A program made the position numbers and the translations under genes. The notes under the pieces were generated by a model. It had not been told where the DNA came from. It searched no databases and saw nothing but the letters and a program-made list of their open reading frames with translations. From an uncultured Holdemania sp. (lineage in GTDB: Bacteria; Bacillota_I; Bacilli_A; Erysipelotrichales; Erysipelotrichaceae), in assembly GCA_947037125.1 (NCBI GenBank), contig CAMQTJ010000009.1, positions 1 to 52,278 of the forward strand: a DNA stretch of 52,278 nt, in the 5' to 3' direction. The first letter of the stretch is position 1. The number at the start of each line of letters is the position of its first letter. This document shows positions 1 to 52,278 of the stretch, in pieces.

Positions 1-2702
1 TCAAATGATTCACCTGCTACATAAGTAACTTTTGTTGGTGCTGTTTTAACTGCAAGGCTTTCGACTGTAGCTTCAACAACATCGATTATTAAAGTATCAA
101 ATTTTGTTTCATCAACAACTGATGTTGCAGTTATTGTTACTTTACCAGGTTTTTTACTTGTTACAATACCAGTTTTTGAAATTTCTGCAACTTTTTCATC
201 ACTTGTACTCCATGTAACATTTTTATTTAGCGTATTTTCTGGTGCTAATACAGCATTTAATGTGATACTTGAACCAATAGATAATTCATATGGTCCTTCA
301 ACATCGATTGTTACTGAGTCAACAGTTGTTACACCATTGTCACGTAAATTAATAAATGTATTTGTTAATTCAACTAAACCTGATTTAAATGCAACTGATT
401 CACCCACAGTTGAATGATCTTCAGGTAAGAAAGGAGAATTATTGTAATATGGTTTAAATTTAATAGTATCATTAAATAGTTTCTCTACTTGACTTTGAAA
501 ACTTGGAATTTGTTGTTCCATAAACATTGTTTTGTTAACATCTCTTACAGCTTCCGCAATCTTTTCAGATCTAACTGAAGCTTTAACCGTTGGATTTATT
601 GCATCTTTTGCATCTGGGAAAACTAAGAAGCAATCCCCAGCTTCAAATGCATTGTGTGTTGTATCATTTAATGGATCTTTTACCCAAGCATCATAAGCCC
701 AACGTAAAAATCCTGTTGCACCCTGTTTTCTTGCATTAGCAACTACCCAATAGCTTCCAGCAGGATTACTTAATGAAAATTGACCAGGTCTGTGACTTAC
801 ACATGAATATAATGTAGTTTTATAACCCATTTCTTCTCTTAATGCAATTAGTTCGTTATAAAGTTCATCACCTACACCACCTGCAGTATCTCCTATTGCA
901 AGTTCGTTCATTCTTAAAGCTAAGTCCCATTTACCTCCAAAATTATCTAAAGCTCCTGATTTCTTTAAAGGAGTTCCTGTCACAGGATTTATTGTGTGTT
1001 CAATAGCATCAAATGCCTGTGAACTAAAGCCACGTTCATCAATACCGATGAAAGTTTCTTCAAACCATCCTTTTTCATTTAAATGACCAATTAAATCAGT
1101 AAAGAAATGATCCCATGTATCTCTATATTCTTGGCTGTTAATATTATAACCTTTTTTTACTAAAGCACCATTTTCCCAATAAGTAAAGCTACTATGCCAT
1201 GGTGCAATACTATAAAGAACAATTTTATCACCAATTCCTAAATCTTTATTAAGTTGTACCCACTTATCAAATTGAGTGTAGTCGTATGACATAACACCAT
1301 CTTTTTTTGTCCACTTAATCATTGATGGATAATGAATTTCATTTTCTGAGTAAGTTTGTCCAGCCCATGCTTCTTCAATAATTGAAGCAGTTATTGTAGA
1401 TCCACCAATTTCTTTGTAATACTCCATTATTGGTTTAAGAATTTCTAAATGCTTATCTGAAAATGGTTCTACACCATAATATTCAGCTGAACTATATGGA
1501 TGTTGCCAAAATTCAACATCGAATCCTGTTTCCTTAAATTCACTAACATCTGGAAGTACAACATCCGCAACATTTACAGTATATTTAAACGTTAATGGTG
1601 TTGTAAGTTCATCAGCAGTAACACTAATTACTGTTTCATAAGTTCCAGCAGTAGCATTTGTCGGAATCATTACTTCTATAAAAACATTTTGCACAGAATT
1701 AATAGGCATATTTACAGGTTCATCAGACCAAATAATATCTGGGCTCTCTTTCCTATTACCGTTAGGAATAGGTCGTGTAGTGTCACCATAACCTGGATGT
1801 AATCCAGCATATGCTTGAGTAGATCTAATGAAAGTTGGAACTACTTGTGATCCAACAAGTTCTTTTTTTGATGCATCAGCACTAACTAATTTACTTGAAG
1901 TTACTGTTACATTTGTATACTCTTTTTCAATTGCTAATAAAGCAATCTCAGAAATAGCTTTATCATTTTTCCAAGTATTAAGAGTTGCTGTTTTAAGTCC
2001 TGCAGTATCACTTGCAATCATTTTATTGATTTTACCAAGATCATCTTGTGTCCATAATAAATCTGTCCCTACAATTCCACCATCAAATTTAGGATCTTGT
2101 GGTAATGGTGGAGGTTCAACCTTTGCTCCACTTACCTGAGCATAAGAAATCTGAAGCCCCTTAACTGAACCCGTTGCTGGTAAACCTACATCAATCGTAT
2201 GAGTTCCAAATTCTAACCCTTCAACTTTAAATAGTGAAATACCGACACCATTATTGATCGAATAGTTTTTAGTTATCATTTCACCATTATCAACTACGAA
2301 AGTATTTGCACTATCATTTTTCATTCCAAACAATTCAGCACCTGTTCCTTCAAAAGTAAATACATACGTTTTCTCTCTTGCCACTGCAGAATCTTCATTC
2401 CATACCCAGTGTTGAGTTAACAATGAATCATAGTCGAAGTCATTTATATTTCCAGGTGCGTTACCATCGCTATTACCCCAACCATTTGTACCAGTTGAAT
2501 CTGTCCCACCAATATAGGTGAAATAATGTTTTTCATTTACATCTGTTACATTATCATCAACAATTATTACGCTATTATTTGCTGAAACTTGAATAGCACT
2601 AAAATTAATGACACTTACCATCAATAAAAACGAAATAGTAAGTAAGAAACTTTTTTTTATAAAATTATTAGATTTTAACATTAAATTATTTATTTTTTTC
2701 AT
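1..2702 (-). CDS. Exported GH123/DUF4091-type glycosidase with Big_2 and Big_3 domains (3' end outside window)
   Basis: The reading frame is open through the window's left edge, so only the first 900 residues are visible. The start is the ATG at 2702, behind an AGAAGGAG Shine-Dalgarno site. Residues 1-41 look like a signal peptide cleaved after QVSA. Residues about 50-195 look like a carbohydrate-binding jelly-roll (VFTFEGTGAELFG, then a VVDNG turn). Residues about 395-690 match the DUF4091/GH123 barrel, with the adjacent acid pair D555-E556 in FIGIDERGF; GH123 beta-N-acetylgalactosaminidases use an Asp-Glu pair of this kind. A Big_2 domain spans about 794-876, and a Big_3-like domain (TAPTKVTYVAGESF) begins at the edge. 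The protein probably acts outside the cell on host or dietary glycans. Substrate is inferred from the family only; DUF4091 proteins are mostly uncharacterised. Confidence 0.85.
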   Translation of the reverse strand, partial: MKKINNLMLKSNNFIKKSFLLTISFLLMVSVINFSAIQVSANNSVIIVDDNVTDVNEKHYFTYIGGTDSTGTNGWGNSDGNAPGNINDFDYDSLLTQHWVWNEDSAVAREKTYVFTFEGTGAELFGMKNDSANTFVVDNGEMITKNYSINNGVGISLFKVEGLEFGTHTIDVGLPATGSVKGLQISYAQVSGAKVEPPPLPQDPKFDGGIVGTDLLWTQDDLGKINKMIASDTAGLKTATLNTWKNDKAISEIALLAIEKEYTNVTVTSSKLVSADASKKELVGSQVVPTFIRSTQAYAGLHPGYGDTTRPIPNGNRKESPDIIWSDEPVNMPINSVQNVFIEVMIPTNATAGTYETVISVTADELTTPLTFKYTVNVADVVLPDVSEFKETGFDVEFWQHPYSSAEYYGVEPFSDKHLEILKPIMEYYKEIGGSTITASIIEEAWAGQTYSENEIHYPSMIKWTKKDGVMSYDYTQFDKWVQLNKDLGIGDKIVLYSIAPWHSSFTYWENGALVKKGYNINSQEYRDTWDHFFTDLIGHLNEKGWFEETFIGIDERGFSSQAFDAIEHTINPVTGTPLKKSGALDNFGGKWDLALRMNELAIGDTAGGVGDELYNELIALREEMGYKTTLYSCVSHRPGQFSLSNPAGSYWVVANARKQGATGFLRWAYDAWVKDPLNDTTHNAFEAGDCFLVFPDAKDAINPTVKASVRSEKIAEAVRDVNKTMFMEQQIPSFQSQVEKLFNDTIKFKPYYNNSPFLPEDHSTVGESVAFKSGLVELTNTFINLRDNGVTTVDSVTIDVEGPYELSIGSSITLNAVLAPENTLNKNVTWSTSDEKVAEISKTGIVTSKKPGKVTITATSVVDETKFDTLIIDVVEATVESLAVKTAPTKVTYVAGESF

Positions 2703-3352
2703 TATATTTTCTCCTTCTTTTTTATGAATCAATTCTAAACTCCCCCCGCACACCTCCTTATTATTTCGCAATAAACCAACAAATCAAAACCATTCACTTA
2801 TGATGACTGAAACCAAAACAAAGGGCTTACATTGTCAATATATCATACTTTTATCAAATTTATATTGTAAAAGACGGTAAATCATTTGTATTTTTCAACA
2901 AAAAAGCCTATTTTTCGACATGTTATAATTTTTCTTAAATTAACAAAGCACAACATATATAAAAAATAATACGCATTTTTTCTTAAAAATTGTCAATTAA
3001 TTAATTTATAATAAGTATTGAATAGGATGTAAATTACTTTCGCTTTTACAAATTTCATCAAATAATTAACATCCATATATCGCCTTAAAATAAAGGCATT
3101 ATCCCATTTTTATCAATAAAACCCAAATAAATATTATTGAACAAGTATTATTTCAAACATTATAAATTCATATTTGTTTTTTTGATATAATTGACATTTT
3201 TTTATTATTTATTACTTTTACTTTTATTTTCTTATAGAATATTCTTTATTATTAAGCTAAAAGAACCATTTTTCACAAAAAAAAACTATAAACAAATAAT
3301 CAATCGATCACTTATTCATAATTTTTAATTTTTAATTTTTAATTTATAATTT
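2703..3352. other. 650-base AT-rich intergenic region
   Basis: No gene is visible here. The region holds the candidate promoter and leader of the GH123-type gene. Within that leader, 2740-2759 reads on the minus strand as an AAGGAGG site followed by six G. Downstream of oppF there is a nine-T run (3277-3285, minus strand) behind only a weak hairpin, possibly the opp terminator. A short tandem of a taattttt-like unit lies at about 3320-3350. The rest shows no recognisable structure. Confidence 0.5.
2842..2871 (-). promoter_or_regulatory. Candidate sigma-A promoter of the GH123-type gene
   Basis: On the minus strand there is TTTACA (2871-2866), an 18-base spacer and TATGAT (2847-2842), about 140 bases before the ATG. 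The resulting leader would be about 130 bases and would include the G-rich stretch at 2740-2759. This is a pattern match only. Confidence 0.45.
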
Positions 3353-4276
3353 TTATTTCCAATTTACATATTCTTCTTGTGTTGCAAGTACAAAATGTGT
3401 ATCACTAACTTGATGATTAATTCCTAATGTGTAGTCAACGCCCATTGCTTTTTTATCATAAGTTATCGCAATTCGACCTTTTTCGACCTTTGGGTTAGGA
3501 TGAGGAATTGCCGATAAAAGTGATTTAGTATATGGATGAATTGGATTTTTAAATATTTCATCAGTAGTTCCTGTTTCCACAATATGACCCAAGTGCATAA
3601 CTCCGATTCTATCACTGATATATTTAACCATTGATAAATCATGAGCTATAAACAAATAGGTTGTACCTAATTCTTGTTGAATATCCTTCATTAGATTTAT
3701 TACTTGAGCCTGTATTGATACATCTAGTGCCGATATTGCTTCATCAGCAATTACAAGCTTAGGATTCATAACTAGTGCTCTAGCGATACCTATACGTTGT
3801 CTTTGACCACCTGAAAATTGGTGAGGAAAACGAGTCGCATGTTCTTTTGAAAGTCCAACTTTTTCAAGAATATTACCTACTTTTTCCATAACTTCTTTTT
3901 CATCTTTACAGATTTTATTTATTCTAAGACCTTGTGCAATTATTTCACTTACTTTTTTACGCGGATTTAAACATGCCATTGGATCTTGAAAAATCATCTG
4001 CATATTTTTACGTAAATTAGATTCTTGTTCACCATTTAATTTTTTACTTATATCTACACCATCAAATATCACAGTACCACTTGTTGGTTGATATAAACGA
4101 ATAATTGAACGACCTGTAGTTGATTTACCAGAACCTGACTCACCAACTAAACCATATGTTTCACCACTATAAATTTTAAAACTTACTCCATCTACAGCTT
4201 TTGTAGTATACTTTTTTGTTATTTTAAAATGTTGTTTTAAATCAACAACTTCTAACAATGGTAATCTTTCACTCAT
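3353..4276 (-). CDS. oppF: Oligopeptide ABC transporter ATP-binding protein OppF
   Basis: One of the two cytoplasmic ATPases that power peptide import through OppBC. Visible motifs are Walker A GESGSGKSTT, Q-loop FQDP, signature FSGGQRQRIG and Walker B LVIADE followed by the D-loop SALD, then the H-loop IAHDLS. The C-terminal oligopeptide-family extension contains NPIHPYTKSLLSAIPHP. The start is placed at the ATG at 4276 because AAAGGAGG precedes it; a longer frame to 4306 would run into oppD. It begins one base after the oppD stop, so the two are probably translationally coupled. It is the last gene of the opp operon. Confidence 0.93.
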   Translation of the reverse strand: MSERLPLLEVVDLKQHFKITKKYTTKAVDGVSFKIYSGETYGLVGESGSGKSTTGRSIIRLYQPTSGTVIFDGVDISKKLNGEQESNLRKNMQMIFQDPMACLNPRKKVSEIIAQGLRINKICKDEKEVMEKVGNILEKVGLSKEHATRFPHQFSGGQRQRIGIARALVMNPKLVIADEAISALDVSIQAQVINLMKDIQQELGTTYLFIAHDLSMVKYISDRIGVMHLGHIVETGTTDEIFKNPIHPYTKSLLSAIPHPNPKVEKGRIAITYDKKAMGVDYTLGINHQVSDTHFVLATQEEYVNWK

Positions 4277-4277
4277 G

Positions 4278-5363
4278 TTATACCTCCTTTTCCAACATTT
4301 TATCAATACGTCTTCTTAAATCAATTGGCATATCACAAACAGGTGCATTTGGATGACACAACCAACTCTTAACACGATGTTGGCCACCTACATCAAATAA
4401 TGGTGGTTCTTGTTTAAAGTCTATTTTTAAAGCATAAGGATTACGAGGCGCAAAAGCATCTCCTATTACCTTTTCAAGTAAGTTTGCAGGACTTCCAGCT
4501 ATTGCAAAAAGCCTTGTACTATCAGTATCAATTTGAGGCATACTGCTTAATAATCCCCATGTATATGGATGTCTTGGCTCATAAAATATTTCATTAATGT
4601 TGCCTTTTTCTACAATTACACCAGCATACATGACAGCAACATAGTCGGCAACTTTCGCAACTACTCCTAAATCATGTGTTATATAAATAACTGAAATATT
4701 TTTCTTTACTTGAATATCTTTTATTAATTCTAATATTTTAGCTTGAATTGTAACATCAAGTGCTGTTGTAGGTTCATCACAAATTAAGATTTCAGGATCA
4801 CAACTAAGAGCAATTGCAATTACAACTCTTTGACGCATACCACCTGATAGTTGATGAGGATATTGCTTAAATCGTTTATCAATTTGATCAATACCAACAA
4901 GTTCAAGCATTTGTAATGTCTTTTCTTTTGCTTGTTGTTTACTTAATTTTAAATGTTCGATCATTGGTTCCATTATTTGTTTACCAATAGTCATAGTAGG
5001 GTCTAAAGATGTCATTGGATCTTGAAAAACCATTGCAATCTTTTTACCACAAAAATTATATCGAATATCTTTATTAGACATCTTAACTAAATCAGCACTA
5101 CATTCATTACCTTTATTATCATGATAATTATAAATTATTGATCCAGAATCAATTTTACCATTTCCACTTAAGATACCCATAATAGCCTTTACGGTAACAG
5201 ATTTACCCGAACCTGATTCTCCAACTATTGCAATTGTTTCACCTTTAAATAAATCAAGTCTAACACCTCTAATAGCATTAACAATACCTGAACTTGTTTC
5301 AAAGGAAATATTTAAGTCACGAATAGATAAAACACGATCTTTTGTATCTTTTTTTTCACTCAT
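4278..5363 (-). CDS. oppD: Oligopeptide ABC transporter ATP-binding protein OppD
   Basis: The partner ATPase of OppF (361 residues). Motifs are Walker A GESGSGKSVT, Q-loop FQDPMTSLDP, signature LSGGMRQRV, Walker B ILICDEPTTALD and H-loop ITHDLG. The C-terminal part carries the peptide-importer pattern EPRHPYTWGLL and the late Cys pair in SWLCHPNAPVCDMP, which resembles the Fe-S cysteine region found in many OppD/DppD proteins. It starts 13 bases after oppC behind a GGGGGAG Shine-Dalgarno site and runs into oppF with one base between them. It is part of the five-gene opp operon read from the promoter at 9057-9085. Confidence 0.93.
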   Translation of the reverse strand: MSEKKDTKDRVLSIRDLNISFETSSGIVNAIRGVRLDLFKGETIAIVGESGSGKSVTVKAIMGILSGNGKIDSGSIIYNYHDNKGNECSADLVKMSNKDIRYNFCGKKIAMVFQDPMTSLDPTMTIGKQIMEPMIEHLKLSKQQAKEKTLQMLELVGIDQIDKRFKQYPHQLSGGMRQRVVIAIALSCDPEILICDEPTTALDVTIQAKILELIKDIQVKKNISVIYITHDLGVVAKVADYVAVMYAGVIVEKGNINEIFYEPRHPYTWGLLSSMPQIDTDSTRLFAIAGSPANLLEKVIGDAFAPRNPYALKIDFKQEPPLFDVGGQHRVKSWLCHPNAPVCDMPIDLRRRIDKMLEKEV

Positions 5364-5376
5364 AAATAATCTCCCC

Positions 5377-6411
5377 CTATTGTTGTTTCATCTTTGGATC
5401 AAATGCATCTCTTAATCCATCTGCAAATAAGTTAAATGATAACATTAATAACGCTAATACAATAATTGATGAACCGATAATATGTGGATAAATCGTAAGT
5501 GATTTATATCCTTCTGATACTAAAGATCCAAGTGATGCCATTGGTCCTGGAATTCCTAAACCGATAAATGATAGAAATGACTCAGTAAATATCGCATTTG
5601 GAATTGAAAACATACTCATTATAATTACTTGACCAAAAATATTTGGTAAAATATCTTTAAACATTATCGCAAAGTTTTTGGCACCTAAAGTTTTAGAAGC
5701 TAATATAAATTCTTGTTCTTTAATTTTTAACACTTGCGCTCTTGCAATTCTGTTCATACCAATCCAACCAGTTATCATTAACGCAAAGATAATTGACCAA
5801 ATTCCAGGTGGCAATAATAAGCTCAATAAAGTAACTAATACAAGTGTTGGAATACCATTTAAAACTTCCGCAAATCTTTGCATAACCATATCAACTTTAC
5901 CACCAAAATAACCAGAAATGACCCCATAAAACATTCCGATAAAAATATCTATTATAACTGCAGTAAAGGCTATAATTAATGAAATTCGTGTCCCTTCAAA
6001 AACTCTTGTAAAGATATCACGACCTTGAGTATCTGTACCAAACCAATAATAAACATCTTCAAGACCTTTATCTAAATATTGATTAGTTACAATTACTTCT
6101 CCTTCGCGATTAGTTCTTTTGATTTCACCATTAAATATTCCAAGGTTTTCTACAATAGGAATTCTTGGAGTCAAAGATGCATGCTCAATTGTCATTGATT
6201 TATAAGTATGAGAATTAAAGTATGGACCAAATATCGCAAGTAAAATAATAATAACTATTACAATTGCACCAAATAGTGCTCCTTTATTTTTAAGAAAATG
6301 AGTCATAACATCTTTCATATATGAAGAATTGCTATAAGTTTTATCAATTAATTTATCATTTGAATCATGTGCAAATTCAAAATCGTCTTTTTCAAATTTA
6401 ATTTCATCCAT
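5377..6411 (-). CDS. oppC: Oligopeptide ABC transporter permease OppC
   Basis: The second membrane permease of the peptide importer (344 residues). A cytoplasmic N-terminus of about 38 residues precedes the first membrane helix (about 40-62). A roughly 70-residue external insertion follows, ending in the family motif WFGTDTQGRDIFTRV. The remaining helices make up the BPD_transp_1 domain. The ATPase-contacting EAA loop is visible as ASKTLGAKNFAIMFKDILPN. The gene starts two bases after the oppB stop with an AAGGGGG Shine-Dalgarno site. The long first loop is normal for OppC/AppC-type permeases. Confidence 0.93.
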   Translation of the reverse strand: MDEIKFEKDDFEFAHDSNDKLIDKTYSNSSYMKDVMTHFLKNKGALFGAIVIVIIILLAIFGPYFNSHTYKSMTIEHASLTPRIPIVENLGIFNGEIKRTNREGEVIVTNQYLDKGLEDVYYWFGTDTQGRDIFTRVFEGTRISLIIAFTAVIIDIFIGMFYGVISGYFGGKVDMVMQRFAEVLNGIPTLVLVTLLSLLLPPGIWSIIFALMITGWIGMNRIARAQVLKIKEQEFILASKTLGAKNFAIMFKDILPNIFGQVIIMSMFSIPNAIFTESFLSFIGLGIPGPMASLGSLVSEGYKSLTIYPHIIGSSIIVLALLMLSFNLFADGLRDAFDPKMKQQ

Positions 6412-6413
6412 AA

Positions 6414-7346
6414 TTATTCCCCCTTAGCAACTCTAATACGCGGATCAATAACACCATATAATATATCAATGATTAACATTGTAAAGATGTACATCGCAGA
6501 ATAAACAAAGGCAACGGATAAAACTACATTATAATCATTACCTTGAATTGCTGCTATCATTAATGAACCAATCCCTGGAATTGCAAAGATTTTTTCAATT
6601 ACCATTGAACCTGTAAGTAACCCTACAAGTAAAGGTCCCATAACAGTAATAATTGGTATTAGTGCATTACGTAGTGCATGTTTGATTATCATTTTATACT
6701 CTTTAATACCTTTTGATTTTACTAATAAAATATAATCTGACGATAACACATCAATCATTTCTGACCTTGTGAAACGTGCAATGTTTGCTATTGTGAATAG
6801 CGATAAAGCAATTGTCGGTAAGATTGTCGACATCGCTGCATTACTTGGGTTATATGTTATTGGAAACCACCCTAATTTAAATCCTACAAAATAAGCTAGC
6901 CCTAATGCAAATACATACGACGGAACACTTACACCAATTACCGAAATAATAGATGCGAGTGTATCAACCCATGTGTTATGTTTCAAGGCTGCAAGTATCC
7001 CTAATATTAGTCCTACAATTGTTCCTAAAACCATCGCTTGTATTCCGATAACTATAGTTACTGCAAGACGTTGAAAGATCATTGTTGATACTGCAAAGTT
7101 TTTATTGATAACATATGATACACCAAAATCACCTTGCAACATATTTTTTGCATAATTAAAAAATCTGATAAAAAATGGATCATCTAGCCCATATTTGGCA
7201 TAAAGTAAAGCTTTTTGCGCTTCATTTAATTTTTCATCATTAAAGGGTGATCCTGGCATAAATTCTAACATTACAAATAGTATAAATAAAATTACAAATA
7301 ATGTAGCACAGGCAATTGCAATTCTTTTGAGTATATATTTTCCCAT
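6414..7346 (-). CDS. oppB: Oligopeptide ABC transporter permease OppB
   Basis: The first permease of the importer (310 residues), with the typical N-terminal helix (MGKYILKRIAIACATLF) and a periplasm-side PGSPF segment. The C-terminal half is a BPD_transp_1 domain with the EAA-type loop VKSKGIKEYKMIIKHALRNA. It ends in a motif (DPRIRVAKGE) typical of OppB/DppB. It is separated from oppA by 55 bases containing a perfect 11-base-pair hairpin (7366-7392), and is followed by oppC after two bases. The Shine-Dalgarno site is AGGGGA. Confidence 0.93.
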   Translation of the reverse strand: MGKYILKRIAIACATLFVILFILFVMLEFMPGSPFNDEKLNEAQKALLYAKYGLDDPFFIRFFNYAKNMLQGDFGVSYVINKNFAVSTMIFQRLAVTIVIGIQAMVLGTIVGLILGILAALKHNTWVDTLASIISVIGVSVPSYVFALGLAYFVGFKLGWFPITYNPSNAAMSTILPTIALSLFTIANIARFTRSEMIDVLSSDYILLVKSKGIKEYKMIIKHALRNALIPIITVMGPLLVGLLTGSMVIEKIFAIPGIGSLMIAAIQGNDYNVVLSVAFVYSAMYIFTMLIIDILYGVIDPRIRVAKGE

Positions 7347-7365
7347 AATTTCCCCTATCTATCAA

Positions 7366-7392
7366 AACATTAGAGCCATAAGCTCTAATGTT
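7366..7392 (-). terminator. Hairpin between oppA and oppB (attenuator or processing/stability stem)
   Basis: A perfect inverted repeat, aacattagagc (7366-7376) and gctctaatgtt (7382-7392), with a five-base loop. On the minus strand only a short T run follows, so it is at most a partial terminator. Stems at this place commonly let the binding protein be made in excess over the permeases. Confidence 0.7.
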
Positions 7393-7401
7393 ATTTGAAT
7401 T

Positions 7402-9030
7402 TTATTCTTTAACCATGTTACGGTAATTATCAACACCTGCTGAGTGAAATTCAATTCCTGTAATACCTGGTGCAATCATCATGGCACCACCGTTTTGATA
7501 CACTGGAATAACACCTAAATCCTGTTGAATAATAATATTTTCAGCTTGTTTTAACAATTCCCATCTTGCTGCAGAATCACTAGCACTTGCACCTTGAGTT
7601 GCTTCAAGTACTGCTTCATCATAAGCTGGGCTGTTATATTTACCATTGTTATTAGATGTGTTATAAGATAAGAACATATCTAAATAAGTTTGTGGATCGG
7701 CATAGTCTGGTCCCCATCTAGTTAAACAAATTTGGTAATCCCCTGTTTTCATCATATCTAAACGTGTCTTTTTAGGTTTACTATTTAGAGTTACAACCAT
7801 TCCTGGTAAATTTGTTTCTAAATTATTTTGAATATATTCGGCTACAGATTTTCCAGCTTCTGTATCTTCATAAAGTAATTCAACTGAAATTTCATCACCA
7901 AGAGCTTCTTGTGCAGAACTAAAGTATTCTAAAGCAGCTGCAGGATCATATTCTACTTGAGGTCCATTAGATTCACGGAAATCAACACCGTCTTTATCTT
8001 TTGCTAAAGCTACAGGAATTAATCCTTGCGCTGCAATTGATCCATCTTTTAATACAAGTTCTGCCATTTTTTCTCTATCTACTGCAAAACTTATTGCTTG
8101 TCTTAAATCTTTATTTGCAAGATTTGGATCATCAAAATTAACTGACAAGTACCATAAGTAACCTTGTAAACGATTAGTAAATCCATCATCTTCTTTATAA
8201 GCATCAACCATTTGACCAGTTAAAGTTACAACATCTAAATTACCACTTTGATATTCTAACATTGCTGATTGAGCATCTTGAATGAATTTAAATTCAACAA
8301 CATCAGTACTAATAGCATCTGCATTGTGATAATCTTCATTTTTAGTAAATTTATATCCACTACCAGACATCCAATCACTCATTACATAAGGTCCACAATA
8401 TAACATATTATCAACTGTTAGTGCATATTGATCACCCATTTGAGTAGCAAATTCTTCATTCATAGGAAAGAATGATGGAAATGCCATAAGTCCTAGTAAA
8501 AAGTCACATGGAGCATCAAGTGTAACTTCAAATGTTTTATCATCTAATGCTTTAATTCCTAATTCTTCTTTAGCCATTTCACCAGATGTTACAGCTGCAG
8601 CATTTTTAACTTTGATTGTTTCCATAATAAATGAATATTGACTTGCTGTTTCTTGAGCAATTAAACGATTCCAACCATAAACAAAGTCATTTGCTGTAAC
8701 CGGAGTTCCATTAGACCAATTTGTATCAGTTAGATGAAACGTATAAACTAACCCATCATCACTAACATCCCATGATTCTGCCAAGTCTTTTTGTGGTTGA
8801 TTATTTTCATCAAGTTCCACAAGTCCTGCGAATACCATAGTTTGTGCAATAAACGATGTTGCATCTGTTGCAAGATGATGATCCATCGTTGATAAATCAA
8901 TTTCTGTTGCCACTACAATTTTAGATTCTACATCTACATTTGGATCCACTACATCGGGTTTATCTGTTGAACAACCAGCTATCATAACCATTGCGATGAG
9001 TGCTAAAACAATTTTTTTAAGTTTTTTCAT
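7402..9030 (-). CDS. oppA: Oligopeptide-binding lipoprotein OppA (SBP_bac_5)
   Basis: Extracytoplasmic solute receptor of the peptide importer (542 residues). A lipoprotein signal ends in the lipobox IAGC (Cys about 20), so it should be tethered to the outer face of the membrane. The SBP_bac_5 fold is supported by the early segment VATEIDLSTMDHHLATDATS, by LAESWDVSDDGLVYTFHL and by GTPVTANDFVYGW. Towards the C-terminus, LTRWGPDYADPQTYLD is characteristic of OppA. It is the first gene of oppABCDF, 27 bases behind a near-consensus promoter with an AGGGGG Shine-Dalgarno site. The exact peptide preference cannot be read from the sequence. Confidence 0.92.
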   Translation of the reverse strand: MKKLKKIVLALIAMVMIAGCSTDKPDVVDPNVDVESKIVVATEIDLSTMDHHLATDATSFIAQTMVFAGLVELDENNQPQKDLAESWDVSDDGLVYTFHLTDTNWSNGTPVTANDFVYGWNRLIAQETASQYSFIMETIKVKNAAAVTSGEMAKEELGIKALDDKTFEVTLDAPCDFLLGLMAFPSFFPMNEEFATQMGDQYALTVDNMLYCGPYVMSDWMSGSGYKFTKNEDYHNADAISTDVVEFKFIQDAQSAMLEYQSGNLDVVTLTGQMVDAYKEDDGFTNRLQGYLWYLSVNFDDPNLANKDLRQAISFAVDREKMAELVLKDGSIAAQGLIPVALAKDKDGVDFRESNGPQVEYDPAAALEYFSSAQEALGDEISVELLYEDTEAGKSVAEYIQNNLETNLPGMVVTLNSKPKKTRLDMMKTGDYQICLTRWGPDYADPQTYLDMFLSYNTSNNNGKYNSPAYDEAVLEATQGASASDSAARWELLKQAENIIIQQDLGVIPVYQNGGAMMIAPGITGIEFHSAGVDNYRNMVKE

Positions 9031-9056
9031 TAGTATTTCCCCCTTAACTTATTAAC

Positions 9057-9085
9057 AGTATATGCCTCAAAAAGAAACTTGTCAA
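9057..9085 (-). promoter_or_regulatory. Sigma-A promoter of the opp operon
   Basis: TTGACA (9085-9080), a 17-base spacer and TATACT (9062-9057) on the minus strand, very near consensus. The transcript would start about 20 bases before the oppA ATG, leaving a very short leader. Confidence 0.82.
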
Positions 9086-9091
9086 TAAGAT

Positions 9092-9109
9092 AATGAAAAA
9101 GATTTCATT
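9092..9109. promoter_or_regulatory. Inverted repeat just upstream of the opp promoter
   Basis: AATGAAA and TTTCATT are separated by four bases, directly upstream of the -35 box. This could be an activator or repressor site, but no known operator is recognised and the region is very AT-rich. Confidence 0.25.
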
Positions 9110-9218
9110 ATTTATGAAATAAGTTACATTAGCTGATTTAATTTACATATTGTAATTAATACTAGATAAGCCAATATAACAAGGCTTTTTTAAGTTTTAT
9201 TTATTCAAAAATAATAAT

Positions 9219-9245
9219 AAAAAAAAGATACTATTGAAAGCACCT
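9219..9245 (-). terminator. Probable terminator of the SpoU methylase gene
   Basis: On the minus strand AGGTGC and GTATCT form a six-pair stem with two G-U pairs and an eight-base loop, followed by eight T. It lies 24 bases after the stop of the gene at 9270. Confidence 0.5.
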
Positions 9246-9269
9246 TATTATTTTCTTACATTTCACACA

Positions 9270-10004
9270 TCATTTAATTAAGCCATACATACAAATACTT
9301 GCAGCTACTGCAACATTTAAAGATTCAAAATTATTAATTTCAATAAAAATATTTTGACTAGTTATATCAAGAACTTCATTACTTACTCCACTACCCTCAT
9401 TACCAAGTATGATACCATATTTATCAACTCTTATAATTTGTTTTAATGGCATAGCATTTTTTAAACTTGTACCAAAAACTTGGTAGTTATTTTCTTTTAA
9501 TTCAATAATTTTATCTTTTAGATCACATATTTCAATATCAACTTTAAAAATTGCACCCTGTGTAGATCTAATTAGTTTATCATTATAAACATCAACACAA
9601 TTTTTAGAAAGATAAATCTTTGGATAATTAAAACTTAAAGCTGTTCTTATTATTGTTCCAACATTGCCAGGATCTTGTAGGTTATCAAGCATAATAAAAC
9701 GATCAAATTCTTCACTATTATTTTCAATCATTTCACATACTGCAATCATTTTAACTTCTGAAACATTTTGACTTATCTTATTCATTACATCTTGAGATAC
9801 ATACATCATCTTACCTGCATAATCAAAAATATTAATAGTATCTTCTTGTAATATAAGCAAACTAACACAGTTTGCATACAACGCCTCTTTAATTAAATGC
9901 TCACCTTCAACCAAAAATTGTTTTGTACAATTGCGGTGCTTTTTACTGTGTAATTTAACTAAATTTTTAACCTTTTCATTTTGCAACGATTTTATAGTTT
10001 CCAT
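9270..10004 (-). CDS. TrmH/SpoU-family rRNA 2'-O-methyltransferase (YsgA-like)
   Basis: A 244-residue SPOUT enzyme that should methylate a ribose 2'-OH in rRNA or tRNA using S-adenosylmethionine. The N-terminal about 80 residues form the substrate-binding SpoU_sub_bind type domain (KQFLVEGEHLIKEAL). The three SPOUT motifs are LDNLQDPGNVGTIIRTA (motif 1), IILGNEGSGVS (motif 2) and SLNVAVAASICMYG (motif 3, with the knot). Length and motif spacing fit YsgA/RlmB relatives; the target nucleotide cannot be told. It is 48 bases behind the lipoprotein gene at 10053 and may share its transcript. A second, more divergent family member is at 16580. Confidence 0.85.
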   Translation of the reverse strand: METIKSLQNEKVKNLVKLHSKKHRNCTKQFLVEGEHLIKEALYANCVSLLILQEDTINIFDYAGKMMYVSQDVMNKISQNVSEVKMIAVCEMIENNSEEFDRFIMLDNLQDPGNVGTIIRTALSFNYPKIYLSKNCVDVYNDKLIRSTQGAIFKVDIEICDLKDKIIELKENNYQVFGTSLKNAMPLKQIIRVDKYGIILGNEGSGVSNEVLDITSQNIFIEINNFESLNVAVAASICMYGLIK

Positions 10005-10052
10005 ATATTCCTCTATCCTAACTATTACTTGTGTAATATTACTTTCTTCATT

Positions 10053-10709
10053 TTAATTATGTTTAAACGCCGTTAGATGACTATCTAACAAAAGTTCATC
10101 AGTGTAAATCATAATAATAACCATTGTACGACCCTTGAAACTTCTTAATAAAATAGTGTGAAACACAGTCACTTCATTTGATTGTAATAAAAATGATAAT
10201 TCTATGTATTGTTCACCCCCTATATCTCTTGAAGTAGTATCACAGTAAGTTACAGGAGTTGTGTATAAATCTATTTTATTTTTAATTGAATCTAAATACA
10301 TATTTTCATCAACATCACTACTAGAATCAGTAACTTCGACAGTTAATATCATTCCATCTTCAGAAAACCCAACAAATTCATATGATCTTTCTATTTTTTC
10401 ATAATCAGTAGCTTGATCACCTTTTTCTTCACGTGTTGACACATTTTCGTTTGTCATTACTAATAAATCTTCTTTTTCCGAAAATTTCATAGGTTCTGGT
10501 GCACTATATGTTAATCCAAACCATTCACTAATAAACCCTGTTTCTGTTAGAGTAGATGCAACATAATTATCTTTTGTAATGTCCTGAACAATTTCTGTTT
10601 CTTTTGGTTTTTGTTTTTTATCTATTTCATAATTATTATCTGAATTACATCCCGACACTAAAAAGACTATCAAAACTAAACTTAAAATATTTTTTAATAT
10701 TTTTTTCAT
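10053..10709 (-). CDS. Lipoprotein of unknown function
   Basis: 218 residues, beginning with a clear lipoprotein signal (lipobox VSGC, Cys about 21) and an AGGGG Shine-Dalgarno site. After a short charged linker the rest is a single, mostly beta-predicted domain starting near ISEWFGLTYSAPEPM. I do not recognise a named family. The opening pattern (an aromatic then a Pro-containing beta strand) is loosely similar to the C-terminal domain of the repeat protein at 11682, which suggests a PsbP- or lipocalin-like fold, but that is only a guess. It lies between the polysaccharide deacetylase and the SpoU methylase genes. Confidence 0.7.
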   Translation of the reverse strand: MKKILKNILSLVLIVFLVSGCNSDNNYEIDKKQKPKETEIVQDITKDNYVASTLTETGFISEWFGLTYSAPEPMKFSEKEDLLVMTNENVSTREEKGDQATDYEKIERSYEFVGFSEDGMILTVEVTDSSSDVDENMYLDSIKNKIDLYTTPVTYCDTTSRDIGGEQYIELSFLLQSNEVTVFHTILLRSFKGRTMVIIMIYTDELLLDSHLTAFKHN

Positions 10710-10786
10710 TTATACCCCTTATATGAATATTTTATATATATTAATTGTACAATGAAATATTAACACACATAGTAGTGTATTACCAT

Positions 10787-10809
10787 AAAAAAAGCATCCT
10801 AAGATACTT
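10787..10809 (-). terminator. Rho-independent terminator of the deacetylase gene
   Basis: On the minus strand AAGTATC pairs with GATGCTT (one G-U pair), followed by a run of seven T. It begins directly after the stop codon at 10811. Confidence 0.75.
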
Positions 10810-10810
10810 T

Positions 10811-11548
10811 TTAATTATCAACTATTGCATCACGATATGTCATACCATTTTCAAGTTTAATATTTTTATACATAAATAGCTCTGAAATAGTTACTATTTG
10901 ATAACCTTGTTCAATTAAATATGGAACAAGTTGTTCTGTAGCTTTTGCAGTTGGTTCAAAAAGATCATGCATTAAAATAATATCTCCGTCACTTACTTCC
11001 TTTTTAACTTCTTCCACAGTCCTTGAAGTATTTTTATGTGACCAATCTAGTGTATCAATAGACCATAGTATCATTGGGTAATTAATGTGACTTGCTAAAG
11101 TCTTATTGGTATTACCAAATACAGGTCGCACTATTTTGATATTGATATTCTCATTAACTAATTCTTTTAATAGCTTTTCAGTTTTATCAAACTGGTTTTG
11201 TAATTCACTTGCACTTACACTTGTCATATCAATATGACTGTAAGTATGATGTCCTAATTCATGTTGTTGTTCATACATCCTCTTTAAGGTTTCTGGATGT
11301 TTTTCAATTCGATCTCCTACAATAAAGAATGTAGCTCTAGAATTATATTCTTGTAGTACATCTAAAATACGATCAGTTACTGCCGAATATGGTCCATCAT
11401 CATAAGTTAATGCTACCATAGGTTTACTTGGATCCACAAAATTCATATTTATGTCAGGTTGCACTACCAAAATACTTGTTACACTACTAAAAATTATACA
11501 CAGTACAAAGATGATACTTAAACAAATACAAATTGCTTTCTTTTTCAT
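10811..11548 (-). CDS. Membrane-anchored polysaccharide deacetylase (NodB/CE4 family)
   Basis: A metal-dependent de-N-acetylase acting on peptidoglycan or another surface glycan. An N-terminal hydrophobic helix (about 6-28) is a signal anchor. CE4 motifs appear in order: TYDDGP (general base Asp and metal Asp), HTYSH (metal His pair), a diverged motif 3 RPVFG where RPPYG is usual, DTLDW (motif 4) and LMHDLF (motif 5 His). All catalytic positions I can judge are kept. Three in-frame starts are close together (11560, 11554, 11548); GGTGAT four bases before the last one favours 11548. The natural substrate is not indicated by neighbours, though other cell-surface genes flank it. Confidence 0.85.
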   Translation of the reverse strand: MKKKAICICLSIIFVLCIIFSSVTSILVVQPDINMNFVDPSKPMVALTYDDGPYSAVTDRILDVLQEYNSRATFFIVGDRIEKHPETLKRMYEQQHELGHHTYSHIDMTSVSASELQNQFDKTEKLLKELVNENINIKIVRPVFGNTNKTLASHINYPMILWSIDTLDWSHKNTSRTVEEVKKEVSDGDIILMHDLFEPTAKATEQLVPYLIEQGYQIVTISELFMYKNIKLENGMTYRDAIVDN

Positions 11549-11602
11549 TTTCATCACCATTAAATTATATGTTGTATAATTTGATATATGTTAACAACAA
11601 AT

Positions 11603-11642
11603 AAAAAAAAGCACTTACATCATAATTTGATTGCAAGTACTT
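11603..11642 (-). terminator. Terminator of the repeat-protein gene at 11682
   Basis: An 11-pair stem (AAGTACTTGCA with TGTAAGTGCTT, two G-U pairs), a 12-base loop and eight T on the minus strand. Confidence 0.8.
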
Positions 11643-11681
11643 TTGATTCTATATATTATTGTATATTAATTCAATTTATTC

Positions 11682-13160
11682 TTACTTAAAACTTATGCTT
11701 TTTAAAAGATTATTGTATTCGATAAATTGTGATTCTGCAGTTTTTTCATCGCTAAAACTTGTCATAACACTTGTTAAAACAACATTATCAAGATAAAAAT
11801 TCATTTGTCCAAATCCTTTTAAACTTTTTTCACCGACAACTCCATCAATTTGAAAATTATTTATACAAACTTCATTACTAATTTGCTCATGATTTTCTAC
11901 TAATAAAAGATCTAGACTATCTTCATCAAATCCCTTGAATGATTTTTCATAATGCTTTTTAGTAATTTCATTTATTGTATTCTTTGATAATTCATCAATA
12001 TTTTTTCCATTTATTTGTGAAGTTAAATAATTTTGGGTATTATCATACAGAATTAAAGACGAATCCTTATCAATCTGTAGCGTTACGATTTCATCAAAAC
12101 TACGATAAATTTCCCATGTATTTGGATACATGAATGTTATATTAGTTATTGGATCATAAAACTCATTCATTCCTTTAATTTTTGACTCAGTTACAGTAAA
12201 ATCATTAGGTTGTTTATTTTTTTGCACAACATTATGAACATAGTAACTAGATTCATCATCAATTATTAAATTATTGTCCTCGTTTATAGTTGCTGTTATT
12301 GTTTCATCTTTGATCTTGATAGTTATTATTTTACCATCATAGCTATATGTTCCTTTATTAATTTCATTAGTTTTATAATCATGAATAATAACACTATCAT
12401 CAATAAATGATAAATGAGTTCCATCTCCATCACTATGATACCAAGGTCCTTTTAAAGTTAATAATAATTGTTCATATGATTCACTATTTTCACTTAAAAT
12501 ATAATGACCATTATCACCATCCATTTTAAGATTACCTTCATTATCATAATAACCTTCTATGATTAATTCATCATTATTCTTTATAGTAATTTTTTTATTA
12601 TCCTTACTATATGAATAAGTATAATCATTAGTTATTTGTGATAATCCATTATAAACCGATATATTACCATCGCTATAAATATTCATTAGACTGCCATTAT
12701 TTGCACTATAATTCCATTTACCGACAAGTGTTTGATCGATATTTTCTATGTTATCACTATTAGCTTGTTTAATATAGTGACCATTGTCATCACCCATTTT
12801 TAAATTATCATTAAATTTCAATTTACCTTGAACAACAATACCATCAATACCAATTACATCTATTTCTTTTGTATCTTTTGAGTAAACATATGTATATTCT
12901 TTAAGTTGATCTCCAGGACCATTATAAATTACTATACCTCCATCTTCATACATTTCCATATAACTACCATTATCGGCACTATAATTCCATACACCAACTA
13001 ACGATACATTATTACTATTTTTAAAAATATTAAATAAGTTAAAACTAATTACAATAAGTAAGATTATTACAATTGGTACTACTAGCCGTATTTTTTTATT
13101 CTTTATTAAACTCAACTTACTTTGCTTATTCTCATTTGCATTATTGATTTTATTTTTCAT
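11682..13160 (-). CDS. Membrane-anchored protein with three tandem beta-rich repeats, unknown function
   Basis: 492 residues. A Lys-rich cytoplasmic start precedes one membrane helix (about 25-46), so most of the protein is outside. Three tandem units of about 75 residues follow (about 54-130, 145-221, 236-309). Each opens with an L-G-x-W motif (LVGVWNYS, LVGKWNYS, LKGPWYHS), contains a TYxYS strand and closes with DNGHYI or ESSYYV. This resembles the short lipocalin-like domains of secreted Firmicutes proteins. A different C-terminal domain (about 330-492) begins FYDPITNITFMYP. The first two repeats are much closer to each other than to the third. GAGGGG precedes the ATG. I do not recognise a characterised relative. 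Confidence 0.75.
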   Translation of the reverse strand: MKNKINNANENKQSKLSLIKNKKIRLVVPIVIILLIVISFNLFNIFKNSNNVSLVGVWNYSADNGSYMEMYEDGGIVIYNGPGDQLKEYTYVYSKDTKEIDVIGIDGIVVQGKLKFNDNLKMGDDNGHYIKQANSDNIENIDQTLVGKWNYSANNGSLMNIYSDGNISVYNGLSQITNDYTYSYSKDNKKITIKNNDELIIEGYYDNEGNLKMDGDNGHYILSENSESYEQLLLTLKGPWYHSDGDGTHLSFIDDSVIIHDYKTNEINKGTYSYDGKIITIKIKDETITATINEDNNLIIDDESSYYVHNVVQKNKQPNDFTVTESKIKGMNEFYDPITNITFMYPNTWEIYRSFDEIVTLQIDKDSSLILYDNTQNYLTSQINGKNIDELSKNTINEITKKHYEKSFKGFDEDSLDLLLVENHEQISNEVCINNFQIDGVVGEKSLKGFGQMNFYLDNVVLTSVMTSFSDEKTAESQFIEYNNLLKSISFK

Positions 13161-13220
13161 TAAATTCCCCTCTTTTTAATTATATAGTATATTTTAATAA
13201 GTCTATATTTTTTTGTTTTT

Positions 13221-13229
13221 ATTATACCA
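13221..13229 (-). promoter_or_regulatory. Extended -10 element before the repeat-protein gene
   Basis: TGGTATAAT on the minus strand (TG-n-TATAAT), about 60 bases before the start at 13160. No good -35 box is seen. The same nine bases occur before the genes at 14448 and 49242. Confidence 0.5.
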
Positions 13230-13357
13230 TAATTCAAATTATTTACTACGCTTAATTTCTTAGATATTCTAATCTTATATTTTTCTTACTTTATAATTTT
13301 TAATAATAAAATTAATATTTATAGGTTAATTAAAACAAAAAGTATACCTATCTAATG

Positions 13358-13378
13358 AGGTAACACATATAGTTACCT
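13358..13378 (-). terminator. Stem-loop after the GGDEF gene
   Basis: aggtaac and gttacct pair perfectly around a seven-base spacer, about 50 bases after the stop at 13426. A T run on the minus strand comes only some 14 bases later, so terminator function is uncertain. Confidence 0.4.
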
Positions 13379-13425
13379 ACAAATAATTAAATATACTATT
13401 ACTATAATTTCAATTAATATTAAAA

Positions 13426-14448
13426 TTAATCTTCTTTATCCATATAACAATAACCATTTTTTCCATTAGACTTCGCTCTGTATAATGCACGGTCAGCACG
13501 ATTTAATACTTCTTTATATTGATCGCCTTCAGAATTCTTCGCAATCCCAATACTTAGGGTTATTTTAATAGACGTTAAATCATTTGTATATACCGAAACA
13601 TTATTCTTTAATATTTGCATATAATTTTCAATTTCATTAACGCTAATATCATTATAAAGATAAACTAAAAATTCATCTCCACCCCATCGTGATACGATAC
13701 AATCCTCGAAAAAAACTTCGTTTATACACTTACCAATAAAAATTAGAACTTCATCGCCTTTTAAATGTCCGTATGCATCGTTGATACCTTTAAAATCGTC
13801 AACATCCAATATTAATAAGTACCCTCTTGTACTAATTTTAAAATGATTAATTATTTCATTTTCTGAATATGTTCGATTAAATAGTCTAGTTAAGTGATCT
13901 TTATGAGCCTGATTTATTAGTAATTGTTTCGCTTTACGCTTATGTTCATTACAATATAATCTTCCAACTATTCTAATAGGAGTAGATTTATGCTTTTTAT
14001 CAAAGACGACAGTAGCATTAATTTTATACCACTGTTTACTTTTATCAGACATTACACATAAAAATTCTTCTTCTATTTCAACTTCATTATTATAATAATC
14101 ATTTAAATTCAAATTCGATAATACATTAATAATCTCATTCTTCGTTTCATATTTATTGAATAATATTAGTTTATTACCAAGCAAACATACCGTTTTAGTT
14201 CGACAAGTATAAATGAAACTAGTTTCAATCATAGAGCTAGTTAATAAGTCTCGACCTAATGATATATCTTCACTCTCCAAAACATTGACTTTATTTAAGT
14301 AAAAACTACGAAGTACTATATACATAACTAAAGCTGTAACAGCAGAAGATACTATAGCTACCTCAACATAGCGAATATTGTAACTTATTGTATCAATTAT
14401 TCCATTATTAGCTACCGAAAACATGTCATAAAAAAAATTTATCTTCAT
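13426..14448 (-). CDS. Membrane-bound diguanylate cyclase (GGDEF domain)
   Basis: Predicted to make the second messenger c-di-GMP from two GTP. A membrane helix spans about 29-50. Residues about 65-175 may form a PAS-like sensor with no family I can name. The GGDEF domain (about 180-338) starts HKDHLTRLFNR. It carries the metal Asp in LLILDVDDFKGIND, the intact active site GGDEF at 256-260 and the late motif ADRALYRAKSNGKN. The allosteric RxxD inhibition site that would occupy 247-250 reads FEDC, so product inhibition by this route should be missing. There is no EAL or HD-GYP partner in the window. It stands alone with its own promoter. Confidence 0.9.
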   Translation of the reverse strand: MKINFFYDMFSVANNGIIDTISYNIRYVEVAIVSSAVTALVMYIVLRSFYLNKVNVLESEDISLGRDLLTSSMIETSFIYTCRTKTVCLLGNKLILFNKYETKNEIINVLSNLNLNDYYNNEVEIEEEFLCVMSDKSKQWYKINATVVFDKKHKSTPIRIVGRLYCNEHKRKAKQLLINQAHKDHLTRLFNRTYSENEIINHFKISTRGYLLILDVDDFKGINDAYGHLKGDEVLIFIGKCINEVFFEDCIVSRWGGDEFLVYLYNDISVNEIENYMQILKNNVSVYTNDLTSIKITLSIGIAKNSEGDQYKEVLNRADRALYRAKSNGKNGYCYMDKED

Positions 14449-14491
14449 ATTTCTTCCTCGTGGATAATTATTTAATTATCATTATATTTTC

Positions 14492-14500
14492 ATTATACCA
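14492..14500 (-). promoter_or_regulatory. Extended -10 element before the GGDEF gene
   Basis: TGGTATAAT on the minus strand about 45 bases before the start at 14448; the -35 box is poor. Confidence 0.5.
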
Positions 14501-14566
14501 TAAATATTAATCAAAAAATGCATATCCCTAATTTATTATGTCATATTTTATTATATAGATTTAAAT

Positions 14567-14600
14567 ATAAAAAAAGATGATTATTGTCATCTTTTTTTTT
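14567..14600. terminator. Terminator (T-rich on both strands) after the PEPCK-like gene
   Basis: aaaaaaagatga (14569-14580) and tcatctttttttttt (from 14587) form an uninterrupted stem of at least 12 pairs with a six-base loop. A T run flanks it on either strand. It lies just after the stop at 14606. Confidence 0.85.
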
Positions 14601-14605
14601 ATAAT

Positions 14606-16303
14606 TTACAACTTTTTTATTTCTTCAAATAATTCAACAGCTGCAATTTTAAGACCATCATCACCTTTGTTTTCAAGTCCTAAACAAGTAAATATTTCAC
14701 CTACAAATATGTCTTGATCAAATAATTGCATAAACATTTCATCAATGATTGGCAAGCACTGCTCCTGTTTTTGCATTGGCCCAAACGGATTTGCGAAAAA
14801 TGTTGTTGAAATACCTTTTTCTTGTGTTGTTCCTAAAGCAAAACGTTTACCAGTTACGAAGATATCTTTAGCCTCATCAATATTATCAACACGTCTTAAT
14901 CCACGTTTATCAGTATAATTATTGGCATAAATAAACATATCAATTTTATGCGATGTTACAATTGTACTATAAGGAGCTGCCGGTATTACAACTCTTGCAT
15001 TAGCACTTTCCGGATTAAAGAAAATTGAACGGTCCATATCCCGATAAGCACTACCTTTATCTAAATCATCAAGTCGTACAAAGGCACCAATTTCAGTTCC
15101 TTGTCCGACAATTTTCCCATCTTCAATATGCATTGAACCCATATCATCAAATATAATTTCTGAATACATAACTTCTTGTTTTGTTACATGGCTTAATGCT
15201 TCAATCGTTTCAGATTTACCAGCACCACTATCACCTATAAAAGCAATTCCTTTAGTAGTTCCATCTTTTAAATGTAAATTAATCATAGCTCCATGTAATG
15301 GTAACCAACCTTTAGACTGCATTTTTAAGTTGTGTAATGTTAGACTCATCTTCTTTATGTAACCAAAATATTCGATTACTTCATTATAAGACACTTTACC
15401 TACCCATATATCATTTTTTTCATCATGGAAAAAAGTAGTTTCATTTTTATTATCTTTATTACCAAACAAAACCATACAATCCGGCTTTTTATTGATACAT
15501 TCTTCATCTGTTGCTATTTCGAATAAATTCGATAAAGCTACAGCACTACTTGTAAAATCACGTTGAAAATACACAAATGTTAATAACGATCCAACTTTAC
15601 ATGGAAAACAAAACCATTCTTGATCTCCCTTTACAAAATCTGAAATAGGATTATAATCAGCTTGAACAAATGAACCTACTCTTTTATTACTTTTTGGATG
15701 TATAATTAATGGAGTTCTTAGCATTATTGAATTGATAAATGGAATATCAATTAAATCACTATAAATATAAGGCACATCCCATTTATAATTTCTTAATAAA
15801 AATGATGCATTAGTACCTGCTTGAAGTTGTCTATAAACATGATTTTTACTACCTTGAACTTTTTGTTGGATTTTACGATAAAAATCAAGAATCATTTTAT
15901 TAAATTCATTATCTGCATCCATAAAGTTTGAATTTTGTAATCCACCAGAATTTGCAGTAAATACAATTGAATATCGTTGCATATCACGCCAATGTAAGTA
16001 AGCATCTTCTATAATTTGAATAAATCTTGCACGATCTTGTAATAATGGATGTCTAATATCTTCAATATCTAAAACCATTAATACTTGCAAAACTTTTTTA
16101 ATATCTTCAACGACCGGTTCAATTGGAATGTCTTTAGTTATCCAATAATAAAGTTCATAATTAGTTGTTTTATATTGTTGTAAAAAAGACTTTAAAAACA
16201 TTTCAAATGCTTCGCCCGCCATTAATTCATCAATACTTGTATAATATGTTTTTGTATAGTTAATAAGTGCTAAATTATTGTTCAAATATAATGCTTCTTT
16301 CAT
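14606..16303 (-). CDS. PEPCK/HprK-superfamily P-loop protein (phosphoenolpyruvate carboxykinase-like)
   Basis: 565 residues. The C-terminal half carries the fold shared by ATP-dependent PEP carboxykinase and HPr kinase. The P-loop is GDSGAGKSE at about 357-365, with an acidic metal-site stretch IIFDDMGSM, then TEIGAFVRL, an Arg-containing RVVIPAAPY strand and ALGTTQEKGISTTFF, which aligns with the late GT-E-GI region of PEPCK. The P-loop spelling (GDSGxGKSE) is that of HPr kinase; classical PEPCK has GLSGTGKTT. The N-terminal about 330 residues contain many aromatic residues and no domain I recognise. The start is set at 16303 because GAGGAGG lies seven bases upstream; a longer frame to 16318 would contain that site. 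It may be PEPCK-type gluconeogenic enzyme or a protein kinase. Confidence 0.7.
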   Translation of the reverse strand: MKEALYLNNNLALINYTKTYYTSIDELMAGEAFEMFLKSFLQQYKTTNYELYYWITKDIPIEPVVEDIKKVLQVLMVLDIEDIRHPLLQDRARFIQIIEDAYLHWRDMQRYSIVFTANSGGLQNSNFMDADNEFNKMILDFYRKIQQKVQGSKNHVYRQLQAGTNASFLLRNYKWDVPYIYSDLIDIPFINSIMLRTPLIIHPKSNKRVGSFVQADYNPISDFVKGDQEWFCFPCKVGSLLTFVYFQRDFTSSAVALSNLFEIATDEECINKKPDCMVLFGNKDNKNETTFFHDEKNDIWVGKVSYNEVIEYFGYIKKMSLTLHNLKMQSKGWLPLHGAMINLHLKDGTTKGIAFIGDSGAGKSETIEALSHVTKQEVMYSEIIFDDMGSMHIEDGKIVGQGTEIGAFVRLDDLDKGSAYRDMDRSIFFNPESANARVVIPAAPYSTIVTSHKIDMFIYANNYTDKRGLRRVDNIDEAKDIFVTGKRFALGTTQEKGISTTFFANPFGPMQKQEQCLPIIDEMFMQLFDQDIFVGEIFTCLGLENKGDDGLKIAAVELFEEIKKL

Positions 16304-16540
16304 AAAATTCCTCCTCATATTTATATTACTTTTATAATATATGATAATTATATATTATTTTGCTTAATTAATAAACTATCAATTGCTTTATATTAAGTTA
16401 AAATCGAAATTTTCATCATATTATCAATATTTTATTAACTATTTGTAATTTAAAATTACTTTTTCACAAATATTTCACACTTTTTTGATTAAAATATTGA
16501 TTTTTTTCTAATATTTTATGATTAATTGTGTTTTACAAAA

Positions 16541-16568
16541 TAAAACCCATAACATTAATGTTATGGGT
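16541..16568 (-). terminator. Terminator of the tRNA/rRNA modification operon
   Basis: A perfect 24-base palindrome at 16545-16568 (acccataacatt and its complement) followed on the minus strand by TTTTATTTT. It comes 12 bases after the stop at 16580. Confidence 0.85.
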
Positions 16569-16579
16569 AAGTTATTTAT

Positions 16580-17296
16580 TTATCTTTTTTGACGGTATGC
16601 TTCATAAGCTAAAACAGCTACAGCACTTGATGCATTTAATGAATTTCTAAAATCATTATCATAAGGGATAACAATATTTTGATCACTTAAGTTAAGAATA
16701 CTAGAACTTAATCCACGCATTTCTCCACCAATACACATAACTAATGGTTGATTATAATCATAGTCATACATATCAACTGCTTCATTTCTTGCAGCACAAA
16801 CTACTTTAAGTCCTGCTTCTTTTAATGCTTCTACACTTTGAGTAAGATCATCACTATGACACCAATTAATCATTTCACTAGCCCCTGAAGAAGATTTACA
16901 GATAACACTATCACAATGATCAAGATTACGAGTACCACTTACAACTAAATCACACCCTGATGCATATAAAGTACGTAAGATATAACCTAAGTTAAATGGA
17001 TCTTCGATTCCTTCAAGTACAACAACAAATGGATTTTCTTTTTCAAGTGTAACATTGTTTTGATATTTACGTGATCTTGCAAAACAAATTATTCCACCAT
17101 GCGTTTTTCCACTACTAACTTCATCAATAGCAACTCTTTCAACGCGAGTTACTGTGATTTTTTTTGATCTAGCAAGATTTACAATATATCTTGTATTACG
17201 ATCATCTTTCTCTTGGTCAATCATTACTTCACTAACTAAACGATGACCTCCTTCAATTACTGCTTTAACACTTAATGCTCCTTCAAATATAATCAT
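16580..17296 (-). CDS. TrmH/SpoU-family RNA methyltransferase (RlmB-like)
   Basis: 238 residues, a second SPOUT methylase in the window. The N-terminal substrate domain begins MIIFEGALSVKAVIEGG. SPOUT motifs are LEGIEDPFNLGYILRT (motif 1, the catalytic Arg kept and Leu-Gly following the Asn), VMCIGGEMRGLSS (motif 2) and NSLNASSAVAVLAYEAY (motif 3). The usual Asn-Val of motif 3 is Asn-Ala here, a mild divergence. It starts five bases after the U32 gene at 17302, behind AAAGAGG, so it belongs to a three-gene operon with the two TrhP-like proteins. All three probably modify RNA. Confidence 0.85.
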   Translation of the reverse strand: MIIFEGALSVKAVIEGGHRLVSEVMIDQEKDDRNTRYIVNLARSKKITVTRVERVAIDEVSSGKTHGGIICFARSRKYQNNVTLEKENPFVVVLEGIEDPFNLGYILRTLYASGCDLVVSGTRNLDHCDSVICKSSSGASEMINWCHSDDLTQSVEALKEAGLKVVCAARNEAVDMYDYDYNQPLVMCIGGEMRGLSSSILNLSDQNIVIPYDNDFRNSLNASSAVAVLAYEAYRQKR

Positions 17297-17301
17297 ATGG
17301 A

Positions 17302-18507
17302 TTACCTCTTTCTTATCATATCACCAGTTTCAACTGCGAAAGGAATACTTACCTTGACAATTTGCATTGGTTTATTGCATACTTCAATAAAATTCATTTT
17401 TTCATCTAAAATCTCACTTACTTTAAAACATTGATTGGTTATGTTTGGACCAAACACTTCCATTTCATCACCGATTACAAAGTGATTTCTCACTTGTAAT
17501 ATCGCAGTTTTTTGTTTATCATCATAACCCATAACAACAGCTAAAAAATCATGAGTTACTCCTGCACCATTTATACCATACAAGTGATCATTTTTATCAG
17601 GTTCATGATCTAAAAAGCCAAAACATGTTGGGCGATTTTCAGCCTTCATAAATTCATTTTGATAATAATCAAGTCGTTGTTGATTCAATGGTTGTTGTGT
17701 TTCACCAATTTCATCAATTAAATCTCGGTATGTTTTCACAACAGTTGCAATGTAGTACGCACTCTTCATTCGACCTTCAATTTTAAGCGACGCTACATTC
17801 GACTTCATCATATCATAAATATAGGGAAATGCTAACAAATCTTTTGAAGACATTGAAAAAAGTGTGTTTTCATCGCTAACTATCTCATTATTTACTAATA
17901 AATGATACTTCCAACGGCAACTTTGAGCACATCCTCCACGATTCGCATCCCTTAGTGTCATAGCATTACTTAATGTACAACGACCAGAATAGTTTGTACA
18001 CATAGCCCCATGAATAAATGTTTCAATAGGTAAATCACTATTGGTACAAACACTATCAATTTGTTTAAGGTTACATTCACGCGCAAGTACTAAGCGATCA
18101 ATAGCAAATTGCTTATAAAAATCACAGCACATGCTATTTGTACTTGTCATTTGAGTACTTAAATGAACTTCTAATTTCGGTGCAACTTTTTTAGCTATTT
18201 TCACAATCGTTAGTGATGCAACAATAATCGCTGTAACACCAACTTCTTCAAGTTCAATTAAATATTGTTCTAAACCATCAAAATCATCACTATGTGGAAT
18301 CATATTTACAGTGACATGGATATGAGCATTATATTTATTCGCAAATAAAACCGCTTCTTTTATATCACTTATTTCAAAATTCGAAGCACGACTTCTTAGT
18401 GAAAACTTTTTACCACCAATATATACAGCATTTGCTCCATACATAATCGCAACCTTTGCACGATGTAAATCACCTGCAGGTGCTAATAATTCAATTTTTT
18501 TATTCAT
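17302..18507 (-). CDS. trhP2: U32 family tRNA hydroxylation protein TrhP2-like
   Basis: 401 residues. U32 'peptidases' of this group are now known, through RlhA and TrhP, to help hydroxylate RNA uridines or cytidines; B. subtilis TrhP1/TrhP2 (YrrN/YrrO) make 5-hydroxyuridine at the tRNA wobble base with prephenate. The N-terminal barrel begins IELLAPAGD. The U32 signature is ETFIHGAMC, followed by GRCTLSNAMTLRDANRGGC and the SCRWKYHLLV segment; these Cys residues fit a metal or Fe-S site. SLKIEGRMKSAYYIATVV is also typical. The C-terminal domain (from about 315) resembles a beta-barrel. The gene lies six bases after the TrhP1-like gene. Confidence 0.85.
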   Translation of the reverse strand: MNKKIELLAPAGDLHRAKVAIMYGANAVYIGGKKFSLRSRASNFEISDIKEAVLFANKYNAHIHVTVNMIPHSDDFDGLEQYLIELEEVGVTAIIVASLTIVKIAKKVAPKLEVHLSTQMTSTNSMCCDFYKQFAIDRLVLARECNLKQIDSVCTNSDLPIETFIHGAMCTNYSGRCTLSNAMTLRDANRGGCAQSCRWKYHLLVNNEIVSDENTLFSMSSKDLLAFPYIYDMMKSNVASLKIEGRMKSAYYIATVVKTYRDLIDEIGETQQPLNQQRLDYYQNEFMKAENRPTCFGFLDHEPDKNDHLYGINGAGVTHDFLAVVMGYDDKQKTAILQVRNHFVIGDEMEVFGPNITNQCFKVSEILDEKMNFIEVCNKPMQIVKVSIPFAVETGDMIRKR

Positions 18508-18513
18508 ATTTAC

Positions 18514-19404
18514 CTACTTAACTAAATTTGTTTTAGTGTTTAAATAACCATCAGTAATATTTAAATCACTATATTTTTCACACAACATTTTAAATGCAAC
18601 TTCTTCATCTATTTCATTACTTATAACTTGATTAAATACTTCTATAACATCAAAAAAGATTGATTGCTTTAAAAATATACCATCAAATCGAATACTATCA
18701 ATATTCATATCCTTAATTTTTTTAATTTCTAATAAGCCACACATTACAAAATCAGAATACACACTAGTTGAATAATCATCTTCAATAATTGGCATAACAC
18801 CTGTTCTTGTTGATTCAATTAGTGTCACCTCATAACTATTATTAATAGCTATATCCTTATTTAGTTCTGATAAATAATTTGAAATAAGTCTTCTTTTTGT
18901 ATAAGACATTCTAATATTTCCAAATACATGTAACTGCAATTTACCATTAGTGTTATTTGAAATGTATTCTATTTCATCAATAGTTATTTCCTTGGAAATA
19001 ACTACACTATTAATTGATAAATCTAAATATGTTTGAATATCACGATTATTACACATCAAAGCATCCGGATTATAAATTAATTTATTTAAACAATTTAAAC
19101 CACTACAAATCATATAAACACAAGGATCTGTATATTCGATATAATCCACATTTAATCTAACTAATTCATTTATACATTCACTTAGCTTATTTAAGTCATC
19201 ATCAAAATACAAACGATTTAAACAAACAATTACTTCCATATTTAAATCGTGACTATGTTTTACTATTTCATTAATTTCACTAAGATTAAATAACATTTCA
19301 ATTGATGATGAAAAGTTTTTCTCACCAATTAAAACACAATCAATTCCTAGCCTCTTTAATTTATTTATATCTTCAATATTTCTTATTGTTGCAATTTTTC
19401 TCAT
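18514..19404 (-). CDS. trhP1: U32-like protein, TrhP1-like partner
   Basis: 296 residues of an alpha/beta-barrel type that lacks the HGAMC cysteine signature of its neighbour. That matches TrhP1 (YrrN), the shorter half of the Bacillus pair. Recognisable stretches are the N-terminal GIDCVLIGEKNFSS, EVIVCLNRLYFDDDL and VFGNIRMSYTKRRLISNY, where U32 proteins usually have their signature. Position before TrhP2 and length near 300 are the main reasons for the name. It is the first gene of the three-gene RNA modification operon. Confidence 0.7.
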   Translation of the reverse strand: MRKIATIRNIEDINKLKRLGIDCVLIGEKNFSSSIEMLFNLSEINEIVKHSHDLNMEVIVCLNRLYFDDDLNKLSECINELVRLNVDYIEYTDPCVYMICSGLNCLNKLIYNPDALMCNNRDIQTYLDLSINSVVISKEITIDEIEYISNNTNGKLQLHVFGNIRMSYTKRRLISNYLSELNKDIAINNSYEVTLIESTRTGVMPIIEDDYSTSVYSDFVMCGLLEIKKIKDMNIDSIRFDGIFLKQSIFFDVIEVFNQVISNEIDEEVAFKMLCEKYSDLNITDGYLNTKTNLVK

Positions 19405-19429
19405 ACTTTACCTCTACCACTAATAGTTT

Positions 19430-19452
19430 AACCTATTTTTGCCCAATAGGCT
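19430..19452. promoter_or_regulatory. Inverted repeat between the divergent TrhP and threonine ammonia-lyase operons
   Basis: cctatt and aatagg flank a seven-base spacer, 28 bases upstream of the TrhP1-like start. The 282-base gap has no T-box and no riboswitch that I recognise. The repeat might be an operator; this is weak evidence. Confidence 0.25.
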
Positions 19453-19686
19453 ATAACTACTATTCATTTATCCAAATAATAACTGTTATTTTATTGTTTT
19501 TTATCCTTTTTCACACTTATTTTTATTTGTCTTATTATTAACATAAATATTAATTATTTATTGTGTTTTTAAATTAATATATTCAGCTAAAAATTCATTA
19601 TAATAAACTTGTGAATTGGCTAATTTTTTATAATAATATGTATTAATAACTAATCACTTAAGTTATAATATTAATGAGGTGATTTT

Positions 19687-20886
19687 ATGAATATAACAGC
19701 AGAAGCATTAAAAGCATCAAAATGTTTAGACAAAGTAGTAAGAGTAACTCAATGTATCAAAACTAATAATTTTAATACAAATTATAACCTTTATTTAAAG
19801 CAAGAGAATCTACAAATTACAGGTTCATTTAAAATTAGAGGAGCCTATTATAAAATAAGTAAATTAACTTCACAAGAAAAAAAATTGGGTGTAATATGTG
19901 CATCAGCTGGAAATCACGCACAAGGTGTAGCTTATGCATGTAATTCATTAAATATAAAAGCTACTATTGTTATGCCTATTAATGCCCCATTATCAAAAAT
20001 TAGTGCTACAGAAAAATATGGCGCAACAGTTGTTTTATATGGAGATAATTTTGACGAAGCCTATGAACACGCGAAAAAAATTCAAAGTGAAACATCAGCT
20101 ATTTTTGTCGAGCCATTTAATGACCTTGATGTAATCGCTGGACAAGCAACAATTGCAGTAGAGATACTAAATCAAATAGATGATGTAGATGTTATCCTTG
20201 TACCAATTGGTGGTGGTGGTCTTGCTAGTGGGGTAAGCGCCTATGTAAAAAGTATTAATCCACAAATTAAAATAATTGGAGTTGAAGCACGTAATGTCAA
20301 CAGCATGCAAAGATCAATTAGTGAAGATAAAATAATTTGCATGCAAAATGTAAGTAGTATTGCCGATGGTATAAGTGTTAAAAAACCTGGAAACATTACT
20401 TTTGAATATTGCAAAGAATATCTTGATGGAATAATAAGTGTTGATGAAGAAGAAATTACTTCTGCAATTTTACGCTGTATTGAAAAAGAAAAATCAGTAA
20501 TTGAAGCAGCTGGAGCTGTTACACTTGCAGCAGCCATGTATCATGCACATGATTTTGAAGGCAAGAATGTTGTTTGTATTTTATCAGGTGGTAATATTGA
20601 TGTTACAATGATTTCTAAAATTATTGATCGTGGCTTAGTTAAAACAGGACGCAAATTAAGTATCGGTACATTAATAAAAGATACCCCTGGACAATTAAAG
20701 CTGTTAATTGATTTATTATCAACTTTAAAATGTAATATTATATCAATAACTCATGATCGATCAGATATTAAGAGCACACCTGGTAATTGTTATGTAGAAA
20801 TAAATTTAGAAACATCAAATCAACAACATATTAATAAGATTTTAAAAGAACTAGAAAATCTTAATTTCACAATTTTTTATAATTAA
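19687..20886 (+). CDS. ilvA: Threonine ammonia-lyase (threonine dehydratase) with ACT domain
   Basis: A PLP enzyme that deaminates threonine to 2-oxobutyrate, the entry to isoleucine or to threonine catabolism. The PLP lysine is in GSFKIRGAYYKI (about 51-62), the phosphate-binding Gly loop is PIGGGGLASG, and ASAGNHAQGVAYA is the substrate loop. At 399 residues it has a catalytic domain plus one short C-terminal ACT-like domain from about 325 (KLLIDLLSTLKCNIISITHD). It is therefore of the short type, shorter than the 500-residue biosynthetic IlvA; tdcB-like is an equally fair name. GAGGTGA precedes the ATG. No isoleucine T-box or leader was seen and no ilv neighbours are present, which favours a catabolic role. 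Confidence 0.9.
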   Translation: MNITAEALKASKCLDKVVRVTQCIKTNNFNTNYNLYLKQENLQITGSFKIRGAYYKISKLTSQEKKLGVICASAGNHAQGVAYACNSLNIKATIVMPINAPLSKISATEKYGATVVLYGDNFDEAYEHAKKIQSETSAIFVEPFNDLDVIAGQATIAVEILNQIDDVDVILVPIGGGGLASGVSAYVKSINPQIKIIGVEARNVNSMQRSISEDKIICMQNVSSIADGISVKKPGNITFEYCKEYLDGIISVDEEEITSAILRCIEKEKSVIEAAGAVTLAAAMYHAHDFEGKNVVCILSGGNIDVTMISKIIDRGLVKTGRKLSIGTLIKDTPGQLKLLIDLLSTLKCNIISITHDRSDIKSTPGNCYVEINLETSNQQHINKILKELENLNFTIFYN

Positions 20887-20923
20887 AGTATTTACATTTA
20901 TCGATTTTAATTATATATTAAAT

Positions 20924-21021
20924 GGGCAGAGTAGAAATTTATGAGTTAAGTGCTAAATAGACGATAGGAGTGCTATTTGGACGAAAAGTTATCTTGCTAT
21001 ATAAATTTCGCATCCTACTGA
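20924..21021 (+). promoter_or_regulatory. Tetrahydrofolate (THF-I) riboswitch controlling folT
   Basis: The 5' strand GCAGAGTAGAAATTT pairs with AAATTTCGCATCCTACTG at the 3' end, giving P1/P2-type stems. Between them are the conserved THF-class stretches GAGTTAAGTG (20943-20952), a hairpin closed by AAATAG and CTATTT, then GGACGAA (20979-20985). The 3' strand ends in CGCATCC (21009-21015). The gene directly downstream is a folate-type ECF S component, the classic target. Downstream, AAGTAG (21055-21060) next to the AAGGAGGG Shine-Dalgarno site can pair with CTACT of the 3' strand, so control may be at translation start; that mechanism is inferred. Confidence 0.85.
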
Positions 21022-21076
21022 CATACAAAAAAATGAAACTCTTTTTGTGTACTCAAGTAGATAAGGAGGGTTTTTT

Positions 21077-21670
21077 ATGAATAATTATTTATTCAATTCT
21101 GTATTTTCAAAAAAGTATTGGTCTGATGCTTCAAAACAAAAAAAATCAATTAAGGTTTTAGCGAGCCTATCATTATTGATTGCGCTTCAAATTACAATTT
21201 CAACGTTTTATATCCCCATCACACCAACACTTCGTATCTTCGCAACATTTTTTGTAGTTGCAATTTCTTCATGTATTTCAGGTCCATTGTTGGCAATAGC
21301 TGTTGCTTTTATTGCCGACATATTAGCTTTTATCATTCATCCACAAGGCGCATTTTTTGTTGGTTATACAATTAGTGCTATGGTAACTGCATTTATTTAT
21401 GCTATCTTTTTGTATAAAACAAAAATTACTTTGATTAAGTTAATTTGTGCAAAGATACTTACTAACTTATTGGTTAATGTTATGCTTGGATCTTTATGGA
21501 ACTATATTTTATTTTCTAAGGCCTATATTGTTTATTTTGGAATTAGTCTTACAAAAAATATTATTTTGTTGCCATTTGAAATATTAATACTTTATTTAGT
21601 CTTTAAACTAGTATTACCTATCTTATATAAAAATAAGTTAACTAATACCGATAAAGTCTTTATCAAGTAA
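21077..21670 (+). CDS. folT: Folate-specific ECF transporter S component FolT
   Basis: A 197-residue, mostly hydrophobic protein with about six membrane helices. It is the substrate-binding S component that docks with an EcfAA'T energising module encoded elsewhere. The N-terminus (SKKYWSDASKQKKSIKVLA) leads into LQITISTFYIPITPTLRIF, matching the folate-family S component. The middle contains ISGPLLAIAVAFIADILAF and a HPQGAFFVGYTISA segment. The clinching evidence is the THF riboswitch immediately upstream. AAGGAGGG lies six bases before the ATG. It ends in a shared terminator with the convergent gene at 21732. Confidence 0.9.
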   Translation: MNNYLFNSVFSKKYWSDASKQKKSIKVLASLSLLIALQITISTFYIPITPTLRIFATFFVVAISSCISGPLLAIAVAFIADILAFIIHPQGAFFVGYTISAMVTAFIYAIFLYKTKITLIKLICAKILTNLLVNVMLGSLWNYILFSKAYIVYFGISLTKNIILLPFEILILYLVFKLVLPILYKNKLTNTDKVFIK

Positions 21671-21674
21671 TTAA

Positions 21675-21724
21675 AAAAACTTAATTATTATCCTTTATAT
21701 AAAAGTGATATTAATTAAGTTTTT
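21675..21724. terminator. Bidirectional terminator between folT and the convergent small membrane protein gene
   Basis: aaaaacttaatta (21675-21687) and taattaagttttt (21712-21724) form a 13-pair stem with A/T runs on both sides. Confidence 0.85.
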
Positions 21725-21731
21725 ATTTTGT

Positions 21732-22085
21732 TTAATCAAAAAAGATAAAACCTAAATATATATATAACATATTTATTACAAAGCCATCTATACCAATAAA
21801 CTCAAACACATTTTTTAATTGAGGTATGACAACATAACCCAAATCCCAAAAAATAAAAAAGATTAGAAAAAAAGATATAAATATTTTCTTTAACCATGTT
21901 TCATTCCTTTTTCGCTTTGATATATTAACTGATATACCAAAAGCAAATAAACAAATAGCTATAGTAATTATAACTATTGTATTTTTTAGGGAACCTGTTA
22001 AAAATAGTCCTTCAAACCGAACTAATAAACCACTAATAATCATAACTAAAAAGGGAAAACCATATCGTTTCATAAATGTTGACAT
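21732..22085 (-). CDS. Small integral membrane protein of unknown function
   Basis: 117 residues with four predicted membrane helices (about 9-27, 34-54, 66-88 and 96-116) and one positively charged loop, NISKRKRNETWLKK, between the second and third. A good AAAGGAG site precedes the ATG at 22085, so it is probably a real gene. No family is recognised. It lies 52 bases downstream of the DUF378 gene and is likely co-transcribed with it. Confidence 0.65.
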   Translation of the reverse strand: MSTFMKRYGFPFLVMIISGLLVRFEGLFLTGSLKNTIVIITIAICLFAFGISVNISKRKRNETWLKKIFISFFLIFFIFWDLGYVVIPQLKNVFEFIGIDGFVINMLYIYLGFIFFD

Positions 22086-22137
22086 AAAAAAACTCCTTTA
22101 TCCTATACATTATACACCAGATAAAAGAATTATTTAA

Positions 22138-22329
22138 TTATTTTATTTTATTTAGAAAAGTTAATACATAAAAACCACTTAATCCTATAAATATATATAT
22201 AGCACTTGTTATAACTGAAACTTTTCCAAATAAGAATACAACAAGATTAAAATCAAGTATTCCTACCAATCCCCAATTAATTGCGCCAATCACTACGAGT
22301 ATTAATGCTGTAATATCAATATTTTTCAT
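22138..22329 (-). CDS. DUF378 family membrane protein (YuzA-like)
   Basis: 63 residues with two membrane helices. The pattern ALILVVIGAINWGLVGILDF, then a hydrophobic stretch ending in FGKVS and IYIFIGLSGFYVL, is the complete DUF378 domain. This family is small, widespread in Firmicutes and without known function. A strong AGGAGG Shine-Dalgarno site sits eight bases before the ATG, and a fair promoter lies upstream at 22367-22396. It probably forms a two-gene unit with the four-helix protein at 21732. Confidence 0.85.
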   Translation of the reverse strand: MKNIDITALILVVIGAINWGLVGILDFNLVVFLFGKVSVITSAIYIFIGLSGFYVLTFLNKIK

Positions 22330-22366
22330 AACTACCTCCTATAGACTATTATGGTATTTTCAATTT

Positions 22367-22396
22367 ATTTTATGCTAAGTATTTATTTTATTGCAA
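22367..22396 (-). promoter_or_regulatory. Candidate promoter of the DUF378 gene
   Basis: TTGCAA (22396-22391), an 18-base spacer and TAAAAT (22372-22367) on the minus strand, about 40 bases before the start. Confidence 0.5.
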
Positions 22397-22432
22397 ATAA
22401 AGCATATAATTATTATGAAAGAAGGTAATACT

Positions 22433-23677
22433 ATGTCATTTATAAAAGAAAATCTTAATTTAGATCCAATTGTTGATAATGTATTTAGTGTTGTGAAAAA
22501 AGCTCAAGTTGCAAAAGAAATATATGGTAGTGATAATGTAATTGATGCAACCATTGGTTCATTATTTAATGAGGATTTATCACTTACTACATTTAATTCT
22601 TTTTATGATATTTATAATAATTTAAGTAATGTTTTAAAAGCTAAATATGCTCAAAGTTTTTCTGGCAATGATGCATTTAAACAAGCTGTTTTAAAGTGGC
22701 AATATAATGGTAGTAACATTAACCTTAATCCACGTGTTATAGCAACCCCTGGTGGTACTGGAGCTATTAGTTGTTGTATATCGACATTACTTGATGAAGA
22801 TACGACATTAATTATTCCAAATATTGGATGGTCATCTTATAAGTTAATGGCGCAGCAAAATAATCTACATATTCAAGAATATGAAATGTTTGATAGTGAT
22901 AGATTTAATATGGAATCATTTAAACATATATGTACTGATGTCGCACGTAAACAAAATAAGTTATTAGTTATAATAAATGATCCATGTCATAACCCTACAG
23001 GTTATTCTATGTCATTAAATGAATGGCAACAAGTAATTGATTTTATAAATGAATTATCAAAAACAATAAGTTGTACCATTTTAAATGATATTGCCTATAT
23101 TGATTTCGCTTATAATAATGAAGTAAGAAAGTACCAAGACCTATTTAATGATATTAGTGATAATGTCGCAATTATTACAAGTTTTACTATTTCTAAATCA
23201 TGTAGTGCCTATGGTCTTAGATGTGGTGCTGCTATAATCATGGCAAAACAAATTGAAGTTTCGAATCAAATAGAAATAATCTTTGAAAAGTTTGCCCGTT
23301 CAATGTGGTCTAATATCTCTAATTCATGCATGGTTACATTTAGTGACATGATTAATAACGATGTTGATAAATACCAAATTGAGTTAAATAATTATACTGA
23401 TTTATTAAGAACTAGAAGTAAAATTATTATTCAAGAAGCAAAAGAATGTAACTTAGTTTTATATCCTTATGTTGAAGGTTTTTTTGTTACAATAAAAGTT
23501 GATGATATTGATGTTTTAAATAAATATCATGATGAATTAATTGCAAATAATATCTATACTGTAAAGGTTAATAAGGGTATTAGAATAGCTATTTGTTCAT
23601 TACCAATAGAGAAATGTTATAACCTTGCAATTAAACTTAAAAACATTTTAGATAGTACCATTATAGTGTCAAAATAG
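22433..23677 (+). CDS. Class I/II PLP-dependent aminotransferase (aspartate/aromatic type)
   Basis: A 414-residue fold-type I aminotransferase. Visible sites are the cofactor-stacking region TPGGTGAISCCIST, the substrate carboxylate motif NDPCHNPTGYS, the Asp/Tyr pair in LNDIAYIDF, the PLP Lys in TSFTISKSCSAYGLRCGA and a C-terminal Arg in NKGIRIAICSLP. The spacing resembles the TyrB/aspartate aminotransferase group more than the second enzyme at 46555. The start at 22433 is chosen because GAAGG lies seven bases upstream; the longer frame from 22391 would contain this site. Amino-acid preference cannot be told from sequence or from the small membrane-protein neighbours. Confidence 0.85.
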   Translation: MSFIKENLNLDPIVDNVFSVVKKAQVAKEIYGSDNVIDATIGSLFNEDLSLTTFNSFYDIYNNLSNVLKAKYAQSFSGNDAFKQAVLKWQYNGSNINLNPRVIATPGGTGAISCCISTLLDEDTTLIIPNIGWSSYKLMAQQNNLHIQEYEMFDSDRFNMESFKHICTDVARKQNKLLVIINDPCHNPTGYSMSLNEWQQVIDFINELSKTISCTILNDIAYIDFAYNNEVRKYQDLFNDISDNVAIITSFTISKSCSAYGLRCGAAIIMAKQIEVSNQIEIIFEKFARSMWSNISNSCMVTFSDMINNDVDKYQIELNNYTDLLRTRSKIIIQEAKECNLVLYPYVEGFFVTIKVDDIDVLNKYHDELIANNIYTVKVNKGIRIAICSLPIEKCYNLAIKLKNILDSTIIVSK

Positions 23678-23687
23678 TTTAAAAGTA

Positions 23688-23696
23688 TGGTATTAT
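23688..23696 (+). promoter_or_regulatory. Extended -10-like element before the zinc-ribbon membrane protein gene
   Basis: TGGTATTAT lies 35 bases upstream of the ATG at 23731 and just after the aminotransferase stop; no good -35 box. Read-through from the aminotransferase gene is also possible. Confidence 0.35.
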
Positions 23697-23730
23697 TATA
23701 AGGTATTAATTATATTTTTTAGGAGATTAT

Positions 23731-24270
23731 ATGAAAATAAATTGTGAGCATTGTGATAAAGATTTAAGAGTCAGTGTATCAAAATCATTAGAACAGTTTG
23801 AAGTAGGAAAAGTTATTTGTCCACATTGTAATAAAGAAAATAAAAGATACCTAAGTGAATCTGACATGTTACTGTATTTTACGTGTATGATAGTCATTTA
23901 CTGCACAGCTCTAATTCTAACTTTCAACTTAATGAATTATGTAGGATGGCAAATAAGTACGATTATTATAATTGCGACTTTGTTTATTGCCTACTATTTA
24001 AGTAAAGTTGTAGTGGAAAAAATCTATATTGAAGGTATCTTTAAAAAGGATTATAAGAACTATGTATTTAATGAAGATGTGCAATCAACTAAAAAAGGTT
24101 TAAAAAGACAATATATCCTATTCATTTTAGTAGCATTAATGTTAGGCACACAACCACAATTGTTAACATATGCAATAATATTATTAGGTGCATTCTTTGT
24201 ATTAATGGTCATCAAATGTTATTTATGTATTAAAAATGAACGTGTAATTGCAACAAATAAAACCAAATAA
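23731..24270 (+). CDS. Zinc-ribbon membrane protein of unknown function
   Basis: 179 residues. An N-terminal zinc ribbon has Cys at 5, 8, 30 and 33 (CEHC, 21 residues, CPHC). Four hydrophobic segments follow, at about 48-68, 73-90, 128-144 and 148-166, joined by a charged loop (KKDYKNYVFNEDVQS). This 'ribbon plus membrane' layout occurs in many uncharacterised Firmicutes proteins. AGGAG precedes the ATG. A strong terminator begins directly after the stop. No function can be assigned. Confidence 0.7.
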   Translation: MKINCEHCDKDLRVSVSKSLEQFEVGKVICPHCNKENKRYLSESDMLLYFTCMIVIYCTALILTFNLMNYVGWQISTIIIIATLFIAYYLSKVVVEKIYIEGIFKKDYKNYVFNEDVQSTKKGLKRQYILFILVALMLGTQPQLLTYAIILLGAFFVLMVIKCYLCIKNERVIATNKTK

Positions 24271-24271
24271 T

Positions 24272-24340
24272 AAAACCTGTAAGACAATCAGTTAATAGTG
24301 TAATTCAACTATCAACACTGAAATGTCTTACAGGTTTTTT
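24272..24340. terminator. Long terminator hairpin after the zinc-ribbon gene
   Basis: aaaacctgtaagaca (24272-24286) pairs perfectly with tgtcttacaggtttt (24324-24338), followed by more T. The inner arm can extend through GTTAATAGT and ACTATCAAC. A-rich on the 5' side, so it may work in both directions. Confidence 0.85.
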
Positions 24341-24355
24341 TATGTTTATATAATA

Positions 24356-24382
24356 TAAAAAGTAGACCATAAATGATCTACT
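24356..24382 (-). terminator. Terminator of the mgl operon
   Basis: On the minus strand AGTAGATCA pairs with TGGTCTACT (one G-U) around TTTA, then TTTTTATATT. It lies 24 bases after the mglC stop. Confidence 0.75.
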
Positions 24383-24406
24383 AATATTTTCTAATATAAT
24401 TTTAAA

Positions 24407-25417
24407 TTACTTTTTAACAGTATATTTTCTAATATCAAGTGCAACTGCTGCAATAATAACTAAACCTTGAGCAACATATTGATATGATGGGTCAACACCT
24501 AAGAATTGTAATGATGTTTTCATAAGTTCAAATACTAATACTCCAAGTAAAATACCTTGAACTTTACCAACACCACCTGTTGTTGATACACCACCAATAG
24601 TACAAGCAGCAATAGCTTCTAATTCATAACCCATACCAAGGTTTACTGATGCTCCACCAGCTTTAGCAGCTAGTAAGAAACCTGCAACACCATATAAAAC
24701 ACCTGCAAGAGCATAAATTTTAAGTTTTGAAGTAAATGTATTGATTCCTGAAACTTCAGCAGCATGTTCATTACCACCGATTGCATACATATATTTACCA
24801 TGACGAGTTTTATTGTATAAAAACCACATAGCAATAGCAATTAAAATTGCAAAGATAATTATGTATGGAATTTTCATTGCATCTGGCATCCATGTAGCAC
24901 TACCAAATAGTTTTCCTGTAGCAACATCTGTATAAGCTCTTTGAAGACCACCAATAGGTTCAGCTCCTGAATATACTAAGTTAGCTCCATAAACTAATTG
25001 TTGCATACCAAGTGTTGCAAGAAATGGTGGAACTTTAAATTTAGATACAACAAATCCATTAATTAAACCAATAAATCCTGTTATAGCTATAACAATTAAG
25101 AATACTACAAATACAGGCATCATAGGTAAATCTGGGAAAAACTTTGCTGCATAGTCTGGTTTTTGAAGTAAAGTACATGCTATTACTCCTCCAAGACCGG
25201 CAATTCTACCTGCAGAAAGGTCGGTACCTTTAGTTATTAATGTTCCACTTACACCAAGTGCTAAAATAAATCTTACTGATGTATTAGATAATATATTTAC
25301 TATATTATTAACAGATTTAAAGTTTGGTTCTACGATTGTAACAAATACTACAAGTGCTAATAGTAATAATACTATAGCGTTATTACTCATGAAATCTATA
25401 ATTCTTTTTTTGTTCAT
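24407..25417 (-). CDS. mglC: Galactose/methyl-galactoside ABC transporter permease MglC
   Basis: A 336-residue BPD_transp_2 permease with about ten membrane helices. Recognised stretches are NIVNILSNTSVRFILALG, GTDLSAGRIAGLGGVIA, ALGGMQQ-like TLGMQQLVYGANLVY, and YAIGGNEHAAEVSGINT, the ATPase-contact loop. EAIAACTIGGVSTTGGVG is typical of MglC/RbsC. The gene follows mglA after 17 bases. With MglA and MglB it completes an importer; the Mgl assignment over Rbs or other CUT2 systems rests mainly on MglA and MglB, and on GGLQRAYTDVATGKLFG in this permease, which is MglC-like. Confidence 0.9.
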   Translation of the reverse strand: MNKKRIIDFMSNNAIVLLLLALVVFVTIVEPNFKSVNNIVNILSNTSVRFILALGVSGTLITKGTDLSAGRIAGLGGVIACTLLQKPDYAAKFFPDLPMMPVFVVFLIVIAITGFIGLINGFVVSKFKVPPFLATLGMQQLVYGANLVYSGAEPIGGLQRAYTDVATGKLFGSATWMPDAMKIPYIIIFAILIAIAMWFLYNKTRHGKYMYAIGGNEHAAEVSGINTFTSKLKIYALAGVLYGVAGFLLAAKAGGASVNLGMGYELEAIAACTIGGVSTTGGVGKVQGILLGVLVFELMKTSLQFLGVDPSYQYVAQGLVIIAAVALDIRKYTVKK

Positions 25418-25434
25418 AATTAAATCCCCTATTT

Positions 25435-26943
25435 CTAAATATATTGAGTGGCTAATGCCATAATATTTTCTTGTGTTGCTTCTTTTCCTTCACAAAATCC
25501 TGAAACTCTACCATCACACATAACCATAATACGATCAGACATACCAATTAGTTCTGCCATCTCACTTGAAATCATGATAATGCTTTTCCCAGCTTTAGCA
25601 AGTTGGACGATAATAGAATAAATTTCGTATTTAGCACCAACGTCAATTCCTCTAGTTGGTTCATCTAAAATTAATACATCGGGGTCATTAGCTAACCATC
25701 TTGAGATAATAACTTTTTGTTGGTTCCCACCTGATAGTGATTGTATTTGTGTTTTGTTACTAGGTGTTTTAATTGATAGTTTTTCAACATTTTCATTTAC
25801 CAATTTATTTAATTTTTTATTATTTAAAACTATTTTATAATCTAAGTATTTGTCCAATGAAGCAACTCCAACATTGTCAGAAATTGATAAAACTCCAAAT
25901 ATTCCAGTACTTCTACGATCCTCAGTTAATAAGGCAATACCTTTATTAATAGCATCACGAGGATGTTTAACTTTAATAACTTCATTTTTATATACAATTT
26001 CACCACTAACAACTTCTCTAATTCCAAAAATAGCTTCCATTAGTTCGGTACGTTGAGCACCAACTAATCCACCAATTCCTAATATTTCACCTTTACGTAA
26101 ATCAAAGCTAACATCTTTAAATGATTTAGGATTAATTGAAGTATAATTTTTAATACTTAAAATTGGATCACCACATACATTATCACGTAAAGGGAATCTA
26201 CTAGTTAATTCACGTCCAACCATTTTTGATATAATCATATCAGTTGTTAATGTTTTTGAATCCCATGTCCCAACGTATGTTCCATCACGCATAATTGTAA
26301 CTTCATCAGATATCTGTAATATTTCTTCCATCTTATGAGAAATATAAATAATCGAAACACCCTCATCTCTTAACATATTGATGATTTCGAATAATTTTTC
26401 AACTTCAGTTTCAGTAAGTGAAGATGTAGGTTCATCCATAATTACGATTTTAGATTTAAATGATACTGCTTTAGCAATTTCAACAGATTGCATCTGAGAA
26501 ACACTTAATTCAGACAGTTTCATTTTCGCAGAAAAGTTCAAATTTAAATTACTTAATAGTTTTTCTGTTTCACTATACATTTTTGCATGATCAATCATTT
26601 GAAATACACCAACACCTTTAGTTGGGTATCTTCCACAAAAAATGTTTTCTGCAATACTTCTTTCTAATATCGGTTGTAATTCTTGATGTACCATTGCAAT
26701 ACCTCTTTGCATTGCATCATTTGTACCTTTTATAGTAACTGGTTGTCCATCAAAAACAACACTTCCACCATCCATTTTATAAACACCAAATAGACATTTC
26801 ATCAATGTAGATTTACCTGCACCATTTTCACCCATTAAGGCATGAACTGTACCACGTTTAACATCTAAAGAAACATTATCTAACGCTTTAACCCCTGGAA
26901 AACTTTTACTTATATTTTTCATTTGTAAAATAAATTCACTCAT
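25435..26943 (-). CDS. mglA: Galactose/methyl-galactoside ABC transporter ATPase MglA
   Basis: A 502-residue CUT2 sugar importer ATPase with two ABC domains. The first (about 4-240) has Walker A GENGAGKST, signature LSVSQMQSVEIAKA and Walker B IVIMDEPTSSL. In the second (about 255-500) Walker A is replaced by GLVGAQRTELMEAIFG, as is normal for MglA. Signature LSGGNQQKVIISRWL and Walker B VLILDEPTRGIDVGAK are intact. It is separated from mglB by 72 bases carrying a 12-base-pair hairpin and has an AAAGGTGG Shine-Dalgarno site. Confidence 0.93.
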   Translation of the reverse strand: MSEFILQMKNISKSFPGVKALDNVSLDVKRGTVHALMGENGAGKSTLMKCLFGVYKMDGGSVVFDGQPVTIKGTNDAMQRGIAMVHQELQPILERSIAENIFCGRYPTKGVGVFQMIDHAKMYSETEKLLSNLNLNFSAKMKLSELSVSQMQSVEIAKAVSFKSKIVIMDEPTSSLTETEVEKLFEIINMLRDEGVSIIYISHKMEEILQISDEVTIMRDGTYVGTWDSKTLTTDMIISKMVGRELTSRFPLRDNVCGDPILSIKNYTSINPKSFKDVSFDLRKGEILGIGGLVGAQRTELMEAIFGIREVVSGEIVYKNEVIKVKHPRDAINKGIALLTEDRRSTGIFGVLSISDNVGVASLDKYLDYKIVLNNKKLNKLVNENVEKLSIKTPSNKTQIQSLSGGNQQKVIISRWLANDPDVLILDEPTRGIDVGAKYEIYSIIVQLAKAGKSIIMISSEMAELIGMSDRIMVMCDGRVSGFCEGKEATQENIMALATQYI

Positions 26944-26970
26944 TAAACTACCACCTTTACTATTTAGAAA

Positions 26971-26998
26971 AATTAAGTGTGCGCTTGCACACTTAATT
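26971..26998 (-). terminator. Hairpin between mglB and mglA (attenuator or stability stem)
   Basis: A perfect 12-base-pair stem (aattaagtgtgc with gcacacttaatt) and a four-base loop. Only three T follow on the minus strand, so partial termination or protection of the mglB message from 3' decay is more likely than full termination. Confidence 0.75.
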
Positions 26999-27015
26999 TA
27001 ATATTATTTTATTTA

Positions 27016-28023
27016 TTAATCTTTAACTACTTTAACGTAATCAACCCAGTAATAAGTTTCTAAAGCTTCACCATTGATTGCTGAAATTGCAGCATCTACA
27101 GCTGTATGAGATTGAGCGATGTGGTCATTTAATACAGTACCAGTAAATTCACCTGTTTCAATAAGATCAACAACTTCGTCAAGAGCATCAACACCTACTA
27201 AGTAGATATCTTCACCAACAACACGACCAGCAGCAGTAATTGCTTGTAAAGCACCTAAAGCCATACCATCATTATTACAGAATACAACTTCAATTGAATC
27301 ACCGTGTTGAGCTAAAGCAGCAGCAACGATTTCTTGTCCACGAACTATATCCCAGTCACCACGTTGCTCATCTAATTTTTCAACTTCTAATCCTGAAGTT
27401 TCGATATATTGACTAATTGAGAATTCAGTTCTGTATTGAGCATCAACATTTTCTGGATCTCCAACTACCATTACATAACTTAAAACACCATCTCCGTTTA
27501 AATCACCTTTGTTATCAAGATCAGCAATAATTTCACCTTGCATTTTTCCTGATTGACGAGCATCAGCACCAACATAAGCGATGTTTCCAACATTTAATTT
27601 CATATCCTCTTCACTTGGTTCACGGTTAATGAAGATACATGGGATACCTGATGATTCACATTTTTCAATTGCAAGTGCTGCAGATGTAGATTGTACTAAG
27701 TTAATAATCATAACATCAACTTCTTGAGCGATAAATGCATCGATTTGTGCTGATTGTTCAGCCATGTCGTTTTTAGCATCTTGAACAGTTACGTTGTATT
27801 TAACTTCTTCAGTGTTTAATTCGCTGAAGTATGCTTCGATTTCTTGACGGTAAAGAGTCATAAAGTTATCATCAAATTTGTAAATTGATACACCAACGTT
27901 AAATTCTTTTGCAGCTCCACCAGCTTCTGGTGTTCCTGTTGCTTCTGGTGTAGGTTCAGATGTACATCCAACTAAACTTAATACCATTAATGCTGTGACT
28001 AATAAGGCGAATATTTTTTTCAT
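27016..28023 (-). CDS. mglB: Galactose/glucose-binding lipoprotein MglB
   Basis: Extracytoplasmic sugar receptor of 335 residues. A lipoprotein signal ends in LVGC (Cys 20), followed by a Thr/Pro/Glu-rich linker. The Peripla_BP_4 fold begins FNVGVSIYKFDDNFMTLYR. Further MglB-like elements are NLVQSTSAALAIEKCESSGIP, IFINREPS, AYVGADARQSGKMQGE, the DLNGDGVLSYVMV stretch containing a calcium-loop-like DLNGDGV motif as in glucose/galactose-binding proteins, and VEVVFCNNDGMALGA-like EVVFCNNDGMALGALQA. It is first in mglBAC, downstream of a consensus promoter overlapped by a cre-type operator. The CGGAGG Shine-Dalgarno site is strong. Confidence 0.92.
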   Translation of the reverse strand: MKKIFALLVTALMVLSLVGCTSEPTPEATGTPEAGGAAKEFNVGVSIYKFDDNFMTLYRQEIEAYFSELNTEEVKYNVTVQDAKNDMAEQSAQIDAFIAQEVDVMIINLVQSTSAALAIEKCESSGIPCIFINREPSEEDMKLNVGNIAYVGADARQSGKMQGEIIADLDNKGDLNGDGVLSYVMVVGDPENVDAQYRTEFSISQYIETSGLEVEKLDEQRGDWDIVRGQEIVAAALAQHGDSIEVVFCNNDGMALGALQAITAAGRVVGEDIYLVGVDALDEVVDLIETGEFTGTVLNDHIAQSHTAVDAAISAINGEALETYYWVDYVKVVKD

Positions 28024-28046
28024 TTTCTGTTTCCTCCGTTTTTATT

Positions 28047-28062
28047 TTGAATACGCTTACAT
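28047..28062 (-). promoter_or_regulatory. cre-type operator over the mgl transcription start
   Basis: Read on the minus strand this is ATGTAAGCGTATTCAA, a full match to the CcpA cre consensus WTGNAARCGNWWWCAW. It overlaps the end of the -10 box and the start site, a repressing position. Either CcpA or the divergent LacI-family regulator at 28190 could bind, since both recognise such palindromes. Confidence 0.8.
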
Positions 28063-28089
28063 CATACCTGTGTTTCAACTCCTTGTCAA
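28061..28089 (-). promoter_or_regulatory. Sigma-A promoter of mglBAC
   Basis: TTGACA (28089-28084), a 17-base spacer and TATGAT (28066-28061) on the minus strand, about 38 bases before the mglB ATG. Confidence 0.85.
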
Positions 28090-28158
28090 TAGTCCTAAAA
28101 CATTACTGTTTATAATCAAAAGTTTTACTAAAATTCTTTAAATGTTACTGATTCATTA

Positions 28159-28167
28159 TGTTATAAT
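28159..28167 (+). promoter_or_regulatory. Extended -10 promoter element of the LacI-family regulator gene
   Basis: TGTTATAAT (TG-n-TATAAT) 23 bases before the ATG at 28190; the -35 region is weak. Confidence 0.5.
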
Positions 28168-28189
28168 AATTATATAAGGAAGTGAATTT

Positions 28190-29194
28190 ATGACGACTAT
28201 TAAAGACATTGCATTAAAAGCAAACGTATCAATATCTACTGTTTCACGTGTTTTAAATCATGATCAATCATTAAATGTTTCAATTCTTACTAGGGATAAT
28301 ATTTTTAAAATAGCTAAAGAACTAAATTATATTAAAAGAGACATTAAAACTAAAAATGTATATAAAGCGTTACATGTTAATATTATTTTATGGTGTACTT
28401 ACGAAAGAGAGATAGAAGACACATATTATTTATCTATTAGAGAAGCTGCTCAAAATTATTTATTAAATAAAAGTGTTGTTGTAAATATCACATATATAGA
28501 TCAGCTAGATTTAAATACAAAGCTAATTGATGGTGATGCTATTATTGCTATCGGTAGATTTAGTAAAGAAGAAATATCTTATTTTAGAAAAAGCTGTGCA
28601 AATATTATTTTTGTTGATATGTATATGCAAAAAATATATGTTAATACAATAATCTTAGACATTAAAAATGCAATGTATGATACTATTCACTACCTTTTAA
28701 AAATGAATCATACTTATATTGGTTTTTTAGGTGGTGTTGAGTGCACTTCTGATGGTAGTGTCTATTTAGAACAGCGTTTACATTTTTTTAAGCATTACTG
28801 CAAGAAATTTAAGCTTGATTATGAAGAATACATTCAATTAGGTGAATTCTCAGTCAATTCTGGCTATGATATGGCCTTAAAACTGATAAACAACAACAAT
28901 GTACCCACAGCCATCTTTTGTGCATCAGATGATATTGCAAAGGGTGCAATGAAAGCATTAGAAGAAAATAATATTAATGTCCCAAATGATGTATCAATTA
29001 TTGGTTTTAATAATAATCAAGATGCAAACAGTAAAAATACATTAACATCTGTAAATGTACCAACAACTAAATTAGGAGAATTTAGTGCAAAGTTTATTTA
29101 TGACCAAGCAAATAATTTTCAAGCATGTCCAATAAGGTTAACATTCCCTTGTGAATTAATCGTTCGCAAATCATGTGCTAAGGCATGGAAATAA
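28190..29194 (+). CDS. LacI/GalR-family transcriptional regulator, probable mgl operon repressor
   Basis: 334 residues. The N-terminal helix-turn-helix is complete (IKDIALKANVSISTVSRVLN), with the hinge helix region up to about residue 60. A Peripla_BP-like sensor domain follows: FLGGVECTSDGSVYLEQR, TAIFCASDDIAKGAMKALEE and the C-terminal DVSIIGFNNNQDA plus LTSVNVPTTKLGEFSA. Length and motifs fit GalR-type regulators. It is divergent from mglBAC with 166 bases between, so it most likely binds the palindrome at 28047-28062 and answers to the transported sugar; that pairing is inferred from position. GGAAGTGA precedes the ATG. Confidence 0.88.
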   Translation: MTTIKDIALKANVSISTVSRVLNHDQSLNVSILTRDNIFKIAKELNYIKRDIKTKNVYKALHVNIILWCTYEREIEDTYYLSIREAAQNYLLNKSVVVNITYIDQLDLNTKLIDGDAIIAIGRFSKEEISYFRKSCANIIFVDMYMQKIYVNTIILDIKNAMYDTIHYLLKMNHTYIGFLGGVECTSDGSVYLEQRLHFFKHYCKKFKLDYEEYIQLGEFSVNSGYDMALKLINNNNVPTAIFCASDDIAKGAMKALEENNINVPNDVSIIGFNNNQDANSKNTLTSVNVPTTKLGEFSAKFIYDQANNFQACPIRLTFPCELIVRKSCAKAWK

Positions 29195-29236
29195 AATAAA
29201 AGGTTGAATCAAATTAATGATTCAACCTTTTATTTT
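29193..29236. terminator. Bidirectional terminator between the LacI gene and glgP
   Basis: A perfect 19-base-pair stem (29193-29211 with 29218-29236) and a six-base loop, with A/T runs at both feet. It serves the convergent lacI-type and glgP genes. Confidence 0.9.
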
Positions 29237-29257
29237 AATCAATTTTAATAATATTAA

Positions 29258-31654
29258 TTATTTAACTTCTTTAATGTGCCAAACTTCATCAGCATATTGT
29301 TTAATAGTACGATCACTTGTAAAGAAACCTGATTTCGCAATATTAATTAAACAACACTTAGCAAATTTAGATCTGTCACTATAAAGCTTTTGAACTTCAC
29401 TTTGAGCTTTAACATAAGCATCAAAATCTTCTAATAATAAATATTCATCATTATTAAATAATAAATCATTATAAATAACTCTAAATTCATTTTCATTACT
29501 AGACCATGTTTTATCTACTAGTGAATCAATAACGTTTTTGATTCGTTCATCACTATTGTATAAATCCCATGAATTATAGTTTTGTCTTTTAATAGCAACT
29601 TCATCAGCATTTAAACCAAATATGATGTCATTTTCACGACCAACTAATTCATCAATTTCAACATTAGCTCCATCAAGTGTTCCTAAAGTAATAGCACCAT
29701 TCATCATAAATTTCATATTACCAGTACCACTTGCTTCTTTACCAGCTGTAGAAATTTGTTCAGAAACATCAGATGCATTCATTAATTTTTCAGCAATTGA
29801 TACTGAGTAATTTGGAATAAATACAACAGTAATAAATTTACTAGCATCAGCATCATTATTAATTACATCAGATAAACTATTAATTAATTTAATAACTTCT
29901 TTCGCAAACACGTATGCAGGAGCAGCTTTTGCAGCAAAGATAAATGTTTGAGGATGCATTGTAAATGTTGGATCACTTTTAATCTTTTGATATAAATAGA
30001 TAATATGCATAACATTTAATAATTGACGCTTATATGCATGCAATCTTTTAGCTTGAGTATCAAAGATAGAATTTGTATCTACATCAATATTAGTTCTTTC
30101 CTTAATTAATTTTGCTAAGATGACTTTTCTTTCAAGTTTAATATCCATAAAACGCTTCTGAATATTTTTATCATCAACATATTTCATTAAATCTTCAAGC
30201 TTACTTAAATCAGTTTCAAATCCATTACCAATTGTCTCATTAAGCATTTTTCTAAGTTGTGGATTAGAATATAAAAACCAACGACGGTGTGTTATACCAT
30301 TAGTTTTATTATTAAATTTACTAGGCCACAAAGCTACAAAATCAGCAAATAAATCTTTTTTAATAATTTCTGTATGAAGTGCCGCAACACCATTTACACT
30401 AATTGCAGCAATAACTGCAAGGTTTGCCATATGAACTGTATTATCTTTAATTACTGAACAACGATATACACGATTTGCATCATTATCAAATTGTTCTGTA
30501 GCATAAATTTTAAAACGACGATCAATTTCAGTTATGATCATATAAATTCTTGGTAATAAAATTCTAATAAAGTGTACTGGCCATTTTTCTAATGCTTCAG
30601 TTAAAATAGTATGGTTTGTATAAGCTAAACATTTAGTTGTAATAGCCCATGCTCCATCCCAATCATAGTTATAGTCATCCATTAATATACGCATTAATTC
30701 AGGTATACATAAAACAGGATGAGTATCATTTAATTGAATAACTACTTTATCTGCAAAATTATCTAAAGTTTTATAAACGCTTAAATGTTGTTTGATAATT
30801 GAATGTAGTCCTGCACAAACAAAGAAATATTCTTGTTTAACACGTAACATTCTACCATCTTCTGTAGAATCATCAGGATATACATTTAAGCAAATAGAAT
30901 TAACGTCTTGAAGGTATTTGATAAAATCAATACCAGCTGGAAGATCTTCACTAGCCTCAGCACTCCATAAACGCAAAGTATTTGTTTGTGGTGTGTTATG
31001 TCCGATTACTGGCATATCATAAGGTACAGCACGAACAACTTGAGCATTCACATGTTTCATCTCTAAACGCCCATCTTCAGTTTTATTCATTTCAATATTT
31101 CCGTAAAATTTAACATCAACACTGTGTTTTGGTTTTCTTACTTCCCAAATATTACCGATTTTCAACCATTGATCAGGAACTTCAACTTGATGACCATCAA
31201 CTATTTTTTGTTTAAATAAACCATATTGATAACGAATACAGTTCCCGTTACCAGCAAGTGATAATGACGCTAATGAATCAAGAAAACAAGCAGCTAAACG
31301 CCCTAGACCACCATTTCCAAGACCTGCATCAGATTCAACATCTTCGATTTCATTAATATCGATATCAAGATCTGCAAGTCCATCTCTAACAACTTCATAA
31401 ATATTAAGATTCATTAAGTTATTAGTAAATAAACGACCGATTAAAAATTCCATTGAGAAATAATATAATTGTTTTTGTTGGTTATCTTTTACTTTTTCTT
31501 TTGATTCTTTCCAGTTAATACTAGCATATTCACGAATCATATATCCTAAAACTAAAAATCTGTCGCTCTTATCTGTCTCTTCTAATTCTCTACCATACGC
31601 ACTAATGATTCTTTCTCTATAACTTTTTATAAAACTCTCTTTACTTGTAAACAT
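29258..31654 (-). CDS. glgP: Glycogen phosphorylase
   Basis: Releases glucose-1-phosphate from the non-reducing ends of glycogen or maltodextrin with phosphate. 798 residues, the normal length for GT35. Conserved parts are EFLIGRLFTNNLMN, GNGGLGRLAACFLDSLASL, the substrate region VIQLNDTHPVLCIPELMR, and the PLP-binding stretch EASGTGNMKFMMNGAITLGT with the cofactor Lys. ITHRRWF is also typical. It follows glgB after 24 bases and is last in a pgcA-glgB-glgP operon, so its product can feed directly to phosphoglucomutase. A good GGGAATAGG-type ribosome-binding region precedes the ATG. Confidence 0.95.
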   Translation of the reverse strand: MFTSKESFIKSYRERIISAYGRELEETDKSDRFLVLGYMIREYASINWKESKEKVKDNQQKQLYYFSMEFLIGRLFTNNLMNLNIYEVVRDGLADLDIDINEIEDVESDAGLGNGGLGRLAACFLDSLASLSLAGNGNCIRYQYGLFKQKIVDGHQVEVPDQWLKIGNIWEVRKPKHSVDVKFYGNIEMNKTEDGRLEMKHVNAQVVRAVPYDMPVIGHNTPQTNTLRLWSAEASEDLPAGIDFIKYLQDVNSICLNVYPDDSTEDGRMLRVKQEYFFVCAGLHSIIKQHLSVYKTLDNFADKVVIQLNDTHPVLCIPELMRILMDDYNYDWDGAWAITTKCLAYTNHTILTEALEKWPVHFIRILLPRIYMIITEIDRRFKIYATEQFDNDANRVYRCSVIKDNTVHMANLAVIAAISVNGVAALHTEIIKKDLFADFVALWPSKFNNKTNGITHRRWFLYSNPQLRKMLNETIGNGFETDLSKLEDLMKYVDDKNIQKRFMDIKLERKVILAKLIKERTNIDVDTNSIFDTQAKRLHAYKRQLLNVMHIIYLYQKIKSDPTFTMHPQTFIFAAKAAPAYVFAKEVIKLINSLSDVINNDADASKFITVVFIPNYSVSIAEKLMNASDVSEQISTAGKEASGTGNMKFMMNGAITLGTLDGANVEIDELVGRENDIIFGLNADEVAIKRQNYNSWDLYNSDERIKNVIDSLVDKTWSSNENEFRVIYNDLLFNNDEYLLLEDFDAYVKAQSEVQKLYSDRSKFAKCCLINIAKSGFFTSDRTIKQYADEVWHIKEVK

Positions 31655-31678
31655 TTTTTATTCCTATTCCCTTTCAGA

Positions 31679-33505
31679 TTACTTTTCTAATTTAAATATA
31701 ATTGCAGCAAACGGTGCAACTCTAACATCTAAAACTTCTATTTCTTCTTTTTCACATGTTGATAAAACTTCATAATTACACATGTTACATCCAAAATAAA
31801 TGTCCTTTTCACTATTAATTAATTCTAAATAATTTCCCTTTGTCACATTTTTGATTTCATAATTTTCAAAAGAATTCGCAGACATGTTAATCAACACAAC
31901 ATATTCTGATTTTTTATCTTTACGTACATAAGTAAAAATACTATCTTTATTATTGTCAGCATCTAGCCATTTAAACCCATCCATTTCAAAATCTTGTTTA
32001 GAAAAAGCTGGATGCTTTAAATAAATTTGATTTAAGTCATGAGTGTATCTTTCGAAAGCTTGATGCATTGGATAATCTAATAGGAACCAATCAATTTCTT
32101 TTTTCTCATCAAATTCTCTAAACATACCAATTTCATTACCCATAAAGTTAAGCTTTTTACCTGGATGAGTAAACATATAAGCATATAAATTTCTTGCTTG
32201 TGAGAACTTTTGTTCATAATCTCCCCACATTTTATCAAGTATTGTTTTTTTACCATGCACTACTTCATCATGACTAAATGGCAAAATGAATTTTTCGCTA
32301 TAATAATAAGCCATTGAAAATGTTAGTAAGTTATGATTATCTTTACGATAAATTGGATCTAACTCATAATATTTTAAAGTATCATTCATGAATCCTAAAT
32401 CCCACTTGTAGTCAAACCCTAATCCATCATCAATTGTAGGTGTTGTAACATTTGCAAAATCTGATGAATCTTCAGCAATTAAGAATACTTTTTTAAATTT
32501 TTTCGCAAGATTAAAATTGTGACGTTTAATAAAGTTTAATGCTTCAACATTTACTCCACGATCTTTATTACCACCCCAATAAATCATATTACTTACCGCA
32601 TCAATTCTTAAACCATCAATGTGGAATTTATCACACCAAAATGCAGAAGCACTCATTAAAAATGATCTTACTTCTTCTTTACTAAGGTCAAAGTTCATTG
32701 TACCCCATTGGCTATGAGCATCATCGTTACTTTCGTATTCATAACATGCACAACCATCTAAATATTTTAAGCCATGTGCATCATTCACAAAGTGTACAGG
32801 AACAATATCCATAATGATTCCAATATTAGCCTTATGACATTCATCTACAAAATACATAAAGTTTTTAGGGTCACCATATCTTGATGTACAACTAAAATAA
32901 CCTGTAGCTTGATATCCCCATGAACCATCAAATGGATGTTCATTTAAAGGCATAATTTCAATATGAGTATAACCTTTTTCTTGAACATATGGAATCAAAC
33001 GATCAGCTAAATCAATATATGAATACACATCACCGTTTGGATGACGCATCCAAGCCCCTAAATGTGCTTCATAAATATTCATAGGCTTATCAAAACCTTT
33101 AGTACGTTTTTTTAAATAAGCTTTATCTTCCCAATCATAACTATCAACATCACAAACTATACTACAAGTTTTAGGTCTTGTTTCGCTATAAAAAGCGTAT
33201 GGGTCACTTTTTTGACACCAAGTTCCATCAACACCTTCAACGTTATATTTATATAAATCCCACTCTAGTAATCCTTCTACAAACAAAGAGAAAATCCCTT
33301 CACTAATTTTAATCATCCATGAGCTGTAGCCATCCCACTCATTAAATGGACCGACAACTTGTACATTTTTGGCATTAGGTGCCCAAATTGTAAAACGAAC
33401 TCCGTCTTTTCCTTCTTCATTAACCAAATGCGCCCCAAAAATATTGTAAGCTGCAATTGAATGCCCTTGATGAAACTTTTTTAACTCAGTTTTATTTATT
33501 AACAT
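31679..33505 (-). CDS. glgB: 1,4-alpha-glucan branching enzyme
   Basis: Makes alpha-1,6 branches in glycogen. 608 residues: a CBM48 N-terminal domain (GVRFTIWAPNAKNVQVVGPFNEW), a GH13 barrel and a C-terminal all-beta domain. GH13 regions are DIVPVHF (region I), GLRIDAVSNMIY with the nucleophile Asp (II), IAEDSS with the acid Glu (III) and FSHDEVVHGK with the transition-state Asp (IV). All catalytic residues are present. The N-terminal extension of E. coli GlgB is absent, as is usual in Firmicutes. TGGAGGA precedes the ATG. A hairpin overlapping the pgcA stop sits just upstream. Confidence 0.95.
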   Translation of the reverse strand: MLINKTELKKFHQGHSIAAYNIFGAHLVNEEGKDGVRFTIWAPNAKNVQVVGPFNEWDGYSSWMIKISEGIFSLFVEGLLEWDLYKYNVEGVDGTWCQKSDPYAFYSETRPKTCSIVCDVDSYDWEDKAYLKKRTKGFDKPMNIYEAHLGAWMRHPNGDVYSYIDLADRLIPYVQEKGYTHIEIMPLNEHPFDGSWGYQATGYFSCTSRYGDPKNFMYFVDECHKANIGIIMDIVPVHFVNDAHGLKYLDGCACYEYESNDDAHSQWGTMNFDLSKEEVRSFLMSASAFWCDKFHIDGLRIDAVSNMIYWGGNKDRGVNVEALNFIKRHNFNLAKKFKKVFLIAEDSSDFANVTTPTIDDGLGFDYKWDLGFMNDTLKYYELDPIYRKDNHNLLTFSMAYYYSEKFILPFSHDEVVHGKKTILDKMWGDYEQKFSQARNLYAYMFTHPGKKLNFMGNEIGMFREFDEKKEIDWFLLDYPMHQAFERYTHDLNQIYLKHPAFSKQDFEMDGFKWLDADNNKDSIFTYVRKDKKSEYVVLINMSANSFENYEIKNVTKGNYLELINSEKDIYFGCNMCNYEVLSTCEKEEIEVLDVRVAPFAAIIFKLEK

Positions 33506-33523
33506 ACTATGTCCTCCATTCTA

Positions 33524-33552
33524 TAAATAAAAGCACAAGAAAACTTGTGCTT
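33524..33552 (-). terminator. Hairpin at the pgcA stop codon, before glgB
   Basis: aagcacaag and cttgtgctt (33531-33552) form a nine-pair stem with a four-base loop, then TTTTATTTAT on the minus strand. One arm includes part of the pgcA stop codon. It probably lowers glgB-glgP expression relative to pgcA. Confidence 0.7.
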
Positions 33553-35239
33553 ATACTGACCATTTTTGTGATTCATTATGAAACAATTTAGTTTTGTCTA
33601 GTGATTTTTGCATAGTATCCCCTTTAACACAGAAATAAAATTTACATTTTGGCTCTGTTCCTGAAGGTCTAACGGCAATCCATGATCCATCTTCTAAGTA
33701 GAATTTTAAAACATCTGCTCTCGCAAATCCTGTTAACGGAGTAGTTTCACCATTTTGTACTATGATACACTTTTGGTAATCTTCAAACTTTAAAACTTTA
33801 TATCCACGTATGCTATCAAAAACATCATTTCTTAAATTTTCTAAGATAGATTTAATCTTTTCAGCACCTTGTTTACCACTTAATGATAATGATTTTTGTG
33901 TTTCGCTATAAAATCCATGTTCTGCATATAAGTCATTTAAAACATCAACTAATGTTTTCCCTAAATGTTTATAATAACAAGCTGCTTCTGCCAACATTAA
34001 ACATGCTTGAGGCGCATCTTTATCACGAACAAATGGAGAAATTAAAGAACCGTAACTTTCTTCATAACCAAAAACATAGCTCTTACTATGGTCTTTTTCA
34101 TATTGCGCAACTTTTTCACCAATAAATTTAAAACCAGTAAGTGTTTTTTCGCACTCAACACCGTATTTATTAGCTATTTTTTCACCTAAATCACTTGTAA
34201 CAACAGTATTAAACATTACAGGGTTATTAGGCATTGAATTTTTAATAGTTAACTGACTTAAAATGTATTCAATTAAAATTGAACCACTTTGATTACCAGT
34301 TAAGATTTGATATTGATTATTATGCATAACACCAACCCCCATTCTGTCAGCATCAGGGTCGCATACTAAAATAATATCAGCATTATTTTTATAGCCATAT
34401 TCAACAGATAAATCATAAGCTGCTAATTCTTCAGGATTTGGTGTTTTTGTGCCTGAAAAATCAGGATCTGGATCACATTGTTCCAATACCCTTATTACAT
34501 TATATCCAGCTGTATTTAAACAATGAGGCACAGGTACATTTGCTGTACCATGCTCTGGTGAAAAAACAACTTTAATATTACTTTTATCTAAATCACTATT
34601 TAATTGTATTTTTAAAACTTCACTATAATATTTTTCGTCGATTTCACTACCAATAATAGTAATTAATCCTTTTTGTTCATCACTAACTTCAACATTAATT
34701 GCTAGTTCATCAGTAATTGAATTAACTTCATCAATTACAACTTGGGCAATTGCCGGAACTAATTGACAACCAGTTTCATCGTATAGCTTGTATCCATTAT
34801 GTTCTTTAGGATTATGTGATGCAGTAATCATTATACCACCAAAACAATTTAAGCTACGAACAGCAAAAGATAATTCAGGTGTTGGTCTTAATGATTCAAA
34901 TACATAACTTTTAATATTATTTTTAGCTAATAATAATGAACAGTCCATTGCAAATTCATAAGACATGTGACGATTATCATAAGCTATAGCTACACCTCTT
35001 GCACAATTATTATTACCATTGCTGATAATATAGTTACAAAATCCTTGTGTTGCTTTGCGAATTGTATGAAGGTTAATACGATTTGTTCCTGCACCAAGTA
35101 TTCCTCGCATACCAGCTGTTCCAAATTCTATATTTGTATAAAATGCATCTTCTTTTTGTTTATCATTCATTTGTTCTAACTCTTGTTTTAATTTTAAATC
35201 TAAGTTAGGATGATTAATCCATTCAAGATATTTCTTCAT
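33551..35239 (-). CDS. pgcA: Alpha-phosphoglucomutase (phosphohexomutase family)
   Basis: Interconverts glucose-1-phosphate and glucose-6-phosphate, connecting glycogen breakdown and UDP-glucose synthesis with glycolysis. About 562 residues, the size of Bacillus PgcA. Motifs in order: the early FGTAGMRGILG, the phosphoserine loop MITASHNPKEHNGYK, the magnesium site DPDADRMGV, the sugar-binding GYEESYGSL and the phosphate-binding RPSGTEPKCKFY. The start is taken at the ATG at 35239, seven bases after AAAGGTG; the upstream GTG at 35248 overlaps that site. First gene of the glycogen operon, with an extended -10 promoter. Confidence 0.93.
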   Translation of the reverse strand: MKKYLEWINHPNLDLKLKQELEQMNDKQKEDAFYTNIEFGTAGMRGILGAGTNRINLHTIRKATQGFCNYIISNGNNNCARGVAIAYDNRHMSYEFAMDCSLLLAKNNIKSYVFESLRPTPELSFAVRSLNCFGGIMITASHNPKEHNGYKLYDETGCQLVPAIAQVVIDEVNSITDELAINVEVSDEQKGLITIIGSEIDEKYYSEVLKIQLNSDLDKSNIKVVFSPEHGTANVPVPHCLNTAGYNVIRVLEQCDPDPDFSGTKTPNPEELAAYDLSVEYGYKNNADIILVCDPDADRMGVGVMHNNQYQILTGNQSGSILIEYILSQLTIKNSMPNNPVMFNTVVTSDLGEKIANKYGVECEKTLTGFKFIGEKVAQYEKDHSKSYVFGYEESYGSLISPFVRDKDAPQACLMLAEAACYYKHLGKTLVDVLNDLYAEHGFYSETQKSLSLSGKQGAEKIKSILENLRNDVFDSIRGYKVLKFEDYQKCIIVQNGETTPLTGFARADVLKFYLEDGSWIAVRPSGTEPKCKFYFCVKGDTMQKSLDKTKLFHNESQKWSV

Positions 35240-35266
35240 AATATTCACCTTTCTTCTAACATCGTA

Positions 35267-35275
35267 ATTATATCA
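35267..35275 (-). promoter_or_regulatory. Extended -10 promoter element of pgcA-glgB-glgP
   Basis: TGATATAAT on the minus strand about 30 bases upstream of the pgcA start. The -35 region is not convincing. Confidence 0.5.
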
Positions 35276-35467
35276 CAAATCAATATGAATATTACAAATA
35301 AATATTATTTTATCCATTTTCATAGTTTTTTTGACATTTAATGCCTATTATTAATGCTTTTTATAAATAATTTATATTTATATTTAAACTATTATTACGC
35401 TATTTTTCAAATTACATAAAAGTTCAAAGGCTAATAAATTATATAAATGTTAAGAATATAAATAAAA

Positions 35468-35520
35468 TTGCAATAAAAAAGTATGACAAATAATAAAAAA
35501 GTTTACCATACTTTTTGCAA
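35468..35520. repeat. Imperfect inverted repeat between pgcA and ptsH
   Basis: ttgcaataaaaaagtatg (35468-35485) mirrors catactttttgcaa (35507-35520). A second hairpin, AAAAAGT with ACTTTTTT, can form within it on the minus strand. Either fold ends in a T run, so it could be a back-up terminator or the end of a small RNA. Confidence 0.45.
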
Positions 35521-35539
35521 TACTAATTCAATAAAGCAT

Positions 35540-35564
35540 AAAAAAAGCCCTGTATAAACAGGAC
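35540..35564 (-). terminator. Terminator of ptsH
   Basis: GTCCTGT pairs with ACAGGGC (one G-U) around TTAT, followed by seven T on the minus strand, seven bases after the ptsH stop. Confidence 0.85.
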
Positions 35565-35570
35565 GATTAA

Positions 35571-35837
35571 TTATGCAACTACTTTTTGAGCGCGTAGTAC
35601 TTCTTCAATTGTGTTGATAGCCATTTCTTCATCTTCACCATCGCAAGATACAACGATTTCTGATTGAGTTGGAATACCTAAAGACATAACTCCCATGATT
35701 GATTTCATGTTAACTGAGCGACCTTTGTAAGCAACTTTTACTTCACTTTTGAATTTGCTTGCTGCATTAACTGCAACTGTAGCAGGACGTGCGTGTAATC
35801 CAACTGGATCAATTACTAAAACTGTTATTTCTTTCAT
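35571..35837 (-). CDS. ptsH: Phosphocarrier protein HPr
   Basis: 88 residues, the full HPr fold. It takes phosphate from enzyme I at His15 (GLHARPA) and passes it to sugar-specific EIIA domains. Ser46 (NMKSIMGVMSL) is also present, the residue that HPr kinase phosphorylates to create the CcpA co-regulator in low-GC Gram-positives. The cre-type site before mglB fits this circuit. ptsI is not adjacent; the gene lies 63 bases after rlmH at the end of the dnaB/wal cluster. AGGAGG precedes the ATG. A TTGACA box at about 35877 suggests its own start, though I see no good -10. Confidence 0.95.
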   Translation of the reverse strand: MKEITVLVIDPVGLHARPATVAVNAASKFKSEVKVAYKGRSVNMKSIMGVMSLGIPTQSEIVVSCDGEDEEMAINTIEEVLRAQKVVA

Positions 35838-35889
35838 ATTAATTTCCTCCTAATACCTACATTCATTTTAAACTATTTTGTCAACGGTT

Positions 35890-35908
35890 ACAAGTAAAAC
35901 TTACTTGT
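35890..35908 (-). other. Short hairpin overlapping the rlmH stop codon
   Basis: acaagtaa and ttacttgt pair perfectly around a three-base loop, and the TAA stop of rlmH is inside an arm. No T run follows on the minus strand, so it is not a standard terminator. Confidence 0.5.
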
Positions 35909-36377
35909 GATATGTCTCATTTGCCAATATTTTGAAACTTCTGTATATTTGCTCTAAAATAAGCACTCTTGTCATCTGATGAGTGAATGTTAAATCAGAT
36001 AATTTCCATCTAAAATCTGCTCTTTTAACCAATTGTTCACCAACTCCTAGCGATCCACCAATAACAAATGTGATATTACTTGTTTTATATGTAAATATTT
36101 CATCTATTTTTTTCGCTAAATTTTCACTTGTTAAACTCTTTCCATGCAAATCTAATAAAATAACAAATTCATTATCCTTTATTTTACCTATAACATTACT
36201 AGCTTCTTTATTTAGTACTTCAATATTTTGTAATAAAGAATTATTTGCATTTGTCATTATGTCATTTACTTCAATAACTTCTATTTTATTGTAGGGTTGA
36301 AGTCTTTTAAGATATTCATTAATTAAACTAACTAATGCCTTATCTTTAATTTTACCCACACCAATTATTTTAATCAT
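35901..36377 (-). CDS. rlmH: 23S rRNA pseudouridine1915 N3-methyltransferase RlmH
   Basis: A 158-residue SPOUT methylase that adds a methyl group to pseudouridine 1915 in helix 69 of 23S rRNA on the assembled ribosome. Full family features are present: the start IKIIGVGKIKDKAL, the SAM-binding knot FVIGGSLGVG, and the C-terminal segment LTFTHQMTRVLILEQIYRSF ending in YHK, the conserved terminus. It overlaps the htrA-like gene by four bases (ATGA type). Its place after walJ and an htrA gene matches Bacillus and many relatives. Confidence 0.96.
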   Translation of the reverse strand: MIKIIGVGKIKDKALVSLINEYLKRLQPYNKIEVIEVNDIMTNANNSLLQNIEVLNKEASNVIGKIKDNEFVILLDLHGKSLTSENLAKKIDEIFTYKTSNITFVIGGSLGVGEQLVKRADFRWKLSDLTFTHQMTRVLILEQIYRSFKILANETYHK

Positions 36378-37408
36378 AATATCACTATTGTTGATACAAG
36401 TTGTTCCATTTGACGATAATAAGTTACTGAAATTTCTTCACCTTCATTTAATCCATTTACAACTTGATAAAAACTATACCAGTCTGTAATTATAATATCG
36501 TTTACTTTTGTAATGACATCATTTACTTCTAATTCACTAAACATAGATTTCGTTGTAATTTCATCAATTACCACACCATTAAATAAATCAAGTTTGATTC
36601 CATTACTACTTTTTTTGTAGGTTGGCATATCTTTTACATTGATAATTGATATACCCGCATTTTTACGAATAACATCGGCATTTGTTTCAAGCATTTTTAA
36701 CATTAAATTAATTTCTTCGCTACTTATGATAGTCTTTTTAAATGGCAGTTTAAAACCTAGCATATCACCATTTAGATTGAAAATTGGACCTGCTACACTA
36801 TTATTAATATCACTGTTTAATATTTTTATTTCAAAATCAAATAATTCATCACCATCATGATCGTACAATAAACTTTGTTCATCCGACGAAATAATACCAA
36901 CACTTGCTAATGTTGTTAATTTTCGGTCATCACTAGCCTCTACTGAAATAACCCACTCACCAATACTTGCACTTTCTAATGAAGTAAACTCAACACTATT
37001 CACTTTGAAGTCAACATCCACCGTAACTATCGCAAGTGACGTATAGGGATCTTTAACTAATATTGTTCCGTCGTATTCAACACCATTATTAAACGTTACT
37101 TTTATTTCATCACTATATCCTTCGTCATAACTTACAACAATATAAGCAGATTCAGCATCTGTCTTAACAACTACTCCTGTTCGATGATTATTTAGAATAG
37201 TTCCTGAAAATTTTACGCTAACAACCTTATCTATACTTTCATCAATAACTTTGGTTAAATCAGTTGAAAATCCATTAATTTCATTATTAATAACTGTAAT
37301 ATCTTTTGTTTCATTAACTTGTACTCCTTTTAACTTATCTATTTGATACGTCAAAAAGCCACAGTATACTAATAATATCATTAATCCTAAAGCATAAATT
37401 TTATTCAT
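36374..37408 (-). CDS. HtrA-like membrane protein with degenerate catalytic triad (pseudoprotease) and PDZ domain
   Basis: 344 residues with a signal-anchor helix (about 4-20), a trypsin-like HtrA fold (about 50-235) and a C-terminal PDZ domain (about 265-344). The fold is clear from YIVVSYDEG, DPYTSLAIVTVD, IGEWVISVEA and AGPIFNLNGDMLGFK. These align with HtrA YIVTNNHVV, DPRTDLAVLKID, VGDWVIAIG and SGGPLxNxxGEVIGI. All three catalytic residues are replaced: His by Asp95, Asp by Ser124, Ser by Val205. It should therefore bind but not cleave. It overlaps walJ and rlmH by four bases each, the position of active HtrA (YyxA/HtrC) in Bacillus. The PDZ may bind C-termini of membrane or secreted proteins. 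Confidence 0.82.
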   Translation of the reverse strand: MNKIYALGLMILLVYCGFLTYQIDKLKGVQVNETKDITVINNEINGFSTDLTKVIDESIDKVVSVKFSGTILNNHRTGVVVKTDAESAYIVVSYDEGYSDEIKVTFNNGVEYDGTILVKDPYTSLAIVTVDVDFKVNSVEFTSLESASIGEWVISVEASDDRKLTTLASVGIISSDEQSLLYDHDGDELFDFEIKILNSDINNSVAGPIFNLNGDMLGFKLPFKKTIISSEEINLMLKMLETNADVIRKNAGISIINVKDMPTYKKSSNGIKLDLFNGVVIDEITTKSMFSELEVNDVITKVNDIIITDWYSFYQVVNGLNEGEEISVTYYRQMEQLVSTIVIL

Positions 37409-38139
37409 CGTTTACCTCCATAAGTAATAATAGATTGTTGTGCACACTGCAATTTATAATCATTGATAACATTATCTAGAACTTTTTTATTAACATCATA
37501 TGCCAATTCATAAGTATTTGCTTGTTCACTTATATGAGCGAGTATAATTTCTTTGGTATTTTCAGTAACTAATTTACTTAATGCACTTGCACAATCTTCG
37601 TTACAAAGATGGCCACTATCACCAAATATACGACTTTTCGTAAAATGCGGACGACTTGTATTCATCAACATTTCAATATCATGATTACTTTCAAAAACAT
37701 AATAATCAGCACCTTGCAAATAAATATAATCATCACTAGAAATATAACCAGTATCTGTTATGTAGACAAGTCTTTCTTCACCAACTTTTATCACAAATCC
37801 GATTGTATTCAAACAATCATGCGATAATGGAATTGGTAAAATTTCAAAATCATTTATCAATATTTTTTCATAAGCCTTAAGTTTATTACAATTAACATAA
37901 TCATTGTCCATCATTGTATATTTAACTACATCGTCAAACATTTTAAGTTGTGAACAATGATCTTTATGACTATGGGTCAATAATAAAGCACTAGCACTTT
38001 TATAATCTAGTGTCAAAGATTCAAAACATTTAACAAGATATTTTTTAGTACTACCACAATCTATTATTATAAAATCTTCATTATTTTTCACAACAAAACA
38101 GTTCCCTTTAGAACCACTACACAATCCATATATTTCCAT
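37405..38139 (-). CDS. walJ: Metallo-beta-lactamase-fold protein WalJ (YycJ)
   Basis: About 244 residues. The N-terminus MEIYGLCSGSKGN is the family hallmark, followed by the zinc motif LLLTHSHKDHC (HxHxDH), SHDCLNTIGFVI, the ITDTGY strand carrying the metal Asp, and LAHISEQAN near the end. WalJ proteins are predicted nucleases and are linked to co-ordination of division with replication in streptococci and to cell-wall genes in Bacillus. I take the ATG at 38139 since it fits the family's start; a longer in-frame ATG at 38160 overlaps the peptidase gene. No clear Shine-Dalgarno site serves either, so translational coupling is likely. The usual walRKHI genes are not upstream here. Confidence 0.9.
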   Translation of the reverse strand: MEIYGLCSGSKGNCFVVKNNEDFIIIDCGSTKKYLVKCFESLTLDYKSASALLLTHSHKDHCSQLKMFDDVVKYTMMDNDYVNCNKLKAYEKILINDFEILPIPLSHDCLNTIGFVIKVGEERLVYITDTGYISSDDYIYLQGADYYVFESNHDIEMLMNTSRPHFTKSRIFGDSGHLCNEDCASALSKLVTENTKEIILAHISEQANTYELAYDVNKKVLDNVINDYKLQCAQQSIITYGGKR

Positions 38140-38140
38140 G

Positions 38141-39637
38141 TTAACAAGGTAACAATCCATTACACGGATCTACTCTTTTCCCATTTTTTTCAACGTAAAA
38201 ATGAATATGAACACCAGTAACATTACCTGTTGCACCTATTGTGCCAATAATATCCCCTTTATTTACTTTACTTCCTTCAGGATAATTACCAGGACTTTTC
38301 ATATGACCATAATGGCTCATATAGCCATTACCATGATCAATCCACATATAATACCCATTGATATAATGATACGCATTTTTTATAACTGTGCCTCTATCAG
38401 CTGCGTATATATTTCCATATCTTTCATACTTATTAACAATATCAATAGCATAGTGATTATTAGACGGATTAAATCTTTGAGTTAATTTTGGATTATCTAT
38501 AGGCCATCTAAAAGTACCAGTACCAACACCTGGTATTACCATAGTACCTACATTTACAACCTCTTGTTGAGGTTGCATTGTAACAACTTCTGATATTACT
38601 TCATGGTTTATTACCTTACCATCTTGATATACGTCACTATACTGTACATTTTTACTTCCTTCAAATCCTGATGTAACAACATAAGATTCACCCTCACGTA
38701 AAGTATCATCAGTATTAAAAATAGTTTCATCAGCATAAACAACTTCTCTCGCAATGATTTCTTGAGTTACTAAAACTGTTATTGGAGAACTAAAATACAT
38801 TACATTTAAGAATGTCCCTTGTGTTATTACCTGTTCAACATCCTTTAAAATATCACTATTAATTGAAACTACCTGCTCAGGAAGTAATCCTGTTGCCCAA
38901 GCTACTTTTTCGATTGTATCAAATTCTTGCACTTCATAAAGTCGCTCAGCTGTATTGTTTCCATAGCTTAAATATTTTAAAATTTCAGCCTTGTCCATCA
39001 TAATATTATCAGGGTCAGCAACAGCCTTTACAATATTCATCTGCTCTTTAATTTGAATATCAACTTCTCGTGTTCCATACGTTGAAAGCTGTGGAACATC
39101 CTGCCCACTTTTAATCATATCAAATGATTCTTGTGATATAAAATTAAGCATATAACGATCCCTTGCCTCATAAAAATCATTTATGTCTTTGACATACAAA
39201 GTATCATAAACTCCATCTTCATTAACAAGTTCAATTGCATCTACTTCAATTCCATACAATTTATTATCAATTAAATAATCTGCTATTTGCTGATCAATAT
39301 CTTCATATTCATATAAACTTAATTCGTTTGTGATATACATATCTTCACCAATTGTAACTTTAGTATCCAAGTATATATCAGAATATAACTCCAAATAAAC
39401 TTCATGTAATCTTTCATCGATTACACTAATATCTTTAATAGCACCTACAAGTTTACCTGATGAGTAAAGGTAATTAACCTGTTTAGCTTCATTATTCATT
39501 GTTAAAATCTTTTGATCCACGATTGATTTTTTATTTACAAGACTTGCAGAAGAATTAAAATTATCTCCATGTTGAAAAAGTGCTGCTAATGCAACACTAA
39601 TTAATATCATTGTAAAAAGAGTTAAGTACTTTTTCAT
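38141..39637 (-). CDS. M23 family zinc metallopeptidase with LysM-like and G5 domains
   Basis: A probable peptidoglycan hydrolase of 498 residues, exported by an N-terminal signal or anchor (about 4-22). A novel N-terminal region runs to about 220. A LysM-like segment follows (about 235-280, RLYEVQEFDTIEKVAWATGL). A G5 domain spans about 285-370 (PITVLVTQEIIAREVVYADE, ending GxV-type). The C-terminal M23 domain has the zinc ligands in NNHYAIDIV (His and Asp) and VHIHFYVEKNG (HxH), plus HGNGYMSHYGHM. All ligands are kept, so it should be active. ATG at 39637 overlaps the dnaB stop (TGATG) and follows GGAGG. It may fill the place of a WalRK-regulated wall hydrolase. Confidence 0.88.
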   Translation of the reverse strand: MKKYLTLFTMILISVALAALFQHGDNFNSSASLVNKKSIVDQKILTMNNEAKQVNYLYSSGKLVGAIKDISVIDERLHEVYLELYSDIYLDTKVTIGEDMYITNELSLYEYEDIDQQIADYLIDNKLYGIEVDAIELVNEDGVYDTLYVKDINDFYEARDRYMLNFISQESFDMIKSGQDVPQLSTYGTREVDIQIKEQMNIVKAVADPDNIMMDKAEILKYLSYGNNTAERLYEVQEFDTIEKVAWATGLLPEQVVSINSDILKDVEQVITQGTFLNVMYFSSPITVLVTQEIIAREVVYADETIFNTDDTLREGESYVVTSGFEGSKNVQYSDVYQDGKVINHEVISEVVTMQPQQEVVNVGTMVIPGVGTGTFRWPIDNPKLTQRFNPSNNHYAIDIVNKYERYGNIYAADRGTVIKNAYHYINGYYMWIDHGNGYMSHYGHMKSPGNYPEGSKVNKGDIIGTIGATGNVTGVHIHFYVEKNGKRVDPCNGLLPC

Positions 39638-40989
39638 CAATTACCTCCGGTATCAGCAGCTAAATTTTTAAATGAGTTAATGTGTTTTTCAAACGATAAT
39701 TCGATAGTTTTAGTTGCTCCATTACGATGTTTAGCAATGATAACATCAACTTTTTCATTAGTTAATGATTCATCTTTATCCTTTAAACTTTGATAATAAG
39801 CTTCACGATATAAAAACATAACAATATCGGCATCCTGCTCAATTGCTCCTGATTCACGCAAATCCGATAACATCGGTATTTTTTCTGTACGTTCTTCAAC
39901 TTTACGAGAAAGCTGTGATAAAGCTATAACTGGAACCTTAAGTTCACGAGCTAAAGATTTTAATGTACGAGAAATTTCCGAAACCTCTTGTTGACGATTA
40001 TCAGAATTTTTTCCATTTCCACTAATTAATTGGATATAGTCAATAACAACCATAGATAAACCATGATCTGCACTTAATTTACGACACTTCGAAAATATTT
40101 CAGACATTCTAATACCTGGAGTATCATCAATAAAAATCTTTAAAGCCTTCATTTCAACTGCCGCTTCTTGAAGCATATTCATCTCATCATTAGTTAAATA
40201 ACCATTACGTATTTTATTACCTTCAACTTCACTTTTAGTTGCCATCATACGTTGAATAAGCTGTTCGGCAGGCATCTCTAAAGAAAAAACAGCAACAGCA
40301 TTATCTAAGTGCAGTTGAGCAGCATTAAGGGCAAGATTTAGTGCAAAAGCTGTTTTCCCCATTGAAGGACGAGCAGCCAAAATAATTAAATCACCTTTTT
40401 GCAGACCATTAGTAGTATTATCTAATTCTTTATATCCAGTTTTTGTACCAGTTAATCGACTCTTTTGATTTTTCATTTGATAAATATTATCCATTACAAC
40501 TGAAACTACTTCACCACTTGTTCTAAACTCTGTAGTTTTACGTGTTCGCGTAACATTTAATATTTGTTTTTCCGCACTATCTAAAACATTTTCCACTTCA
40601 TCTGATTCATCATAAGCATTAAGTACTATATCATTAGCTGTTTCAATTAAATTACGCAAATAAAATTTGTTTAATATAATTTCAACATAATGCTTAGTAT
40701 TAGATGATGTAACTGCACTATCACTTAAACGCAATAAATAATCCATTCCACCAATTTTATCTAATTGCGATAAATCTTGTAATTTTGATGCAACAGATGT
40801 TATATCAACCGGTTTTAAAGCATCATTAAGTGATTTCATAACAGTGAATATTAAACGATGAGACTCCAAATAAAATAATTCAGGTTCACATCCTTCATCC
40901 AATGCAAGTCTAACACTTTTTTCATAAAGCAACATTGCACCTAAAAGAGCTTGCTCTGCATCAATATTATTAGGCATTACCTTATTCAT
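39637..40989 (-). CDS. dnaB: Replicative DNA helicase DnaB
   Basis: The hexameric 5'-3' helicase that unwinds DNA ahead of the replication fork (called DnaC in Bacillus). About 450 residues. N-terminal DnaB domain: PNNIDAEQALLGAMLL. Linker at about 150-175. RecA-type motor: Walker A LAARPSMGKTAFALNLA, Walker B MVVIDYIQLISG, then SRTLKSLARELKVPVIALSQLSR and DLRESGAIEQDADIVMFL. The ATG at 40989 is chosen, eight bases after AAAGGTGG; the upstream GTG at 41001 overlaps that site. It follows rplI closely, the usual Bacillota order. Confidence 0.96.
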   Translation of the reverse strand: MNKVMPNNIDAEQALLGAMLLYEKSVRLALDEGCEPELFYLESHRLIFTVMKSLNDALKPVDITSVASKLQDLSQLDKIGGMDYLLRLSDSAVTSSNTKHYVEIILNKFYLRNLIETANDIVLNAYDESDEVENVLDSAEKQILNVTRTRKTTEFRTSGEVVSVVMDNIYQMKNQKSRLTGTKTGYKELDNTTNGLQKGDLIILAARPSMGKTAFALNLALNAAQLHLDNAVAVFSLEMPAEQLIQRMMATKSEVEGNKIRNGYLTNDEMNMLQEAAVEMKALKIFIDDTPGIRMSEIFSKCRKLSADHGLSMVVIDYIQLISGNGKNSDNRQQEVSEISRTLKSLARELKVPVIALSQLSRKVEERTEKIPMLSDLRESGAIEQDADIVMFLYREAYYQSLKDKDESLTNEKVDVIIAKHRNGATKTIELSFEKHINSFKNLAADTGGN

Positions 40990-41016
40990 CAATAAAACCA
41001 CCTTTCTAATTTAAAT

Positions 41017-41463
41017 CTATTTTTCGTTTAAGTGAACTCTAATAACACCAATAACTTCTTTATAAAGTTCAACCTTCACATCACTATAGCCAAAATTTGT
41101 AACTCCGCCTTTATCTAAAAATTTACGCTTATCAACACTAATTTGGTGTTTTCTATAAAGTTCTTCACAAATTTGCTTTGTAGATATTGAACCAAAGACA
41201 CGACCATCTTTACCACCTTTTACATAAAATTCTAATGTTATTTTTCCAAGTACTTCTACTAATTGTTCAGCCTCATGTTTTTTTTCTAAAAGATTTAATT
41301 TTTCTTGAACATTTTGTTGTTCTAATATTGCTTGACTCTTTCCAGATGCTACAACTGCATGTTTGTTATTGATTAAAAAATTACGACCATATCCGTCAGA
41401 TACTTCCTTAATCTCTCCTTTTTTACCCACATTCTTTACATCATGTAATAATATTACTTTCAT
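41017..41463 (-). CDS. rplI: 50S ribosomal protein L9
   Basis: 148 residues, full-length bL9. The N-terminal domain carries the signature [24 protein letters not shown] long connecting helix follows, then the C-terminal domain ([17 protein letters not shown]). It overlaps the end of gdpP by four bases (ATGA), with GGAGG inside the gdpP end, so translation is probably coupled. It is followed by dnaB after 27 bases. Confidence 0.97.
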
Positions 41464-43418
41464 TTGTTATCCTCCTGTAAATACTCTTGTATTTTATTTA
41501 ATAATTCATTTTTTAATTCTTCTACACTTGTATTATCACGTTGAACTGCAGCCGCACTAAAATGGCCACCACCATGCATTGCCTCCATAATAATTTGAAC
41601 ATTTATTTCACCCTTACTTCTAGATGAAATACCATACTTATTACTTGCTAATTTAGATATAACAAATACAGCCTCAATTTCTCTTGCATTAAGGATCCTA
41701 TCAGCACATTGAGAAATCAAAGATCTTGTTGGAACTATTTTTTCATCCACATCTACAATAACAATATTATCATAGTATATCTTAGAATAACTAACAATTT
41801 GATTTTTAAGTTCAAATTCATCATAAGAATCTTTCAAATAACTATCCGCTAAAATTGGATCTGCACCCCATTTACGAATAAGACTAGCAGCATCAAATGT
41901 TCTAGTACCTGTTCTTACTGTGAAACGATTTGTATCAATAATCATACCTGCCAACATGATAGTTGCCTCAGCCTCATTAAAATTGATTTTATTGCTTAAA
42001 TAAGGAACAAATTCAGCCATTAACTCACTAGTACTTGATGCCGATGCTTCTATATATATCAAAGTAGGATTAATCTTCAAATCCGCAATACGACGATGAT
42101 GATCAAAAATAGCTATCTTCTTGGCTTTCTCTAATAAATTTGAACCATTACTAGTAATTGGATTATGATGATCTACCATTATAACTAATGTATCATCACG
42201 CAATTGATTTATTGCTTCAGATTCTGTTACAAATAAATGACGATCTTTTAATGAATCACTTTCTAAAAGTAGTGCATCACTAAGTTTAGCTTCTATACCA
42301 CCAGTTTTTCCAATAATGCAGGTTTGACGATTATAAGCATTCATTATTCTACTAACACACAAAGCTGCACCAACACAATCAAAGTCCATTTCCTTATGAC
42401 CACAAATAATTACATTACTAGAGTTCACAACCATATTTCGTAAAGTATTTGCCATTATTCTAACTCTAACACGACTTCTTTTCTCAGTTGCCTCACTAGA
42501 ACCACCATAATATTTTACTTCCTCGTTTAATTTTTTAATAACTACCTGGTCACCACCACGACTTTGCGCAAGTTCAAGTAAACTATTAACTGTTTCATCA
42601 AGTTTTAATAAATTATCATCACCTCTTGAAAATGCCATTGATAATGTTATTGATATATCAAGTTCTGCAGAATTTCTTCTTGTATCTCTTAATATCGAAA
42701 AATGATTTTGAGCTATTGTATTAAATATTGATTCATTTAGTACCACAAAAAAACGATCAGACTTTAAACGTCTAAGCATCATACCATTATTTTTACACCA
42801 ATCAATAATCGGTTGTCTAATATGATTATTAATCGATGAGCGTTCTTGTTCTTCTAAGTATTGAGTTGATTCTCCATAATTATCAATATGTATTAAACCA
42901 AAAACTACACGTTCATTAGAATATTTAGTTTCGATGATAGAACTTTTAGTAATATCCTTAAAAAATAATATTTGTGAATCATCTTTTCTTGTAATTTCAT
43001 AAATTTTTTCATCAATATCAACCGTTACACTATCAGTATCACCAGTAAATAAAGCGTTAACTTCTGGTAACCAAACTGTTACCTTTTTTGAAACACGACC
43101 AATACCACGATTATAAAATAGTTCACTCATCCAATTAATTGTATAGTCACTATCATATGTCAAAATACCAATTTCACCATATAAAAAAGCTTCACTTACT
43201 TCCTCTCCTAATAAACTAGAGATATTATAAGCAGAATTCTTTGAATCTTCTTGATATATAAATGACACATAATAAATCATAGCAGCATTAATACCAACTA
43301 AAATAATAGGTAAAACAAAACTAGCTTTAAATACTAATGTTGAAAAAAATAACAACAATAATTCAAATAATATAGAACCTAAAATAATTACTTTTAAGCG
43401 ATTATACTTCTTAATCAT
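41460..43418 (-). CDS. gdpP: Cyclic-di-AMP phosphodiesterase GdpP
   Basis: Membrane-bound enzyme that hydrolyses c-di-AMP to pApA and so sets potassium, osmotic and beta-lactam responses. 652 residues: two membrane helices (about 9-31 and 33-53), a PAS-like region (about 70-155), a degenerate GGDEF domain in which SDRFF (220-224) replaces the active motif, then the DHH-DHHA1 phosphodiesterase. The last has HKEMDFD (Asp345 and Asp347), VDHH (Asp416) and FDHHRR, and ends with the Gly-rich [11 protein letters not shown]. All of this matches the family. It overlaps both yybS and rplI. Confidence 0.95.
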
Positions 43419-44337
43419 GCTTATTCCTCCTAATCAAATCTTGTCGAAAATCTGTTGTTGTATAAATGAAACCAAAAATAACTAACACCGGAATCATTAT
43501 CGTTGGTAAAAGAAACGAGATAATTATTACAAATATTCCAATATTTTTCTTATATTCTAATACACCAAACAATAAAATAGCTATATAGCCAAAAAAAGCT
43601 AACACCATTGCAGCTAAAAAACCTAATACTATAATAACATATTGCACGACTTCTGGCGTGTTAATTAAGTGAATAATTTGAAATAAAATTGAAAAAGTTA
43701 AACAAAGATAAGCAATATTTCTATTTATTGACCAATAAATTATTGGTTTTATTTTATTAGTTTTGATTTTTAATTTACGTAAAACTACATTAGTTATAAC
43801 ATGAATTAATATACCTTCTAAAAAACCTGTCATAACCACACCAAAAAAAGCACAAAATAAAATGAATTTTTCAATATTTTCATTAAAAAACAAACTATTA
43901 TTCGAATTAAAAAACATAATAAAATTTTCTAATTCTTTTGCTACATCCATAAAACTCAATCCAAAAAAGCCTGCGAAAACTACTGATATTAATAAATTAG
44001 TAATAATTGACGCAACTATTGTAAAGGAAATAAGTTTTGTATTACTCGCATTTTTCTTAACTAAGGTTCCATATGTAATACCTATAATACATGCGTTTAA
44101 AACATAAAATACGGTTGTAGGCATAGATATTATCATACTCAATATAATCATTGCACAAGCAGTAATTAAACTATATTTCATATCATATTTACAACGATAG
44201 ATTATTATTGGTAGTGGCATAGCAAACAAAAAATAAACTTCAAATAAGTTTGCGAATTGACGATTAATTACTAATAAAACACCGACAACTGCAACCATCA
44301 TTGCACCACTTGTTATTTTATGTACATTATTATTCAC
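43411..44337 (-). CDS. yybS: YybS-like membrane protein (DUF2232)
   Basis: 308 residues with about eight membrane helices; related in fold to the S components of ECF transporters. The family has no firm function but is regularly encoded before gdpP. Start is a GTG at 44337, eight bases overlapping the PHP gene; AGG lies eight bases upstream within that gene. It overlaps gdpP by eight bases. The N-terminal ITSGAMMVAVVGVLLVINR and the central GFLEGILIHVITNVVLRKL are family-like. Confidence 0.85.
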   Translation of the reverse strand: MNNNVHKITSGAMMVAVVGVLLVINRQFANLFEVYFLFAMPLPIIIYRCKYDMKYSLITACAMIILSMIISMPTTVFYVLNACIIGITYGTLVKKNASNTKLISFTIVASIITNLLISVVFAGFFGLSFMDVAKELENFIMFFNSNNSLFFNENIEKFILFCAFFGVVMTGFLEGILIHVITNVVLRKLKIKTNKIKPIIYWSINRNIAYLCLTFSILFQIIHLINTPEVVQYVIIVLGFLAAMVLAFFGYIAILLFGVLEYKKNIGIFVIIISFLLPTIMIPVLVIFGFIYTTTDFRQDLIRRNKHD

Positions 44338-45229
44338 ATACTTTACCTAAACACGATCTATAATAGTCCATCTTAGCTTTTAAATTGTTAACTAATTGTG
44401 AACATTCTATATCACTTCCATATTGACCCAATGTAATATTAGGTTTAGTTGAACCATGAAAATCAGAACCCATTGTCATTAATAAATTATTTTCTAAACA
44501 TATATCATAATAAAACTGACGGTCAATTTCTTGATGATAATTACTATAAACCTCAAAACCATCAATGTTATCATCAATTAGTTGTTGTACCAAATCAATT
44601 TCATTTCTAATTGTAGCTTTGGGATGTGCACAAATTGCAACACCACCACTTTGATGTATTAGTTTAATTATATCAATATGCCTAGGTAAATTCATTTCAA
44701 CATAACCCCATTTATTTAAAGATAGATTATCCCAATAAAACTTTTCAAGTGGACCATCTGACTTAATGCCCGTTTGATAAATTTCCAATTGTTCATTAAC
44801 AATATCCTTCAATAAAATTTTAGTTATTTCAACACTTGTATAAGGTCTACCAATACGTGTTATTGACTTAATTTTCTCAACATTTAAATCACAATTATAA
44901 TACTTATTTATCACTTTAATTCTTTCTTCACCTATTCTTTGAAATTCATTTATATAATTTTGCTTTATATCTATAAAAATAGGATTATTTAAATCGATCC
45001 CATAACCTAACACATGTATAATTTCATTATTAAAAAAGCAATCAATCTCAATAGCACTAATTGTTTCTATTTCATTTGATTTTAGGGCACTAATCGCCCC
45101 TAAAACTTCATTGTGATCAGCTATTGCAATCACATCAATACCCTTTTTTATTGCATCTTTAATAATACTATCTACACTATTTAGTGCATCAAAACTATGT
45201 TCACTATGAATATGTAAGTCTGCTTTCAT
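44330..45229 (-). CDS. PHP-domain phosphoesterase
   Basis: 299 residues of the polymerase-and-histidinol-phosphatase fold. Metal-binding motifs are ADLHIHSEHSFDA, VIAIADHNEVLGA, the late CAHPKA and GSDFHG, all in normal order. Relatives hydrolyse nucleoside bisphosphates (pAp) or trim RNA; which applies here is unknown, though pAp or pApA breakdown beside gdpP is an attractive possibility. The start is placed at the ATG at 45229, six bases after GGAG; the longer frame to 45298 would run back into the rpsR terminator. Overlaps yybS by eight bases. Confidence 0.85.
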   Translation of the reverse strand: MKADLHIHSEHSFDALNSVDSIIKDAIKKGIDVIAIADHNEVLGAISALKSNEIETISAIEIDCFFNNEIIHVLGYGIDLNNPIFIDIKQNYINEFQRIGEERIKVINKYYNCDLNVEKIKSITRIGRPYTSVEITKILLKDIVNEQLEIYQTGIKSDGPLEKFYWDNLSLNKWGYVEMNLPRHIDIIKLIHQSGGVAICAHPKATIRNEIDLVQQLIDDNIDGFEVYSNYHQEIDRQFYYDICLENNLLMTMGSDFHGSTKPNITLGQYGSDIECSQLVNNLKAKMDYYRSCLGKVCE

Positions 45230-45280
45230 ATAATTCTCCATTCTAAATAATATATAAATTAAAATAAATAAATAATAATA

Positions 45281-45309
45281 AAAAAAATAAACTCCCACAT
45301 AGTGAGAGC
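45281..45309 (-). terminator. Terminator of the rpsF-ssb-rpsR operon
   Basis: CTCTCAC and GTGGGAG (one G-U) pair around TAT on the minus strand and are followed by TTTATTTTTTTT. It starts eight bases after the rpsR stop. Confidence 0.85.
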
Positions 45310-45316
45310 TTATAAA

Positions 45317-45547
45317 TTAATCGTTAACGTAAGGTAATAAAGCCATTTCACGAGCACGTTTAATAGATGTAGCTAACATACGTTGGTATTTAGCACGAGT
45401 TCCAGTAACACGTCTTGGAATAATTTTACCGTTTGCAGAAATAAATCTTTTTAATAATTCAATATCTTTATAGTCGATAGTTGTGATTCCAGTTTTTGTG
45501 AAAAAACAAACTTTTTTACGACCCATTCTTTGTTTTTTGAATGCCAT
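45317..45547 (-). CDS. rpsR: 30S ribosomal protein S18
   Basis: 76 residues, complete bS18. Recognised by [21 protein letters not shown], the conserved [20 protein letters not shown] and [16 protein letters not shown]. It pairs with S6 on the 30S platform. There are no zinc-binding Cys pairs at the N-terminus (only one Cys), so it is the zinc-free type. Last gene of the operon, 17 bases after ssb. Confidence 0.97.
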
Positions 45548-45564
45548 AATAAATCTCCTTTCGA

Positions 45565-46083
45565 TTAAAATGGAAGATCATCACTTGATATATCAAGTGT
45601 ATGTCCCGAACCAAAGTCAGCAAATGCATCGTTTGAACCAAAGTTATCATTAGATGGAGCATCAAATCCTGTTGAACTTGGCGCACTATCATAATTGTTA
45701 CTTGGATTAAAACCATAATCATTATTTTGAGTATTTGGTCTATTTGTATTTGTATTTGAAGAACTTGATTTAGACTCTAACATTTGAACACTGTCACAAA
45801 CTATTTCAGTAACGTATACACGTTTACCAGAAGCATCATCATAATTACGAGTTTGGATACGACCTTCAACTCCAACTAAACTACCCTTTTGAGAATATTT
45901 AGCTAGAAAGTCTGCAGATTGACGCCAAGCAACACAATTAATAAAATCAGCTGTTTGTTCATTTTGTCCAGAAACACGACGATTACAAGCCACAGTAAAT
46001 GTTGCAACTGAAAGATTGCTAGAAGTTTTCTTTAAATTAATTTCTTTAGTAAGTCTGCCTACTAAAATAACTTTATTTATCAT
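45565..46083 (-). CDS. ssb: Single-stranded DNA-binding protein
   Basis: 172 residues. The OB-fold domain (about 1-108) includes [46 protein letters not shown] and [15 protein letters not shown] low-complexity Asn/Ser/Gly/Asp tail leads to the acidic tip SSDDLPF, the docking site for replication and repair partners. It sits between rpsF and rpsR as in most Bacillota. Confidence 0.96.
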
Positions 46084-46098
46084 ATTAGTACCTATCTC

Positions 46099-46383
46099 TT
46101 AGTCTTTGTTTATAACCATGAAACGAACTACTTGTTTGTTGATACGCATTAAACGATTGAATTCAACTAGACATGCATTTTCACATTCAACATTGATTAC
46201 TGCATAATAACCTCTAGTCATGTTTTCGATTTTGTAAGCAAATTCTTTAACTCCCCACTCGTCAACTTTAGTAATTGTACCATTATTAGTAGTTACAATT
46301 CCATGAATGTTGTCGATTGCAGCAGTACGTGCTGAATCTTCAAGTGATGCGTTAAGAATGTACATAATTTCGTATTTTTTCAT
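46099..46383 (-). CDS. rpsF: 30S ribosomal protein S6
   Basis: 94 residues, bS6. Conserved parts are YEIMYILNASLED, the KVDEWGVKEFAYKIENMTRGYY segment (seen here over about 40-62) and VEFNRLMRINKQVVRFMVI. First gene of the operon with ssb and rpsR. AAGGAGGTG precedes the ATG. Expression may be adjusted through the hairpin leader at 46384-46458. Confidence 0.97.
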   Translation of the reverse strand: MKKYEIMYILNASLEDSARTAAIDNIHGIVTTNNGTITKVDEWGVKEFAYKIENMTRGYYAVINVECENACLVEFNRLMRINKQVVRFMVINKD

Positions 46384-46458
46384 TTCTGTACACCTCCTTA
46401 TGGTCTGTGGCCTATAATCAAGTTATAGACAAGTAGGAATATCAGACGATATATCCTG
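46384..46458 (-). promoter_or_regulatory. Structured leader of rpsF, possible S6:S18 binding motif
   Basis: In the 75-base leader, GTCTATAA pairs with TTATAGGC (one G-U) around CTTGA. GGCCACAGACC follows, and its AGAC can instead pair with the first GTCT. A hairpin just before the Shine-Dalgarno site with a CC..ACC element recalls the S6:S18 autoregulatory motif known upstream of rpsF in many bacteria. I cannot confirm the consensus by eye. Confidence 0.4.
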
Positions 46459-46464
46459 TTTATA

Positions 46465-46493
46465 ATCATACCAAAAATATCCTCTTTTGTAAA
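46465..46493 (-). promoter_or_regulatory. Sigma-A promoter of rpsF-ssb-rpsR
   Basis: TTTACA (46493-46488), a 17-base spacer ending in TGG and TATGAT (46470-46465) on the minus strand: both a good -35 and an extended -10. Confidence 0.8.
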
Positions 46494-46518
46494 CACATAT
46501 ATGCATTTTTAACTATTT

Positions 46519-46540
46519 AAAGGTAATTAACGACCTTTTT
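46519..46540. terminator. Weak stem-loop between alaT and the rpsF promoter
   Basis: aaaggt and acctttt pair around eight bases. The T run is short on the minus strand, so termination of the alaT operon here is doubtful. Confidence 0.3.
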
Positions 46541-46554
46541 CTAGTATAAAATAA

Positions 46555-47727
46555 TTAAACTGATTTTATATTGACTAAAAATTCTTCAATTCTTTCCAAA
46601 GCCACTTTTATTTCATCAATGCTATAAGCGTATGAAATACGTATAAATCCTTCACCTGCTGCACCAAATGCCGTCCCTGGAACTACCGCAACTTTTTGTT
46701 GTTGTAATAATTGTTCACAAAATTGTTCACTTGTTAACCCAGTTTCTTTAATTGATGGAAAAACATAAAAAGCACCTTTTGGCATAAAACATTTTAAACC
46801 AATACGATTAAGGTTATTCACAATGAAATTACGACGCATATGAAAAGATTCGCACATTTCTATTACGGCATTATCACCATTTTTACTAGCCTCAACAGCT
46901 GCAATTTGACCGATAACACTTGCACACATCGATGAATATTGATGAATCATTAAAAAAGCATTAATCAATGTTTCATTAGCACATAAATAACCAATACGCC
47001 ATCCTGTCATTGCATAAGCTTTAGAATAACCACTCATTAAAATTACTTGATCCTTAATTTCATCAAATGAAGCTATAGAACAAAACTTACCATCATATGT
47101 AAGTTCTGCATATATTTCATCACTTATTACAAATATTTCTTTTTCTTTTATAATGTCAACTATTTCAACATAATCTTCATAACTCATAACTCCGCCTGTA
47201 GGATTTGAAGGATAATTTAAAAATAATATTTTAGTCTTGTCACTAATTGCATCAAGCAACATTTGTTTAGTTAACTTAAATTCATTGTCTACTTTCGCCT
47301 CTACCAAAACACACGTACCACCCGCAAGTTTAACTAAAGGTTCATAAGCAACATAACTTGGAGTAATAATAATAACCTCATCACCCTGATTCAACAGTGA
47401 ACGAAAAACTAAATCTATTCCCTCACTTGCACCACTTGTAACAATGATTTCACTGTTTGGATTATATAAAACATCAAATCGACGATTCAAATATTTACTA
47501 ATTTCAGTTCTTAATTCCAATAGACCTAAATTACTTGTATAAAAAGTATTACCTTTTTCAATTGCATAAATAGCTTCACTTCTAATGTGCCAAGGAGTAG
47601 CAAAATCTGGTTCTCCAACACCTAATGAAACAACACCTTCCATTGTATTAGCTAGATCAAAAAACTTCCTAATACCTGATTTAGGCGTATTTTTCACAAC
47701 CTCATTTAATTTATCGTAAATTATCAT
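46555..47727 (-). CDS. alaT: Class I aminotransferase, AlaT/YugH-like
   Basis: 390 residues. Motifs are the start SGIRKFFDLANTMEGVVSLG, the ATPxH-like FATPWHIRSEA, the carboxylate-binding NYPSNPTGGVMS, the cofactor Asp/Tyr in ISDEIYAELTY, the PLP Lys in SGYSKAYAMTGWRIGYLC and the final Arg in GEGFIRISYAYS. This layout is that of the YugH/PatA group. The gene follows an Lrp-type regulator with a four-base overlap, the same pairing as alaR-alaT in B. subtilis, where the enzyme is an alanine transaminase. On that basis it probably makes L-alanine from pyruvate and glutamate; aspartate or aromatic activity is not excluded. Confidence 0.85.
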   Translation of the reverse strand: MIIYDKLNEVVKNTPKSGIRKFFDLANTMEGVVSLGVGEPDFATPWHIRSEAIYAIEKGNTFYTSNLGLLELRTEISKYLNRRFDVLYNPNSEIIVTSGASEGIDLVFRSLLNQGDEVIIITPSYVAYEPLVKLAGGTCVLVEAKVDNEFKLTKQMLLDAISDKTKILFLNYPSNPTGGVMSYEDYVEIVDIIKEKEIFVISDEIYAELTYDGKFCSIASFDEIKDQVILMSGYSKAYAMTGWRIGYLCANETLINAFLMIHQYSSMCASVIGQIAAVEASKNGDNAVIEMCESFHMRRNFIVNNLNRIGLKCFMPKGAFYVFPSIKETGLTSEQFCEQLLQQQKVAVVPGTAFGAAGEGFIRISYAYSIDEIKVALERIEEFLVNIKSV

Positions 47728-48212
47728 GCTGCTACCTTAAGACGATTAAATTCACTTGTTTTTTCTTCTAACATAACACCTTCAATTTTATAAGGTTTAA
47801 GTACAAAACTTGTAATAGTGCCTTTAACCCCATGGATAGGAGCAAGTTTTTCATGAACAAATGTTGCCACTTCCTTCATTGTACGTCCCTTAATTATAAC
47901 AGTGAACTCATGTTTACCACTCATTAAATATAATGTTGCCACTTCAGGATATTGAACAATTTGTTTTGCTACATTATCATAACCATGTTCTTTTTCAGGC
48001 GTTGCATCAACTTCAATTATTGCCATAACCTTTTCTTGACAAGTTTTATCCCAATTAATTATCGTGTGAAAACCACAAATAATTTTATCTTGTTTTAGTT
48101 TCTCAATTGTTTTATTAACACTAACTTCATCACTATTTAAAATATCAGCTAAATCACTAACAGTTTGACGTCCATTTAATTCTAAAGCATTAAGCAACAT
48201 TAACTCATTCAT
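47724..48212 (-). CDS. alaR: Lrp/AsnC-family regulator, AlaR/YugG-like
   Basis: 162 residues. An N-terminal winged helix (NALELNGRQTVSDLADILN, then SVNKTIEKLKQDKIICGFHT) is joined to a C-terminal ligand-sensing RAM/ACT domain (VMAIIEVDATPEKEHGYDNV, LYLMSGKHEFTVIIKG). The start at 48212 fits AGGTG seven bases upstream and leaves four bases after femX; a longer frame from 48239 would overlap it. Its overlap with the aminotransferase gene suggests it controls this operon, perhaps in response to alanine, as AlaR does for alaT. A short extension TSFVLKPYKIEGVMLEE follows the sensing domain. Confidence 0.87.
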   Translation of the reverse strand: MNELMLLNALELNGRQTVSDLADILNSDEVSVNKTIEKLKQDKIICGFHTIINWDKTCQEKVMAIIEVDATPEKEHGYDNVAKQIVQYPEVATLYLMSGKHEFTVIIKGRTMKEVATFVHEKLAPIHGVKGTITSFVLKPYKIEGVMLEEKTSEFNRLKVAA

Positions 48213-48216
48213 ATTT

Positions 48217-49242
48217 TCACCTAATTTTTCTAAATGCATAACTTGATATAAAACTTAATAACGGATAAGTATATGCATTAAATTCCCCTATCCTTACATC
48301 AATCAAAGGTTTAAAAGCTGATTTAAACATTGTAAGTCCATCATCTAAAGTACCTGCAACACCACCAAAATTAAATTCACTACACCCGCGTTCACTAGCT
48401 TTTTGAATAGCTGTGTATCTTAATGGATAAGTTGAATTTGTATGCTTATATTCATCTAAATATCCTGAATATAAAAGTTCTGCACAATTAGAAAACTCTA
48501 CAACCAACACTGCACTAATAGGCAAATCATCTAAATACCCAACATAAATATGTGCTAAATCACCAAATGCTGTAAGCATTTCGTCAAAATATTGTTTATT
48601 TCTAAGTTTAATTTGATGTCTATTCTCTGTCGAATGTAACATATCAATTAAAATATCTATTTCATCATGACTTACTTCATTAATTATTACACCTTTATTA
48701 AAACTTGCACGGACCTTTTTCAAAGTCTTTTTAGGAATAATATTATCGTAATCATTTAATGGTAGAGATAACTGAATTCTTGGTTGAATAGTATCTTTAA
48801 TACCTAAATTGTAACCATTATGATGATATTTATATTGTTTATAAAATTTAACACTTTCATCATCACTTACATCTTTAACTAATTCTTTATCATCAAAATC
48901 GATACTTTTAAGTTTAGTATTTGGATCAATTTTTAATAGCAATACTTTTTTACTACGACAATACAAACGCATTTTTTCTAACATAAAACCCAAAATTTCA
49001 GTATTTTTAACATCACAAATAACACCTCTTGGTGAATAAGCAAATTTAAAACCAAATTTTATATCTCTTATTAAAATTAAAGATACCGCCATAAGTTGGC
49101 CATTTACTTTAACTCCACATACAACATAATCCCAATTACTTTTACATTTAGTCCACATGCTACTTTGATATATACTTCCTATTTCACTATTTTGCGAAAA
49201 AGTATCTAATTGTTCCAATGAAACATTTGTTATAAATTCCAT
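48217..49242 (-). CDS. femX: FemX/FemAB-family aminoacyltransferase for peptidoglycan bridges
   Basis: About 341 residues of the double-GNAT Fem fold, which moves amino acids from aminoacyl-tRNA to the lipid-linked peptidoglycan precursor. Recognised parts are IYQSSMWTKCKSNWDYVVCGV, FKFAYSPRGVIC, a central KKTLKKVRASFNKG and the family's C-terminal signature EFNFGGVAG followed by GLTMFKSAFKP. It lacks the long coiled-coil arm of FemA/FemB, so it is nearer FemX or MurM. The start is the ATG at 49242, with AAGGA ten bases upstream; a GTG at 49251 is possible. It heads the femX-alaR-alaT operon. The amino acid added is not known; alanine is a fair guess from context. Confidence 0.85.
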   Translation of the reverse strand: MEFITNVSLEQLDTFSQNSEIGSIYQSSMWTKCKSNWDYVVCGVKVNGQLMAVSLILIRDIKFGFKFAYSPRGVICDVKNTEILGFMLEKMRLYCRSKKVLLLKIDPNTKLKSIDFDDKELVKDVSDDESVKFYKQYKYHHNGYNLGIKDTIQPRIQLSLPLNDYDNIIPKKTLKKVRASFNKGVIINEVSHDEIDILIDMLHSTENRHQIKLRNKQYFDEMLTAFGDLAHIYVGYLDDLPISAVLVVEFSNCAELLYSGYLDEYKHTNSTYPLRYTAIQKASERGCSEFNFGGVAGTLDDGLTMFKSAFKPLIDVRIGEFNAYTYPLLSFISSYAFRKIR

Positions 49243-49264
49243 ATAAATCACATCCTTATTGATT

Positions 49265-49273
49265 ATTATACCA
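49265..49273 (-). promoter_or_regulatory. Extended -10 promoter element of femX
   Basis: TGGTATAAT on the minus strand, 23 bases before the ATG. The -35 region is poor. Confidence 0.55.
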
Positions 49274-49424
49274 CCAAATCACCTATTTATCATACAAAAA
49301 ATAATTCATTATCAGACGTAAATATATTATACAATTTGACTACAATTTAATTATTATATTTCAACATTACCATTAAAATAAAAATATAAATAATGTTATC
49401 TTTTAATTGTATTCTTAATATTTG

Positions 49425-49433
49425 TGATATAAT
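49425..49433 (+). promoter_or_regulatory. Extended -10 promoter element of the lipoprotein gene
   Basis: TGATATAAT, the same nine bases as before pgcA, about 130 bases before the ATG at 49563. Several other TA-rich matches lie nearer the gene, so the choice is uncertain. Confidence 0.4.
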
Positions 49434-49562
49434 TAATATATAAGATTTAATATTTTATAACATTTACGTAATACTTTAATAATTTAAATATAATTCATAA
49501 TTATAAAGTTAGTAAAATAATTGTTATTAAAACCTATGACCAAATAAACTAAGGAGAATCAT

Positions 49563-50192
49563 ATGAAATCAATAATCAAAGTAATCTTATTTTGTTTCCT
49601 ATTAACAAATATTTCAGGATGCACATCAAAATCAACTATTACTCAGATATCTTTAGATCCAACAACTAAATTGGATGATGTTTATTTAGAGGCTTTAGAT
49701 GACTTTAATATTCCATCAAATTATGTTACGATATATGAATTTAATAAAGATATAAAGCAATTCGGCGTTAATTTATCAGCAACAAATTACATGCAAGATA
49801 CAGTTTTTGATGAAAATAAATTCGAATTTAAAAATGATAGTTCAAAAAGCTTTACGATGATAAATGCTGTTGATGATACTTCACAACGTGTAGCTATAAT
49901 TCAAGATAATAAAATTTTATTTGAAGCTACAATAGATTTAAACGATATTTTAGATGAACATATAAATCGTAGTAATGTAGGTATAAGAACAAATATGAAG
50001 TCTAATAACAGCATTTTTAACAAACGTATTACAAATGTATCCGCGAATAAAGAAACATTAATGTATTACAGTATCTATACACCTTTAGGTGGTGGTGGTA
50101 GTTTTATGTATTTTGCTCATGATATTGATCCCTTTTATGATGTTGAAGAATTTGAATATATTATTACTTGTGTAATTGAATTTGCTTATTAA
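49563..50192 (+). CDS. Lipoprotein of unknown function
   Basis: 209 residues with a lipoprotein signal (lipobox ISGC, Cys about 20) and an AAGGAG Shine-Dalgarno site. The mature part is mostly predicted beta strand with an exposed Gly run (LGGGGSFMYF) near the end. No domain is recognised. It is alone on the plus strand between femX and a surface-protein gene, with its own promoter and terminator. Confidence 0.75.
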   Translation: MKSIIKVILFCFLLTNISGCTSKSTITQISLDPTTKLDDVYLEALDDFNIPSNYVTIYEFNKDIKQFGVNLSATNYMQDTVFDENKFEFKNDSSKSFTMINAVDDTSQRVAIIQDNKILFEATIDLNDILDEHINRSNVGIRTNMKSNNSIFNKRITNVSANKETLMYYSIYTPLGGGGSFMYFAHDIDPFYDVEEFEYIITCVIEFAY

Positions 50193-50198
50193 ATAAAT

Positions 50199-50258
50199 AA
50201 AGTATACCAAACAGTGTGAATTATGATTTCACACATAAGTTTGTGTATACTTTTTTTT
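50199..50258 (+). terminator. Terminator of the lipoprotein gene
   Basis: aaagtatac pairs with gtatacttt as the outer stem, with inner stems AAAC/GTTT and TGTGAA/TTCACA, then eight T. It begins seven bases after the stop. Confidence 0.8.
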
Positions 50259-50510
50259 GTAATATCATTAATAGAATATAACTTATTTTCATTTAATTTT
50301 ATTAAAACATTCAAAAAATTAATTCTTATATTAGTTGATTTACATTTTTTAATTATAACTTTTAATTAATGTATACAATGATTTTTTTGTGTATTATATA
50401 AACAAAATTCAATTTAACTTCAAACAATAAGCTTTAAAACTAATATCTGTCATTACACCTGTACTTAATAGTATAATTCCACAATATAATAACTATTAAA
50501 AAAATGAAAT

Positions 50511-50552
50511 AAAAAACAAGGTATACACATATATTTTATATATATACCTTGT
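50511..50552 (-). terminator. Terminator of the Big_2 surface-protein gene
   Basis: ACAAGGTATA pairs with TATACCTTGT around a 17-base TA-rich loop and is followed by six T on the minus strand. Confidence 0.8.
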
Positions 50553-50601
50553 GGGTGATTATTCACTAAATTTGAAAAATCAAAATCAGTCAATTATTTT
50601 G

Positions 50602-52278
50602 TTATGCGTTTTTGCTTTTTTTCATTGTAATTACAATAAATATTGCCACTATTAAAGAACCTAACCCTACAATTAACCACATAAATAAATTAGAATTATC
50701 TGTAGTCTCAACTACTTCTGGCAATTCAGTTGGTTCAATTGTTGGTACTGTTTCCATTTTATCAACTCCAACAATTGCAAATAATGATAAACAATCAGTT
50801 TCAAATTCAATTTCATTACCAATTAAAGTACATTTAATTTCTGATTGAACATTATCATCTGTAACGTGAATTATTTTGAAATTTTCATATTTTTCTATTT
50901 GTTCATGCGTTAATGTTAATTTAACTTTAACAAAACCATTAGGTTGTATATTTTCTTTATTATCCATTAATGAAATATTGTACATTGATAATAATACATC
51001 TTTATCAGTTAATACAACACTATTTGTCGAATCAATATTAGCAATATCAATCCATTCTACTACTAATGAAATATTTTCACCTAAACTATTTGGTAATGTA
51101 ACTGTTATATTATTTTCTTTATTAACTAATATTTGTATTATTTCTGGTGTCTTTGTTGGTTTAACTGTCGGCTTAACCGTTGGTTTTACTGTTGGAACCG
51201 GTGTTGGCTTAACCGTTGGAGTCGGTGTCACATCTGGTGTTGGAACCGGTGTTGGCTTAACCGTTGGAGTCGGTGTCACATCCGGTGTTGGAACAGGTGT
51301 TGGTTCTGGTGTTGGTTCTGGTGTTGGAACAGGTGTTGGTGGTAAAGGCGCTGCCTCAACTACTATTGAATACTCACTACTTATTTCACTACCTTCAGCA
51401 GTAGCAATAATAATAACTTCACCTGCATTAATTCCTGTTATTTTTCCATCTTCAACACTAGCTACATTAGCATCACTTGTTGACCATGTTATTTTTTGAT
51501 TAGTTGCATTATATGGTAACACTTTAGCTAATAGTGTTGCTGAATTACCTACAGTAATTTTATCAACTCCGCTAATTTCAACACTTGTAGCTGGAACTAC
51601 TTCAACTTCTTGTTCAGTTACTGTCATTGTATGTGTAGCAAATATATTTTCATCAACAATTGAAGCTGCAATAATTGTGATTTCACCTACAGAAACTCCT
51701 GTTACTAATCCATTTTCATCTACTGTAGCGATTTCAAGATTATCTGATGTCCATATTATTCCTCTATTTGTTGCATCAGTAGGTAGTGCATACCCCACCA
51801 ATCCAACTGTTGTTCCAATTTGAACAGCATTAGCTCCTGCAACTACTACACTTGTTGGTAAAATATCTTTAACTTTAACAACATTAATTACATGATTCGC
51901 TTTAATTTCTGTATCTTTTATTGTTGCTGTAATAGTTACTTCACCTTCAATAATACCTGTAACTAGACCATTGTTATCAACAGTAGCAATAGTTTCATCA
52001 CTCGTTGACCAAATAACTTCTGTATTTTCAGGTGTTACATTTGCAATCAACGTAGTTATTTCACCCTCGTTAATATTTTCTACACCTGTAATTGAAACCG
52101 TTGGAATTACTTGATCTTCTTTTACTACTTTCATTACATGATTCGCTTTAATATCTGTATCTTTTATTGTTGCTGTGATAATTACTTCACCTTCAATAAT
52201 ACCTGTAACTAGACCACTGTTACCAACAGTAGCAATAGTTTCATCACTCGTTGACCAAATAACTTCTGTATTTTCAGG
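50602..52278 (-). CDS. Surface protein with tandem Big_2 domains, Pro/Thr stalk and C-terminal membrane anchor (5' end outside window)
   Basis: The frame continues through the right edge (reading [19 protein letters not shown] inward from 52278), so the N-terminus is missing; the ATG at 52134 is internal. The visible 558 residues hold at least four Big_2 immunoglobulin-like modules of 82-90 residues. A Pro/Thr/Val stalk with 16-residue repeats follows (51130-51345), then an unnamed beta-rich domain of about 120 residues and a second short [11 protein letters not shown] linker. A final membrane helix ends in KKSKNA. There is no LPxTG sorting motif, so it is anchored by the helix. The missing part may carry an enzyme or adhesin domain, as in the GH123-type protein at the other end of the window. 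Confidence 0.85.
51191..51286. repeat. Two tandem copies of a 48-base unit in the Pro/Thr stalk
   Basis: 51191-51238 and 51239-51286 are nearly identical (t versus c at one position near the end) and encode the 16-residue unit containing [15 protein letters not shown] shorter PTVK triplet array and PEPTPEP units flank them, so stalk length is likely to vary. Confidence 0.85.
51886..52278. repeat. 246-base tandem duplication of a Big_2 module
   Basis: Over 143 compared bases, 51890-52032 and 52136-52278 differ at five places that I can count. The offset is 246 bases, exactly one 82-residue Big_2 module. The array may continue beyond the window. Confidence 0.85.

Follow-up and report, generated by a model that had tools for sequence, protein, structure and literature searches.

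The PEPCK-like gene and its surroundings

The gene under study, which resembles phosphoenolpyruvate carboxykinase (PEPCK), is intact in the window, the whole stretch of 52,278 nucleotides that was analysed (Table 1). Counted from the first ATG, the open reading frame covers positions 14606-16318 of the minus strand and encodes 570 amino acids, and a second methionine at 16303 gives a protein of 565. The sequence AGGAGG overlaps the ATG at 16318 and stands just 5' of the ATG at 16303. The start at 16303 was preferred because of this placement, which covers the upstream ATG, and because many relatives start with MKE; the length of 565 residues given in an earlier note on this DNA is thus supported. 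Residue numbers of the protein refer to the 570-residue form.

The gene for an rRNA methylase lies upstream of the PEPCK-like gene, with genes for U32 peptidases further upstream and a GGDEF gene downstream. The terminator-like hairpin upstream of the PEPCK-like gene suggests that it is probably transcribed alone and thus monocistronic in the window. The HPr gene with Ser46 reported in the earlier note was recovered, the Ser46 region reading NMKSIMG. Elsewhere in the same genome (G000:C29:7816-8088, locus L002), a second, weak match to residues 226-323 of the PEPCK-like protein was found (E 0.0019, 32% identity).

Table 1. Positions of the features discussed in the text. Positions are those of the window, except for the divergent paralogues, which are given by locus.
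Feature	Position	Strand	Basis or remark
PEPCK-like gene	14606..16303	minus	565 aa (570 with the ATG at 16318); ORF and AGGAGG
N-terminal region, residues 6-194	15737..16303	minus	partly helical in weak model; no relatives found
PEPCK-like region, residues 195-570	14609..15736	minus	profile alignment and weak-model fold
YFGYIKK motif, residues 317-323	15350..15370	minus	counterpart of PEPCK Y207-K213; alignment and conservation
HG motif, residues 342-343	15290..15295	minus	H342 counterpart of PEPCK H232; alignment and conservation
P-loop GDSGAGKSE, residues 362-370	15209..15235	minus	alignments and conservation
DD motif, residues 391-392	15143..15148	minus	counterpart of PEPCK D268-D269; alignments and conservation
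R442	14993..14995	minus	counterpart of PEPCK R333; alignment and conservation
Terminator-like hairpin, between rRNA methylase gene and PEPCK-like gene	16545..16568	minus	consensus match only
Class I aminotransferase	22433..23677	plus	~6 kb from PEPCK-like gene; 24-50% identical to those at or near relatives
HPr gene	35574-35849	minus	PF00381, 99.4 bits
Divergent paralogues	L073:8048-9496; L074:7692-9080; L075:7714-9102; L076:8117-9532; L116; L117		

Distribution and conservation of the family

Relatives, full-length or partial, were present at E ≤ 1e-5 in 94 of the 145 genomes of the window's taxonomic family and at E ≤ 0.001 in 100 of the 392 genomes sampled from the phylum. The taxonomic family is probably Erysipelotrichaceae, since G057, a genome assigned to it, encodes a protein identical to that on a Traorella contig (L016 and L007). 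The matches listed from the phylum sample belonged to the window's class or nearer. Strong matches were found in 91 of the 100 genomes, and these are the carriers referred to below, which exclude the nine genomes with weak matches only. Also lactobacilli carry the family, and a copy on a plasmid of Limosilactobacillus fermentum is named phosphoenolpyruvate carboxykinase in the plasmid gene table, a name seen for this one copy. A phage or mobile-element origin of the gene was rejected: none of 50,697 phage records matched the protein, no match was confirmed in viral contigs, no PHROG matched at E ≤ 0.01, and the gene was present in one of 72,556 plasmid records.

The alignment of 59 members was drawn from 76 listed sequences, L015 being the window gene itself. 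The 17 sequences left out included 14 judged by eye to be close to kept ones, an overlong ORF (L051), a 1341-aa open frame matching over residues 6-494 only (L065), and a divergent paralogue (L090). The aligned members were 37-67% identical to the window protein and shared 38 invariant columns. The P-loop GDSGAGKSE was letter-perfect in 58 of the 59 and is therefore not due to chance. The exception, the outlier L089:7961-9607, reads GDSDIGKSE and has an altered YFGY-KK motif as well, which suggests that its activity is lost or changed.

Judged by its sequences, this is a large, conserved and uncharacterised family of bacterial enzymes related to PEP carboxykinase. Literature searches yielded no paper that we recognised as treating the family, which is not proof of absence.

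Profile and fold similarity to PEP carboxykinase

The window protein stayed under the Pfam cut-offs, its best match being PEPCK_ATP (PF01293; 19.4 vs 26.5 bits), and reached no NCBIfam cut-off, the best match there being the PEPCK subfamily NF006821 (27.7 vs 369 bits). At least two relatives, scoring 28.5 and 27.8 bits, exceeded the PF01293 cut-off of 26.5 bits, so the family stands at the edge of that Pfam model. Profile-profile alignment of the family with five canonical PEPCKs covered residues 258-545 (probability 95.3, E 2.1e-8). Among the 59 members, PEPCK_ATP matched 49 and Hpr_kinase_C 26, with best E values of 2.7e-7 and 0.0059, respectively. A single-sequence search of PDB sequences did not find PEPCK, and in the profile search of the same sequences an HPr kinase (HprK) chain (E 0.25) came ahead of PEPCK (E 1.3), both insignificant. 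The Pfam, NCBIfam and PDB sequence searches gave no confident match over the full length to any characterised family of PEPCKs, a match that in the earlier note would make the protein an ordinary enzyme.

The structure models used for the fold searches were weak, having been built from 8 and 4 sequences. With the weak model of residues 195-570 (mean pLDDT 44.6), all 50 Foldseek matches listed were PEPCKs (best E 9.4e-6; 78 matches at E ≤ 0.001), and so were all 50 matches listed by VIA-align, where the alignment spanned PEPCK residues 3-455 and Z reached 7.7, a value below 8, which can mean a common arrangement. Also with the full-length model, weak to the same degree (mean pLDDT 44.6), the 50 Foldseek matches listed were all PEPCKs (best E 2.7e-3). 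HprK was absent among the 50 matches listed. Because the models are weak, the unanimous matches are support and not proof, and on these models residues ~195-570 resemble the PEPCK fold.

By profile search, the first ~190 residues resemble no known family, and no Pfam family exceeded its cut-off over residues 6-194. The earlier suggestion that the N-terminal 330 residues fit neither PEPCK nor HprK holds for this part, but not for the remainder, where residues from ~258 onwards align to PEPCK and the weak model begins its PEPCK-like span at residue 195.

Conservation of the PEPCK residues

Positions in PEPCK are given here in E. coli numbering. The counterparts of Y207, G209, K212, K213, H232, S250, K254, D268, D269 and R333 were kept in 58-59 of the 59 aligned members, and the same ten in all 40 further sequences, nine being genes already included among the 59. 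The metal-site counterparts K323, H342 and D392 (PEPCK K213, H232 and D269) were present in 59/59 members and 40/40 further sequences, and the P-loop residues K368 and S364 (K254 and S250) in 59/59 members. Tyrosine and arginine at positions 207 and 333 serve oxaloacetate/PEP in PEPCK, and their counterparts Y317 and R442 were found in 58/59 and 59/59 members, respectively. The spacing of 19 between K213 and H232 is identical in PEPCK and the family. The register of the DD motif was taken from other alignments, as the profile alignment of the family with the five PEPCKs places it differently. The PDB titles of the fold matches name PEPCK mutants at R65, Y207, G209, K213, S250 and D269.

The counterpart of R65 is less certain. 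R201 stands opposite it in a global alignment of low confidence and is arginine in 44/59 members and 27/40 further sequences, and R213 is arginine in 58/59 and 40/40. For the adenine/ribose segment with R449 and T455, no counterpart was seen in the sequence alignments, and the profile match ends at residue 545 near the NTG motif.

The PEPCK fold with an HprK-style P-loop that the earlier note had proposed is thus supported by the profile alignment, the conserved residues and the fold matches of the weak models; the HprK spelling of the P-loop and the PEPCK-like motif NARVVIP (residues 440-446) were both located where the note had seen such motifs.

Gene neighbours and other oxaloacetate enzymes

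PLP aminotransferases made up 16 of the 117 ORFs at most 100 bases from the gene and 5 of the 838 remaining ORFs of ≥150 aa (84 loci, including L065 and L090, from 15 taxonomic families); the P value (Fisher 1.2e-11) is indicative, because the models used to recognise aminotransferases derive from the adjacent genes themselves, which may make the control rate an underestimate, and because related loci are not independent. Thirteen of the 16 shared the strand of the gene, coming from 8 of the 15 taxonomic families, and three were on the opposite strand; one of the 16 (L090) adjoins a divergent paralogue. The adjacent aminotransferases fall into types unrelated to one another: class I aromatic/aspartate-like, class V, and aspartate aminotransferase type Ic. 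The last scored 574 bits against an NCBIfam cut-off of 435, and among the matches listed for the remaining ones scanned no NCBIfam cut-off was passed.

Other enzymes of amino-acid metabolism were AsnA, directly upstream of the gene in L068 and L092, and threonine synthase, adjoining it in L064 (opposite strand) and L070. Formate-tetrahydrofolate ligase stood directly 5' of the gene in 11 loci, all from a single taxonomic family, and eight loci had glutamate dehydrogenase within the stretch around the gene, both named from one member and given with no background count. In the window and most other loci, no such neighbour adjoins the gene. The formation of aspartate from oxaloacetate would be the simplest common thread of these neighbours.

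In the draft genome to which the window belongs (95.7% complete), PEPC, PYC/OADA and GTP-PEPCK gave no match and no ATP-PEPCK exceeded the cut-off, so the search for a separate pckA proposed in the earlier note found none over the cut-off. PEPC and PYC/OADA were rare throughout the phylum sample (5/392 and 29/392 genomes). Canonical PEPCK was commoner in carriers (12/91, all in one taxonomic family) than in non-carriers (9/301), while PEPC was found in 0/91 and 5/301, PYC/OADA in 5/91 and 24/301, and the intermediate PEPCK-like group described below in 2/91 and 14/301, respectively. None of these four was present in 72/91 carriers and likewise in 266/301 non-carriers. If the gene simply took the place of canonical PEPCK, PEPC or pyruvate carboxylase, carriers would be expected to lack other oxaloacetate enzymes; since most non-carriers were without them too and canonical PEPCK was commoner in carriers, such a replacement is unsupported. 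Within a single genus whose genomes have in-frame TGA codons, PEPC was present in G248, G359 and G431, the PEPCK-like family in G475 and G489, and both together in none, the genomes being too few to test.

The main rival to a carboxykinase would be a small-molecule kinase or phosphotransferase that has the PEPCK fold but a different substrate from amino-acid metabolism (such as a keto acid or amino acid), and in which the metal site was kept and decarboxylation lost. The invariant P-loop and metal residues and the frequent amino-acid enzymes would suit it as well, and so would the unfixed counterpart of R65 and the carriers having canonical PEPCK too, but the retention of the Y207 and R333 counterparts argues against it, and we regard it as unlikely, though ahead of the other rivals.

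Divergent paralogues and an intermediate group

Divergent paralogues of ~465-485 aa were detected in six genomes also carrying the intact protein (Table 1). Compared with the family, five divergent paralogues gave a profile E of 2.7e-37, and the P-loop and metal residues were lost in them to varying degrees. At each of the four paralogue loci examined, the gene adjoins a phosphoribosyltransferase gene (PF00156 only) that reads like PyrR. A class V aminotransferase lies directly upstream of the paralogue in L074 and in the similar L090, the latter from an incomplete genome where no intact copy was found.

As degenerate paralogues exist in related genomes, the fold can persist without catalysis, and the window protein could by the same token be a catalytically dead regulator sensing nucleotide or oxaloacetate. 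The catalytic residues of its family are, unlike those of the paralogues, essentially invariant, and such a role is improbable.

The intermediate PEPCK-like group (L099-L111; ~520-580 aa) was present in 16 of the 392 genomes and scored 40-74 bits to PF01293, over the cut-off. Its alignment comprised 13 of the 16 found, of the same class as the window. In 7 of the 16, a PYC_OADA gene encoding 465-572 aa lies at a distance of 1.5-2.3 kb from the gene, which suggests a link of the group to oxaloacetate decarboxylation.

Relationship to HPr kinase

The motif GxSGxGKSE with a preceding HG, present in the window protein as LHG and GDSGAGKSE, is spelled as in the HprK of the same genome. The family profile also matched this HprK with a probability of 87.4 (E 3.7e-6), against 3.2 for the five canonical PEPCKs, a comparison of unequal depth (59 vs 5 sequences). 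TIGR00679 was weakly matched by 20/59 members at E ≤ 0.01, and the window protein missed the HprK cut-offs of both TIGR00679 (11.8 vs 240 bits) and PF07475 (11.6 vs 33.3 bits).

The separate hprK sought according to the earlier note was found: the genome encodes a full HprK on another contig (C11:36135-36641, 212.9 bits). HprK was likewise present in 73 of the 80 carriers tested (of 91), seven being without it at E ≤ 1e-10. The protein as a substitute for HprK is therefore disfavoured, and with it the kinase role that the earlier note had thought worth excluding. The likeness in the P-loop, the profile score against HprK, the weak TIGR00679 matches and the order of the two PDB matches speak for an HPr kinase or another HprK-type protein kinase/phosphorylase, but this reading has to face the true HprK in these genomes, fold matches listed that are all PEPCK (weak models), the invariant counterpart of K213, the more numerous and better matches to PEPCK_ATP than to Hpr_kinase_C, and the aminotransferase neighbours, and is very improbable. 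The protein is probably not a sugar-sensing HPr kinase, despite its similar ATP-binding loop.

Interpretation

The reading that we favour, with a probability of roughly 0.55, is that the gene encodes a divergent enzyme of the PEPCK superfamily, belonging to a lineage distinct from both the ATP and the GTP class, that probably interconverts PEP and oxaloacetate in aspartate metabolism. It rests on family membership, the conserved residues, similarity in profiles and in the fold of weak models, and gene neighbours, from which we infer the substrate, direction, nucleotide and the role of the N-terminal region. The C-terminal ~375 residues would form a shortened PEPCK fold, in which the metal would be bound through K323, H342 and D392 and the nucleotide through the P-loop. 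The interconversion of PEP + CO2 and oxaloacetate is the most likely reaction, and in many relatives the aminotransferase next to the gene may then convert the oxaloacetate to aspartate by transamination. The ~190 residues at the N-terminus may constitute an added oligomerisation or regulatory domain. A story of simple replacement is weakened by canonical PEPCK, which carriers have no less often than non-carriers.

PMC8100219, a review on the PEP-pyruvate-oxaloacetate node, names ATP-, GTP- and PPi-dependent PEPCKs, of which the ATP and GTP types are related to each other and the PPi type is not related to them. A broader proposal, which we put forward tentatively as being somewhat below even odds, is that the family forms a third class of nucleotide-dependent PEPCK, combining a P-loop like that of HprK with a shortened core of the PEPCK type and an extra domain at the N-terminus, and occurring in Erysipelotrichales, in lactobacilli and in relatives that read TGA and are probably wall-less. 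Its function would be anaplerotic and aspartate-forming, coupled to an aminotransferase, and it would be the source of the pseudo-enzyme paralogues beside the phosphoribosyltransferase genes.

If true, a further related PEPCK lineage would mean an added oxaloacetate enzyme where PEPC and PYC/OADA are rare. The family would also put the database name 'phosphoenolpyruvate carboxykinase' to the test, and its sequences, which lie between those of PEPCK and HprK, offer material on the divergence of carboxykinase and protein kinase.

Comparison with known systems

The ATP-dependent PEP carboxykinase (PckA, PF01293, EC 4.1.1.49) has the same order of motifs as the family, and the same counterparts of Y207, K212, K213, H232, S250, K254, D268, D269 and R333, and it stands among the fold matches of the weak 195-570 model. 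The two differ in that identity is ~21% over residues 258-545, the family has the extra ~190 N-terminal residues, and the P-loop is GDSGAGKSE instead of GLSGTGKTT. Also, the family is without a visible R449/T455 segment, its R65 counterpart is uncertain, and the window protein is below the Pfam cut-off. The GTP-dependent PEP carboxykinase (PF00821, EC 4.1.1.32) was among the top fold matches of the weak 195-570 model, and the window protein matches its NCBIfam model weakly (14.2 vs 504 bits). DUF4914 (PF16260) had weak matches in 26/59 members at E ≤ 0.1, around the P-loop where seen, and none of the three members with scores seen passed the cut-off.

The intermediate PEPCK-like group shares with the family the motifs YFGE-KK (YFGEHKK), HGG, P-loop and LHDDA (profile E 1.8e-9 over residues 314-403), and unlike the family it keeps GLSGSGKST, an invariant GR motif and the NTG...T segment. 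HprK (PF07475, TIGR00679) has the same HG, the same GDSGxGKSET spelling and the DD motif, whereas its length differs, the family has a PEPCK-type lysine before the histidine, and the family co-exists with true HprK. The family is best regarded as a branch of its own within the PEPCK/HprK superfamily, one whose metal site is of the PEPCK type.
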